Shown here piece by piece: positions 1 through 64,000 of a stretch of DNA of 64,000 bases; the first letter of the stretch is position 1, and every line of letters starts with the position of its first letter. The position numbers were made by a program, and so were the translations under genes. The notes beneath the pieces are model-generated. The model did no database searches, had not been told where the DNA came from, and saw only the letters and a program-made list of their open reading frames with translations. The stretch is taken from contig NW_023501040.1 of assembly GCF_014066305.1 (NCBI RefSeq), positions 558,001-622,000 on the forward strand, written 5' to 3'. Source of the DNA: Letharia columbiana (taxonomy: Eukaryota; Ascomycota; Lecanoromycetes; Lecanorales; Parmeliaceae).

Positions 1-1403
1 TTTCGCGACTGTATGCCTGGGAAGCTCTTTGAGCATGACCCTGATATCAACTAGACTATCACTGCCACCGTAAACCAGCACGATCGGCGTCTTGATGTTT
101 CTTGTCGGAAATTTCGCCACTCTGTAATACCTGTCACTCGCTCCAAGGCTCAATGGCGCTTGGACATCATCATCAAACATCTGGAAGCTCTTGTTTCGTA
201 TTATTTGGAACCAATGTACCACGCTCTTTGTGCTTGTGAAGGAGTACAAGTGGGGGTATGCAGCGAGCTTTTGGTCGATACTGATATTCTTGCTTGACCA
301 ATCAAAGAGAAATGAGAGCGACATGTCAATGATGCGAACAAATATCGGCGGGTACAAGATAGACTGCCACATGGTTGCAGAGCTGAGTATGCTCCGGCGT
401 CCGAATGCTAAGAAAAGGACCTCGGGAGAAGCTCTGACCAAAGCATCGACGACTCCGTTCCGTAGACCGGCAGGTGACATGGCCGGGGCTAAAGCAATGA
501 AGACGTCCACCTTGTCATTGAGGGTAGGATGGATGGACAGCGTCGCAAAGGCCTGAGCGGTGCCCTGAGAGAAGCCAACATAAGATAGGGATGACTGCGA
601 CGTGGTTGCGAGAATATAATCGATGCTGTCTGGGATATCATGGAAGGCAAATTGGTCCATGGAAAAGTCCCAGAACTCGCTGGAAGCTGGGGAAAAGCGA
701 ACGGACTTCTTCGAGTATTTATTGCCGCGATTGTTCCCCAGCTAGGCACGTCAGTCTTGAGTTACATGAACCGTAGACTATATGAACTTACCCAGACATC
801 ATAGCCCCTCTCGACTAGCATGAAGGGCAAACATCTCTCCTTCTCGGTCAGAGATACCCATACCTCGCTGTTCATGAGCAGGCCATGATGCAAATACACA
901 ACTTTCTTCTGCAAACTGCCACGACCCGCGTTGACCCTCATGCCATCTTCACCCTGCTTCTTCAAACAGAGACGATGTACCCCAAGCAAGTATCCATCTC
1001 CTGTCTGCACAACATGCTCTTCTGCGTAGTAGCCAAATAGAGCACATAAATCCACAAAATCTGAAGCGCCCGCGACCGATCTAATTATTGATTTTGGTTT
1101 TGATCTTGATTGACTGCCTTGTGCGGAGGAGAAAACATTGAAGAGATTCTTGGATCTGTTGTAGCAGAATCGAATGATTGGTTGGGCTGAAAGAAGTCAG
1201 GAAGCTGCACAAGAGAGCTCGCCTGAGGACCTTACGAAGCCCAAGTGTAATAACCCTTATCCAGCCCTCTAGGAATATCAGAATAAGAGATCCTGCAAGA
1301 GCAATGTATTCTCGCCTGCATGACTTTGTCAGTGGCGGGTTGGGAGGAGACAGTAAAGTAGGACGTACCAGAAGAGCCTCCCGAGTACAGGAATTCTGAC
1401 CAT
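1..1403 (-). CDS. sterol-esterase/acid-lipase type alpha/beta-hydrolase, 5' part (cut by window edge)
   Basis: Hydrolyses steryl esters or triacylglycerol by family (TGL1/YEH, lysosomal acid lipase type). Exons on the minus strand: 1369-1403, 1236-1315, 792-1186 and from 741 down past base 1; phases agree at every junction. The protein starts MVRIPVLGRLF, then has a hydrophobic segment (about residues 15-38) fit for membrane or lipid-droplet anchoring. Next come the conserved N-terminal lipase motifs HHGLLMNSEVWV (oxyanion region) and GYDVWLGNNRG, the latter joined across the 50 bp intron 742-791. The nucleophile elbow GFSQG lies near base 580. The Asp and His of the triad should lie further on; the sequence stops in the window near a VLVYGGSDSLVD segment that could hold the Asp. 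No break is visible. Family assignment is firm; substrate is inferred. Confidence 0.85.
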
Positions 1404-1584
1404 GACTGCTGCCGATGACCCAAATCCTTAGAAACGCCGACCTTTCAGTTGTTATTGTACATGATTAGCCATTACTGCATGTTGCTCAAGATGTTTGCAT
1501 GAGTGCCGAGTATGCGCGCTACACATGCACGTCACCGGCCAATCTGGCGGCCCGGGCTCGCCAGTGACAGCCGCCTTGAACCCT

Positions 1585-4500
1585 GCTATGCGTTTTTAAT
1601 CTACTTTTACTACTATAAAATTAATAAAGAAGATAAAAGCCTTAACTCTAAGTTAAATTAAACTCTACTTACTTTCTATATGATAAATAGCTTATTTTTA
1701 TTACTATAGATCGTTAACTAATTACGTCTTTATTTAAGAAAGTAATATTTACTTAATAATCTTATTTTTAATATACCTCGTCGGCCGAGTAAGTTATCTT
1801 TTTAATAGATTACTTAGAGTTATAATTAATAGACTAGCCTTATTAATAACTCGACTTAGAACTATATATAATTAATTATAAATAAAGATCTCGAAATATA
1901 GATATAGGCTAATCTGCTATAATAATTAGTTCTAGAACTTATTAATCGTTATATTGAAGATTAATCGAATTAGAAATTAGATACGTCGAAAGAAAGTATA
2001 TAGATTATTTAAATTAGGCGAAGCTAGAGGAATACGTAATATATAGTATTATTTATTATTATATTCGCCCTTAAGAATATAATAATCGAGTATCTTAGAT
2101 TTAATATACTTAATTTATAGACGTATTCTATTATATAGATTTATACGCTACTCTAAATTCCTTAATAGTATTATTATATAATTCTATTTTAACTTTAAGT
2201 AATAGAGTGAAAGCGAGGTTAATTTAAAGGTATTTATTATTTTAGTAGATAGAAGAAAGCTATCTTTCTTATTAATAACTTAATTCTTATTATTATAAAT
2301 AATCTTAATCTTAGAAAACTTATTAAGAACTTAACTATTAAATTAGACGATATTCTTATTAAGAATATAAAGGATCGTCTTAAATATATAGAAATTAGCT
2401 ATCTAATATAGGCTAAGATTATTATAAATAGTATTAATTAGCTAAGTGCTGAAGTTATCTAATAATTACTCGATAGATTAATTAATCGCTTTTTATTCTT
2501 CGAAGCTTATTAAGATATTATTACCTATATTTAATAGTCTTTAAATAAATTCCTCTATATTAATTCAACCTTAATTAGTTAGATTAGAGTTTCGAAGTCT
2601 TATATTTTTTATTAGCCTAAGGATTTAAATATAGTTTTAAAGATAGAACGTCTTTAACGTAGTTCGAGCGATATAATTTAACTTAGCACTCTTAATAATT
2701 AAAAGAATTTAATAAAAGTTACTATAGAAGTATATAACTATACTATTAAAAGAAGTAAGATTTTTTTAAATATCTTAAAGTATATAATCGACGGCCTCGA
2801 TATCGTAGCGATTTTATATAAAGATCTCGTTCTAGAAAATAAGCTTAATCGCCTTTAATAATTAAGCTAAATTAGACTTTATCGATATATCGTAATTAAA
2901 CTAAGTAGTAGTATTAAAAAAAATCTTAAAGCGAGAATAAGCGATAAGACTATCTTAAAGGAGAATAGAGGCGATATTAGATAAAGCTATAGTAATAGCT
3001 ATCTTAGAGTTATTTTATACTCTTCGCAATATAATATTCTAAAGTATAATCTTATTAATACCTCTATAACTATTAAGAAAGAAGAGTTAATTATTAGAAT
3101 AAGAGATCGCGTTCTAAATAGCGTTAGCTATAGTAATTTAATTATTATTAAAACTCGCCTATATCTAATCTTAGATATTAATTTAATAGCTATATACTTC
3201 GCGTAGAAGTTAATTTTAATCGTTAATATAATACTATTCGTAGTCTCGCTAAATTATAAATAGATTAAAGTCGATAGTAAGACTAATATCCTTTATAGAG
3301 CTAGTGTTATTTTTCTCTAAGCGGATTTATATTAAATAAAGATAGAAGTCTTCGGCGACGATCTATTTATTTTACGTATTATTCGATAGAGAAAGAATAT
3401 AATATTAAGTTTAAAGGATATAAATAAGATTATTAGATAATCTAAATAAAGAAAAATATGTATTAGTTAAGAAATATATATAAAGTACGAGAGAAGAATT
3501 AAATTATTTACGAGTAAAAAAAGAAAAAATACGCCTAGCGCGAAAAGTTTTAATGGCTAAAAAAAGAATACTATATTAAAAAAAGTCGCGATATTTTAAA
3601 ACTATCGTTAGCGCGGAAATCTTCTTATTCTATAGCTTAAGATACTTTAACTCGTAAAAGAAATTACTAAGAAAAAATATACCTAACGCGAAAAGTTTTA
3701 ATATATAAAAAAAGAAATATTATATTAAAAAAAGTCGTAATATTTTAATACTACCGTTAGCGCGGTAAGCTATTTATACTACGCTTAAAGTTTTTCTATT
3801 TAATAAAGAAGAAATTATCTATATATCTTATTTTATAATTATTTTATAGATTTAGAGAATTATTAGACTTATATTATAGTAGAATTATTATAAAGAGATC
3901 TCGTAAGTAGTACTCTTTCTATTAGGTCGCTACTTTATCTAATATTTAATCTTATTCAGCGTTATCGTAAAGTAAGTCTCTCGCTATATAGATATTATAG
4001 TAGAAAGAAAGAATATTATTATTTATTATATATAAGTCTTCGAAGAATATAGAATTTAGTATATTTAGAAGGAGATATCGTAGATAGAAGAGCTTTCTAG
4101 CGTTTAAATTAATGTAGTATATTCTTATAATAATACCCCTACGCCTCTAACGTAAACTTTATTTAAATATATCTCGCTTATTTTTTTTCTAGATATATTA
4201 ATTCGGTAGATCGATATAGAAGAGATCTTTTACTCGTCTTCGCTACTAATATTATTAATTTAGCTAAAAGAAGACTATTAATTTAATCTAGCGTTTATTT
4301 ATAATATCGATTATCTAATTTAAATTATTATTATTATTAAATATTACGTTATATTAATTTAAAAGATAAATAAATAATCGTTTAATAGAAGAATTATAAT
4401 TATATAATTTGAAGTTAAAAATCCTCTAATAGACTTTTATAGAGTCTATCTACTATATATCTTAATATTCTTAAATCTCGTCTATCTAATTTAAGCCTAT

Positions 4501-6595
4501 ATCGTTCTAATCTATATTACTTTTACACTTTATTCGAAAACTAACTTAGTTATTACCCTTATAAATATATTTAAAAATATATTTATAGACTTTAATATTA
4601 ACGTAAATCTCTATATTAATATAAGCGTTATATTTAGTTAATAAATAGAGACTATAGAGTATTATCTAGTAATTCTACTTAAATTTATTATCTAATATCT
4701 TAGCAGGCTTACATCGACGATATATAAGATATTCGAAGTCTAATTTAAAGACGATATAATCGCTAAAGTCCTTCGGAAATCGCTTGCTATATATATTCTT
4801 ATCTAAGTTCTAATAAGATAAAATAGTATCTATTCTATTAATAGTATACTAGCTATAGTTTCTATAAAGTATATATCTAGTAACGATTATATAGAGATTA
4901 AGAAATAGACTTTAATTAGAGATTTTAGTATTAATAGCGATATCTATCTTAGCGACGCTAAAGAATCAGTCTTTAGAATATAATATAATAAGGATGTGGA
5001 TATGTGATAGGCCTTATTTTTGAAATTCTATGATATAGGCATAGGCGGGAACTCGATCTATTGCTCGTAAAGTTAGTTAGAATTAGAGCTAATCGACATT
5101 TTAACCGACCGTGCTTCGCTCTTATAAGGGTGAAGAAATTTTTTAGACGATATCGTAGGGCTAATCGGTAGAAATTACGGCGTATAGAGGGCTAAATTAT
5201 ATTAGAAGTACTTCTAGAGATTATTACCTATACTAATCGTTTAACTAATATATCGCCTAAGAAATTACTCTATTAAATGAAAAGAAGAAGAGCTATTATA
5301 CTATAATGAGGGGTAAGAAGAATAAGAGTATATCTAATATCTTTCTCTTTAGAATATCGTTTATAAGGGTTTTTAGCTTTAGTCTAAATACTCTAGTAAT
5401 TAAATTAGATTAATTAGTAGTTTATTCGTCGAATAGAAGATTTTCGATAATCTCGATCTATTTTAAATTATAGGTGAAAGTTATAAAGAGATTTAGTTAA
5501 TCGAACTTAGTGAATAAGATAATAATATTCTAATAGAGTTATTTTATAAATTGTAGATCTTCTTAATAGAAGAAAGAAAGAACGATATATTATTTACTAG
5601 TCTAATTATTTATAATAACTCTATTAACGTAAATATCGACGATTACTTAATAGATATTAGCTCGAATAATCTTCTAATTTATCTTTAATTAATAAAGTTT
5701 ATTACTTTCGATAGCTATATAGATATCGTAGATAAAATACTATAGTAGTCTATCGTAGTAAAGAAGACGATTAAACTTACTAAAATAACTCTATATTATA
5801 TATCTATGAAAAGTTAGCGATCGATAGAATAGAAGAAATAAATAATATAGATCTATAATATAAGGTAAGCGTTATTTATATAGAGTTATCTCGACTAGTA
5901 GTTACTCTAACTCGTAAAATAATTTCGCTATTTCTACTTCGCTAAGTAAGAAGACTTTTATCTAATATATTATCTATATAAAGTATATTATTATATTATA
6001 ACTATTCGCTAAATAAGAAGATAAGAAAATAGCGTAGAGGTATATAGGCTAGATGTTAATATGAAATACTAAATCTCTTATTACTTCGAGTCTTTATTAA
6101 TATATTTCTAGTCTTAGATATATCTAGTAAGTTATTAATATCACTCTTTTAGGCGATAGCGATCTTATCTAAAATAGAACGATTATAGATACGTGAATTA
6201 TAGTATTATAAGTTCTTATAAAATAGCTTATAGTCTCTTATATTTAAATTAATCTTTAGTTTATCGAATATCGATTTAAGAGCATTAATGTAGAAATTAA
6301 TACTTCTAAGAATTATAGCTATTTTGCGATAAAGCGTCTAATTAATACGATTATAGTAGCTATGCCTAGCAAAGTTAATATAAAAAACGCGATCGAGAGA
6401 AAGTTATATCGTATTATGAACTAATCTTAAATATTATTCATAATGTAGATTTAACTAAAGATCGATTTTTCGCTCTCTAAAGGCGTTAGGGCAGGCATAT
6501 AAGTAGTAATCGCTTTCTGAATTTTATACGTGTATGGGGCGACTAAATAATTGATAGTAATCTACTATAAGGCTATAGAGGCCGTATTATTATTA
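1585..6595. other. RIP-saturated AT-rich repeat relics
   Basis: Composition changes sharply near base 1590 from mixed sequence to about 75-80% A+T. CpA and TpG are nearly missing while TpA is abundant and CpG remains, the mark of RIP acting on repeated DNA. No open frame of gene length survives. A slightly less mutated patch lies around 4985-5200. The original elements cannot be named from the sequence alone. Confidence 0.85.
3498..3771. repeat. two diverged direct copies of a ~125 bp unit in RIPed DNA
   Basis: The segment at about 3498-3625 is repeated at about 3650-3771. Shared landmarks in the same order are a cgcgaaaagttttaat block, a run of the type attaaaaaaagtcg, and a terminal gttagcgcgg. 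Differences are mostly C/T and G/A, as RIP would give. It may be a subterminal repeat of a dead transposon. Confidence 0.6.
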
Positions 6596-6855
6596 TAAGA
6601 TAATAAGGTCTCTTTTAATAAAACTGCGTAGTAGCTATGTAATTACGAGGTCTAGATACGTAGTTAATAGAATAGATAAATTAGTTATTAGATAAACTAA
6701 TAACTAAAGAAAGAAGAAGAGAAAAGAGAACTCGTAAGTATTTAAGACTTTATTAAGTATATTAAATACTCGTCTTAGCTATATAGCTTATAGTCTAATA
6801 AGCGATATAAGCGAGTCTATTAATTCGCTTCGAGTACTTTTATTCTTATAACTAT
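6596..6855. repeat. left LTR copy of an old RIPed LTR element
   Basis: About 260 bp here align in direct orientation with 18396-18653. Both copies run from an aagata(a/g)taag start, through a gatctagatacg-like core and a purine-rich aagaagaag tract, to an end of the form ttctta(t/c)a. The differences are almost all transitions. The pair brackets the younger chromovirus, so I read them as LTRs of one host element of roughly 5 kb once the insert is removed. Exact ends are uncertain because RIP has eroded them. Confidence 0.65.
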
Positions 6856-8220
6856 ATCCTCTCTTAGAAGATTTAACTTCTAAATCTTATTATTATTACG
6901 CCTTATAATTGAATATATATAAACTTACTAGTATTATCTACGCTATCTATTATTAGCTTAAATATAATCTAAACTAACGTATACTATAATAGCGTATTTA
7001 TACTATATATTCTAAGGTCTTCTTAAGTATATTATTATATTTATATACTAAATCGCGATAGTATCGCTATATATATTATTATTTTAATTAATAGAATATA
7101 GATATAGTATTATCCTATTACGATATACTATTATTATTATTACTATACGCTATTATTATATTATTACTTTATAATCGTAATAATTCTATTATAATAATCG
7201 TTGAAAGTCGCGCTAATAAGTATAAAAGACTTACTTTTAATCTAACTTTTATTCTTCTTAGTAATAATATTAATGTTAACGCTATTATAAGTAAGTACTT
7301 AATTCTTCTTTATATCTACTATCTTATCTTCGTTTATTCTTATTATAGTATCGCGATAGCGAGTTACGTATTATCGTAATAGTATAATATATATATTAAT
7401 TAAGATAATAGTTAAATAAGATTATAATTATTTAAATTAACTTTATATATAATAAGTATCTCGAAGAATACTTTATAATACTTTATAAATAGTATAAGAA
7501 GTATATTAATATATCGTTAATAATATTAAACCTTCGCTCTTATAGCTCTATAGATTATTAAATACTCGTAGCCGTCGTAATTCCTACGTCTCGCGCTGTT
7601 ACTAATAAGTATTTATATTTATTTTAAAGATATACTTAACTAAGAAGACTATTAACCTCTCTCGTCGCTACTTTCATCGCTACTTTCGTCGCTATTTTCA
7701 TTACTACTCTCTTTATTTATACTTCGAATATCAATTATAAATAAAAGAGATATTAAATAACTAAGAGGTTACGCTAACGTATACTAGTTTCCTTTTACTA
7801 TCGTTATGTATATACTCTCGTATATAACTCTTATACGATTTATATCGCGTTTTCTACTAGCTCGCGTTAGCGTAAATGCGAACGATATTCTTATAGAGAT
7901 ATATATATATAATAAACTCGATCTCTATTTATTAAAGTAATATCTTTTAAGTAACTCGCATTAACGAGAATATTTATACTATTCTTCGCCGCTAAATCGA
8001 TATAAATCTTATTAATATATATTAGAGTACGTAGCTAATATACGTAACGACTTATTATATCGAGGAACTTCGGCGTAACTTTAAAATCGGCCTATAAATA
8101 TTTTAGCTATTTTCGCTAAGTCTTTTAACTATAACTTATTCGCCCTTTAAGACTTCTATACTATTACTTTTTTTAGCTTTTTTTTCCCTTCTTTCCTTTC
8201 CTTTAATAATTATTACTTTT
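6856..8220. other. RIPed interior of the old LTR element
   Basis: AT-rich, CpA/TpG-depleted sequence with many short ATT/ATA runs around 7060-7210. No usable open frame and no recognisable domain. It ends in a C+T-rich stretch (about 8160-8215) before the nearly pure A/T block. Confidence 0.6.
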
Positions 8221-8466
8221 ATTTTTTTTTTATATTTTTAAATTTTTAATTTTTTTATTTTAAATTAATTTATTTTATATTTTTTTATTATATTATTTAA
8301 TTTTTAAATTAATAAAAAAAAAGAAAATATTATTAATTTTTTTAATTATTATATTTAGTTTTTTAAACTTTTTTAATTTATTACTTTTTAAAATTTTTTT
8401 TTTTTTTTTTATTTTTTTTTAAAATAAAAAAAATTTTAATTTTTAATTATTAATATAATAATAATA

Positions 8467-8501
<35 letters not shown>

Positions 8502-9060
8502 ATTTTTAAATAAAAAAAAAAAATTTATATTTTAAAATATTTTTTTATTTTTATTTAAAAAAATAAAAAAAAATAAAAATAAAAAATTTATTTTTAATTT
8601 TAAAAAAAAAAAAAAAAAAAAAAATAAAAATAATTAATAATTATTTTAATTATTTTATAAAAAATAAAATTTTAAAATAAATTTTTTAATATTTTAAAAA
8701 AAACTTTAAAAAAAATTTTTTTTAAAAATTTTTTTTTATTTTTTATATTTTTATTATTTTTTAAAAAAAAAAAAAAAATTTTTATTTAATTTTTTAATTT
8801 TAAAATTTTTAAAAATATTTTATAAATTTTTTTAATATATTTTAAAAAATTTATAAAAATTTTATATAAATTTATATTTAAAAAAAAAAAAAATAAAAAA
8901 TAAAATTTAAAAAAATTTTTTAAATATATATTTTTATTATATTTATATATAATATATTAAAAAATAATTTTAAATTTTAATATAAATTAAAAAATAAAAA
9001 AAAAAAAAAATAAAAAATAATAAATATTAAATAATAATAAAAAAATAAATAAAAATAAAG
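8221..9060. other. about 840 bp of almost pure A+T
   Basis: I count only about five G or C bases between 8221 and 9059. The sequence is A-runs, T-runs and TA mixtures, including an A-run of about 28 near 8470. It differs from the flanking RIPed DNA, which keeps many CpG and CpT. It stops abruptly at the chromovirus repeat at 9064. It could be low-complexity DNA, extreme mutational decay, or an assembly artefact. Confidence 0.9.
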
Positions 9061-9063
9061 GGT

Positions 9064-9213
9064 GGCGTAGTCCACTGGCGGTCAGCTAGCGGACATAGGC
9101 TACAAAAGACGTAGTGTCGTTATGGGGTTCAATAGTATATTTGGTAGTAGAACTAATCTCTAAGGAACACCAAAACTCCGGGGCATGCGAAGTAGACCTA
9201 TGTCCGCCAAGCC
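9064..9213 (-). repeat. 3' LTR of the chromovirus (150 bp)
   Basis: Identical over 150 bp to 15909-16058. It contains an inverted pair, gcggacatagg near one end and cctatgtccgc near the other, and tggcgg/ccgcca inside both ends. It is short for a Ty3-type LTR. No clear polypurine tract directly adjoins it; a purine-rich stretch (minus strand) lies further in, near 9340-9350. Confidence 0.8.
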
Positions 9214-10209
9214 CCTAGGCATACGGGGCACGTCATTGAAACTGGACCCTGAAAGGGACCCTGACGTAGCACATGCGATGTCGGCGCCTTGGCGCAAGCA
9301 GCGCCAAGGCCCATGACGCATCAGGCCTGACAATTGCCTCCCCTCCTAGGCCCTGGTCCCCAGGCGCCTAAGCAAAGATAGAACGCTCATTAAAAAACCT
9401 TCAAACCCTAGTAGGGAAACAAGGGAAAAGAGTCGATCTGTTGAGGTTGCGATGTCGTTCCGATGACGCGGTAGAACCAACCCTTACGCGCCGTAGGCGC
9501 GTTACTGATGTGTTGTGCAACAACATTGGTACTACCTTCGAGAACAACATCGCTTCCATGGTGCCAATCAATGGCAACCTGTAGCAAGCCGACGCGCTTA
9601 GCATCGGCGTTCCTGCAGCGCTAGTTAATAGCCCCTGCAGCGAACAATATTAGATTTGGGAACTCATGACAAAACCTCGAAAACCCAGTGGGTAAAAGGA
9701 GGGAGAAGAGTTTCCCTGTAGGCAACGTCGTTCCTATGGCGCATTGCGTCCATAGCGAAGCAACGTAGCAACAACCTTTGTTGTGGGGATTCGAAGGGAG
9801 TGACCGGTAGAGCGACGCGTCCGCGACAACGTCCTCGATTGTTGATCAACAACAGTAGAAACAACAACGGTAGCTAGGCGACGCGGCCTGGTAGGCAGCA
9901 GCAAAACATCACCGCGTCGCTGCTGCCTGCGTTGCTGGGTGCTACCCGCTAGTGGTAGCGCTGCGGTGGAGGATACAAAAACCCCTTCCGGATTGTTTGT
10001 TTTTGTTCTTCGCAACTCCTAACGCCCCTCTTGTGAGTGCTTGCTCTGGCGCCACAACGTCGGCATTGATGCTGACGTGAGTGTAGTACATCTCATCATA
10101 CCAGCAGTCTGCTTCTCTTTGTCGTAAGTACCTTGCTGTCACCGATCGCGTCGGTGCGCAGGCTGACAATTTTGCAGTACCCTTTTTCAACAACAACAAC
10201 AACTTCAAC
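9214..10209. other. non-coding part of chromovirus 3' region with hairpins
   Basis: GC-balanced sequence between the LTR and the antisense gene. Visible structures are a perfect 10 bp hairpin with 5 nt loop (gccttggcgc at 9286-9295 with gcgccaaggc at 9301-9310), a 14 bp perfect palindrome ttgttgatcaacaa at 9839-9852, and a ggcagcagc/gctgctgcc inverted pair near 9895-9932. A CAA microsatellite (about 10187-10203) ends just before the splice donor of the antisense gene. Short open frames exist on the minus strand, but none resembles a protein I know. The region may serve as leader and promoter for the plus-strand gene. Confidence 0.55.
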
Positions 10210-10811
10210 AGTAAGTGCACAGTCGCCCCGCAGGCGCGACTACTAACCCTTGACTGTTCCTGCCACCATCGCTCCGCATGCGCATCTGCTAACAAGTCCT
10301 AGTGTCTGGTTTACCATGCAGGACTTGCTTTTGCCGAGGCGACGATTCATGTGTTCGAGGTGAGTCTCCCCCCTGCGACAACTGCAAGGCCGGAAGGCGC
10401 GGCATTGGCCGCTGTGTTGAAATCCCCCTGCACCTTCAGGCGCAGGTAAGGAAATCAATACGGCGCCATCGCCGCGCTGGATGGTCTCGGAAGCTGTCTC
10501 GCCGACGGGCTAAGCTCGGCAAGGAGATCACCCAGTGGCGCAAGTCACAGGGGCACACGGTGGCGACGGCTTCGGCCGCCCCTGCCATGATTGCAGATCT
10601 CCAAGGCCAGCTCGTGGCGGCACATGAGCGCATAGAGGAATTGGAGGGAATGAACGAGTTGCTGGAGGAGGAGCTCGAGAGCCTCCGTCGGCACACGGCG
10701 GACGTCGACGGGTACCAACACGAAGACTATGCTTCAACCACCTCCTCGTTAGAGAACTGGGTCGATGAACTCGACTCGGGATCTGACGCTGAGATGGCGG
10801 AGGACACTTGA
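10210..10811 (+). CDS. antisense spliced gene in chromovirus: Cys-rich, coiled-coil acidic protein, 169 aa
   Basis: The frame 10303-10811 has no ATG of its own at the start. A consensus intron lies just upstream: donor GTAAGT at 10211, branch site gctaac at about 10288-10293, acceptor TAG ending at 10302. Removing it joins A10210 to TG10303-10304 and makes an ATG in a good context (tcaacATG). The product is exactly 170 codons with stop. The N-terminus is Cys-rich (C6, C9, C11, C17, C25, C28, C37), which suggests metal binding. A basic segment follows, then a heptad coiled coil (about residues 93-130) and an acidic tail. The gene runs against gag-pol and ends 251 bp from its stop. I do not recognise the family. 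It could be an accessory factor of the element or a captured host gene. Confidence 0.65.
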
Positions 10812-11061
10812 GTGGCGACCTTTTTTCAGTAGCAGCGCTGGCGTGGGGTCCCCAGGCAGTCCTTCAATGGCTGCCCTGGGTAAAAACACGCCTACATCAA
10901 CAGCACGTGCCCTGGTGCGACAAACCCCCTCCATAGCAGAGTTTAGTAGATAGCCAAACAATGCAATCATTTTATCAACCCACATCTCAACAGTAGCAAG
11001 TGTAGAGGAGTGCGCGCGTAGCATAAGCATCACCTAGGAATGTGTCTGACCTAGTCGATGG

Positions 11062-14000
11062 TCATGTCTGATTTCGTCGCCTCCGCTTGCTCGCCGTTGA
11101 TCCATGTGGTTGATCGAGCTCTTCAGTAACAAGAGACTCATTGTTTGTTGCTTGGTGCTTCCGCTTGCTGCCCGCCTGCTCGTAGGCTTGGGTTAGCTCG
11201 CTAGCACCAGTAAGTTCGTCATCTGGCAGCCATTGGTTGTACTCTTCGCCCCAACCAGTCCATTTGACTTTGTACCAGACGCCTTTCTTGTACTTGACCT
11301 TATCAATGATTTCTTCGACCTCCCAAAGCTCATCGTCATCGATAAGATCGGGGGCCTGCATGAAGGCTTCCGCTGCGTCACCGCAATCGCGAAGGTGATA
11401 AGGCTCAAGCAACGATACATGAAAGGTATTGTGGATCCTATACGTCGAGGGTAGAAGCAGGCGGTACGCCTGCGCCCCTACCTTGTCTGTGATCCGAAAT
11501 GGTCCCACGAATTTGTGAGACAACTTCTTGCTTGGGCGTTTCTGCTTCAGGTTCTTAGTCGCTAGCATCACCAAATCGCCTACCTTATAGCTTTGAGGCT
11601 GGTGCGTTTTGTTGTAGTACTTGGACTGAGCCGCAACCGCGCTGCGAAGGCGCTCTGCTGTCTCATCCCTCAATGCTTGCAACTTCTTTATCCTGTCATT
11701 TGCAGCGGGTACCTCCCCCTCGGCGGAGTCGTCCTCGATCTCCCAACGGATTTCAGGATGATATCCGTACATTAGGAAGAACGGTGTCGTTCCGATGGAG
11801 GAATGCCAACTGTTCATGTAAGCGAACTCTGCCATTGGCAGTTGTTTCGCCCAAACGTTTTGCTTATCGTTAGCGAACACGCGCAAGAAGTGTTCTAGCA
11901 CCTGATTTTGCCGCTCAGTCTGCCCGTCGGTTTGCGGGTGAAAGGCGGTGCTCAGGCGCCGCTTGATTTTGGAATGGAAGCAAACGGCGGACCAGAAGCT
12001 ACTGGTAAATACAGAGCCTCTGTCACTAACAATACCGTTTGGCATGCCATAGCGGCATACTATTTCGGAATGAAATACTTCCGCCAGCTGAGCGGCATCG
12101 ATTGTGGTAGATACAGGAATGTACCTTACCATTTTTGTGAATCGATCCACTACAACCAGGATAGCATCGTAGACGATGCCCTTGTACTTGCTCGCTGGCA
12201 AGCCGGTGATGAAGTCCATAGAAATTTCCTTCCATGGCTTGGTGGCGACGGGAAGCGAGCTCAACTCGCCATATGGGCGATGCCGCGGAGCTTTGGTCCG
12301 CTGGCAAACGTCACATGTCTTGACATAGTCGGTGACTTGCTTCAGGCTTCCGTCCCAATGGTATTTGCGGGCAAGCAGCTCATGCGTCTTCGCAGCGCCA
12401 AAGTGTCCTGATAACGGATCATCATGGCATTTGCTAATGAGCTCTTCCCTCAAGGCCTCATCCCTAGGGATGTAAAGGCGACTGTTATGTCTTAACAGTC
12501 CCTCGGAGTCTAAGACCCATGCTTGGCTGCGTGCGCGACGCTTGACCGCTGGCTCATTGACATCAGTTCGAAAAGAGCTCACCCAATCATCATGGGCTTG
12601 CAGGTCTCGAATCAATGTTTTCATTGGCCTTTGGGGTGCGTCATAAGCAGTCTCTTGCACGGCCTTAGGCTCCCTCCTAGGAATGACCACCTGGACGCCG
12701 GCAATGCGGAATGCGGGCGCCATCGCCGCTGCAACCTCCTTGCCCCTTTGCGACTGCTCGCCGCTAGTCCAAAGTGCGAGTTTGTTCTGCAGTGTCGGCA
12801 AAAGTTTGGTATTCAACGGCGAAGTTCCCTCGTAGTCAGGGCGCCGCGATGGCGGGTCGGCAGGGTTTAGTTTGCCTGCCCGATGAAAAATCTCAAAGTC
12901 ATAAGCAGCTAACTTCAGCGCCCAACGGGCTTGCCTGGAGTTTAGTTCCTTCTGCTTCATGAAGCCTTTGAGGTTGTTGTGGTCCGTTAGGACCTCAATG
13001 CAAAACGTACTACCTTCTAGGTAGTGACGCCATTGCTTCATAGACGCTACGATGGCGAGTAGCTCTTGGTCATGGGTCTCATAGTTTTGCTCCGCAGGAA
13101 TCATTTTCCTAGACCAGAATGCCACTGGTCGCCAGTGGCCATCCTCATCCGGTTGCGAAAGTATGGCCCCCATACCGAAGTTGGAAGCGTCGGTCTCAAG
13201 ACGTAGCTTCAAATTTGGATCGTAGTGGCGCAGAAACGGCGCGGTTGCGAAAGTGCTTCGGAGCTGCTGGAACGCCAGCTCCGCGTCGTCTGTCCACTCT
13301 AGCGGTCCAGGTTTCTTGCCATCCTTGCTCCCTTTGAGCAAGTCAGTAAGTGGCGCTGCTATGCTGGAATAGCCATAGATAAATCGCCGATAGAAATTGG
13401 CAAAGCCTAAAAAGACTTGCACATCCCGATAACTTTTTGGTTTTGGCCACTCCTTAATGGTAGCGACACGTTCCTGGTCCATTGCGACACCTTCGGTGGA
13501 CACGATGAACCCTAGAAACTCAACCCGTTCGGTGTAGAATTGACACTTCTTCAGGCTGGCGTACAGTTGGAACTGGCGCAGACGCTCAAGCACTTGCTTG
13601 ACGTGCCGCCAATGCTCCGCTGGATCAGCACTGTAAATCAGAATGTCATCCAAATACACCACGCACGTCACATCCACCAGGCCCGCAAGGGCTCTGTTGA
13701 TGTACGCTTGAAAAGTTGCCGGTGCATTGGCGAGCCCAAAAGGCATAACCAAATATTCGAAGTGGCCGTAGCGACTGCGGAACGCTGTTTTCCACTCGTC
13801 GCCTTCTTTGATCCGGATCCGATGATAGGCATCCTTAAGGTCCAGCTTCGTAAAGACTTTGGCCCCGCATAAGCGGTCCAGAGTCTCGGTGATTAGGGGT
13901 AGCGGGTGTCGATTTTTGACAGTCATCGCGTTCAGGCCCCGATAATCAACGCAAAGACGGAGCCCCCCATCCTTTTTGGGAACGAAAAGGATCGGTGCTC

Positions 14001-15855
14001 CGGCTGAGGAAGTCGAGTGGCGGATCCAGCCTTTCTGAAGGGAGTCCTCCAGATAGCGCCGCAGCTCCGCCAACTCCGTTTGAGATAGATTGTATAAGGG
14101 GCCATATGGCGGCTCCTTACCGCTCTCGATCTCAATGGCATGGTCTCCCTGCTTGAGCGCAGGCAAGATCCCTGCTTTTTCGTTGGAAAAAACGTCGTCA
14201 AACTCTAGCAACTCCTGAGGGAGCTCCAGGCTACGCCCGTTTTCCGGTTCGCTTCGCGCCACCGCGGCGCACACGATTGCGAACACATTTGGCTCCTGTT
14301 CGATGGTTCGGGTAAATTTGGCCGGTTCTTCAACCTGCAATTTGCCAGCGTTGACTTTGAACCGCCACTGCTCCGCCGCTGGGTCCAGCAGTACTTGCAA
14401 TTGACTCAGCCCGGGCATACCCAACACGACATCAGGGCCTTTTTGGTCAATGGCATAGAAGAGTGTGCTGCACTTCCTACCCTGACCCCAGCTGTCCACT
14501 AACCAGTAGTCCAGCTGATACGCGCCATAGCAATACATGCTTTGGCCGCTCAGCGCTTCCGGTTGCGGTAAGATGGCGTCGCAAGGTTCCAAGTCCCATT
14601 GGACCACGAACTTTTGCGAAATCAAATTAACATGCGCTCCAGTGTCGAGCAGAGCAACGAGTTGCCTCTGTTCACCCTGAAGCTTTGTCCACCCCTTCGT
14701 AAGGATAGAAGGGATTGCCTCTATTGATCGTCGTTCTTGCCTCGCTTCTGAGGCGGTTGCGAGGCCTGATCTTTTTTGCCGACACTGCGCCGACATGGGC
14801 TGCAGGCGGTTTGTCGAGGTCTGGACACTCAGGTGTCCAATGACCCTGTTTACCACAATGGAAACAACTGTCCTTCTTGTGGTCAGGGTTAAAGGATTCG
14901 GCTTTGCGCTTTGCGCCACCGTCTTGGGTGCGCGCTGCGTGAGCGCCGCCGTTTGGAGCCGATTTAGGCTTCGAAATTCGATCCTCCAGGGGCTTATCCT
15001 TAGCGGACCCCCCGAAGACTTCGAATGGGAACCGCCGCCGGAGCGCACGCGTTCCAAAATCTTTTCCTGCATAATGGCCTGGGCAAGAATTTCTTCCCGT
15101 TGTTTCGGCACACTACCAGTACTCAGGATCTTGTTCTTAAGCTCTGGTCTGAGCTTAGCCAAGAAGAAATTGGCCCGATGCTCCTCAGAAAATGGGGTTA
15201 TATGGGCCTCTAGCTCCTCCAGGTAGGCCTTGAAAACAGATACCTTCTGATCGGAGCGTTGTTTGGCCTCCTCCCACTTTTCGTAGGCGAGGAGACGGCG
15301 GTTCACTGGATCCGCCACTAAATCAAGCAGGAACTGCTTGAAGAATTCGAAAGTCGTACCCCCCAGGCCATGGGTTTGGTAGTATCCATACCATTGGGTA
15401 TTGGGGTCGCCTTCTAAGGATTGCATACAATAGACAATCCTTGATTGGTTGGTGGTGAAATACTCAGGACTCATAAGGAACTTGATTTCGACTTCGCGGA
15501 ACCAGCGCAGGTGCTCTCCCTCACTAACACCCTTATAAGGACGCATCCTTTCAGGGCGAAGTGTTTTCGCCTTGATTGGTGTATCCGCCAGAGGCGCGAT
15601 AGTGACCGGCGTAGGTGGGCCCCCGCTGGCCGTAGACGGTGAGCTGGCGTTGCGAAGCTCGCGATTGCGGGCCTCCAACGCAGCCAATTCTTGTTCTTGT
15701 TCCAGGCGACGATTTTCGGCCCTGGCGACTGCAAGACGTTCTTCCACAGTAAGGTCTTCCACTGGTGAGAAATTCTCGAACTCATCATCGGCGCCATGGC
15801 GGCTCTCGATGTCACCTTCGTTTTCCACCACACGGCCTAGAGGTGAACCCGACAT
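11062..15855 (-). CDS. gag-pol polyprotein with chromodomain (1597 aa frame)
   Basis: Gag lies in about residues 1-280 (coiled coil near 35-70, then a retrotransposon gag domain). The aspartic protease has LLDTGAHVNLIS near 400. The reverse transcriptase has VVYLDDILIYS near 730; RNase H has LETDAS and LTDHNNLKGF. The integrase has an H/C zinc region and D, D, E in SMDFITGLP, SDRGSVF and DGQTERQNQ (about 1210-1315). The chromodomain (about 1505-1550) includes VKWTGWG, which in relatives reads histone marks and steers integration. Pol looks intact. The CCHC zinc knuckle expected at the end of Gag is not in this frame: it reads CFHCGKQGHWTPEC in another minus-strand frame at 14866-14825. That frame is entered near the G-run at 15013-15008 and stops at 14672. 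Confidence 0.92.
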   Translation of the reverse strand: MSGSPLGRVVENEGDIESRHGADDEFENFSPVEDLTVEERLAVARAENRRLEQEQELAALEARNRELRNASSPSTASGGPPTPVTIAPLADTPIKAKTLRPERMRPYKGVSEGEHLRWFREVEIKFLMSPEYFTTNQSRIVYCMQSLEGDPNTQWYGYYQTHGLGGTTFEFFKQFLLDLVADPVNRRLLAYEKWEEAKQRSDQKVSVFKAYLEELEAHITPFSEEHRANFFLAKLRPELKNKILSTGSVPKQREEILAQAIMQEKILERVRSGGGSHSKSSGGPLRISPWRIEFRSLNRLQTAALTQRAPKTVAQSAKPNPLTLTTRRTVVSIVVNRVIGHLSVQTSTNRLQPMSAQCRQKRSGLATASEARQERRSIEAIPSILTKGWTKLQGEQRQLVALLDTGAHVNLISQKFVVQWDLEPCDAILPQPEALSGQSMYCYGAYQLDYWLVDSWGQGRKCSTLFYAIDQKGPDVVLGMPGLSQLQVLLDPAAEQWRFKVNAGKLQVEEPAKFTRTIEQEPNVFAIVCAAVARSEPENGRSLELPQELLEFDDVFSNEKAGILPALKQGDHAIEIESGKEPPYGPLYNLSQTELAELRRYLEDSLQKGWIRHSTSSAGAPILFVPKKDGGLRLCVDYRGLNAMTVKNRHPLPLITETLDRLCGAKVFTKLDLKDAYHRIRIKEGDEWKTAFRSRYGHFEYLVMPFGLANAPATFQAYINRALAGLVDVTCVVYLDDILIYSADPAEHWRHVKQVLERLRQFQLYASLKKCQFYTERVEFLGFIVSTEGVAMDQERVATIKEWPKPKSYRDVQVFLGFANFYRRFIYGYSSIAAPLTDLLKGSKDGKKPGPLEWTDDAELAFQQLRSTFATAPFLRHYDPNLKLRLETDASNFGMGAILSQPDEDGHWRPVAFWSRKMIPAEQNYETHDQELLAIVASMKQWRHYLEGSTFCIEVLTDHNNLKGFMKQKELNSRQARWALKLAAYDFEIFHRAGKLNPADPPSRRPDYEGTSPLNTKLLPTLQNKLALWTSGEQSQRGKEVAAAMAPAFRIAGVQVVIPRREPKAVQETAYDAPQRPMKTLIRDLQAHDDWVSSFRTDVNEPAVKRRARSQAWVLDSEGLLRHNSRLYIPRDEALREELISKCHDDPLSGHFGAAKTHELLARKYHWDGSLKQVTDYVKTCDVCQRTKAPRHRPYGELSSLPVATKPWKEISMDFITGLPASKYKGIVYDAILVVVDRFTKMVRYIPVSTTIDAAQLAEVFHSEIVCRYGMPNGIVSDRGSVFTSSFWSAVCFHSKIKRRLSTAFHPQTDGQTERQNQVLEHFLRVFANDKQNVWAKQLPMAEFAYMNSWHSSIGTTPFFLMYGYHPEIRWEIEDDSAEGEVPAANDRIKKLQALRDETAERLRSAVAAQSKYYNKTHQPQSYKVGDLVMLATKNLKQKRPSKKLSHKFVGPFRITDKVGAQAYRLLLPSTYRIHNTFHVSLLEPYHLRDCGDAAEAFMQAPDLIDDDELWEVEEIIDKVKYKKGVWYKVKWTGWGEEYNQWLPDDELTGASELTQAYEQAGSKRKHQATNNESLVTEELDQPHGSTASKRRRRNQT

Positions 15856-15908
15856 CGTAACGACAATGGGCCTTTTCCTTTGAAAGGTAGAGAGATTAGA
15901 ACTGTGAG

Positions 15909-16058
15909 GGCGTAGTCCACTGGCGGTCAGCTAGCGGACATAGGCTACAAAAGACGTAGTGTCGTTATGGGGTTCAATAGTATATTTGGTAGTAGAACTA
16001 ATCTCTAAGGAACACCAAAACTCCGGGGCATGCGAAGTAGACCTATGTCCGCCAAGCC
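15909..16058 (-). repeat. 5' LTR of the chromovirus (150 bp)
   Basis: Identical to 9064-9213, so the insertion is recent or the copies were homogenised. On the minus strand gag-pol begins 53 bp after this repeat. The leader between them holds ctaatctct (15899-15891, minus strand). This is the reverse complement of agagattag within the LTR (minus strand, 16006-15998), a possible self-priming pair as in Tf1-type elements. No TGG-type tRNA primer site is seen. Confidence 0.8.
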
Positions 16059-18395
16059 TCTCTTTCGCACTCGTATTCTATAATATATATTACGAATATT
16101 AATCTTAATAAAGTACTTCGTATATATGAATCTTTTTAAGATCTCTAAGAGTAGTAATAACGAGTAATTATTCTTAATAATTATCTTATTAAATTCTCGA
16201 CAGTTAATATATAGTTATAGCGAGCTATTTAATTTTTTAATAAATAGTACTAGCGAGCTAATCTAACTAATTAAGAGTTAAATCTACTTTCTCTTAAGTA
16301 TAATATCTAAATAGTTTCTAATCACTACGAGTTCGTTATATAATATATTATAAATCGAATTACTTCTAGATAGCTTTCTAGATTATAGATCGATAGAGTA
16401 TTCGATTTAATTATATATATTAAGACTATTAGATAGCTCTTCTAAAAGACTTCTAATAGATTCTTAAGTTATTTAAATATACTAGAGTTATTTAACTACG
16501 TAATATTATATCGTATAGCTTTATCGTAATTATCTTTACTACTTTTAAATAGAATCTAATATAGAAGTACGATAAACGCTTATCTTAGATTATATATAAC
16601 TACTATATTAACTAATAACGTAAATTACTTCATATTTACTATTACGATATCTACTTACTTTTTATTACTTATAGAAAAATCGCGATAGATTTAAAACTAC
16701 TCGCGTTAATAAATATCTAAATCGATATTATAGATTTAAGGGAAATTAAGAATAAGATTATATTCTTATATATTTATAGTATACGCCTTTAAGATTTACT
16801 TTTACTTTTTTCTTAACTATTCGCGAGACTAAAGATTAGATTATACTTCTTATATAAGAGTATTTAATAACTATCGATAGTATATATTATTATTAACGCG
16901 TATTTAGATTTAGAAATCTACGTCTCTTTAATAAAAGATTATAATATAAAGATTTCCTCGCTATCGATATCTATTAGAATAGTTATCTTACGCTTTTTAT
17001 TTAATATAATAATTTTACCTCTTAATAATAGAGAGCGAGATTATCGCTTAATTAATAATATACTTAATACTATAGCGATAAGTATTAGACTTTACTTTTT
17101 CCCTTACTCGATCTATAATTATATACTTTATTATTCATAACGTAATTTAAATATTTAGATAAATTTTTATAATATCTTAGCTACTTATAATTATAGTATT
17201 ATATCTTAATAAGAGATATCTTTAACTTAATATAAGAGTCGCTATCTTCGAATTTAGTTCGCTTAAACTTTTAACCTTATAACGTTAATAAGAATAAACT
17301 TTTCTTTTAATCTTATTAACTCTTTATATATTATCTTTTAAACTTAGTATACTATTAACTATTACTTCTCTAATTACTTATCTTATTATTAAAGCGAGTC
17401 TTATTTAAAGTAGAAAGCTCTTTCGTTTTTCGTAGTCTTTACTTTATATCTTAATACTATTATAATATTATAATATAGATAATAGATTAAGTAGCCTTCT
17501 TTATAGCTTTTAGAGGAATTTTCTCTACTACTCTATCTTATAGGCCTTTTATATATTCTAGATTAATTATATAGTATTCTTATTATAACTAAAATATAAT
17601 AAGATAGTTATTAAAGCTAACTATCGATTACGTATCTCTTATAATCGCTTTAACTAATTAATATTCTACGTTATAAGACTTAATAGCTAGATTATAAACT
17701 TAGTTTAAATATTATCTCTTATATTTCTTCTAGATAGATTTCTTAATATCGTATAATATCGTATTCTTGATATTTCTTTAGATTTACTTCTTAGTATTCA
17801 TTAAGAGAGCTAAAGCCTAGCGAGTCTTTTCTTTATTCATATAAAAATTAATATAAGATATCGAGGCGATAAAATCGTCGTAGTCTTAAAGAAATATAAC
17901 TATCGAGTTATAGTTATTAAGATATTACGTATTAGATATCTTAATAATACTTATCTTCTTACGACTCGAATTACGATAGTAATTATCGCTATACTTACGG
18001 CGATATTCTTATATATTCTATATTTCAATTAGCTTAAGTTTTTTAATAACTAGCTACTTCTTAATATTAAGCTCTAGAAGTCGATAGCGTTAAACTTAAA
18101 TTAAGTCTATAAAGCGAGAATCTTCGTCTATAGATAAAGAGTTATTAGATATAACGCTTCGATAATTATTATTTCTATTAATAGTATAGTTAGAATTTCT
18201 ATAAATATTAGAATTAATATTATAATCGCTTAATTATATAGTAGACGTATTCTAATAAAAGTTATTTACTAAGTTAAAAATATCGCTAATTAATTATAAT
18301 AGAACGTTTCTACTTTATAAATTAATAGAATTAACTCGCGAGTTACTTACTATAGCTAAACTAAATAACTTTATATAAATAAAGTTATTAGAACT
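16059..18395. other. RIPed interior of the old LTR element, right part
   Basis: AT-rich, CpA/TpG-depleted sequence that resumes immediately after the chromovirus. No long frame or readable domain remains. It continues the host element interrupted by the insertion. Confidence 0.7.
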
Positions 18396-18653
18396 ATAAG
18401 ATAGTAAGATCTCTTTTAATAGAACTACGTAATAGCTATATAATTATAAGATCTAGATACGTAATTAATAGAATAAATAAATTAGTTATTAGATGAATTA
18501 ATAACTAAAAAAAGAAGAAGGGGAAAGGGGATTTGTAAGTATTTAAGACTTTGCTAAGTATATTAGATACTCGCCTTAGCTACGTAGCTTACAGCCTGGC
18601 AAGCGATGTAAGCGAGCCTATCAGTTCGCTCCGAGTACTTCTATTCTTACAAT
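18396..18653. repeat. right LTR copy of the old RIPed LTR element
   Basis: Direct-repeat partner of 6596-6855. The last 110 bp are less mutated than the left copy and keep a G+C-richer end ...ctattcttaca. It abuts, without spacer, the reading frame of the gene to its right, so the element probably inserted into that gene. Confidence 0.65.
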
Positions 18654-19506
18654 TGTACTGAACGCTGTAGCGGCGGAATTCTTTGCAATCATCAGTGAAA
18701 TTCAAGGTCCCTGGCGTCAAAGAATGGAGGATTTGATTAATGGCATGCTCGCTGGGGTTGATCGAATCATTTGTACTCGTTTCAACGCCCTTATGGCCCT
18801 GTTCTATATCGTCCACTTCTTGATCGATGTCTGTTTCAGGTGTATCGACTTCAGTCTTTCCGCTGTCGCAGTACCACCCGGCTGTCTCATCTTTCTATGA
18901 CGCCGCATCGCAGCTGTCGTAAATCTGGTTTATGGGACCCAAATCATGCCGTGTAGGCTCTGTGGTATATGGGTGACGCGCGGTGTAGCTGGTAAGCCTT
19001 GCTGGAGGCTGAGTAGGACCTAAATAAGGGCTGGAAGGTGGGCTAAAAGGACGTAGACTGTCGAAAGAGTTGTTGTCAAAGAAGTCTGCTAGTAAATCTC
19101 GCAATAGAGGGTCTTCGACAGCGTCTTCCTCTCGTTTAGGAGCTTCTTCTTGACGATGTTCAGGATCTAACACGCGTTGAGAGGCTTTAAAATAGGGTGA
19201 TGAAGAACGGGTAGGGGAGGAAGACGCGTCTTGGGAGGTAGCATCGCTGGGTTGAAAGGCATTACCGCTGGCTTGGGAGGAATCTGTAGGGGAGGACGTA
19301 TCCGTTCGGGCTCTTTTTGAGGGTCTTCCAACGCGTTTATGAGCAGTAGTAGGTCGCTTGCGGCCTCGATTGCCAGCAGTAGCGGATTCGCCGAGGGGTG
19401 GCCTGGGGGCGTCAGTAGGGGCTCTAAGAGGCGGGCAAAAGGGGTGTACGTGCCTGAAGCGTTTAGTAACGTTTCCGCGAGGGGTACCGAGGACGATTGT
19501 GTTCAT
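18589..19506 (-). pseudogene. AT-hook-like hypothetical protein, broken by in-frame TAG and LTR insertion
   Basis: ATG at 19506 opens 203 codons. They are Ser/Pro-rich and include a basic AT-hook-like core (RVGRPSKRART, about residues 58-68) that could bind AT-rich DNA. The frame meets TAG at 18897-18895 and then stays open in the same frame for about 100 more codons of normal-looking composition to a stop at 18589. A C-to-T change in CpA (CAG to TAG) would explain the stop, as RIP leaking from the repeat would do. The last 20 or so codons lie inside the LTR. The alternative is a real 203-residue protein. I recognise no family. Confidence 0.5.
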
Positions 19507-20627
19507 ATTGGTGGAATTGGTAGAATTGATAGAGAGGTAGAAGAATAATGGTTACACAAACAGGTGGAAGGATTATCCGGTCCCGGACGGGTTTCGTGTG
19601 ACTATGTTTAAATGCTACTTCGCTCCATCAATAGTAGGCCAAACTTCATAATTTTTACAGCGTTAGAAAGCGCAAAGCGAGCTCTACAATTTGAGGAATT
19701 ATGAAGTAACTGTAAGTATCGCAAGCTGAGTACTTCAAAGTGTAAAACTTCTACACACAAATTTTTGATGAGGGAGCTCGGGAGGGCTAGCGGGCTGACT
19801 CAGCCGGTCTAACTAAAGAGCGTAGTGACCCTGAATTTATGATTGGCTGCACATACAAATTCAAGGTTTTATAGCTCAGCCCTACCTTATTCTTTTATAT
19901 ATACTGATGTCCACTACCTATCGGCCAGCTGATCTTCCTACATCTGAAACGTATTGAACATGTAGGCCTGTGTAGTACCACCTCGCTGTCCTCCTCTTGT
20001 AGCCTATCCAGCCTGCCCACCTCGCCGCCCTCCTCGTGTAATGCCTAGTCGTCGGGTCTGATGGCAACCTCGGCAACCTTTCATGTAATCACTGTAAAGT
20101 ACAACGTAGATCAGGACTGTGCCTGCTCGACCGCCCACATAAATCGCCAGGAGGCTTCTCTACTCTACTTGAAACTTTCATTTTGGTACCCTCGTTTCGC
20201 TGTCTGTATTCAGATTTTCTCAAGCTTGGATACGATGCAAGGGTTTCTTGCCACGATGAGGGATCGAATACTGATATACAAGCGTGAAATTCATAGCTAC
20301 ACTCTGGCATCAAAGAATCTATATGTTGCTTTTGCGAAGCTTTGACTCTGCTCCATCATTAGTCCTTGGTGAGAAAATGTTATATTTACAATGCCTACAG
20401 TGTTTAGCAAAGACGCCAGGCATTTGTGAATCTGTCCCAGGAAGGTGCAATCCATCAGCTATGTCTACTCTACCAAAAGTAGAGTCTCCTCTGCCACAGT
20501 TTCCTTGAAAAGAACAATCGGACGTGGTATTCTTGTATCAAGCATTGATTCGGCTGGAGTGGACGAGGACTATCATACAATCATCCTAAACCATTACAGC
20601 ATTCTCTTCAAGGATTACCGCTTGAGC
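19507..20627. other. intergenic, no supported gene
   Basis: Mixed composition. An 11 bp inverted pair acttcataatt (19643-19653) and aattatgaagt (19697-19707) is 43 bp apart. Small open frames around 20061-20345 lack splice support or recognisable motifs. Confidence 0.5.
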
Positions 20628-21675
20628 GTCAACAGCTTTATCCTTATCGGATTTCCATATCTCAGTTCTACCACTTCTCGGTCAATCTTGGGAGACGGAA
20701 TCTCGACTGTTGAATGGTCCGGAGATCTTCGCCTCGTACCATGCTTGTCAATCGATGGATCCATGCAATTCTACATCGCCAGATGCATGGGAAGACGATG
20801 CATGGGAAGACCTCGAACTTGGGCACCCTGCCTCTTGGCTTACAACGAAGCCGTCCAGTCCATTTTCGCTCTCGCCGCTCATCAAATCTGAATCAATACA
20901 TCACATCGGTCGATTCAGATTCAGCGATAATCAGCTCCAGTATGTGCTGGTCAATTTGGTGCACGCCAGGAAAAACAATACCATCCGTGATGTCGTATTA
21001 GTTTTGAGATACAAATGGCCAAGCCAGTTCAGACTTCTTTTACAATCTGATCTGGAAACGGTGCGCTCACGCTCATACCCCAATAATGAAGCAATGCAGT
21101 AAGTCAAATCAAAATATATGAGGATGGCAGACAATTAACGAGTCCTTGAAAGGCAGTGGTATGCCTCCCGACTCCCAGAAGTGACACAGCTTGTCAACAC
21201 TTTCAAGATCGAGTTGCGCGAAGCTGAAGCTTGTGGCATACGGGCTCTAGCCAAGAGTATTGAGCTGCAGGTTGTCCTGATCATCCTTGCCAACAAGCTC
21301 TTTTCGGACCTGTCTTCTGCAGACATTGCTTTGGGGCTTACCAACCGTTATTCCCATTTAGTCCGTGGTTACCGATATGTGTGGATGTTCCCTTTTACAG
21401 AAATGCACGTGGAACTCGTCTGGAACCGCTCGCAAGTAGCCCAAACTGAGCCCTTCAAGGTGCTCGCCGAAAAGAACGGACAACAAATGAGCGTGAGGAG
21501 GTTCCTGATGGCGTTTATGAGAGACGTAGTAGCTGGACGTGCAGACAAGACATTGGTGCTCGACCCTCGATCCTGCGGCAATGAGAGAAGCGCAGCTAAC
21601 CTCGTGGAAGACGTTATTGGTCTATTTATGAGCTGTGTCGACAGTAAAGACATCCTCGGAGCACTGATGACTTAG
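20628..21675 (+). CDS. hypothetical protein, 5' end unclear
   Basis: One frame is open from about 20628 to 21098 and joins a second frame (21153-21675) through an intron with donor GTAAGT at 21099 and acceptor AG ending 21152, keeping phase. The C-terminal part of about 170 residues is a well-mixed helix-forming sequence (for example ELREAEACGIRALAKSIELQ) and ends with a stop at 21675. I found no convincing start codon; an upstream exon is likely. No domain is recognised. It may be a fungus-specific protein. Confidence 0.45.
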
Positions 21676-22012
21676 CGAGGAATACATGGCCGAATAGAAA
21701 ACAAATGCAGCAACGGGTATTTCAAAACGATATTTTACTCCTTTAGCATAGTGACCTCTTGAGCATTGTCGCAGGCCTTGTCATTTTCATGTAAAGTATA
21801 TGCAAGACCGTATGAATTGTGCCTCCTCCTCTCTGTCAGACAGTGTTCTCCCTTGTGCGCCGGAACCCAATAATAACCATCAGACGACTTCGAACGCCCA
21901 ATCCTTCTATGGGCTGCTTCATACAAAGCTCCGACCACCTTGTAGCTGCCCGCTCGTTCTGCGGCGCCCGCATTTTTGGTCCGTCCACGCCCCATCTGCC
22001 TCACTGCAATGC

Positions 22013-22340
22013 CTAGTCATCATAGCCCTCTGGTATCTTCCTTGGACCCGACGGTACTGCAGAACGATCGTATCAGCCAAGTCCGTCATCTTGCCGATGA
22101 GTGAGTGGGCCTATGCGCCTTCAAGCAGTCTTTGCCGTCCTTGATGGGTAGCTTACCTGGGTATGTCATCGGTATTTTTTCTCTTGGCCCATCGTTAAAG
22201 TATCTCCGGATTGGCGGCGCAATGACTAGGGACAGTGGCCCGCCGGTTCCAATGACGAAGGAGTAGAAGATCGCTGGTCTCTCGTGTGATGCCCATCGCA
22301 TGTAGCGGAAGGGCTGCTGGAAGAACTGTGGGTAGGACAT
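22013..22340 (-). CDS. NDUFA3: NADH:ubiquinone oxidoreductase 9.5 kDa subunit (NDUFA3 type)
   Basis: Accessory subunit of mitochondrial complex I in the inner membrane. Exons 22157-22340 and 22013-22056 (100 bp intron, donor GTAAGC, acceptor CAG) give 75 residues. The fungal family signature is clear: start MSYPQFFQQP, then RYMRWASHERPAIFYS, one hydrophobic span (about residues 20-40), a PPIRRYFNDG segment, and the tail MTYPVPSGPRKIPEGYDD rebuilt across the splice. Length matches the family. It is divergent from ADE4, with 429 bp between the start codons. Confidence 0.92.
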
Positions 22341-22769
22341 GTTGCAGGAGGAGACTCTGTCGATGTGATGGGAATACTTGGCTCGGGTCAGAGCGCTGAA
22401 AGGCTTGATCTGGCCCTCAAAGGGTGGGCAACTGAGGTGGGATTTTGTTGGCAATGGATCGAGGCTTGGGGACAAAAGTCGTGGAACTTATATGGTTTCG
22501 TGAGGGTAGCCCTAACCCTAAGACTTTCGGTGGTCGGACATTGCCGGTCCAACTTCGGTCTTGGCATCCGTTGCGGAGAGTCTGGAGGGGGGAGTCAAAT
22601 CTTGCGCGATACACAAAATCTCAAAAAAATGACGTTTCCTGCAGTCTCCCGGAGCCTGCCCTTGACGACCTGATACTGAAGAAAGAGAGCAATTACTCAT
22701 GCTATTAGCATTGTGATCTTCCGGGTAAGGAGCACACACACCACTGATAATCCGGCGATTTTGAAAGAG
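22341..22769. promoter_or_regulatory. divergent promoter NDUFA3 / ADE4
   Basis: A 429 bp spacer between two start codons on opposite strands. It contains CCCTAACCCTAA at 22510-22521 (TTAGGGTTAGGG on the other strand), two telomere-like units. In yeasts such units can bind Tbf1-type factors in gene promoters; a role here is inferred. No TATA box stands out. Confidence 0.4.
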
Positions 22770-25700
22770 ATGTGTGGCATCCTAGCTATGCTCCATGCGG
22801 AGCCAGAAGGCAATGCTTGTGCGGCAGAACTTCAGTGAGCCGACAGATTTCTTCTCAAGACCTCAGCAGCACTCATACCTAGCAGCGAGGCTCTGTACTA
22901 TTTGCAGCATCGGGGCCAAGACGCTTGTGGTACCACATACTTCCAATATTGAACGAACGAGTAATAAGAGACATGACAGGCATTTCTACTTGTGCTACGG
23001 GAGGAAGGATCTTTCAGTGCAAAGGTACATCGTCCTTGAAAGACTTCTTCTTTCGGGGCCTCCATTGGAAGCTGTTAGACATCTCTTTGACGCCTTTGCC
23101 CCTGAGACTGAACCATAAGCCCCTTGCTTGCTTGAAAGAGCAGTGCTGACGAGAGAAATTATCGTACAGGAAACGGCCTAGCCTCGAAAGTGTACGTCTT
23201 TTTCGAGTCTCTACTTCCCTTCTAAGGTTATGTTGGGAGTCGTGAGACATGTTCTGGCAGCCTTGACTCCCGGAATCTGGCTTACGACTTGGTTTCTCTT
23301 CTGAAAGCCGCTATGCTGATGAGCGGAATAAATGTGTAGATTTCGCGATGGAGCACGAGTACAAGATCTCCCGGGGTACATGGGTGAGTGCGCCTTCGGC
23401 CACGTAAATTTGAAAGCTGAAGATAACGCAGGCCTCGGACACCTTCGCTACCCCACTGCAGGCACGTCAGCCAACGCTGAAGCACAACCTTTCTTTGTGA
23501 ACTCCCCTGTAGGTCTTTTCCGAGATTCTACTTGCTTTCTGAGATCAGTTGGGATATGCCTTGGGAGTCTCTGCTCCCAACACCTAGCTTGTGACTCGCT
23601 TTCCTTTCTCGAAGAGGCTATGCTGATGAGCGAACAAGTATGGCATTAGCGCAGCTCATAATGGCAACCTCATCAACGCAGCTGAGTTGAGAGACTTCCT
23701 CGACCGAGAAGCACATCGGCATGTGAGTCATATCCGAAAGATTCTTGTCATTTCCGTACTCTCCGCATAAGGGGAACCGATCCTAGCAGAGAAAAAGATG
23801 CTAAACTTCGATTTTGGTAAAGATTAATACCGAATCTGACTCGTACGTCTTTTCCGACTTTCTACTTGCCTTTGGAGGTCTTATCGTGACTCGCGAGACA
23901 TGTCTGGAGAGTCCCTGCTACCGAGATCTGGCTTGCGGCTCCCTCTCCTTTCTCAGAAGGGCAATGCTGACGAGCGAATGCACGTAGGGAATTACTGCTC
24001 AATGTATTCGCGTCAGAATTAAATACCACTGGTAAGGCGAGGATCAATTGGTAAGCCTGCCCGAAAAGTTTATCTGTTTCCGTGCCTCTGAGGAACACAA
24101 TGTCCAGAGCAAACACCATATAAAGATTTTTAGGATGGAGATTAAAAACATCTTTAAGCTGGAAACGCTATAATAGTGTAATACTGACTTCTGTATGCTA
24201 GTGATGATATATTCGCCGCACTGTACGTCTTTCCTCCGAAAATCCCCACCCTACAACGTTCCCTCCTCAGTTGAGGAGCACGCATGGACCCTAGCCTTTG
24301 AGCCTCCGAGAGATATCTCTGCACCCTTATTTTCAGGAGCGAAGCTGACGAAGGCAATTATTGCAGTGGGCGTATGTATGGTACGTCTTCCTCTTTCAGG
24401 CTTTCTTGAGACTCACTTGTCTTGAATGTTATGGCTGCGGAGCAACTCACACCTATTGAGGAATCACGCTGACACACAACCAGAACGTTTGGAAGGAGGG
24501 TTTGCATGCACTGCCATGCTTGCTGGTCTGTCGTTCATCGGGACAATGAGCGCGACTAACAAGAGCTAGGCTTCGGTATTATTGGCTTTCGCGACAGTTA
24601 TGGCATCAGACCTCTTGGTACGTAGGACCTGGTCTGAACACTATCATTTCTGCCAATCGATATCACATATAATTGCTGACTCGGTGACATGTAGTGCTTG
24701 GCTCGAGGCTGGCTTCCTCAGGACAAGGGAGAGATTACATGCTTTCTTCAGAGTCCGTAGCGCTTCAACAACTGGGGTACCTCAAATCGAACATTCAGGA
24801 CATAAAGCCAGGCCAAGCCGTCATAATACAGAAAGGAGCAGAGCCAGTCTTTGCCTCCGTTCAACCTCAGAAAAGATATTGCCCGGACATCTGTGAGCTT
24901 ACTCTCCCAAAACATTCCTCGTCTTTTTAGCATCTTTGAATTGGTTGGAAGAGCTTGCTCTAACCTGCTCAGTTGAATTCTGCTATTTTGCTAGGCCTGA
25001 CAGCGTTATTGATGCTATGAGCGTCCATCAGAGTCGAGAAAACATGGGATATAAGCTCGCCCATCGAATCGCGAAGGTCTTGTCTCCGTCACAGCTGGAA
25101 GAGATTGATGTAGTCATGCCTATCCCGGACACAAGTAACACCACAGCACCTTGTGTGGCCGCACGTCTCAACAAACCGTATCGCCAAGGCTTCGTCAAGA
25201 ATCGCTACGTTTTTCGAACATTTATCATGGGTGGCCAGAAAGCAAGGCAAAAGGGTGTCAGGAGGAAGATGAACGCCATGGAGCAGCAGTTTGTGGGGAA
25301 GAATGTGCTACTAGTCGACGACAGCATTGTGAGGGGTACTACGTCGCGAGAGATTGTACTAATGGCAAAGGAGGCTGGAGCAAAGAAGGTCTTTTTCGCC
25401 TCTGCTGCACCCCGTATCCGCCACCCTCACATATACGGCATAGATCTGTCGTCGCCTTCTGAACTGATAGCGCACAAGAGGACCGTGGATGAAATTGCTA
25501 CACATATCGGAGCAGAGAAAGTCATTTTCCAAGAGCTCGATGATCTTATCGATGCATGCCGTCAAGCTGCACCTTCCGATCACACCGCCAGGGAGACCCA
25601 GGACTTCGAGGTCGGCGTTTTCAACGGCCAGTATGTAACGCCTGTCCCAGATGGCTACTTTGTTCATCTCGAGCGCGTAAGAGGTGAGACCAAGAAGATC

Positions 25701-25970
25701 AAGATGATAGAAAACGCCCGTGGCGCAGTCGCTAATGGCTCAGCCGACCCTGAAGAGATAATGATGGCTACAAATGGAGCAGAGGTGAAGGATGATGGTA
25801 GTGTCGTTGCTTCGGGGCCTTTGGATGCTGGTAACATGCCTGTTGTCAATGGCAATCATTCACACCTGCCGAACGGGAAGCGGAAACGAACATTAGAAGA
25901 ACACGAGAAGCCGAAGCGAACGATGGACATTTCAATGCATAATCAAGATGATTTTGAAGTGGAGGATTGA
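22770..25970 (+). CDS. ADE4: amidophosphoribosyltransferase, 15 exons
   Basis: First committed step of purine synthesis: glutamine plus PRPP to phosphoribosylamine, cytosolic. Exons: 22770-22834, 22886-22929, 22980-23024, 23170-23191, 23340-23383, 23432-23508, 23639-23722, 23823-23842, 23988-24050, 24202-24222, 24367-24380, 24484-24525, 24570-24617, 24695-24892, 24973-25970. They sum to 1785 nt (594 aa) with phase kept throughout. The glutaminase domain starts MCGILAML with the nucleophile Cys2 and contains [25 protein letters not shown] and [10 protein letters not shown]. The transferase domain has the PRPP loop [13 protein letters not shown]. The C-terminal tail (about 90 residues) is hydrophilic with KRKRT. 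Several exons are only 14-22 nt, and several introns are homologous to each other. Exon 7 uses an AAG acceptor. Confidence 0.93.
23025..23169 (+). repeat. ADE4 intron 3, possible diverged introner-like element
   Basis: 145 bp intron. Its 3' part (gcagtgctgacgaga followed by aaatt) resembles the matching part of intron 8, and its length fits the group. The 5' part is only weakly similar. Confidence 0.45.
23192..23339 (+). repeat. ADE4 intron 4, introner-like element copy
   Basis: 148 bp intron starting gtacgtctttttcgagtctc and containing gagacatgttctgg, aatctggctta and gctatgctgatgagcgga in the same order as introns 6 and 8. gggagtc and gactccc inside it can pair to form a hairpin. Confidence 0.8.
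23509..23638 (+). repeat. ADE4 intron 6, introner-like element copy
   Basis: 130 bp intron starting gtaggtcttttccgag, with gggagtctctgctccc (a hairpin), tagcttgtgactcgctttcc and gctatgctgatgagcgaa. It aligns along nearly its whole length with intron 8. Confidence 0.85.
23843..23987 (+). repeat. ADE4 intron 8, introner-like element copy
   Basis: 145 bp intron starting gtacgtcttttccgac, with ttctacttgcct, gagacatgtctgg, ctggcttgcggctc, cctttctcagaag and atgctgacgagcgaa. It shares these blocks in order with introns 4 and 6. Confidence 0.85.
24223..24366 (+). repeat. ADE4 intron 10, possible diverged introner-like element
   Basis: 144 bp intron starting gtacgtctttcc and ending with a gagcgaagctgacga branch region. 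Both ends resemble the clear copies; the middle does not. Intron 11 (24381-24483) also starts gtacgtcttcc. Confidence 0.4.
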
Positions 25971-26752
25971 AGATTCTGTCTACTCATGATTTACCGGGGT
26001 CGGATATTCGAAGAGAAAATACTCACAGATAATGGATGGATAGCAGGGCCATCGCCCCCATTTCAGGGACTAGTCATAGAACACTTAGGAGACTGGCACG
26101 AACTCTGACTCCGGGCAGCAATACGCAACATGCGATCCTCACCCATGTCAGCCGCATCTACAACCGTCGATACACCACTATTATGCAGTCTCTTTCTTAT
26201 GGTAAAATACCCATGGTGATCGCTGGCCTGGAGTGCACGGTCGTCCTGCTATTTGTATATCTCAACAGAAGTGCTGCAGATATCCTGTTTCTATACTAGT
26301 GTCTCGCAATCTGACTCCTTGAGCTCTGTGGCTGAAAGTTCTGTTCTTCTGCCTGTGTTGTTTCTTGTACCACTCTAGAGCTGCTTCTGCCAATTCGATG
26401 TTGACAGCGCAAAGCAGGGATGAATGGGCATGGTATCCGGTTTCTTCCAAGGTCCCAGTGCACGTTCGGCTTATGGTCGTGCTTGGTGGCTTTGCGCACA
26501 TAGTTTTATTGTCAATAGTCTAATGCATAAGGTTACTACATAGAAAATGTCTCGCTCCTGCACGTGAAAGAACCACTGACCCACAATATCTTCACCGATA
26601 CTCAATCTCTACTGGAAGACTATGATATCCGGATAACGAACATTATGGGATATATTGACTAGCGACCATGAAAGAGCCTCCTCGGTGAGTTGGAAGACGA
26701 TGCATGAAGCAAGGATCTGGCTTGTTCGTAGGAAGACTCTTGTCGCTCCCAA
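25971..26752. other. intergenic, one possible coding fragment
   Basis: Follows ADE4. A minus-strand frame from 26501 to 26262 has protein-like composition but no recognisable motif and no splice partner that I could fix. It may be a remnant related to the Cys-rich gene next to it. Otherwise nothing is supported. Confidence 0.4.
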
Positions 26753-28469
26753 TCATAACCTTCCTTTGCATCTCTTGAGGTGATCCAAAAGGTTTGCGGC
26801 GGAGCTGTGAGACTGGCCACAATGTGGGCAGGGTCTGGCCCTTCTTGAAGGATCCACCAATTCTGAATGGGTGGTGCGACCAGTGCATCTCTTACCTTGG
26901 AACCTACACCAATCACACTCGCCGGCCTCAAAAGTCTCACAAGGCATGCCCTCTTCATCACAAAGCTTACATTTTCCCTCGCAGAATCTCCCGTGACGGG
27001 CCAGATCGCCCCCAACAACCCAAGAACAACGGGAGCAACGTTGCTCATCGGTCGGGAAGATGCCCGAACAAAACAATCCATCCGCTTTGCAGTTCGAACA
27101 ATCAGCATCCTTGAGGTTTGCGTTGCATGCTCTGCCGTGTGCCTGACATGCCTGGCACTTTCCGAGACAATCTATCACAATGTGACAAGAAGTAAGCACG
27201 AACTATAGACCTGTCGCACCGTGGACACGGAATGAGCTTCTCCTCTTGATCAGCAGGCCACGTGCACTTCACTTTCGCAGCCCTGCAATCCACGCAGACA
27301 ACCCCTGTATCCAAGGCAAAGGAATACCTTGCCCCACGCAACTTTTGCATTTTCCTGGGCATTCCCTTGAATGACCACAAATATATTTTCGATGTACTTC
27401 ACTTCCGTATCGGGGGCAGAGAACACTGAACTGCGGAGTATCCTTCTGCTCGTCAACAGGCGTTATGGGACCACTGCAATCGGGGTTTGCCTCTTTACAT
27501 TGGGTGCATTTCCGAATTGCCCCTTGATGGTTTGCCAATTCGATGCAGGCGATGCCAAGAATATTGCATCGCTCACACTTGGCTCGGCAGCTTCGTAGAT
27601 GATCCGTCAGAAGAGCCAGTGAGGAAAATCCGAGGCCACATCGGTGACATTCGAGGCTACTTTCTGAAGACTCCACGGGTGTGGTCTTTGACCGCTTCTG
27701 TCTGTTCTGCTGCTGTGGCTCGTCTGTTGATTTCCGCTTTAATGGGGTTTCTAGCTGCTGGTTTTCTTGCCGGCGTTGCTCTCCTTGCTTGCGCTGCAGG
27801 TCATCCTCGCTAGATGGGGACGTGTGTAAACCAAAGGTCTTCCGAACTACGCTGCCCGACAATTTGTTTCCGTCCCGATCTAACAGCCGGAAGGGCATGG
27901 TGTCACTCGCGGTCAGGTTCTTCTTCAAGCGCAACAGCTCTTGGGGATCGGCACCGTCTAAGGTCGCCTCCAACTTTTGCAATTGATCGATTGCTGCTTG
28001 AATATTCTCCCAATGAGAGTCCTGGATCTCTAACCGATGATTCGAAAGCTCCGATGAAGACGCATTTGATTGATGAGGGATGGTTTGCTGCGGTGAAAGT
28101 TCCGTATCCGGCGAGACAGCGGCACCGTAAAGCCAGTCTTTCTTGAGCATTTCCAGAAATTGCCACTGGGCCCATTCAGCCTTCAGGAATACCGCGAGCA
28201 ACTCGTTCCAGGACTGATACTGCTGTGATCTTGAAGGGTCGTGTCATCGAATCACGACTCCAGCACTCAGGAGGAACGACGAGCGATTTTTCTAAGGCGA
28301 CGTCTTTCTTGATTTGGACCATAAGTCTGTCTACCAACTCGTCTATGACTTTTGGCGGTCTTAAGAGCCTTGGCTTCGTCTTAATGATCCTATGATTGTT
28401 CTTTGTCTCAGCTATTGCATGCCCTCCCTTTGAAAGATAGGCGTGTATGTTTGCGTGAATGATGGCCAT
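26753..28469 (-). pseudogene. Cys-rich multi-zinc-finger protein with apparent frameshifts
   Basis: Starts at ATG 28469 (ccATGGCC context). After a helical, Lys/Gln-rich N-terminal half comes an array of repeated modules of the form C-x2-C-(x10-14)-H-x3/4-C-x2-K-C-x2-C-x(4-8)-C, for example CHRCGLGFSSLALLTDHLRSC and CPHCGQSHSSAANLLDHLKRC. These alternate C2H2-like fingers with C-x2-C knots. The array runs across three frames. Frame changes near 28215, near 27326 (just after a GQGIP segment) and near 27168 (an agattgtc site) each restore module spacing if one base is added or removed. The gene is either decayed or carries assembly indels; introns do not explain the breaks. One module also has CPRY where the others have CPRC. 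Nucleic-acid binding is inferred. Confidence 0.55.
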
Positions 28470-28631
28470 GGTTTTCTTTTGTAAATCTTAAGCGGGTGCC
28501 TTACTCCAGAATGTTGGCGTACCAGTGTTGGTGGTATCGAAGCTGAAGCTCGATTAGACTTATGACTGTGAACAAAGAGGAAGAATGGAAGTTCTTACTT
28601 GCAAGTTGGTCCCAATTGGACTGATACAACA

Positions 28632-29353
28632 TCATCTTATTGCGCTGATTGCTCCGTACGAAAATCTGCTGACACTTCCTTTTGTAGGGATACGTTGACC
28701 ATGCGCTTCCGCTGCGTTTTTGGCGATGTTTACAATTCCAGCCCAGTCGAGGCCGCCACGCTCAAGTTCATACAGACCATTTATTGGACCTTTCACCAAG
28801 CTTCTAGCCTTGGCTTGCTGTATGGTTGCGTACCACATTGTTAATTGGATGGCTCTTGGGGCTGATCTCGCTTTTGTACACGTGTGTACATATCCTGTAA
28901 CTTCTCTCGGCATTCGAGATGATGGACACCACTTTCCGATAGAAGTTTATCGCAAATTACGTCGCTCAGAGTGGCTTCATTTGTTCCCAGCCACTCTTTG
29001 CGCAATAGGGTCTCCAGAACGCGCCAGGCAGACTCATCTAGCAGATGCCTGATTGGTCGGGGGAATTGCAGCATTGGCAGCACTTTGTTTGCCCCGTGCC
29101 ATTGGGGATCTGGCAGTTTCCGAGGCCGTAGATGGCTGAACAGTAAGTGGGATGACAAGGCAGAATACTCTGCATCTCCACTGATTGGGAAATCTTGCTC
29201 TCTGGTAACTAGGCTTCCAAGCCGGATCAGCATACCGTTCTCTGCATACAGCGCCAGAATCTGGCTTATTGTCCTAAAACGTTCGTTGGATATGAAGCCA
29301 TATTGGGTGACCGTAGAGAAGTGATATGATCCTACACCTGCCTTGGCCATCAT
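28632..29353 (-). CDS. hypothetical protein, 219 aa
   Basis: Exons 28880-29353 and 28632-28817 with a 62 bp intron (donor GTACAA, acceptor ACAG) give 220 codons in phase. The frame is also open upstream of the chosen Met pair. Composition is protein-like: Leu/Arg-rich helices (WRVLETLLRKEWLG), then KGPINGLYELERGGLDWAG. No family is recognised. It is head-to-tail with the Cys-rich gene downstream (163 bp) and abuts a plus-strand remnant upstream. Confidence 0.5.
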
Positions 29354-29410
29354 CTCGTGTATGAAGAGTGGCCGATTCCGAGCGCGTGTCTTCCCATCCC
29401 TCCGAAGTCG

Positions 29411-29908
29411 GGATATCCTCCCAAGACCCTTATCGATGGTTGCCTTATGTTCAATCATATCGTGAAGGTCATGTTGAAAGATGAAAAAACCTACGCTATC
29501 GACATTACAGGTCCACAGTACGGTCACTGTGACCCTGTCGTCCCATGGGATCTCTACGCCCAATCTCGTATCAGAGAGGTAGTCACGGCATGTCCTCTAC
29601 GTGACGTCGAAGAAAGTCAGAAGGCGGCGGGCAGTAAGGCGGGCGGAGTTGGTCCCCATAAGACTTTTGAAGAGCTATTTGCAGAAGTCTTTGTTGCTGC
29701 CGCCAAGTCGTGGCAGGTGTGAAATGGGCCATTGGATGGTATGATGAAGATGCAGGAGGAGTCCTTCAAGAGGAAGCAGGCTAGTTTGGTGGACTTTCTT
29801 GATGAGGAGGTAGCGAGGAAGAAGAAGGCTACGGCAGTTGAAGAACTGCCGGCTGGTGCTAACAGTGAAGGATTCAATCATGAGAGTGACAGTCCAGACA
29901 TTCAATAA
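29411..29908 (+). pseudogene. remnant resembling the C-terminal part of fungal MYND-type proteins
   Basis: Reads through a segment KTYAIDITGPQYGHCDPVVPW, then a helical tail, to TGA at 29720-29722. It stays in the same frame through FKRKQASLVDFLDEEVARKK to a TAA at 29906-29908. In related fungal proteins the DITGAQYG-type motif is followed by a tail like this. The N-terminal zinc finger is missing. The in-frame TGA could be a point mutation, or a 39 nt intron starting GTGTGA could remove it, though that is very short. Family match is from memory of the motif only. Confidence 0.4.
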
Positions 29909-30084
29909 AGGACGCAGTATGAGGTTTTTTATAGCTCGCAGGATACCGTTCGCTTTACCGAGCAGTAGATCATATCTCAATCAATTCGGTGCGGGATCCT
30001 CAAATAACATGAACGCGCAATAGAAAATCTCGCCACGACAATTGTCCGTCAACGTGGTTGGCTGTATCCCTCGAAATACATATC

Positions 30085-31206
30085 CTATCCATCGAGAGTG
30101 CAGCCATGAGCGGCCTGTACCCAACCGGTCAGGCGGTTGGCAATGTCAGAGGAGTAGCAACGGGTCGCGCCGGGTGCCCCAAGATCTCCATCTGAGGCCA
30201 ATGAGCCAGCATTGTAGATCCTGGCTGCCTTATAAAAGGCCGAAACGTCGCTGGCACCAGACTCGTTGATACACTGCGCAAGACCATCGCCACTGGCTGT
30301 GCCAGCAGAACCATCTCGGATCATCTGGGTGATGGTGCTGGTGGGGCATGGATTCTGAACATCACCGTTGTCGTTGCAAGTGGCAGCGCCGTCGTGATCT
30401 TGCATGAGACCCGGGTTGCGGACACCGTAATTGGTCGTCGGGGCACGAACACAGCCTCCAGACTCTTGCATCACTACAGCAAGGATGAAGCGATGGTCCA
30501 CCTCTGTCTCCATCGCAACTTGCTGGAGCGCGTTGTAGATCGCGCCGACTTCGGGTCCGGAGTCATCGGACCTGATGCCAATTTCGAAGTCAGCATGTCT
30601 CTTTAATACGGCAACAAGATTTGCGAGATGTTTAATGAAAATAACATTCGGTGGAAAATGTTGTTTGAACTCCGAGTCCTGTCTTGCCACGCAAACCGCA
30701 GTACTAATTACGAGGGACTCACTCCGAAAATTGGTCGCAAGAACTGAACATCTCGACCTTGTTGTTGTTGAACCTTTCTCTTTATCAGCTTGACGCAAGA
30801 ACAGCACAAATGGTTCCATACATGTCTTCAAAAGAGATCCATGCGCTTTTGGCGGGCCAGCCAGCGCTAGTGGTACCATCTCCGCTATAAAAGTTATAGG
30901 CGTCCTTGCCAGGCTCAACGCCATCATCGTTGACAATGGAAGTAACTGCGAGCTTGCTGTTGGTGACCTTCCCGCCAGTTGCATCAACATGGACACCTTT
31001 GATTGTTTGGCTGGGCTGGAAGTTGCCGCCTTTGTTGCCGAAGAACAGCGTTCCAGTCGGTGCTGGAACCGCAGAGGTAGCATCAGGGGGGTATGGGCTA
31101 GCAGTGACAACTGCGGCCCCCAAAACGGCAATGAGGGTCTATGATCAATTTAGCATTGCCCTGGGTACGTTGCGCTTGTCCGTGCTCTTACGTTCTTGCA
31201 AAGCAT
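30085..31206 (-). CDS. secreted lysozyme-like (transglycosylase-fold) protein, 289 aa
   Basis: Exons 31192-31206, 30822-31138, 30723-30773 and 30085-30571 total 870 nt in phase. The first exon codes for only five residues. A signal peptide follows from the splice: MLCKNTLIAVLGAAVVTASP. The core has LFFGNKGGNFQPSQ, KGVHVDA, FEDMFNNNK (rebuilt across intron 2), VDHRFILAVVMQESGG, TNYGVRNPGLMQDHDG and AARIYNAGS. In this fungal extracellular family the Glu in MQES matches the catalytic Glu of lytic transglycosylase/goose-lysozyme folds. Muramidase or related activity against bacterial or other wall glycans is inferred. The 151 bp intron 30572-30722 is long for this genome. Confidence 0.85.
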
Positions 31207-32837
31207 GCCGGCCGTGTTTTTGAGATATTTGGAATTTGAATAAGTTCGAGGCTGTGGGATGTGATCTTCGTCCCAGAAAAGAGACTTCGACCTCTGTCTT
31301 ATATATCCGGCTTTCAGGCCGGCTAGCGATCGATACTGCCTTGACGAGCGTCCCATCTCCGACTCGATGTGTCACCTCCTGGGAATATTGATTAAGCCAA
31401 GCTGACCATCGCCTCTTTGCTCTCGGAATGGGTCCGTTCGTGCATTGAGCCCAGGCGTCGAATGTTTTCAGGCTCCATGGGTCGCATCGGAGAACCTCGC
31501 TACGCCTTCGATCGATTGCTCACCGCACCGGATAGCAGCGCAACTGCCGAGATGGGCCACTTGAAGAAGCAAGTGGTGACTGTTGTGCTGCATATGCAAG
31601 ATGCAAGATACAAGGCTTTACGCCCGGACGAGGCGAGTCAAACCGCCGACCATGCACGAGCACGGCACTGAGTAAGCTTCACCTGCCCCGGATGGAGTGA
31701 AATCGACGGCTTAGACATGCCAAACTCGTGATGAAGAATTACATCGCTGATCTTCTCGTCGGAAGCAGTTAGCAAGACCAGGTTCATTGCTTGAAAGTCA
31801 CCCACAATCGTCCACCACGTGTGAAAACAACAGGATCAGAATCTTGATGATCGTGGGGTCTTTCTGGGCTTGTGCATTGGAAAAGAGGTGTGCCGTGTAA
31901 ATAATACATTCTTGGTAGGAAGTTGTGTCCCTCTGTAACTACGGTGCACCAGCAGCGTTGTAAGTGGTTTCCTGAAGTCTGCCAATGCACAGCCCCAAAG
32001 AACTACCATTCATCCATTAGTGAACTTCCCCAATGGGTTACATTGAGTGTCTATCCTTTACAACATCCATTCGCTTTGGCGCATGTCCCGTTTTTTTCTC
32101 ACTTTCACAAGCATAAGCGAGCTTCATACTCGGACGAATGGTACTAACGTCAGCCAGGTCATCAAATCCGACATTCGGAGAAGCCGGGGAATTACTATCA
32201 CACTGATGGCCTCGACCGTCGCGGTTTATTGTATTCTCGCAATGCTTCCCTAACTCGTCTACACAGCCCAGCGCATCGAGTCGTACCCGGGCGTTGCATT
32301 GCGGTCAGCGAAAGGCTCTTCTAGGGTGAGCAACCGTGCATGTTAGGTTCCCGCATCAGGTTATCACAGGAAGACCTCCAGAAGCGTTCAGTGTTGCTAC
32401 CTCTTCCCTCAATCTTATACCTCTCAATCTGGCCGCTGTCAGCCTCTTGAACAGCCACGCACTTGCAACTCTCGAATCATCTATGAATGATGCGTTAGCT
32501 TCCGCGCTCTACTTCTCTTCTGATGGGAAATCCCAAATTCTTATGAAGTCTTCATTCGATGTGGAATTTCAGTAATCTGTGGATCTAGAGCTTCGTATTG
32601 AGATTTCTGGTCACGTATGTACGCTTGGTTGGTAAATCTGAGGTACTTGATTGGTCAACTAAGCTTAGTAATCCAGTCCGGCCGGGGAACGTATTAGCGT
32701 TACCTTAGTATCCTCCAATCGTACCCTACGCTGGATGGGGGATGGCCGGGGTACGTTTCTCATCTCATGGCTTGGCGACACGTCTCTAGAAAGCTTGAGA
32801 TTTTACCGTATGGACAACCACAGCAACCAATATCAAC
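31207..32837. other. intergenic, no supported gene
   Basis: 1.6 kb of mixed composition. Small open frames near 31417-31671 and 32336-32575 have no motif, splice support or neighbour logic. I see nothing else. Confidence 0.5.
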
Positions 32838-34414
32838 ATGCGGTGGCTCCTTAACTTATTATTCATAACCCTGCTGGGTCTAGTACAAGGTCTAAGCAGT
32901 ACTGGGAGCCGATTGCTGGTTGTCGTCGAAGAATCATCTGAAACGGCGAAATACTCAACGTTCTGGGACGACCTCCAAGGCATGTTGGACAATTCATCCT
33001 ACTCCCTTCAATCTTCCATTTGCGCATGCTGACTGGATTCACCAGATCGAGGCTACAAGCTCACCTTTGAGTCACCAAAGAATGACAAGCTTGCCTTGTT
33101 CCAGCATGGGGAGCGAGCTTTCGACCACATCCTTCTACTCCCCCCAAAGTCGAAAGGTACATCATCCTATGCAAATGTTGACGACTCTGGCTTACCAAGT
33201 CCAGGGCTGGGCCCTGCGTTAACACCCAAACTTCTACTACAATTCATCAACCAAAATGGCAACATACTCCTCACCCTCTCCGCCGACTCTCCCACGCCAA
33301 CCTCCATCTCCTCCCTCCTTCTTGAATTAGACATTCATCTGCCTCCAGATCGCGACTCTCTTGTGGTTGATCACTTCAATTACGACGCAGCTTCGGCATC
33401 TGAGAAGCATGATGTTCTTCTTCTGCCACAAGGCTCCCGCATACGATCAGATGTCAAAAATTACTTTGGTGGAGACGGCACAATTGCATTCCCTAGAGCG
33501 GTAGCCCAAGAACTAGGAAACTCGAGCCCGCTTTTGGCGCCGATTCTACGAGCGAAGAGCACCGCCTACAGCTACAACCCCAAGGACGAAGCTGAGGTTG
33601 TGGAGGATCCGTTCGCTGTAGGAGAACAGATTTCACTGGTTTCAAGTATGCAGGCCAGGAACTCAGCCAGATTCACGGTCTTTGGGTCTGCTGAAGCGCT
33701 CGAGAACAAATGGTTCGACAGCAAAGTCAAGAGCGTAGATGGAAAAGACAGCAAGACAGCAAATCGAGAATTTGCGAAGCAGATCACTGCATGGACTTTC
33801 ATGGAACTGGGAGTATTGAAGGTCGGCAGAGTTGAACACCACCTAAGCTCAATTACAGGAGATGCAGCTGGCAACGACAGTGTAGCCCAGTTGGGATATC
33901 TCAATCCCACAATCTACCGCGTCAAAAACGACGTAGTAAGTGAAGTCTTGCTCCAAGCTGCTACCAAAGGTGCTAATAGTCCCCGAAGACATTCAATATC
34001 GAGGTCTCTGAATACACTTACGATCATCTCAGTCCTCTCAAGGTTGATGCCTCAGACGCTTTGCAGCTTGAATTTACCATGCTTTCGCCCTATCATCGTC
34101 TCGATCTTATACCCATTTCTCAAACACCTAACAGCACTATCTTTAGCAGTACCTTCAAGCTTCCAGACCAGCATGGCATCTTTTCATTCCGCGTCAATCA
34201 TAAGCGACCATTTCTTACCAACGTGGACATAAAGCGGGAAGTAACGGTCAGACACTTCGCTCACGACGAGTGGCCACGCAGCTGGGAGATCAGTGCTGGT
34301 TGGGTCTGGATTGCAGGTGTATGGATTACAGTTGCCGGGTGGGTGGCTTTTGTGGGAATCTGGCTGTGGAGCGAGCCTGCCTACGAGCAGAGCAAGGGAA
34401 AGAAGATGCAATAG
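32838..34414 (+). CDS. WBP1: oligosaccharyltransferase subunit WBP1 (OST48)
   Basis: ER membrane subunit of the complex that transfers glycan to Asn-X-Ser/Thr. Exons 32838-32979, 33046-33935 and 33989-34414 give 485 aa in phase. Signal peptide (MRWLLNLLFITLLGLVQG), then SRLLVVVEE, a GYKLTFESPKND segment, HILLLPPKSKG, and a single membrane span near the C-terminus (WVWIAGVWITVAGWVAFVGI). The last four residues are KKMQ, a dilysine KKXX retrieval signal as in the yeast protein. The first intron must use a GC donor (32980-32981) to keep frame; no GT donor does. Confidence 0.93.
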
Positions 34415-34667
34415 AGATGGTTCGTTATGTACTGTAGGACTATGAAACTTCAATTCATCAAGACGTACGCAGAACATCATTAGCGTACTTTTCGGAGAAA
34501 AATCTGCCCAACCTCCAGAATCCAGATTCAACCACTCAAATCTGAACGTCAAAACTATTCGTTACCTTGCTCTCCACTCGTGATACTATGAGCAGCAGAT
34601 TACCTGGACCCTCCATGTCGAACTAAACTTCACCACCAACTACAATAACTCACCTCGGCCCACCACC

Positions 34668-35215
34668 ATGCCCTCCTCGTGCAAAGACATCCGTAAACCC
34701 CCCCACCCTCCCTTCCCCGCCATCTCTTCCCCTCAAACCTACCACTGACTCTCTCCCCTCTAGGCGCGGCCCTAGCAACCTGCCTGCAAAACTCCGACTG
34801 CGTCATGATCTACCGCAACACCCCCGCCGACTGCCTCCGCCCCCCGCTCGTCGACGGCCTCCCGACCCGCTGTCGGCAGCTCAAAAAGGGCTACGGCGAG
34901 TGCAAACGAGGCATGATCGACATGCGGAAGCGGTTCAGAGGCAACCAGCCCATCGCCGTCAGCAAGGAAATCGAGGGCGAGAAGGGTGGGCAGCTCTATG
35001 GGGGGGGAAAGCGGTGGGAGAGACGGGGATCGGAGGGATCGGGAAGGCGGAGGCGGATTTGGTGGAGGGCGCGGATGGGGAGTTGCGGAAGAGGGAGAGC
35101 TAGGCTGGGGAGTGGGAGGGGATACGGTGCAGAGGGGTGGCACCGCTTTGGTGTTGCGGTTGTGGGTTGTGGATTGCATGGGCTTCTCTTCCTCGTCTGG
35201 TCGGGTCTACGTTGA
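34668..35215 (+). CDS. PET191: cytochrome c oxidase assembly protein PET191 (COA5), tail frame uncertain
   Basis: Intermembrane-space twin CX9C protein needed for complex IV assembly. Exons 34668-34692 and 34764 onward. MPSSCKDIRAALATC gives the first CX9C and CRQLKKGYGEC the second; RGMIDMRKRFRGNQP follows as in orthologs. The tail depends on an eight-G run (35000-35007). As written the frame continues as Arg/Gly-rich residues to a stop at 35215. Shifting by one base at the run gives a more natural acidic tail ending at 35103. The run is therefore probably mis-sized or recently mutated. Confidence 0.88.
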
Positions 35216-35668
35216 GATGCCGGGGGCATTGTCGTTCAGGTAAACGTGCGTCTCAGGGACTTTCGTGCAACTGCTGACCGTGCGTGTTAGACCACTGACA
35301 GATCGAGTGGTCTAGTTATCATCCGCTCTGCTCTTCTGAAGTTCTACAGGCTTAGTGTTCGTAGATACTATGGAGTATGACGATTGTTCGACTGTCCGTG
35401 CTTTTAGCAAGGCAAGTGTAATTCCCTCGAGTAAATTGTTCTTGATTTTGTCTCAAGCGCTTCATTGATCGTTCCCACGCTTATCGTTGGATTTGCCATG
35501 CAATGCACTCATGGCGCTTGAGGAACTCGCCTAAACGCGTGGTAGAATGCATTGGCTTCTCCACCCGTAGCTTATCCCTCAGCGCCAGCCTTGATGCTGT
35601 CTCCTGCTATAAAGAAGAGAAATCCGCCGCTACACCTTGTCCTTTTAGACGCGAGCGCCGTCACCTCG
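35216..35668. other. short intergenic spacer
   Basis: 450 bp between PET191 and the next gene. No motif or gene is supported. Confidence 0.5.
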
Positions 35669-36392
35669 ATGGCTCTGTGGCTCGTCCCCCATAATTTGTT
35701 CATCTTGTTGGTCTGCATAGCTTCGTCGAGCGTAGTGCCGTCCCCTGAGCAAGGCACTAACGATGGTATTCCGCTGGATCTATCTGTTCCCATGAGCGAC
35801 ATCACGACTTTCAAGAGAACCTCGTCATTGGATTCTTCTTGGCCAGCCCCGTACGCTCCTAGTGCGCCGGTCAACATATCTCTAACACCAGCTAAGAATG
35901 TATCAACCTTGACCAACCTCCATCTCACAGCACCAAGGATTAAATGTGATGCATCGACTTACGGTCAAGGTCTGAACATTGCCAGTTGCCAAGAGGCCTG
36001 GGAGCTATTACCCACAAGTACTACCCGTCGAACGTTTGGACTGCGGACAGAGGGAAACTTTGATATTCCTCTTCCGTTCAGGGTTCTTAGCCGTGAGTAT
36101 GATCATACTCCGTGGTCTGCGATTGATCTTGCGCACGTTTGCTGAGGTGGGACCCAGATGACGGTCTCTGCGCCGTTGATATCACACGTAAAAGTGATGT
36201 GATCTCTGACATATCAACGGGCGACGAGCTCTCTCGAGCTGCATCGCTTATTCTTGGTATATGTGTAAAAGGTTATATGCAACAGGGCGGTGTCGCGGTA
36301 GACATAGGTGAGCAAGATCGTTGAAACATTCGATAGGAGAGAATCGGCCTTCGCGTTTGGAGAAACACAGTCTTGATTCTGGGCGCAGCTGA
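35669..36392 (+). CDS. secreted Cys-containing fungal protein of unknown function, about 209 aa
   Basis: Exons 35669-36092, 36158-36307 and probably 36337-36392 (630 nt, in phase). Signal peptide MALWLVPHNLFILLVCIASS, then a Ser/Pro-rich stretch. The conserved core is ...IKCDASTYGQGLNIASCQEAW, FGLRTEGNFDIPLPFRVLS, HDGLCAVDI (rebuilt across intron 1), and ILGICV...QGGVAVDIG. The arrangement of Cys around YGxxLxxxSCxxA and LSxDGxCAxxI occurs in a widespread fungal secreted family without known function. The third exon is the least certain. Confidence 0.65.
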
Positions 36393-37293
36393 CTCGGTCT
36401 TGCCCTCCCAGGTGAAAGCGGAGGACTCGCCATACGAATGGTTCCGTATAACCCTTCAAATGTCCAGTGCGTGGGGACAGGGCCACCCCCAGGATCCTGT
36501 CGCCCGGTGCTGGATAGGATGCCTGCATCGTACGTGTGATTTTGGACCGACTATTCCTTGTTTTAATGTGAATAAGATTTCGAAAACGTGCTGCGGGAGT
36601 AATATTTCTGTTTGGCCTAGGTTTCCTCGATACACGCCAAGAATTGAACGCTGACTTCGAAATACTCAGCTATAATCAGGAAATCTTTGGCCCACGCAAC
36701 GGAGGGACTGAGCACGTAGATGTAGAGCTTCCACAAGCTTTCGCTGAACGTAAGAAGCTTTCGCTCATTGCCCTCGAGGATCTGTTGACAATCTGAATGC
36801 ATATAGCGTTTGGACGATGCATTATCACGGCAAACACCATCGGCCGGCCCATTTCAGCGGCATGGTACATAATCTATCTTGCGGCCACGGCAATTGATGC
36901 GATGTGCGTTAGGCGAGGCTTGGTGGGAGTCTTGAATCATCTTGGTGAGAGTGGCCAGATGACTCGTCCTGAGAAAATGGTCTGAGCTAATCCATTTCTA
37001 GGGAGTGATGGCAGCCTCTTGGTCACAATCGGAGACCAGAGCCCTCGAGCAGATATGGCGGCCTTTTCATGAGCTTCTTTCTTGAGGAGGAAGCGTCGGT
37101 ATCCACGCAGCAAGAAACACATCGATGAAGCTGACCTTAATGGCAGGAAAAATTGGACCCACCAGATCATAAGAAAGAGGGCATCGTAGACGGAGCTTTA
37201 TATAGCTCATCTTACGATAAGTGAGCGAAGGTTATCTGAAGAAATCTAGGACGCGGTAATGCATCGTCAAGATGTATCAAATGCTTAACTCCA
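36393..37293. other. intergenic, possibly decayed paralog
   Basis: Fragments on the plus strand between 36540 and 36960 carry isolated Cys and Gly segments loosely like the gene to the left. No frame with splice sites can be built. Otherwise nothing is seen. Confidence 0.35.
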
Positions 37294-38578
37294 TCATGCC
37301 TGTAATGGCATCCCACTTCTTTTCTGAAAGTCCTCCCCCACAGCATATCCCAATCCTTGACACCTTCCCAACTCATCGAAGCCCGCGCCTATCATCTGCT
37401 CAGTAACCCACCTGGCGGTCTTCGTATGCAAGGTTGCTTCTCTTTCAATCCCACAATCGACTTCTGCTTTCCCTGCAGCAAGAGCCTGGAACACCACTGT
37501 CTGATCCTGCATATACTCGTCCACACACCCGCCATGCTTCAATTCCTTCTTGAGGTCTTTCACGACCTTTGACACTAGCCTCTCGCACAATTGCTCCATG
37601 CTCAAGCCTCGTGCCTTTTCGTCAAACAGCCAGTCGCGTCCAAGTCTGTAACCATTCGAAGTTTCTGCAACAAGAAGAAGATACAAACGCTTCTCACTTC
37701 CAGAATTCTCGTCTACGGGAAACAAAATCTCGATTTCAGGGCTGTACGCGAGCAATTGCGCGGTCACTTTGTCTCTGATTCTGTTCCTAGCTGTAGCTTC
37801 TGGCGCAAGAACCGAGACGTGAACTTTGGCCAATTCGCCTCTATCCTGGAAAGAGAATGTTGGGAGTACGAATGCCTGAGGCAAAGGTTCGATATCGAAC
37901 GTCACACTACCGATCTCACTTCTTCCAGTACTCCAGCCTCTTTTATGTAGCGAAGTTGTGATCGGAGGAATGCTCAACTTTTGAGAAAGCATTGGCAGAA
38001 GAACCTGCGAAAAATATTCGATGGATGGAGAACTGCTCACATTCGTACCGCCTTCGATGGTAACACGAAGCGGTACGACCGTCTTCTGGCCTTCCACATT
38101 GTTGCAATTTGACATGAGTAGATACGGGAGTATTGCTTGCAAGACTAAGAGAATGGAGCCGGGCGAGGACATTGGGATGTGAGACTGGCGCCGGACCAAT
38201 TGACCATTATCGAAGATGTCTTCCCATACGCCTTCCTTTTCGCCTTCCGTTCTGCTGACGTGTTCATTCTTGACCCTTGTTGACTGTAGTCTCTGCTCTG
38301 CTGCTAGAGGGTCTAAACACTAGTTGCCTACTTTTTACCTCCATGCCTTCAGTCGTCGCGGCGGTAGCATTACTTAGCCATTTGACTCCGGCAAGATGAG
38401 ATGCTTTCAGGCCGGAAACTTTCCCTGGCCGTTTACCTCTGATGTCGGTGACATAAATTGGTATTTGCGTCAGTGAAGAGAGCGAGAGCGCAAGGCGCAG
38501 CAATTGGCCTCCACCTTCGAGAGTAGTACCGTCAAGGTGTATTGGGGTAGGTGATGTCGGATACCCCTGGCCGGACAT
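37294..38578 (-). CDS. RTCA: RNA 3'-terminal phosphate cyclase, with a frame break
   Basis: Converts RNA 3'-phosphate to a 2',3'-cyclic phosphate using ATP. The N-terminal piece starts at ATG 38578 with HLDGTTLEGGGQLLRLALSLSS and GLKASHLAGVKWL and reaches VFRPSSSRAETTV. The second piece (to the stop at 37294) holds VVPLRVTIEGGTNV, HKRGWSTGRSEIGSV and HGGCVDEYMQDQTVVFQALA; the His there sits where the family places its nucleophile. The pieces are in different frames and join near 38265-38280. A single extra base in an aacaagggtc site would explain it. A 55 bp GTAAAA..CAG intron also fits the frame but would remove the conserved RQLVFRP strand. I read it as a cyclase with one indel. Confidence 0.8.
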
Positions 38579-39823
38579 TTTGATGAAAAGACCGCAGTGT
38601 TTCCTGAAAATTAGGGGTTCGAGCCAAGATATCGGGGCGTTGAAGGAGACAGATTCAAGGTTAAGAACATAGACAGTAGCGAAGGCTGAGAAGTGAAAGC
38701 GCTGAGACCTGCGATTCCTTTCGCTCTTGTATTTGGATGAGTGGCTCCTTCGTCCTTTGCTTGTGACTCAATCGGGTATTTATGAATGACTCAGTATGAT
38801 GCGGTAAAAGGAATCACGACGAGCCAATCAAGAAACATTGAATCGCCCTACTTTCGTCCGGCGATCAATTCATTGGAATTGAGAGAATAGGCAATATAAT
38901 AATCGAAGGAAGTGCAGCTACAAGCAGCTGTTCGCTCAACCGGCCAGCGCCTGGTCTGCTGCCAATGGCTTGTTGTTCAGCTCACAGGAAAAGCTGAAGC
39001 TGAAGATGCATAGGAAAATGATTGGAATTTTCTCAGCTCTGATGAAGGGTCTTTGATGACAGCAAATCAAGCCGTCGCCGAGACCAGAGTAAAAGTCTGA
39101 TCCTGGTGAAGCAGGCAAAGTCCTAAAATCAGTCTCCGTGGTGGGCAGCCCTGAACCTGAACCTGAACGCTGGCTCCACGCTGGTTACGGGGGCTTCCGC
39201 CTAGCGTTAGCCCCCAAAACATGCTGTTTTGCACCCCAACCTGCGACCTCGAGTCTGGTTCTTTGATGTCTGCCAGCTTGAATATCGCTTGCTCACCACG
39301 GAGTAGGTGACCACGATCTTTACGATAGCACATGCTGTCCGGAATGATAGGCGATGACGACTGCTTCTTAGACCCTGCCCAAAGTCCTGGTCTGGACGAT
39401 GAGAAGCCTTCAACCTGTCGACATCTGAATACTCCTTCTTTGGCCGAACGCAGTAGTGAGTACTGAGTACCTGGGTGACCTCGAAAGACCATCAAAGAAC
39501 AGCGGCAAAAAAGGCCGCGGCATGTTTCAATCTATCGGATATACTCCTGGGATTTCTCACGTTTCAATTGTGTGCTCTTGCGCGCCTGTCATTTTGCAGC
39601 CGCATCACTAGCGCTGCAAAGTAACTTCATCGACTCCCATGTGTTTCTCTATTCTTAGTCTCTTTTGGCCGTCAGTCTCCAATTGCCTGCTCTGTGTATC
39701 GGTTCTTTTCCCGCATGCCTTTTCTTATGCTTGCTGTACGTCATGAAGATGGCACGACATCGCCCCTGCAAGAAACCCTAAGCTCATTGCCTTCAAAACA
39801 CCGATTTTCTTCTTCGGAGGAGG
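38579..39823. other. intergenic, no supported gene
   Basis: 1.2 kb. A minus-strand frame (39495-39067) shows no motif and has unusual composition. Three CTGAAC units lie near 39152-39170. Nothing more is supported. Confidence 0.5.
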
Positions 39824-40992
39824 ATGCTGGACGCTGTCGAGCCCATGAACGGCGCCGCATGGACACAATGGAAGACTCTACACCATCAAACCAAGGACCT
39901 GTCTCCATGGCTGACCGAAGACATCCGAGCTGAGCACCTACGGGCATCAAATCATAGAGAACCCTCAGCCTCTCCTCCAAAACATGCATTCGCGCAGATA
40001 TGGGCGAGCGTACAACAGCGACGCTGGAAGGTGTTGGCTGTAGTTGTAGCCATATGCAGGTTCGATGCCTTCTCCTCAGCGGTGATAGAACATCTGTGGT
40101 CTAACATGTGTGGCTCTCGTCAAGCCTGTGCATTTTAGCGGCTATCCCTGCTTATCTACCAGCAAAACAGCCATCGACAGAGCCAGTGCCAGCGCCTATA
40201 CGAGTGCAAGGAATCGCAACGTTCAACGACTACGCGGCTCAAGGGGATACAGTATGCTCCAATGCGAACAGATCTACCACCGCAGGTGAGCTATCCCTCA
40301 TCTGCTATCAACCCTAGGATTCTGATATCTTGGGACATCGGTCACTGATCGAATTAACACAGATAATACTGACATCTTCGCCGCCGCCGCCGGTGACATT
40401 AGTAGAGATATCTCTACTGGCTTGTGCACCGGTAGCCAACCGAACATGGACTTCCAATACAATACTAGCGTCTGGTCCGTCTCTCATCCCGCTGCTGGCA
40501 TGGCCCTTTCTCGCTCCCCCAATATAAAAATCCCTTCCGATGCTCATCTGACTGAAACCATCTTTCAGCACAGCAAACGGTGGCCAATATCCATCCTCCA
40601 ATTACATCCCGCCATCCTGTCCCCCAGTAGCAGTACAGTGCGGCACCTGCTACCGCGTCGACAATATCGGCTTATACGGCTCTTCTTCCAACGACCGAAT
40701 TTATGGAAGTGTTATCGTCGAGATAGTAGACGCGTGTCCGGCCGGGAGTGCGCAGAATTACTGCAAGACGGACGTGCCGGCCGATGAACGATGCGGAAGT
40801 AATCAGACCAACAGCTTGGACATCGATGTCAGCGCTTACCAAAATCTCACCGCGGGGATGAACGGGGGTGTGGTGTGGGATACGGTGAGTCTCGGAGTGG
40901 GCCGTGTGTGAGGTGCTTCACTGATGAGGTTGCCCCAGAGTCAACCGAACCTGAGGATTAACATCACGCTGGACGTGCCATGCCATAGTTGA
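39824..40992 (+). CDS. membrane-anchored double-psi barrel (RlpA/expansin-like) protein
   Basis: Exons 39824-40059, 40125-40285, from 40363, a later one ending at 40884, and 40939-40992. The N-terminus is cytosolic-like, then one hydrophobic anchor made by splicing (VLAVVVAICSLCILAAIPAYL), a Pro-rich stalk, and a domain with GIATFNDYAAQGDTVC, FAAAAGDIS, CGTCYRVDNIGLYG, VIVEIVDACPAGSAQNYC, SLDIDVSAYQNL and RINITLDVPC. This is the barwin/DPBB pattern of fungal expansin-like proteins, which act on wall polysaccharides. Between about 40500 and 40570 the frame changes; an intron ending at tttcag (40570) is likely, but its donor is unclear. The type II anchor is unusual because relatives are mostly secreted. 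Confidence 0.75.
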
Positions 40993-41509
40993 GAAGAAGC
41001 CCATACAGATCTCAACTTTCCTCAAGATTTATCCCTGTTCCGGCAAGGCATCATGTTGGTTGGGCTTCTACAATCTCAAACCCACAGGCGAGGGATCCCG
41101 GCCTAAGTCAATTGTCAAGAAGCCGTCGAGGAAATGATGAGTCTATACCAAAAGACTGGTATAACAGCCCAGCGTTGCGTATATCAACGTATCAAGAGTT
41201 CAATCAGGTAGACGGTCATTGCTACCCCCAGCTTTTCTCTGTTTCTCTGGGTGACTTGCCTGGAAGAATGTCACAATTTGGACTTAAAGACGCGTTGCTT
41301 GGCACAGAACAATGCTCTACTGTATGCTCCGTATATCTTTACATCTAGCTACGCTCTCTCGTCTTTTCTTCCTGCCTCTCCTCTGCTTCTCCTTCCTGTC
41401 CAATCGATGGAACGAAACCCGTCATTTCAGCTCAGCAATCCACGACCCCGCGTCCCATCCTGCCAACTTCTCCAGCCATCGTCACTCACTTCCAGCACCC
41501 CCAACCCCA
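40993..41509. other. intergenic spacer
   Basis: Between convergent genes. C+T-rich on the plus strand near 41340-41500, as in many fungal 3' regions. No gene is supported. Confidence 0.5.
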
Positions 41510-42298
41510 CTAGGAAGTCAATAGAAACCCTCCATTCGTATCAATCACCGACCCCGAAACGTTCCAATCCCTCATAACGTAAAGATAACTCTCCGCCACA
41601 TCCTCCGGCCTCCCAATCTCCCCAGTCGTGCATTTACCCTTGATGTGTTCCATAAAGCTCTCCATCTTCTCCTTCGCCATGCCATCCCAAAGCGGCGTCA
41701 ACACCGCCCCCGGGCTTATCAAATTCACCCTGACAGGCGCCAAATCGAGTGCCAGACTCCTCATCATGCCGTGCAAGCCCGTCGCATAGCTGGCCACGAT
41801 CGACCAGTCTTTGTTCGGTTTCCGACTCACGCTGCCGGTCGTCAGGGTGATCGACGACGCCGGTCCGGGGTTGAGATGTTTCGGCGCGTGCTTGGCGAGC
41901 AGGAGGGGCGAGTTGAACCGCACCATGGCCGCTTTCTGTATAGATTCCAGGGTCGCATCTTCGAGCTTGAGCATGGCGAGTTGATCGCCGGCCGTGTGGA
42001 CGATGTGGTCGAATTTCGGCCCGCCGCATCGCTCGAAGAGCTTCTCGATGTTCGCTTCGACGCCGGGGGACGACAGGTCGCACGCGTAGCCTGCGATGCG
42101 GCCTTTGGCGCTCGGGTACGCCGTGAGGAGTTGGTCGATGCTGGAGTCGATGCGGGATTGCTGGGACGAGGAGATGGTGACCGAGGCGCCGAATTCGAGG
42201 CAAGCTTCGGCAACACAGTAGCCTATACCGGAGCTGCCGCCGATGACGAGGACGCGGGCGCCGGCGAGCTTGTTGCTGTATTTTTTGCTGTCGGCCAT
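41510..42298 (-). CDS. short-chain dehydrogenase/reductase lacking the catalytic Lys
   Basis: 262 aa, single exon, classical SDR size. The Rossmann motif is GGSSGIG (residues 20-26); DLSS at 74-77; HTAG at 101-104 replaces NNAG; Ser156 lies in TLTTGSVS; SPGAV follows at 195-199. The active-site Tyr171 is followed at +4 by Leu (YATGL) instead of Lys. As far as I recall, some fungal members of this subgroup share the YAxGLHG form, so it is not simply damage. Substrate is unknown and catalytic competence is doubtful. A long open frame on the opposite strand (41645-42415) is a GC-composition shadow. Confidence 0.9.
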   Translation of the reverse strand: MADSKKYSNKLAGARVLVIGGSSGIGYCVAEACLEFGASVTISSSQQSRIDSSIDQLLTAYPSAKGRIAGYACDLSSPGVEANIEKLFERCGGPKFDHIVHTAGDQLAMLKLEDATLESIQKAAMVRFNSPLLLAKHAPKHLNPGPASSITLTTGSVSRKPNKDWSIVASYATGLHGMMRSLALDLAPVRVNLISPGAVLTPLWDGMAKEKMESFMEHIKGKCTTGEIGRPEDVAESYLYVMRDWNVSGSVIDTNGGFLLTS

Positions 42299-42848
42299 GA
42301 TGGGGGTATTTGGGGTGTGATGATGGCCCGGTGGGGAAATGGGATATTAGTTGTAGATCCAATTGAGGTTCGTGATGAGGTTGGTGAGTTTGTAGAATGG
42401 AATGCACGGCTCTGATCTTATGTGCGTATGCGACAGAGGAGATTATAAAGGTGAGTAGGGATGGGGGAAGAGCAATTGGAGAGTGGAAGAGACGACGGAC
42501 TTAATCGGCTTTAAAGAAAAGTATCTCCCATTCGTGACGTATCCAACGTATAAGAGCCCGGCAGATCGCGATAGCACTGGAACAGACTTCGAGAATATAT
42601 TGAGAGTAGTGTAATAGTAAAGGATCAGTAAAGAGGAAAGATGAGAAAGTAACGGGATCTGAGGACTCAGCACTAGAAGTCTGGATGAGGGTACAAAGGA
42701 TTTGAAGAAGTAGAGCCTCAAGACACCGTTCTGGGAGGGCGCGCAGTAATGGAAGATTCAACTTCGCAACGAGGTATAGATTAACATGCACTGTTAACCA
42801 TTATTTGTAGCAGAATCTAGATTTTGTTACATTGACTGATGATTGGGT
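42299..42848. other. intergenic spacer
   Basis: 550 bp between the SDR start and the EMC1 stop. No gene or clear motif. Confidence 0.5.
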
Positions 42849-45800
42849 CTAAGCCTTCCATGTTCCATCAATCTGTTTTTTTCTTACCTAGTAGAAGTGT
42901 CAGCCTCAGCGTCCAGCAGGAGATGACAGAAGACATGGCTTTGTCAAACTTACAAAAGGAGCCACAACGGTCGTCCCCACCGCCAAAGCCACCACTGTCA
43001 ATACAAGCTGTAGCTTACTGAATCCCTTCCCCAGCAGATCAAAAGCGCCTATGGGAGAAACCCTCGAGAGGAAGAGGTCAACATCCCCAAACGCGAATAC
43101 CAAACTCGTGCTCTCCAAGAGCGACGGACTGGTAACAACCTCGGAAATACTCATGAGCTCTCTTTTGTGAGTGAGGATCCACTTAGGCTCGAAGTCCAAC
43201 ATAGGACTATACTTGAATAGTCCCTCTTCCATTTCAGCTGCTGTAGCATCCCGACCAACCGGCCTCCTCGGATCAAGGAATGCACGTGAGATGGATACCA
43301 GTGCATTAGTATCGGGAAGGACGCAGAGAAGGGAGCGAGTAGTGATTCCTTGAAGTGTGGAGGTAACGGAGATAGAGGAAATAGCGCCGGGGATCAAAAA
43401 GGTTTGGGACAAAACGTGCGGTGCGTCATATGTCCCATCTTCGTCTGTGAAGGCAGGACTGGTGGACGAATAGTTGGAAGATGTCTCAAGTGAGCCCCGA
43501 TCATTGGGGTAGGGTGATTCGTAGAGCTCCGATACCACCAATTGGTAGCCCTTCAGTTTCTGCTGATCAATCTCAGACACGTCTTGCGAAAGAGAGCTAG
43601 TCTCCGAGAAAAGCGAGTAAGCGAACCAATTCTCTGAGACGGTGGAAGCGATCGGAAGGCTTATGTCAACTCCAGCGTGAGTAGCTGAATGAATGACGGC
43701 ACCAGAAGCCGAATCCAGGATATAGAACGTCGCTGTCGAAGCCTCCGTTCCAAGAGCTGTGATAAGTAGGACGTTGGGGTTCAGGTATTTGTACAACACA
43801 TTGCGGTCTCCGAGGACCTTGCCAATCGATGCTACAGGGTCATGAGAAGGTCGAGTAGTGACCGTCTTGACTGTCTCCCCCAGCGCCGGCGTGAACTGCC
43901 ATGCCAACGTCGGCTTTGGACCTTTCCACAGGGCCCAGCCTCTGACAACATTGTCTTCGGCATCTGTCACGATGGTCGTCCCTATTTCAAAATCTGCCTT
44001 GGGAAGTTCTCCAATGGATCCGTCATCATTGACTGGTATGAGAAGCTGTTCTCCAGATGCATCCGTGATGGGGACAGACGTCTTCAGAGACTTGATTAGA
44101 CCTCCAGGCTGATACTGCACGATTGTACCCGTATTGGTTTGGACACGCAAGAACTCTCCTTCTTTGCATCGTACCAGTGCAGTATTCTGTTCGGCTTCGA
44201 TACTAAGGACTCGCCACTTTTCGCCCGCCTTTAGGGTAACAGCCTGAATACTCCAGATAATTCTGCCCTGTGTACCTCCATCAAGTGCGGCAAGCCGGCC
44301 GTTCTCTGTAGCAACGATGACAATTTTATGAAAGCCGAAGCTATCACGGCGTAGACTCTGGTCTTGAGAGCCTGCCTTATCCCCAAGAAAGCTCCCTAGC
44401 ACTCGGGCAGGAAGAGTTTGTGCCCAAGACGGGAAATGTTGTAGATCTCTTGCATGACGTTTGACTCGGTGCACGTACGCTGCGATGACACTACGGTGAC
44501 TCTCTGCTGCGAGCTCATCGGCCAGATTCTCTTCCTTGGGTATCTCGACAAACGCGGCGGCGACTGCACCGGTAAGACCTTCGGGCCTCACCCAATAAGG
44601 GTCGCCGTTGCGTATGAGTTCCCAGTCGCCTGAGGGCAACGTCAGAGCAGACCTTACCGCATACGTCGATCCACCCTTAGATACCACCTCAGAGGTAGCA
44701 TGAGAGATGTCCTGCGGATCCACCATTCCACCATGGCTTTTGGGACGGATATCCCAATGGCTGAGTATGGACGGTCCGGTCGAAGATACCAAGATGCTCT
44801 CGAAAGCAGTATGTCTGGCGAAGTAGACATTGGAACCTTGGGAGCTAGCTGAAAAGGCACCTTTTCCACCGAGGCGCGGCAAATCATATGCTTTTTTTAT
44901 ATCAGTATCGACATGAAACACCTCCGCCCAGTGCGAGTCTACACCTTGATAGTGTACGAGGAAGTGCGGATGAGCGGTAGGAGATCGTGGAGTGTGAACA
45001 ATTATTTTTTCGGCTGACTCGCCGCTGCTGGAAGGAACATTGAGAGTTGTAATTTGTTTCGTGCCAACCTTATTGACCTTCAATGTCTTGAGAGCTTTAT
45101 CGGTCCATATCAGAAAAGGTTGACCCGAGTTTGCGCCGATGTGCAGGATTGAAGCCTCTGATGTAACGTCGCTGTCTGAGTTTAACGCTATCGACTGACC
45201 GATCTGCTTCCCATTTGAAGGGGCCAGCTCTGCGACTTTGATTTTGAGACCCTTGAGGAGCGCCGAATGCAACGAAACGGTGAATATGCGATCTTGTGAT
45301 GATACGACGGCATAGGGTGCATCTCCACTGTGGTCAATTAGCTTCGCCTATATCCATAGAACCCATCCGCTGCTCTTCTGCGTACCTCCCGTCGCCGAAC
45401 TCCCAGAACACCTCTCCAGTATCGGCAGCCAAATTTCTGACAACGAAACCTGAGCCCTCTCCTTCACTGAGTACTAAGACATATTTTCCACTTTCGGCTG
45501 ATAGCGTAACATCTACCACTTTCGTCCCATCTCCACCGTCCCACTCCCAGACCAATCTACCATCTGTTGCATCCCACGCCTGGACCTTCCCATCCACCGC
45601 ACTAACGAGTGTATCACCTCCTTCTCCTGCAGTCAACAGACCAGGAGTAGTATAATTATGGGCCGAATCAGCCAGTCGCTGTCTCCATATCACCGCGCCA
45701 TCTTTAGGATTGATTGCACCGAGCACTAGCTTCTCCGAGAGCGTGTAAAGAAGTGAGGCTTTCGACGCGGCCGAAGGACGGTGGAAGAAAGTGGTGTGAG

Positions 45801-45927
45801 CTTGGGGAGGTCCGAGCAGGGCGTGGTGGGAGTCGGTTTGGTAAGCCTCGTCTGCGAAGATGGCGTGGCACAATGACGCATAGAAAAGGGCGGCAATTGG
45901 CAGTAAGATTGGCGCACAGAGGCGCAT
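42849..45927 (-). CDS. EMC1: ER membrane protein complex subunit 1
   Basis: Large lumenal subunit of the EMC insertase. Exons 45386-45927, 42954-45327 and 42849-42887 total 2955 nt (984 aa) in phase. Signal peptide MRLCAPILLPIAALFYASLCHA. The N-terminal half is PQQ-like beta-propeller (LLYTLSEKLVLGAINPKDGAVIWRQ is the first blade; WDATDGRLVWEW another). The C-terminal DUF1620-type part includes TTRSLLCVLPDTNALVSISR, LDPRRPVG and KWILTHKRELMS. A single membrane span (LVLTVVALAVGTTVVAPF) and a short basic tail come from the tiny third exon. The 58 bp first intron restores EFGDGSGDAPYAVV. Length fits the family. Confidence 0.93.
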
Positions 45928-46176
45928 GATCAGCGAGGAGAGAGAGGAGGCCTACAAGCTCAATCTATCACATTGTATATTGTACGGACAGTCATGAGAG
46001 CTGCCCTGAATGGTGTTTAGCGGACTGGCAATTTAGCCGACCTGCCCGAGGCCAAAAAACCTCCGATCGGGCGGAATAACTTCGCCTCCGTAGAGCCAGA
46101 CAGAAGCAATGTCATTCTCCACTCATCACCATTTGCTCATCCCCGTCTCTGTGTTTATCAGCTTCGGAAATTAATC

Positions 46177-46996
46177 ATGAGTCTTGTTTATGGTGCATAT
46201 GGGGGCACTACAGCTCTAGGGGTCGTGGGACTTTGTACGAGAGTCCAGTCCGCATCTTCGTGCTCAGCGCTGACGGGCGGCAGATCTACTATTCACTGGA
46301 GATGGGGAAGCCTTCAATGTTGGTGACTCGTCGAACTATGCGCAAGAGCCGTATCTGATGGTGCCGATTACTAGGTTGGACAATTTTTAGAGAGCGTATC
46401 GCCATATGCATGGGCAGATCTAGGCATTGGTCTCTGCATTGGGCTATCAGTTGTTGGGGCAGCATGGTATAGAAAGGAATACATGTCTTGGGATGGCAGA
46501 TACTAAGACATTTCATACAGGGGAATTTTCATCACCGGCTCCTCGATCCTCGGCGGCGGTGTCAAGGCACCTCGAATAAGAACAAAGAACTTGATATCGA
46601 TTATCTTTTGCGAAGTCGTGGCAATTTACGGCGTCATCATGGCCATCGTATTCTCCTCAAAACTGCAAATGGTTGAGGGAGAAGCTGCCTACTCAGCCTC
46701 CAATCAGTATACTGGGTACGCTCTTTTTTGGTCGGGCCTCACAGTTGGCATGTGCAACTTGATATGTGGTGTCTCGGTGGGGATCAACGGGAGTAGCGCA
46801 GCACTGGCCGATGCTGCGGATCCAAGTTTGTGAGCGGGAAAACTTTCTAACAAGACCATCGAAAAGGCCCTGCTAACGGTCTATCTCTAGATTCGTCAAA
46901 GTACTTGTTATAGAGATCTTCAGCTCTGTCTTGGGATTGTTCGGGCTTATCATCGGCTTACTCGTATCTAGCAAAGCACCAGCATTCACAGCTTAG
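46177..46996 (+). CDS. VMA16: V-type ATPase proteolipid subunit c''
   Basis: Part of the proton-conducting V0 ring of the vacuolar ATPase. Exons 46177-46234, 46284-46318, 46375-46466, 46521-46829 and 46891-46996 sum to 600 nt (199 aa) in phase. There are four to five hydrophobic helices. Family signatures are [39 protein letters not shown], and [11 protein letters not shown] with the proton-carrying Glu, then [12 protein letters not shown] and [18 protein letters not shown]. Exon 2 is 35 nt; its donor is GTTGGT. It is divergent from EMC1 with 249 bp between starts. Confidence 0.95.
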
Positions 46997-47552
46997 TCGA
47001 TCTCGAGCGGGAATGATCGAGGTGCGCTACATGATTGGCATGAAAAGGCGTTTTGCAGAGGTGGACTCGAGAGATACCTGGAGCTCTCATGCCAGAACTT
47101 GTAGAGTATCTTCGATTCAGGTCAATCGTGCCTCGCATTACTTGTTCCGCAGCCACGGAGAAGCGCCTGTTGAGCTGGGGCAGATTCCTGCCCGTTTGAC
47201 CTGTCAAAGCATATTGCTGTCATTCTTGAGAGAACCCAAAGTAGACACCTACACTACATATGTTGAGGCTACGGCACAATGATAGAGTGTCTGAGCAGTA
47301 TGATGTTAGCTGTTGATCATTCTGCATTGTAATCTACTTTTTAACGCCTATCCTGACAGCTTCGACTCCTCCAATTCTTCAACCCTGCAGACCCACGAAC
47401 TCCTAAGATTATGCTCCACAGCATGCTATGTCTATTTGGATTTCGAGGGTTGACAGACAAAGTGCTAGGCGATAAGCATGCCCAGGAGTCGCCCAATTGC
47501 GATGAGATGAATTATACTTGAGAATAGAACGCCATCTCCAAGACCATCACAT
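46997..47552. other. intergenic spacer
   Basis: Between convergent VMA16 and the large hypothetical gene. Short open frames (47013-47282) show no motif. Nothing is supported. Confidence 0.5.
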
Positions 47553-50500
47553 CTATAAAAAAGCAGGATCAGTGCCACTCTCTTCACTAATTCTCATCAC
47601 ACTCCTGCGACCTTTCAAGAAGCTGTCAACCAACTTGTGGTTGTTCCCGGCTTGGGTTTGGGGAACGTCTGAACTTGGGGCAGGACTGTCCGAATCGTAG
47701 TCCTTTTCGCCAGGTGGTGTGTGACGAGATGCTTGATTTTCGTTCCGAGGTGACCACTTTCCCAAAGACGTGCCGCTACTGCTTTTCAACCGGCGAAGGC
47801 GTTCTACCCTTTCTGGGCTATACCGGATATTGGCTGTGGTAGGCGAGTGCCTTTGTTCTGTCTGCATTTTGAGAGACGAGTGTGAATTTTTCTGCCGTAG
47901 GCCCCCGGATGGTTCGTGGACTCGACTGAGAGAGCGTCTCTCACTCTCCACTTTTGAAATTTTACGCGAATTCTCAGAAGCTCTACTCAATGGAGCGTTA
48001 TCGTTTTGTTGGACGTTACCTGCATTAGCTGAATGGCGAATATTCATAAGAGGTGACCTATCCAGCGAGCGAGAAACCTTATGCTTCGACGCTTTTAAAA
48101 GGTTGGAGTTGCCTTGGATGATCGCGAGAGGCTGCTTGAGGATATCAGTTGGCGACTGCAGTCTACCAATGTTTACGTCGTTACTATCAACCTGTGCATA
48201 TTCCCTTCTGTGGCCGCTGTCTTTGACTGGATGCGCGTCATACGTTTGTTCCTGCCGCGTCCCATAATCTTCGAGGGAAGCCACCTGCGTAGCCATAAAA
48301 TTCCTCCAATTTCCACTTGACGCTTCGGATGAGTATCCATGCTGGATAACGACAGGATGAGCTGACCGCTCGTTCTTGCCAGGTTGACCCGTAATGATGA
48401 TAGCAGTCCCAGCTTCACCACTGCTCTCGGACATGGCAAGCGAGATCGAGCTTCTATTTGCCTTCGGTGTATCGCCACCTGAGGATCTAGAATAGACACT
48501 GTCCGATCCAGTGACGCTATCATTGCGTAGCCGGCCGGTAACAGCACTCGAGGGGCCCTCCAATTGCGGACGATCCTCAAAATTGATGCGGATTTGAGAG
48601 TCAGCTTCGGTCTCACTGCTTGCGTGCATTGCACGTCTGTATGGGCTTGGGTTGCTTCTTTCGATGCGCATAGATGGGGGGAAAAACGCCGATTTCACTT
48701 CGTGGAGGGGTCTTTTTGGTAGCTGAATCCCACGCTCATTCATCTCCGCAATCCGTTCTTGTGTGAGACCCTTTCCTAAGTCCGAAAAGCCTTGCTGCTG
48801 GTAACTTTTATTAGTACTCTGGCTCTCATATTGTAAGAAATTATCGTTGAAAGATTCCATCGCAGAGGGACTGAAGATCACGGAATTTGATACCTTTGCC
48901 CCACGAGAACCTGAACGAGAGTTGGATTTGGCTTTAGCGCCCTTGCGGATGCTTGATGTTCTTCTGGGAGCTCGCGTAGACAGCCGAGCCTTGTGATGGC
49001 TGGAGCTGCTATCGGTCCCTGGCTCACTATCGTCCAGAGCGGCCTCGCGGTTGTTTTGGTCGATCTTCTTTTGCAGCGCAGAGAAAATCCTATGCGGGTC
49101 TATTGGACCACTTACACGGCCTGCACTACTTTGCCTCACTGGTTGACGGAAGCTTGCATACCCATTGTTGCCCTCCTCATACTGGCGAGCAGAAGACGAT
49201 GGCTGATGTGGACCTCCATCTTCCTTTATGATTGAAAGGCGCTTCCTTTCTAATGTTTGCGGCATGTTGATCGTGTTTGCAGCTGTGGAATCCGTCCAAC
49301 TAGTGACCCTTGATTTGCCGTTGCTTTCATCGTCATCGCTATGGGCGCTTCGGATGCTACCTGGGCGAGCACCCTTGTCAACGAAATTTGGCGTAGTATA
49401 CATTACTGATTCTCGAGAGCCCACGCGAAGGAGGAGCTCAGCGTCGGGTTCCGGCACAGGTGGATAACGCTGCTCTTTGCCATCGGATGTCGAGATGTAG
49501 TCCCCATAGTGAGGGTGGGTTGCCTTGATCTGCTGCACGGGAATCGTATCTTCGGCGTCTGGATGTCGCTTGAACACCCGCTTGAACTTCTTTTTGATCG
49601 TCTGGGACAGGTTCCTGGCTCTGTGGCCAAGATCTTTATTCTTCGGTGGTTCCACAGACGCCAATGGAGACGCTATTGCACTACCGTAGCTGTTGGTGCT
49701 ACTGGTACGAACAGTCCTACGGAACCCTTTTTGGGATTTGCGACGATTGCCAAGGCCAAGGAACGACGGTTGCTCTTTCAACCTCTGTTGCTCTAATTGA
49801 CGAAGATACTGATCTCGGGCAAGCTGGACAGCTGCATCGTTGGCGACGTACTGCTGACTACTGGTTGATATGCGATCCGTAACACCACGGAAAAAGGAGT
49901 ACGACTTTCGTAGGCGAGGATCAGGCACTTGGAGCGGCTCGTGGTAAGCATCGGAAGATTGGAGTGATTGACGATGAAAGTGACGCCTGCTATACGGTAT
50001 ACCATCACCGAAGACCGCAGACGGAGTCTTGCCGGGGCTAAACATCGACTTCGCTTTTCGGAGCCTTCGGTACGATGAGGGGACAGAGGCATTATCGCTT
50101 TCGCCGAATTCTCCAATTGGCTGAGCTAAGGCGGTCGATGCCCTTTCATCAGAGTAGATGGAGGGCTCGATGTTCCGAGACCGGGACTGCAATTGGCTTT
50201 CGTAAGGATTGTGGCTTGTCCTGGAGCCAGGGGCCTCTCTACGAGTGATAGAGCGATTCCGTGATGGTATAGCTGTTGGTCCTGCGAAACGGACACTCTG
50301 CCTCCTCCCAAGCCTTGGCCCAGCATCTTTGTTCGCTATGGAGGTTGTGTCTTGCCCATTGGGGGCTTTTTTGGCCATCTCGCGCTCATTCGCGCGTTCG
50401 AAGGCAAGGTTGGCAGCAGTAAGAGCTTCCTGATGTGTAGTCTCGGCATTGTTTGTGGTGGGTGACGTGGGAATAATTGATCGAGGCCTGATCGATGGGG

Positions 50501-50555
50501 TTGATTTGGCTCGTCGAGGCTGTTGCGAAGCGCTGCTCGTGCCGCGTGAAAGCAT
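47553..50555 (-). CDS. hypothetical disordered Ser/Arg-rich protein, 1000 aa
   Basis: A single uninterrupted frame of 1000 codons from ATG 50555. It is dominated by Ser, Arg, Pro and Gln with many basic-Ser patches (RRAKSTPSIRPRSI near the start; APRRTSSIRKGAKAKSNSRSGS mid-protein), so it is mostly disordered and probably phosphorylated. More ordered short blocks are FERANEREMAKKAPNG, LARDQYLRQLEQQRLK (helix), IAEMNERGIQLPKRPLHEVK, and the C-terminal ERVERLRRLKSSSGTSLGKWSPR with VDSFLKGRRSVMRISEE. Such blocks in a disordered background suggest a conserved scaffold or regulatory protein. No domain is recognised. Confidence 0.8.
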   Translation of the reverse strand: MLSRGTSSASQQPRRAKSTPSIRPRSIIPTSPTTNNAETTHQEALTAANLAFERANEREMAKKAPNGQDTTSIANKDAGPRLGRRQSVRFAGPTAIPSRNRSITRREAPGSRTSHNPYESQLQSRSRNIEPSIYSDERASTALAQPIGEFGESDNASVPSSYRRLRKAKSMFSPGKTPSAVFGDGIPYSRRHFHRQSLQSSDAYHEPLQVPDPRLRKSYSFFRGVTDRISTSSQQYVANDAAVQLARDQYLRQLEQQRLKEQPSFLGLGNRRKSQKGFRRTVRTSSTNSYGSAIASPLASVEPPKNKDLGHRARNLSQTIKKKFKRVFKRHPDAEDTIPVQQIKATHPHYGDYISTSDGKEQRYPPVPEPDAELLLRVGSRESVMYTTPNFVDKGARPGSIRSAHSDDDESNGKSRVTSWTDSTAANTINMPQTLERKRLSIIKEDGGPHQPSSSARQYEEGNNGYASFRQPVRQSSAGRVSGPIDPHRIFSALQKKIDQNNREAALDDSEPGTDSSSSHHKARLSTRAPRRTSSIRKGAKAKSNSRSGSRGAKVSNSVIFSPSAMESFNDNFLQYESQSTNKSYQQQGFSDLGKGLTQERIAEMNERGIQLPKRPLHEVKSAFFPPSMRIERSNPSPYRRAMHASSETEADSQIRINFEDRPQLEGPSSAVTGRLRNDSVTGSDSVYSRSSGGDTPKANRSSISLAMSESSGEAGTAIIITGQPGKNERSAHPVVIQHGYSSEASSGNWRNFMATQVASLEDYGTRQEQTYDAHPVKDSGHRREYAQVDSNDVNIGRLQSPTDILKQPLAIIQGNSNLLKASKHKVSRSLDRSPLMNIRHSANAGNVQQNDNAPLSRASENSRKISKVESERRSLSRVHEPSGGLRQKNSHSSLKMQTEQRHSPTTANIRYSPERVERLRRLKSSSGTSLGKWSPRNENQASRHTPPGEKDYDSDSPAPSSDVPQTQAGNNHKLVDSFLKGRRSVMRISEESGTDPAFL

Positions 50556-51204
50556 ACTGGGTCAGATTGCGTAGGAGACCGCAGGCGGCCGATTGTAGGC
50601 AGAAAGGTGAGTGATGAATGCTAAATGAGTTAATGTATCCAAAAGGGATGCCAGTGACAGAGTCGATGAAGAAACAAACACCGTGAGAGAAAAAGGTCTG
50701 AGAGCGCCTCCTGCCAGAGAACATGCTTGATCACCAGGCAACCGAATGGAAATGGGAGGAAGGAGCTTACAGTTCCAGACGGTACCTACCTTGAGCCAAG
50801 AACAAAGATGGAGAGAGCTGGACCAAAGCCTTTTGAGATCCCAAACAAATTTCGCATCACTTTGTGATTTGAAAGTGGTCAAGCCGTATCGTGAGGCGAA
50901 AGCCGGACACTTTATCCCGATGATTTGCCACTGCAAGTCATCGAAATAGATGCTACCGTCGGTCTGAGTGGGCACGAACCCAAAGCTGTAATACGAAGAA
51001 GGCGCGAGTCGGCAGTAGTGAATGCTATCTCATATTGAGAGTCTGCATATCGATGGCCACATGTACATAGCCACTTCATCCATCAATCCGTGTACTACAC
51101 ATCGCTTATGAAAGATACTCAGGATCTTGGCTGCTCTTAGTTCTGGCGTTGTTGTGGCATGGGCGGAGAACAAACGGTGTCCTTCCCCTAACAGCACACA
51201 CGAT
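50556..51204. other. upstream region of the 1000 aa gene
   Basis: Probably promoter and 5' leader. A C+T-rich minus-strand stretch lies near 50640-50720. No separate gene is supported. Confidence 0.45.
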
Positions 51205-52009
51205 CTAATTCCAGTGGCCAAATTGGACGGAACAAGCCCAATGTAGCCACCTCTTGACTTGCAGAATCGTCGACCGGTCTACAATTTGATTAATCGTATC
51301 CTCAAGCATCAGGATACTGGGATGTGGGGTTATAAGTTTCAACTGTTCTTCCTCAGACTGACGGTATTGGGGTCCTAGCGTGTTCCACAACCATTCATCC
51401 TGTGGTCGCCGGCGATTGCTCTGCGTAGCGGATCTTGCTGGTGTCCAGATTGCAGTCGTGACGTAAACTTCGCCAATCCGCATTCTTGAAGAGTTACCCC
51501 TGCGACATAGGGTTGTTCCGGATCACCCACGAAGAGAGATTCTCAGTGCCTTTTTCATACAACATTTGTAAGCGAATGGTATGACTGGCGTTTCTGTTCC
51601 ACCTTGGATAGCCCAAGTTGTGGTGGAGAAGCATGAAAATGCAACTCTTCTGAATCATTTCCCGAAGTTGCCTGTTGGTGAGCAGCTTGTGTTAATGTTT
51701 CGTACTGCACAATCATGTCATCGAGATCGTTAGTCTAGCCCAGCAAGCCATAGATCACGTCAAGCGGACCTCTTGGCTCTCTGTATCTGACCATCTGTTC
51801 ATGTAGAACACACCCAGGACATCAGCTCTGAGACCTTTCTGCCCCAAATCTTCGAGTTCCACGATCTTCTTCATTCGAGACAGAAGATCTCTGTATAAAA
51901 GGTGAATTGGGGTTGCTTGGCAGCACCTTCCTACATGACTGGAGAGACTCTCGCCGAGTGCGTTGAAGGTGTCTTTCGGGATAAGGACGTCACCACAAAC
52001 ATTCGTCAC
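51205..52009 (-). pseudogene. fragmented hypothetical gene
   Basis: Three protein-like stretches in order on the minus strand: 52009-51755 (LIPKDTFNALGESLSSHVGR...), about 51705-51575 (TLTQAAHQQATSGNDSEEL...), and 51483-51205 (IGEVYVTTAIWTPARSATQS...). Stops and frame changes separate them. A splice near 51570 (donor GTATGA) is possible, but I could not build one continuous model. It is a decayed or multi-exon gene of unknown function. Confidence 0.35.
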
Positions 52010-53391
52010 TTTCCTAGCGACAGCAGCCTCCTGTACGGGTCACATGCGTCTCCACGTCTCTAGCAAAGATCGTCGAAAACCCGAAAGAGGAGGGTCCCTA
52101 CACCAGTTGACTCTTTGAGACACTTTCAAAGAATTGGTCTTTGGAGCTTTACCCTTCATAATTTGACACGGTCCAGTGCTATGTTTGATCGCTCGGATTG
52201 CAGATCATGACGTCCCTTCATGGTACTTGCTGGTAGAGCCCAATCAAATGACGACTCGTTTTGGTGATTGATTGATTGAATTGATACTCTAGACAGATGG
52301 CATTTGTTTTGGTAGATCAATCTGGGAGGCGGGTCACGCCGCCCGAGGCTGAAATCTTTTTTCTTCTAATTTCTAGACTCTATTGGGATAGTAGTTCGAA
52401 ATTAAATGTGCTGTATGTACGGAGGTCTGCACCGAAGCTCCTGCACCTGCCAAGACGCCAGTCTTTAGTAGCCCTAACCCTGTTGTCGGAAGGCGACCCT
52501 GTGGTGAGGGTTCTATAATTATTTTCTGGAAGCGCACTTGTTGAATTTCAGAGACCTCTGTTAGGTATGACAGGGGCAATGGGCTCCAGACTGGGCTCAG
52601 GTCAGGCGCAGTTCGGAAGCAGGTCTAAGCGCATTGTCCGCCCCCGGGCACACCCGACAGCTGGACCCTTTTCTGGCAGTGTTCGACAGCTGGACCCTTT
52701 TCTTGGCAGTGTTCGACCCACGTGAAATGCTTTCCACGTTTCCTAGATGCAGAACTCCGTATCATTTCTACTATGAGCTCTGACCAAGAAACGAAGAGGG
52801 TTAATAAGATAAACAATGCAGACAAGGCGTCACTAGGTAGGTGTTATAATGAAGCGAAAGATTGCAAGGCCACTCTATTCGCCTTGCTCGACTGGATACT
52901 CTCTTCCCACAATATAAAAAACTCATCTTAAAAACAAGGCCGCCTCTCACGTTGGAACAAATCCAAAAAAGCAAAGCTTTCGCTTCTCAAACATTAATGC
53001 TACTCGAAAGCAACAATATGCTAAGTATGTACTGGGAGAGGGCTACGATGCACTCTACATTGCAGGACTTTAAATCTCGACAGTGTCGGTCACCAACCTC
53101 AGTCTTACCCCAGGATACCCGGGAATGTGTAACTCCCATGAATCTACGCTGTTTTCATATCAGGGCCTGCGTGATACTTAGAGGTTGGATTTCAAATGTG
53201 AGGTACGATGCAATGCGATGATACGCAGTCTGTAGGGACATTCTATCTAGATATCGCTTTGGCATTGCCGCATGACTCCAAGTGAATTTTGCCTACACCA
53301 TAATGTGTTTGAGCCACTCAACCTTCGAACTTCACTTTTCGATACAAATGATTTTCAGAAGCCCGTCACATCGAGGGTAAGTCGATCCACT
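52010..53391. other. intergenic with a small tandem repeat
   Basis: 1.4 kb without a supported gene. A 29/30 bp unit (gacagctggacccttttct...) occurs twice in tandem at 52656-52684 and 52685-52714, differing by one T. A CCCTAACCC motif lies near 52481. Confidence 0.55.
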
Positions 53392-54702
53392 ATGTGCGAA
53401 AACTGCGACAACCTCTCATCTGCCTTGGCTTCTTTGTCCGTTAGTACCCACAATATGGCCAAAACCAATGTCATCGATCCTGAAGGGGATGTCATCCTCA
53501 TCTGCGGCAAGACTGAGTTCCAGGTCTCATCCAAAGTCCTGAGCCTGGCATCGCCGGTCTTTAAAGCACTCTTTAGCCCAAGTTTTGCGGAAGGACAGCC
53601 TACTTCAAGCAAAGCCAGTCGTATCCAACTCCACGACGATGATGCAGAAAGTATGCTGTTTATGTGCGCCGTCCTCCACCATAAGTGCGCTTTCTCCAAG
53701 GGCATCGGTCTGGAGAGACTTGAGAGGCTTGCTGTCGTCACTGATAAATACGATGTATGTATGTTTTCAAAGACATATTCGTCCGGGCGAACACATTGAT
53801 TTGCTCGCAAGTTGTATTTTGGGAGTGGTGGGAGCAAGAGGCCCTTGTCAATTATTTTTGAATTGTGTTGTAGCGAGGGTCATTGCCAGGATGAAGACAC
53901 GCTGACTTGGGGAACTTCAATAGTGTGTGTGTGCCATGTGCTACTGGGGAAGGTGTGAGATTTATAATACCAAACACACCAAGGAACCCAGCCGCCTGCT
54001 CTGGCCAGCTTACGCCTTTGACGAGGCCCAATTCTTTAACAGCCTTACCAAATTCATGATGCTAAACCTACCCAACGACGGTAAAGCTCAGACCGCGTCA
54101 AGAAAGTACGGCATACCAGAGGAGATTGAGAGCCATATTCCGGAAGGTTTAATTGGTAGGTCCTAAGAGGCACCCCCAATTTTCCAAATCGCTCTAAGGT
54201 TAACGTTGTCAAAGAGGCCATATTCCTTGCCGAACAAGACGTCAAGAGAGAAATGCAAATCCAAATTGAGCAAATCATCAGCCCCATTGCGGAAAAATCC
54301 ACTGCAGGCGATCTCATCCTAGGCTCAGACGACATCATTTTCTCCCACTGCGATTGCATCTCCATCAGCTCGCTTATCAACGGCCTCTCCAGGCAAGGCT
54401 TATGGCCTTTGACTTCGGCGGTCCACCGCCTGAGCATCTCAATGTTGTGCAAGAAGCTCGAAGCATGTGATGTTGGATTGGCAAGCCGTATCACTAAACT
54501 CAAGAAGTGCTCACGCTGTCCAGAGAACGTGGCTGCTAAGGTCGCCAAAATCAGAGAAGCTGCCTTGACGAGGTTTGAGGGTCTGTGCCTTGATTGCATC
54601 AAGAACCCCGGGAAATCACCGGAGCAAAGACTTCAATGTCGAGTCCCGCACCAGCATTTTCGAGGACTACCACGGCAGCTTCCGGTCTCAGAGGGACAAT
54701 AG
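53392..54702 (+). CDS. BTB/POZ domain protein, 3' frame uncertain
   Basis: Exons 53392-53754, 53924-54155 and from 54215. The N-terminal BTB domain reads DVILICGKTEFQVSSKVLSLASPVFKALFSPSFAEG, with LHDDDAESMLFMCAVLHHK and LAVVTDKYD. The middle is helical (WPAYAFDEAQFFNSLTKFMM). A C-terminal Cys cluster (CSRCPENVAAKVAKIREAA, then CLDCIKNPG) suggests a small metal site. After NPG the frame that continues naturally (FNVESRTSIFEDYHGSF) is shifted by one base at a ccccgggaaa run (about 54607-54616). As written the frame ends at 54702. Fungal BTB proteins of this kind have many paralogs with unknown partners. An upstream ATG at 53272 is possible, but a GTAAGT at 53378 suggests a leader intron. Confidence 0.75.
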
Positions 54703-54896
54703 CCGGATCCAGGTATCAGCAAAGTGGAGATTCACGATTAAAGGGAGAGCCAAGATACTTGGACGATTTCGACTGATTAGCTTAGACCCACAGTCGCAGC
54801 CAGACGATATGAGCTACCATCTTCATATTGACAGACATAAATCGACCCATTGGCGACATGAAACGCATTTCGTTAGGGTATATATGCATGCTTTGC

Positions 54897-56309
54897 TCAA
54901 CCAATGGCAACTCCACCCTCGTCTCCGTCATTGACTTCCAGTTCTTCGTCCCCTTCTAGACCTTCACTATCCCACTCATCCTCGTACATGTCCACGTCCT
55001 CTTCCTCACTCACATCTTCCTCTTCTCCATCTTTCACATCCTTATCCTCCCCACCCGCTCTCTTTTTTCTCGCTCCTTTTTCATTTCTCTTCCTCAAAAC
55101 GTTCTCCTTCTGCACCCTCTTCCGCTCTGCTTTCTCCCTTCTCCTTGTATCCCAGACCTTCTCCATTTCTTTGATCTCCTCAGCCGTCTTCTCGATGGAT
55201 TCATGCCACATTACTTTGCCTTCACACACGCCCTCCTCGACCTTCGTCATGCGTAATTTCATCCGTGGACCGAGCTCGACAAGCTTTACAGCTCGCTTCT
55301 CTACGTTCGGTCGTCCCATTGAATGTGGTTTCCGGTCGCCGTTACTTTTCCGCAACGCCGCCATTTGTTTCTTGCTCAGCACCTTCCTCGTACTCGTTTC
55401 CAATACCTCAACCTCGGCATCCGTCTCCACCTCAGTCTCGCTGCCAGATGTGAAGCCACCACCTGCGGCTGAGGGGTCAAGCAGGTAATCCGCGACATCT
55501 TCCAGCTTGCCTAGATTGGGAAGCCCTCGCTTGCTCTTCGTGTTTTGCTTAAGCATTTTCTCTGCAGCGTTCAAACGCTTGATGCCCCGTGAGAGACCAG
55601 TACGGCGGGTTGTGATAGCATAGTGGCGAAGATTGAGAACATAAGCGCCGTCTTCTCTTGATTCAGATTTTGGGGTATTCGAAGTAGGCGACGCTTTTGA
55701 TATCTCGCGATTTAGCAAGAGGACGCGGCGGATGGAAGATAAAGGAGTTGACTGGGGTGATATAGGCGGTAATAGAGATTGAAATATTGTAGTTGTTAAA
55801 GATTCGAGGTGTTTTGGTACCGTAGGCTGTATACCATCGGCTGTAGGCGAGATGAAGTTGTTCATGACTAGCAAAGGCGCCGTGAGGTATTCTTTGCCAC
55901 CACCTTGTGGGCGTTTTTGTGCCTTTTGCACATCCTTACAGAGCGCGTACTGCTCGACTCGAAAATGTAGTGTAGGTCCTCGAGGTGTGAGTGCAAGGCG
56001 GAGATTTGTATTTCCGGTTGCAGAGCGGGAGAAGAGTAAGAGATGAGATACACCCAACGGACCAGCCATAGCAGTATAGTCTCGTAGTCTGTTTGAACGC
56101 CTCTCTTTCAGACGACTGGCCGTACCCGGTTCCATCACAGAACGGACATCCTTCACTAGCTGGCTGACTCTGGGTCCAACTTCTCCTGCTCCGATCCTTA
56201 TGACCATGCTCCGTGGCTCTCTGGTAGCTGATGAGTTGGCGGTAACTCCATTTGAGGGCCCATTGCGGGCACCCACATGTGTACGCTTCTTAGTACGTCG
56301 TCGCGCCAT
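54897..56309 (-). CDS. SSF1: Brix-domain ribosome biogenesis protein SSF1 (PPAN/Peter Pan)
   Basis: Nucleolar factor for 60S subunit assembly and 27S pre-rRNA processing. 470 aa, single exon. The basic N-terminus MARRRTKKRTHV is followed by a Brix domain (about residues 30-330) with SQLVKDVRSVMEPGTASRLKERRSNRLRDY, LGVSHLLLFSR, NLRLALTPRGPTLHFRVEQY and VLNLRHYAITTR. The highly charged C-terminal coiled region (ERKRVQKEN, then an acidic Glu/Asp tail) is typical. Length fits the family. It shares a 178 bp divergent promoter with RRP3. Confidence 0.93.
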   Translation of the reverse strand: MARRRTKKRTHVGARNGPSNGVTANSSATREPRSMVIRIGAGEVGPRVSQLVKDVRSVMEPGTASRLKERRSNRLRDYTAMAGPLGVSHLLLFSRSATGNTNLRLALTPRGPTLHFRVEQYALCKDVQKAQKRPQGGGKEYLTAPLLVMNNFISPTADGIQPTVPKHLESLTTTIFQSLLPPISPQSTPLSSIRRVLLLNREISKASPTSNTPKSESREDGAYVLNLRHYAITTRRTGLSRGIKRLNAAEKMLKQNTKSKRGLPNLGKLEDVADYLLDPSAAGGGFTSGSETEVETDAEVEVLETSTRKVLSKKQMAALRKSNGDRKPHSMGRPNVEKRAVKLVELGPRMKLRMTKVEEGVCEGKVMWHESIEKTAEEIKEMEKVWDTRRREKAERKRVQKENVLRKRNEKGARKKRAGGEDKDVKDGEEEDVSEEEDVDMYEDEWDSEGLEGDEELEVNDGDEGGVAIG

Positions 56310-56487
56310 TGAAAGGTGTGGAATTTGGAGCGAGCTGTTTAAGGTGTACCAATTTTGCTTGTAACACTTTTAAAGACCTCGCTTAGGCGGCCCTTATCGA
56401 TAGTGCTAGCGTCGAAATGTTTTCTCGTGACAAAGTCCATTCTGAACAAGCACAAATTCTGATTATGCACTTTCAGAAAGACTAAAC
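56310..56487. promoter_or_regulatory. shared divergent promoter SSF1 / RRP3
   Basis: 178 bp between the start codons of two ribosome-biogenesis genes. I see no exact PAC (GCGATGAG) or RRPE (AAAAATTT) box of the yeast type. A ttatcgatag palindrome-like site lies near 56396-56405. Co-regulation is inferred from the arrangement. Confidence 0.5.
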
Positions 56488-58330
<1,843 letters not shown>

Positions 58331-58517
58331 CTGTCCAAGAGTACAGCAAACTAAACAAACAATAAAGCCATCGAACCAGATTTCAGTATGAATGATTTCT
58401 CATTCTGTAATGCTGAGCAAACTTTTAGACGCCAAGTCCCAGTCCTACCGCCAATATCCATTGAACCTCCCTTGCTTCTGTATAGCTAAAAATGTAATCC
58501 ATGCACAGACAAATGTA

Positions 58518-60452
58518 TCAGACACCGGCCCTCTTAACAACATCCGCAACCTTTGCTGCCAAGTCATCTGCCTCACCCCTCGTGGCGGCCTCTGCGTAAA
58601 CCCTCACGGCCTCCTCCGTGCCACTCGCCCTCACAAAACTCCTCCCATTCTTGTACTTCCCAACCAATGCATCGATCTGGGCCTGAACGCCTGGCGGACT
58701 CTCTAGTTTCCGTTCGGCATCGGTTGTCTTGAAGATATTGCGGTCTGCAACTTCGATCCGTCCAAGACGGTTGGGGAGATCCGTGTACGTGAGATGCCAC
58801 TCTTTAGGACCCCAAGCTTTGTGAGCGAGAATCACTTCCACAAGGAGAAGATCGCTGAGAGCGTCCCCAACAGTTTGATTTATCAGGGCTGTCAGGGCGC
58901 GCAGCGTGTCGAGAGCGGAGGCTTGGGCTGGTGATTGAGGCTCATATTTGCCAATGCGCTTGAGGGCCAAGTCCGAGAATACGACAGTACCATGGCCGTT
59001 GGCTTCGAAGTAGACGCCCACGTCGAATCTAGTCGCTGCATGGTGAAGATGCTTCACACCCGTTGGTGTACATACGACTGGAAGCCTGAGATCCTGGGTG
59101 ATATATGATGTACTGGCGCCGTTGGCGTAAGCAGTTTGCACGACACCGACTTTGATCTTTTCGCCGAGGCCAGCGTTGCGGGCGAGGTCACCGATGAAGA
59201 GGGCGGCGAGGGTAGCGATGCGGTCACCGTCTAATAGATGAAAGCTGGAGTCGGAGTCGTTGAAATAGTACATCAGCCTATCCGCGTCGCCATCGAGAGA
59301 TGCGCAGCGTGCCGAGGGGGCAGCGTGGGACGATGGCGGTGGACGCTGATTCGTCTTGACAAAGTCTGCTCCGCACTGTATCGTCATGCGTCAGAGACGA
59401 CTCTTCGTGTGAGTACAATTGAGAACAATCTACCTGATGATTCAGACGCTCTGGCTCGACGACATTGTCGTTGACGACTTTGATCTCAAGGCCACCTTCA
59501 GAGGCAGAAGACAGATACTTGATGAGCTCCCGCAGCTTAGGTCCGCCTACTCCATTTGCACAATCGACAGTGACGGGCCCGTTGAATTTCCGAGTCCCTG
59601 TAGCAGCTTTGAATGCGGCAGCTATTTTCTGGTAGTATCCTTGCTCGGTTGGTTCACCATATTCATAAGGTGTGCTTTTCGTGTTCAGACAGCGGGTGAT
59701 GTAATGGAGTTGTGGTGTGGTAAGCAGTTTGTAGTCAGTATACTCCGTACCAGATGCCTCAAGAGCTGCCAGAAGGGCAGAAACGAGGCGAGGTCCAGAA
59801 GCTCGAGTGTCTCGCGCAAAGACCACGCGTGCTTTGTTCTCCGTTTTGATGTTCAAGTCGCTTGTGAGCTTATCGTAAATTTCCAGGAGAGCCTGGTCGG
59901 AGGGCGCGTTTGCAAGTGTTGTAGCGTATGTTTCCCAAGAACCCTGAGGCATTTGTCAGAACGGCTGACTACTCTGATATGATGTATATTGTGGCTATAC
60001 CTCGAGCATCTCACCCTGAAGCTCAGATCAGCCAGTGTACCCGTCTAACCCTCGCAATGCCTACCATCGGATCCACCAATTTCACACCATTGTCCTCCGG
60101 AGGATTGTGACTCGCAGTGATCATTACACCTATCCTCTGGCCATTCAACTTCCTTGAGCGCAAGGCTGCGAGCAATCCAACACGATAGACGACAGAGTCG
60201 AGAAGGGAGCTGAAGCAGGCGTAACGCATCAGTTTCGGTATCGCAGAAGATGGTAGCATTATATGCGTTTGTAAGGAATTGGCTTGGGAACGCACGCCTT
60301 CATGCGAAACTAGATCAACATCATGTCAGCCAAACTTGGTCGGTTTTGGGATTGCTTTGAGCACCCACTCCTGCAGTGCCATATTGAAAGGTGCGCTCGG
60401 CCGGCTTAGGATACTTGGCTGAAGCCAGGACGATTGGATTTTGTGAAGTCAT
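58518..60452 (-). CDS. AGM1: phosphoacetylglucosamine mutase
   Basis: Interconverts GlcNAc-6-P and GlcNAc-1-P for UDP-GlcNAc, hence chitin, N-glycans and GPI anchors; cytosolic. Exons 60369-60452, 60296-60309 (14 nt), 60065-60209, 60001-60015 (15 nt), 59434-59943 and 58518-59375 give 541 aa in phase. The phosphoserine loop is [14 protein letters not shown]. The Mg2+ loop is [12 protein letters not shown]. The sugar-binding loop is [12 protein letters not shown], and the phosphate-binding loop is [17 protein letters not shown]. The N-terminal [20 protein letters not shown] is assembled over three exons. Yeast calls it PCM1. It is convergent with RRP3 (187 bp apart). Confidence 0.95.
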
Positions 60453-60990
60453 GCTGCTGAGCTGTTTTGCTATGTTTGGGTGTTTATGAAAGTGAGAATG
60501 ATAAAGAGTAAGCAAGGTAGACGGAATGTCGGGGTTAAAGCGCTAGGAGCGAATGGTAGGAGAAAATCCCCACGCCCGTTGTTAGCCCAAACGTCATCCC
60601 TAATAGTCTCGCCTGCACCTTCCCTTGCAGGATAAATCGGCATCATCCCAATGGCAAGTGGCAAGTTTTCAGAAAGAAGTTGCAGTCTGATGAGATAGAT
60701 CATTTGGTCTTTATATCGATGCGAGGCGTCAACGCGAAATCATTTCTTTTTCTTTTTCGTGATTGAAATCGCTTCAAGAAGAAGTTTCAACAGCGGGAAA
60801 GCCTCCTCGCTGGTTCTGTGTATCAGTTCAACTGCTACGGTTCCTAGCACCTCGCCTGGCCGCTAGATGTTATGAGGTTCGAGAGACTGAGTGTTTGACG
60901 TGTGGCGTCTTGATGAGAGATTTGATTGAGACGATAATTTGTAAACAGTCGGTGCTCAGAGCACCATGGGAGAGTGATGCATAGCTCTAT
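60453..60990. other. spacer between AGM1 start and PER1 3' end
   Basis: 538 bp; presumably the AGM1 promoter and PER1 3' UTR. An open frame at 60763-60984 on the plus strand has no motif. Nothing else is supported. Confidence 0.5.
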
Positions 60991-62145
60991 TTAGGCTTTG
61001 AGTCTTTCTCCAGCAATGTCCTGCTGAGCGTCTTTCACAAGAAAACTATAAGAAATGGCAACATCAGCAAAGATTAGCTGAACATGAGAGGCCCCATGTG
61101 ACTTACTTGTACCACCAGATAGTCGGTATGACCGTTCCCAGGTGCCATAGACTATGAGCGTCCACCATTCCTCCTAACGGAGCAAAATCCAACAATTCCA
61201 AGCTCATGGCCATAATAATCCACGCAACGATCATGCCAGGCCATGCTGCCCACGGCTTCTTCAATTCTTGATACGTCTTGTAGCTAAATCCGCTCCACAG
61301 AATGTTTTGCACCACCCCCACCGCGACATTAGCTGCCATGTTGTACACATAGTCCCAATGCCAAAATGTCAGGTAGGAGACATGCGCCGTATACAACGCT
61401 GCGCACACGAAGGTCCATAATCTTAGCAATGCTGGCTTGACGGCAGGCTCGGCTTCGTCTAGTCTGAATATCCTGATAGGCGTGTAGTACAATCCGTAAA
61501 GGACGCTCGCCCCTGCAGCAAAGTAGTCCAATTTTTCTGTGATATCAAAGTCTCGTGTATGAAAGATCATGCTGAATACCCAGCTTGCCATACCGACATA
61601 GCTGAAGGCGATGTAGTAGATCTGCAAAGGATAATCGGATGGGATCCTATCCCGGATCTTCGCAAGGCCATTCCGATGTGCCAGGAAATTGAAGAAGGAG
61701 AAGAGGACCGAACAAGGTTCTTGTATGCCCAGAAAGCGAAAGAAGGGCCATTTGCCATGGTACTGGAGGACAGGCTTTAGCATTGGAGGGTCTCTAGAGA
61801 CACGACGGTCTGTGATGATATGCTGGCAGACATAGTCGCAATTGGATGGGCAAGTCCAGAAGAATAGGCGCAGATGTAGCGCTGAGAAAAGTTGATCAGT
61901 ACTGCTATCTTGCTGAATTGGCGCGATGCTTACGAAGGACAGAGTTACCGCGCTGGCAGTTCTCATCGACACAAGTCTGGATCTGTGAGCAATCGACTCT
62001 GTCATGCATTGGCTCCACATACTGATATACATTCGCGAAAGTCCGGTAGCCGGTCCCCAAGAGACGCAGAGGCAAAGGCAGGGAAGAGTAACAGAAACCA
62101 GAGGCATATGAGTCGCACCCCCAATGCGAATTGTCGTGTTCGCAT
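60991..62145 (-). CDS. PER1: PER1 (PGAP3-like GPI remodelling protein)
   Basis: Removes the sn-2 acyl chain of GPI anchors in the ER or Golgi; CREST-superfamily seven-helix membrane protein. Exons 62023-62145, 61949-61982, 61107-61881 and 60991-61045 sum to 987 nt (328 aa). Signal peptide MRTRQFALGVRLICLWFLLLF, then ASLGDRLPDFREC, TCVDENCQRG and LFFWTCPSNCDYVCQ (Cys-rich lumenal head), YHGKWPFFRFLGIQEP, LFSFFNFLAHRNGL, YYIAFSYVGMASWVFSMIFH, and the catalytic-type DAHSLWHLGTVI. The last exon gives the family's tail FLVKDAQQDIAGERLKA. All conserved His/Asp positions are present. Confidence 0.95.
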
Positions 62146-62329
62146 TATTTCTGAGTGTGTGTGCACTACAAAAGAAAAGAGTTGAAGAAAGAGCACGCGA
62201 TTGGATCGAGTCGAAATCCGCTAACGATCGAGCTTATCTCTTACTCTACCTTTAAGCTCGAGGACTCCTTCGGAAGTCTTGGTATTCATTTCCCCCTAAG
62301 AAAAGATGATAACAGCGTTAGCACGGTAG

Positions 62330-64000
62330 TAGGCTATAATCTTAGTAATAATAGATTATATAATCGTTTTTAACACTTAGACGAGACTATTAGTCGATGT
62401 TATTATAAGATCTTAAAGATTATATATATTCTATATTAGATTTTTTTAATTATTTAAAAATTTTAATCTCGTTTAGCCTAAATTTACGCCTTATTTTAAC
62501 GACTATCTAGATGTATTAGACGATATATATATCGTTATTTATATATCTATAATAGAGTATATACTATAGCGAAATAGAAAGGATACTCTTACTTAAAACG
62601 TTTTAGCCGTATATGATTTTAATATGCTATTTTACTATATATTATCTAACTGAGAAGACTCTATATATAACGCTTTAGTACTAAGAGATACTATTTCTAA
62701 TTACAACTTTTCTATCCTAGCGTAAGTACTATCTCGTCGACGCTAGATATTTTAATTGTAATTAACTACTAATTTCCTATATAAATATACGATATTATTT
62801 AAAGGAATAATAATAGACTAAAATAAAGCTCGAGAATATAAAGAAATTATTTAATCTACGTTACTCTTAACTACGAAATATTATTAAAAGAATATTTAAT
62901 ATACTTAAACGACGATTTAAATCTATTAAGAACTCTATAGAGTTTAGTATTTCTACTTAGATAATAAACTAGTATATCTTAACTATAATATATAACTTTA
63001 TTACGCTATATCGCTCTCTTAATAATATTAACTCGAATATATAACTAGCTAGCGAGTTTAATAGTAACTCTACTAGTAATTTAGATTTATTAAAGAATAA
63101 ATACTTTACGACTATTAAAATAGATAAGAAAAGAGATAAAATCGCCGAAGTAATGTGGAAGGATTATTAAGAGTATATTTCTTAAAGAATGATTGCGGAG
63201 ATGCGTATATAAGAAGTCTTATTAATGAGAGAGACTTCGATGTGTAAGATCTTAAATATAGTAGTATTTAGCTAATTCTACTTCGATATACTTAATATAT
63301 TCTTCTATCTACTTATGCGCCTCTGTTATTTACCTCTATAACTAATCTTTTCTAATATTATTAGATATTATAATATATATAAAAGTCTTATTATAATTTA
63401 GAAATACGTTTACGACTTTTATATAGTTATTATTATTAATAGAATTAAAGTCTTTACTTAGTAGAGCTATAGCTTTCTTAATAATAACTTATAATATTTC
63501 TTTAATTCGCTATATTTTCTTCTATTGCCTTTATAATATATCCTTTCTCTTTATTTCGTAGATCTTTATAATAAATCTTCTACTTCTTTAATAGTAGAGT
63601 CTATAAACTATTCGCCTATCTTTTTAAGACGCTTAATTGACGATATAGATATTACTATTATGAAGCTCGTATATCTCTTTTTCGCTATGGTCTATGATAT
63701 ATCGATATCGGATATAACGTTTACATCGATAGCTTGTGAGTGTCTTTCTAGTGTCTTTCTAGGTCTTTGAGTATTGATATGTAGGGATAGAGAAACCGTT
63801 TTGAGAGTGGGATCGATAAAAGATTAAGAGGTATTATATGGCTTTTTATTGCTATTCGCTTAATAAAGTAAGTATCGAACTCTTTAACGTATAGAAGAGA
63901 AGTTTAACGAAGCTCTTTTATAAGTTTATTTTTCTAGAAAATATTAGCGAAGTATTATTAATAAGACGGTCTTCTTATATCTTAATTTAGACTTTTTATT
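62330..64000. other. RIP-saturated AT-rich repeat relics, right edge
   Basis: From about 62330 CpA/TpG drop out and A+T rises as in the left block; the switch follows the PER1 upstream region within about 200 bp. A less mutated patch at about 63710-63800 contains gtgtctttctag repeated side by side. No open frame of gene size. The elements cannot be named. Confidence 0.8.

Follow-up and report, generated by a model that had tools for sequence, protein, structure and literature searches.

Introns 4, 6 and 8 of the Letharia columbiana ADE4 gene belong to a genome-wide introner-like family and appear to have been copied within the gene

Introner-like elements and the ADE4 locus

Fungal introner-like elements (ILEs) were reportedly described by van der Burgt in 2012, in Dothideomycetes. 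The Dothideomycetes ILEs belong to another fungal class than the family described here, and are in several respects comparable to it: both consist of many related spliceosomal introns at new exon positions, both are longer than ordinary fungal introns, and in some genes several copies are present. According to the account of Collemare 2015 (PMC4457414), ILEs occupy positions that are intronless in other species. Their insertion is described as seamless or without target-site duplications (TSDs) in PMC8469720 and PMC9860276. The site preference AG/GY cited for ILEs in PMC8469720 differs from the present family, where AG precedes the intron in only 8 of the 113 copies compared.

The symmetrical sister stwintrons and cropped sister introns of Hypoxylaceae/Xylariaceae (Fekete 2021, PMC8469720; Fekete 2025, PMC12403724) are a second comparable system. 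As described there, and as found here, inverted-repeat symmetry is strongest in young copies and has decayed in older ones, and insertion is seamless, without site bias (one exception is reported there) and without TSDs. However, those elements are described as nested twin introns or their derivatives with the near-terminal repeat GUAUAAAAAC, whereas the introns of the present family are single and canonical, and the 3' arm of their near-terminal repeat overlaps the branch region. The likeness is read as convergence, since the near-terminal repeat given in PMC12403724 has a different sequence. The structure of a [D1,2] stwintron, with a second intron nested in the donor, was not found in the present family: removal of one GT..AG intron already yields Pfam domains that span the junctions and the conserved ADE4 motifs.

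Across eukaryotes, introners are likewise repeat introns from which many genes have acquired new introns (Gozashti 2022, PMC9860276). The ascomycete families of that survey are described as lacking terminal inverted repeats (TIRs) and TSDs; the founder consensus found here is TIR-like and still without TSDs. For Oikopleura dioica, related introns within one gene are reported, as here, and reverse splicing was suggested, but that case amounts to four near-identical pairs in a set of about 75,000 introns (PMC3879977), whereas ADE4 has three old copies and a genome-wide family behind them. Lichen fungi are known for spliceosomal introns in rDNA (work cited in PMC6652019), which are a different matter from introners; searches of an open-access library found no report of introners in lichen fungi or Lecanoromycetes.

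The locus lies in the 64,000-nucleotide stretch of DNA analysed here (the window). Its relevant features are as follows, with phases taken from the spliced ADE4 model and branch regions placed by eye.

22770..25970, + strand: ADE4 (amidophosphoribosyltransferase, PurF), host of family copies; 14 introns, none after about 24973; stop at 25970
23025..23169, + strand: intron 3 (phase 1), a decayed fourth member of the family, matched at E 3e-6 by a model of introns 4, 6 and 8
23192..23339, + strand: intron 4, introner-like copy of 148 nt in phase 2, with donor GTACGT and a CTGAT branch region near 23316-23320
23509..23638, + strand: intron 6, introner-like copy of 130 nt in phase 0, with donor GTAGGT and a CTGAT branch region near 23623-23627
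23843..23987, + strand: intron 8, introner-like copy of 145 nt in phase 2, with donor GTACGT and a CTGAC branch region near 23967-23971

After removal of the 14 introns, the last junction being placed by eye, the ADE4 model encodes 595 amino acids, aligns over its length with homologues and scores 386 bits with TIGR01134 purF (cut-off 350). In the alignment, the protein has 74% and 79% identity to the two homologues nearest to it. Among named homologues, that of Psora testacea comes closest (75%), with Varicellaria and further lichen fungi next; Psora testacea and Varicellaria are both Lecanoromycetes, so that the host too is most likely a lecanoromycete. The initial annotation had named Dothideomycetes as the class from which introner-like elements are known. 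In the homologue alignment, the junctions of introns 3, 4, 6 and 8 are contained in conserved gap-free stretches (for example CKGNG, KVFRDG, NSPYGI and TESDSE). The introns of the gene (22770-25970) also show a strong 5' bias: all 14 lie within its first 2.2 kb, and its last 1 kb is intronless. Rfam and tRNA scans of the whole 64-kb window gave no matches.

The initial annotation had regarded introns 4, 6 and 8 as copies of one sequence. Its coordinates for the three introns are correct, and alignment against shuffled sequence bears this out over nearly their whole length. Local identity is 68% over 140 columns for introns 4 and 6, 71% over 146 for introns 4 and 8, and 73% over 137 for introns 6 and 8 (65-72% when measured over whole lengths). 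The alignment scores of 136-151 lie far above the best of 1000 dinucleotide shuffles per pair (81-85; z 13.6-16.5), and chance similarity was rejected on this comparison, 85 being the highest score reached by any shuffle. In each of the three introns the donor GT is the start of the repeat; intron 6 lacks about 10 nt in the middle of the intron as compared to introns 4 and 8. It was also claimed that the other introns of the gene show no match. This does not hold for intron 3, which is a family member and, among the 14 ADE4 introns, also matches the profile of subfamily C described below (11.9 bits, E 8e-5), while intron 10 gives a borderline partial match to a profile from its gene-mates (9.1 bits, E 4e-4). 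Introns 1 and 14, whose boundaries were placed slightly wrong (the acceptor of intron 1 adds one residue to the protein), are not family members.

Genome-wide relatives of the ADE4 introns

Pattern searches covered the genome of 52.2 Mb in 161 contigs. The branch-region pattern GCAATRCTGACTCYGAAAT was found at 326 places, against one for its reversed control, and other family patterns exceeded their backward-read controls as well (275 against 11, 126 against 21, and 40 against 2 for a pattern of subfamily B). A profile of introns 4, 6 and 8 matched two introns in locus L025, a gene read by eye as a short-chain dehydrogenase, with E-values of 3e-8 and 2e-4. The family profiles gave no matches on the reversed sequence of a genome sample. 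Introns 4, 6 and 8 are therefore part of a genome-wide introner-like family, with relatives present as introns of unrelated genes in hundreds of places, and the introner-like nature ascribed to them at the outset is borne out. The first two ADE4-specific patterns had suggested a family confined to ADE4; the L025 matches rule this out, and confinement holds only for the ADE4 clade discussed below. A DNA search of the same genome with intron 4 returned intron 4 itself only, by a method too insensitive for 70% identity. The group with the mid-block TCGCGAGACATGTCTTAGGAG, considered for a time as a transposon outside genes, turned out to be subfamily B on the other strand.

For comparison of the copies, 100 short stretches around pattern places were taken together with the window and the loci found earlier. 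Of 118 profile matches, four without clear ends and one with a wrong donor (L081) were dropped, and the four automatic matches in the window were replaced by the hand-set ADE4 introns. The resulting 113 copies comprise 65 of subfamily A, 20 of subfamily B, 24 of subfamily C and the four ADE4 introns; the labels were given by a simple rule, and several A and C labels are misplaced in the tree. Intron 8 is the trio member most like the other subfamilies, with the top ADE4 score for the A, B and C profiles. The branch pattern is carried by 20 of 35 copies found with the 5' pattern, by which 325 places scale to about 570 copies. The true number may be higher, because only five of 16 copies found with the mid pattern carry it. 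Three copies in twenty 10 kb stretches of contigs 1-4 correspond to near 800 genome-wide, with a wide error.

Identity between copies in different genes reaches 88-90% at best when one pair is left aside. In this pair, L093:99-244 and L095:62-207 (contigs C33 and C91), the copies are 97% identical and the 8-base exon flanks match on both sides, so that it probably represents a duplicated gene which took its introner along. Within the window, a weak, nearly full-length match to subfamily C was observed at 30574-30731 on the - strand (30 bits, E 8e-8); it lies near an apparent intron GTGAGTCCC..GGCATCAG and is perhaps a strongly decayed family member.

The family copies have canonical GT..AG ends and a CTGAC-type branch region. 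To examine coding sequence across their junctions, ten of 34 spliced segments were selected by their length and by how many junctions they contain. In seven of these, Pfam domains cross the junctions (PNGaseA and its C-terminal domain, CN_hydrolase, LCAT, Sugar_tr, DUF7704, AcetylCoA_hyd_C and Ribonuc_L-PSP), with 14 of 20 junctions located inside matches and the copies in splicing orientation in all seven; the other three chosen segments gave no Pfam match. Open frames were obtained for 64 of 74 spliced as against 10 of 74 unspliced junctions, which is a weak test, as the frame was also open in 101 of 148 controls with a shifted frame and in 42 of 74 antisense ones. Judged from predicted coding sequence, the copies are introns whose removal would restore the reading frame, and which are presumably spliced.

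Relationships of the ADE4 introns

In a tree built without the long rows of intron 3 and L010, introns 4, 6 and 8 form a clade with support of 100/99. All nine alternative pairings tried, with three of the best outside matches, were rejected by AU tests (p 0.0003-0.0105, uncorrected). A profile made from any two of the three introns gives the third a score of 72.2-81.0 bits and every other copy at most 42.2. The ADE4 introns also share a changed branch flank, GAYGAGCGAA, where other subfamilies have GACTCCGAAA; this change breaks the outer stem. This branch signature was found at 46 places in the genome, against 23 for the control. With at most two mismatches it occurs at four places, three of which are ADE4 introns 8, 3 and 6, and intron 4 is among the 42 places with three mismatches. 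Of the 46 places, 42 lie outside ADE4. In the 20 of these that were retrieved, no ADE4-type intron is present; four belong to A or C, and another matches the family weakly. The trio is a private clade, not found outside ADE4 within the reach of these searches, in which patterns would miss outside copies as diverged from the trio as its members are from each other.

The position of intron 3 is less clear. When intron 3 and L010 are included in the tree, the four ADE4 introns group with 100/97 and the trio alone with 86/35. Intron 3 was at first assigned to the ADE4 clade because of the 100/97 grouping. This was withdrawn, as intron 3 ranks 68th for the trio profile (the three training rows counted) and a tree with intron 3 beside L093/L095 is as likely by the AU test (p 0.51).

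The private clade and the two-intron profiles support the local multiplication of introns 4, 6 and 8 proposed in the initial annotation. The proposal that this multiplication was recent is not supported: the trio is 65-72% identical, compared to 88-90% for the best copies in different genes elsewhere, and the ADE4 set therefore looks like an older cohort. As judged from the sequences compared, ADE4 is probably a case of copying within one gene that is old rather than recent.

It was considered whether a once-active ADE4-type subfamily had instead inserted three separate times from outside, its other copies having been lost or having decayed beyond the reach of the searches. The age of the ADE4 copies is consistent with this, and so is the frequent clustering of different lineages in the same gene. 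Among the first 100 listed of the 326 branch places, nine same-strand pairs and one opposite-strand pair lie within 1.5 kb, compared to 0.15-0.54 same-strand pairs expected, which indicates that some genes take several independent insertions. But these other clustered genes mostly hold different lineages, and three members of one private lineage in ADE4 are unlike the rest; nor was any ADE4-type copy found elsewhere within search reach. None of the 21 same-gene pairs in other multi-copy genes are nearest neighbours, the best rank being 5 (the two copies of one pair, L112/L113, are separated by about 3 kb and perhaps belong to different genes). In 40 directed profile comparisons, a gene-mate ranked first once (L101c to L101b), and two comparisons gave no match. 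We regard three separate insertions as unlikely, though to be taken seriously.

Several of the multi-copy genes are of interest in themselves. A PNGaseA-like gene, L091 (C49:147300-148480), carries three copies, one each of A, B and C. At L096:73-415 on the - strand, an A and a C copy are split by an exon of only 48 nt. The CN_hydrolase gene L101 (C34:290520-291350), with three copies (A, C, C), is the only other gene with a hint that gene-mates are nearest kin, through the comparison of L101c to L101b.

A private clade in one gene would also be expected if independent insertions into ADE4 had later been homogenised by gene conversion between the introns. At 65-72% identity, however, no near-identical patch is visible by eye and the similarity spans the introns from the donor to the branch region, and we consider this explanation improbable.

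Hairpin founders and the route of copying

Consensus sequences and structures were derived from 64 copies of A (L045 being left out for its length), 20 of B and 24 of C. All three consensuses fold as hairpins over most of the intron, with MFE values of -58.1 (A), -47.8 (B) and -64.0 (C) and z-scores of -8.1, -6.3 and -8.3; none of 300 shuffles was as low. The consensus termini are inverted repeats, TTTCGGAGTC and GACTCCGAAA in A, and with these near-terminal arms paired the branch region comes to lie at the stem base, close to the donor. Such a position may help splicing or reverse splicing. Exact near-terminal runs of eight or more are present in four of 65 A, one of 20 B and nine of 24 C copies.

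In single copies, the pairing kept is close to that expected from independent decay of the two arms (0.784 against 0.780 for A, 0.859 against 0.855 for B, 0.801 against 0.792 for C). When the stem was split into outer, middle and inner parts, the largest excess of pairing was 0.739 against 0.699, in the middle stem of C. As single copies keep no more pairs than independent decay would leave, the symmetry is assigned to the founders. RNAalifold recovered little common structure from 40 A and 22 C copies (5 and 17 pairs). Symmetry against the own reverse complement exceeds a z of 3 in 38 of 65 A, 16 of 20 B and 20 of 24 C copies, and rises with closeness to the consensus in A (rho 0.43, p 4e-4) and in C (0.48, p 0.017); the trend in B was not significant (0.29, p 0.22). 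The structure appears to have characterised the founders that were copied and not to have been kept afterwards, decaying as if neutral.

For the ADE4 copies, none of the four family introns and none of nine other introns of the gene has a symmetry z over 3, and the whole-intron folds of introns 4, 6 and 8 are not significantly better than those of shuffles (z -1.2, -0.95 and 0.39). An ADE4 consensus, filled by hand, does fold better than shuffles (z -3.7). RNAalifold on the alignment of the three introns (columns 49-70/75-96) predicts one further feature:

23891..23938, + strand: inner hairpin of intron 8, arms at about 23891-23912 and 23917-23938

Of the symmetrical stem, this hairpin is what can still be recognised in the ADE4 copies. 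Four of its pairs show two-sided changes among the three sequences, but the covariation term is unfavourable (+1.89).

Inverted repeats at the consensus termini, as in A, would also be expected of a MITE-like element moving by DNA transposition, whose TIRs happened to hold the splice sites, and most introners outside the ascomycetes are described as showing at least one DNA-transposon signature (PMC9860276). Two MITE features were looked for; TIRs are present in the consensuses, while TSDs are not. Over the 113 copies, the flanks match the element ends, and each other, as often as is expected from re-pairing unrelated copies, and no exon-site motif was found, the base before the intron being G in 40, C in 27, T in 26 and A in 20. 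The uniform splicing orientation in the seven Pfam-matched segments also stands against such an element, and this origin seems very improbable. Tandem duplication of an exon-intron segment of ADE4, suggested by the closeness of the copies, was rejected as contradicted by the flanking exons, which encode different parts of one conserved protein, while the repeat starts at the donor, the phases differ (2, 0, 2) and the introns have genome-wide relatives.

The explanation that we find reasonably likely is that of an introner-like family which arose from near-complementary founders and spread by reverse splicing, with one insertion in ADE4 re-copied inside the gene. The founders would be introns of about 147-155 nt whose nearly complementary halves form a hairpin over most of their length. 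The excised intron RNA would, most likely, enter another transcript by reverse splicing, or else coding-strand DNA that transcription has exposed, and could be fixed through reverse transcription or repair. Reverse splicing would leave no TSD, and would give an insertion in the sense direction that is a working intron at once. The symmetry of the founder probably aids copying and would then decay neutrally. The ADE4 insertion would most likely have been re-copied at least twice in the same gene.

A counterpoint to copying within the gene is that none of the four ADE4 copies passes the symmetry test. If symmetry were needed for copying, copying of the trio should have failed, unless the symmetry was lost later, is not needed, or the trio was copied by a different route. 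We put forward only tentatively that an introner may multiply inside its own gene by reverse splicing into transcripts of the same locus, giving a private series (introns 4, 6 and 8, perhaps 3) for which full-length symmetry is not needed, while spread between genes uses hairpin founders. If true, two modes of intron birth, in-gene and between-gene, would be present in one genome.

The origin of new spliceosomal introns is a long-standing question, and few lineages show the process in action. With hundreds of copies, several subfamilies and hairpin founders that decay as if unselected, the present family provides natural data on which parts are needed for copying and which for splicing. The family adds to the known fungal introner-like elements, and the local case of ADE4 is unusual; with the trio, in-gene copying can be checked on a concrete example. 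This lichen-type fungus carries a real and sizeable introner-like family, and one of its genes appears to have bred its own introns.
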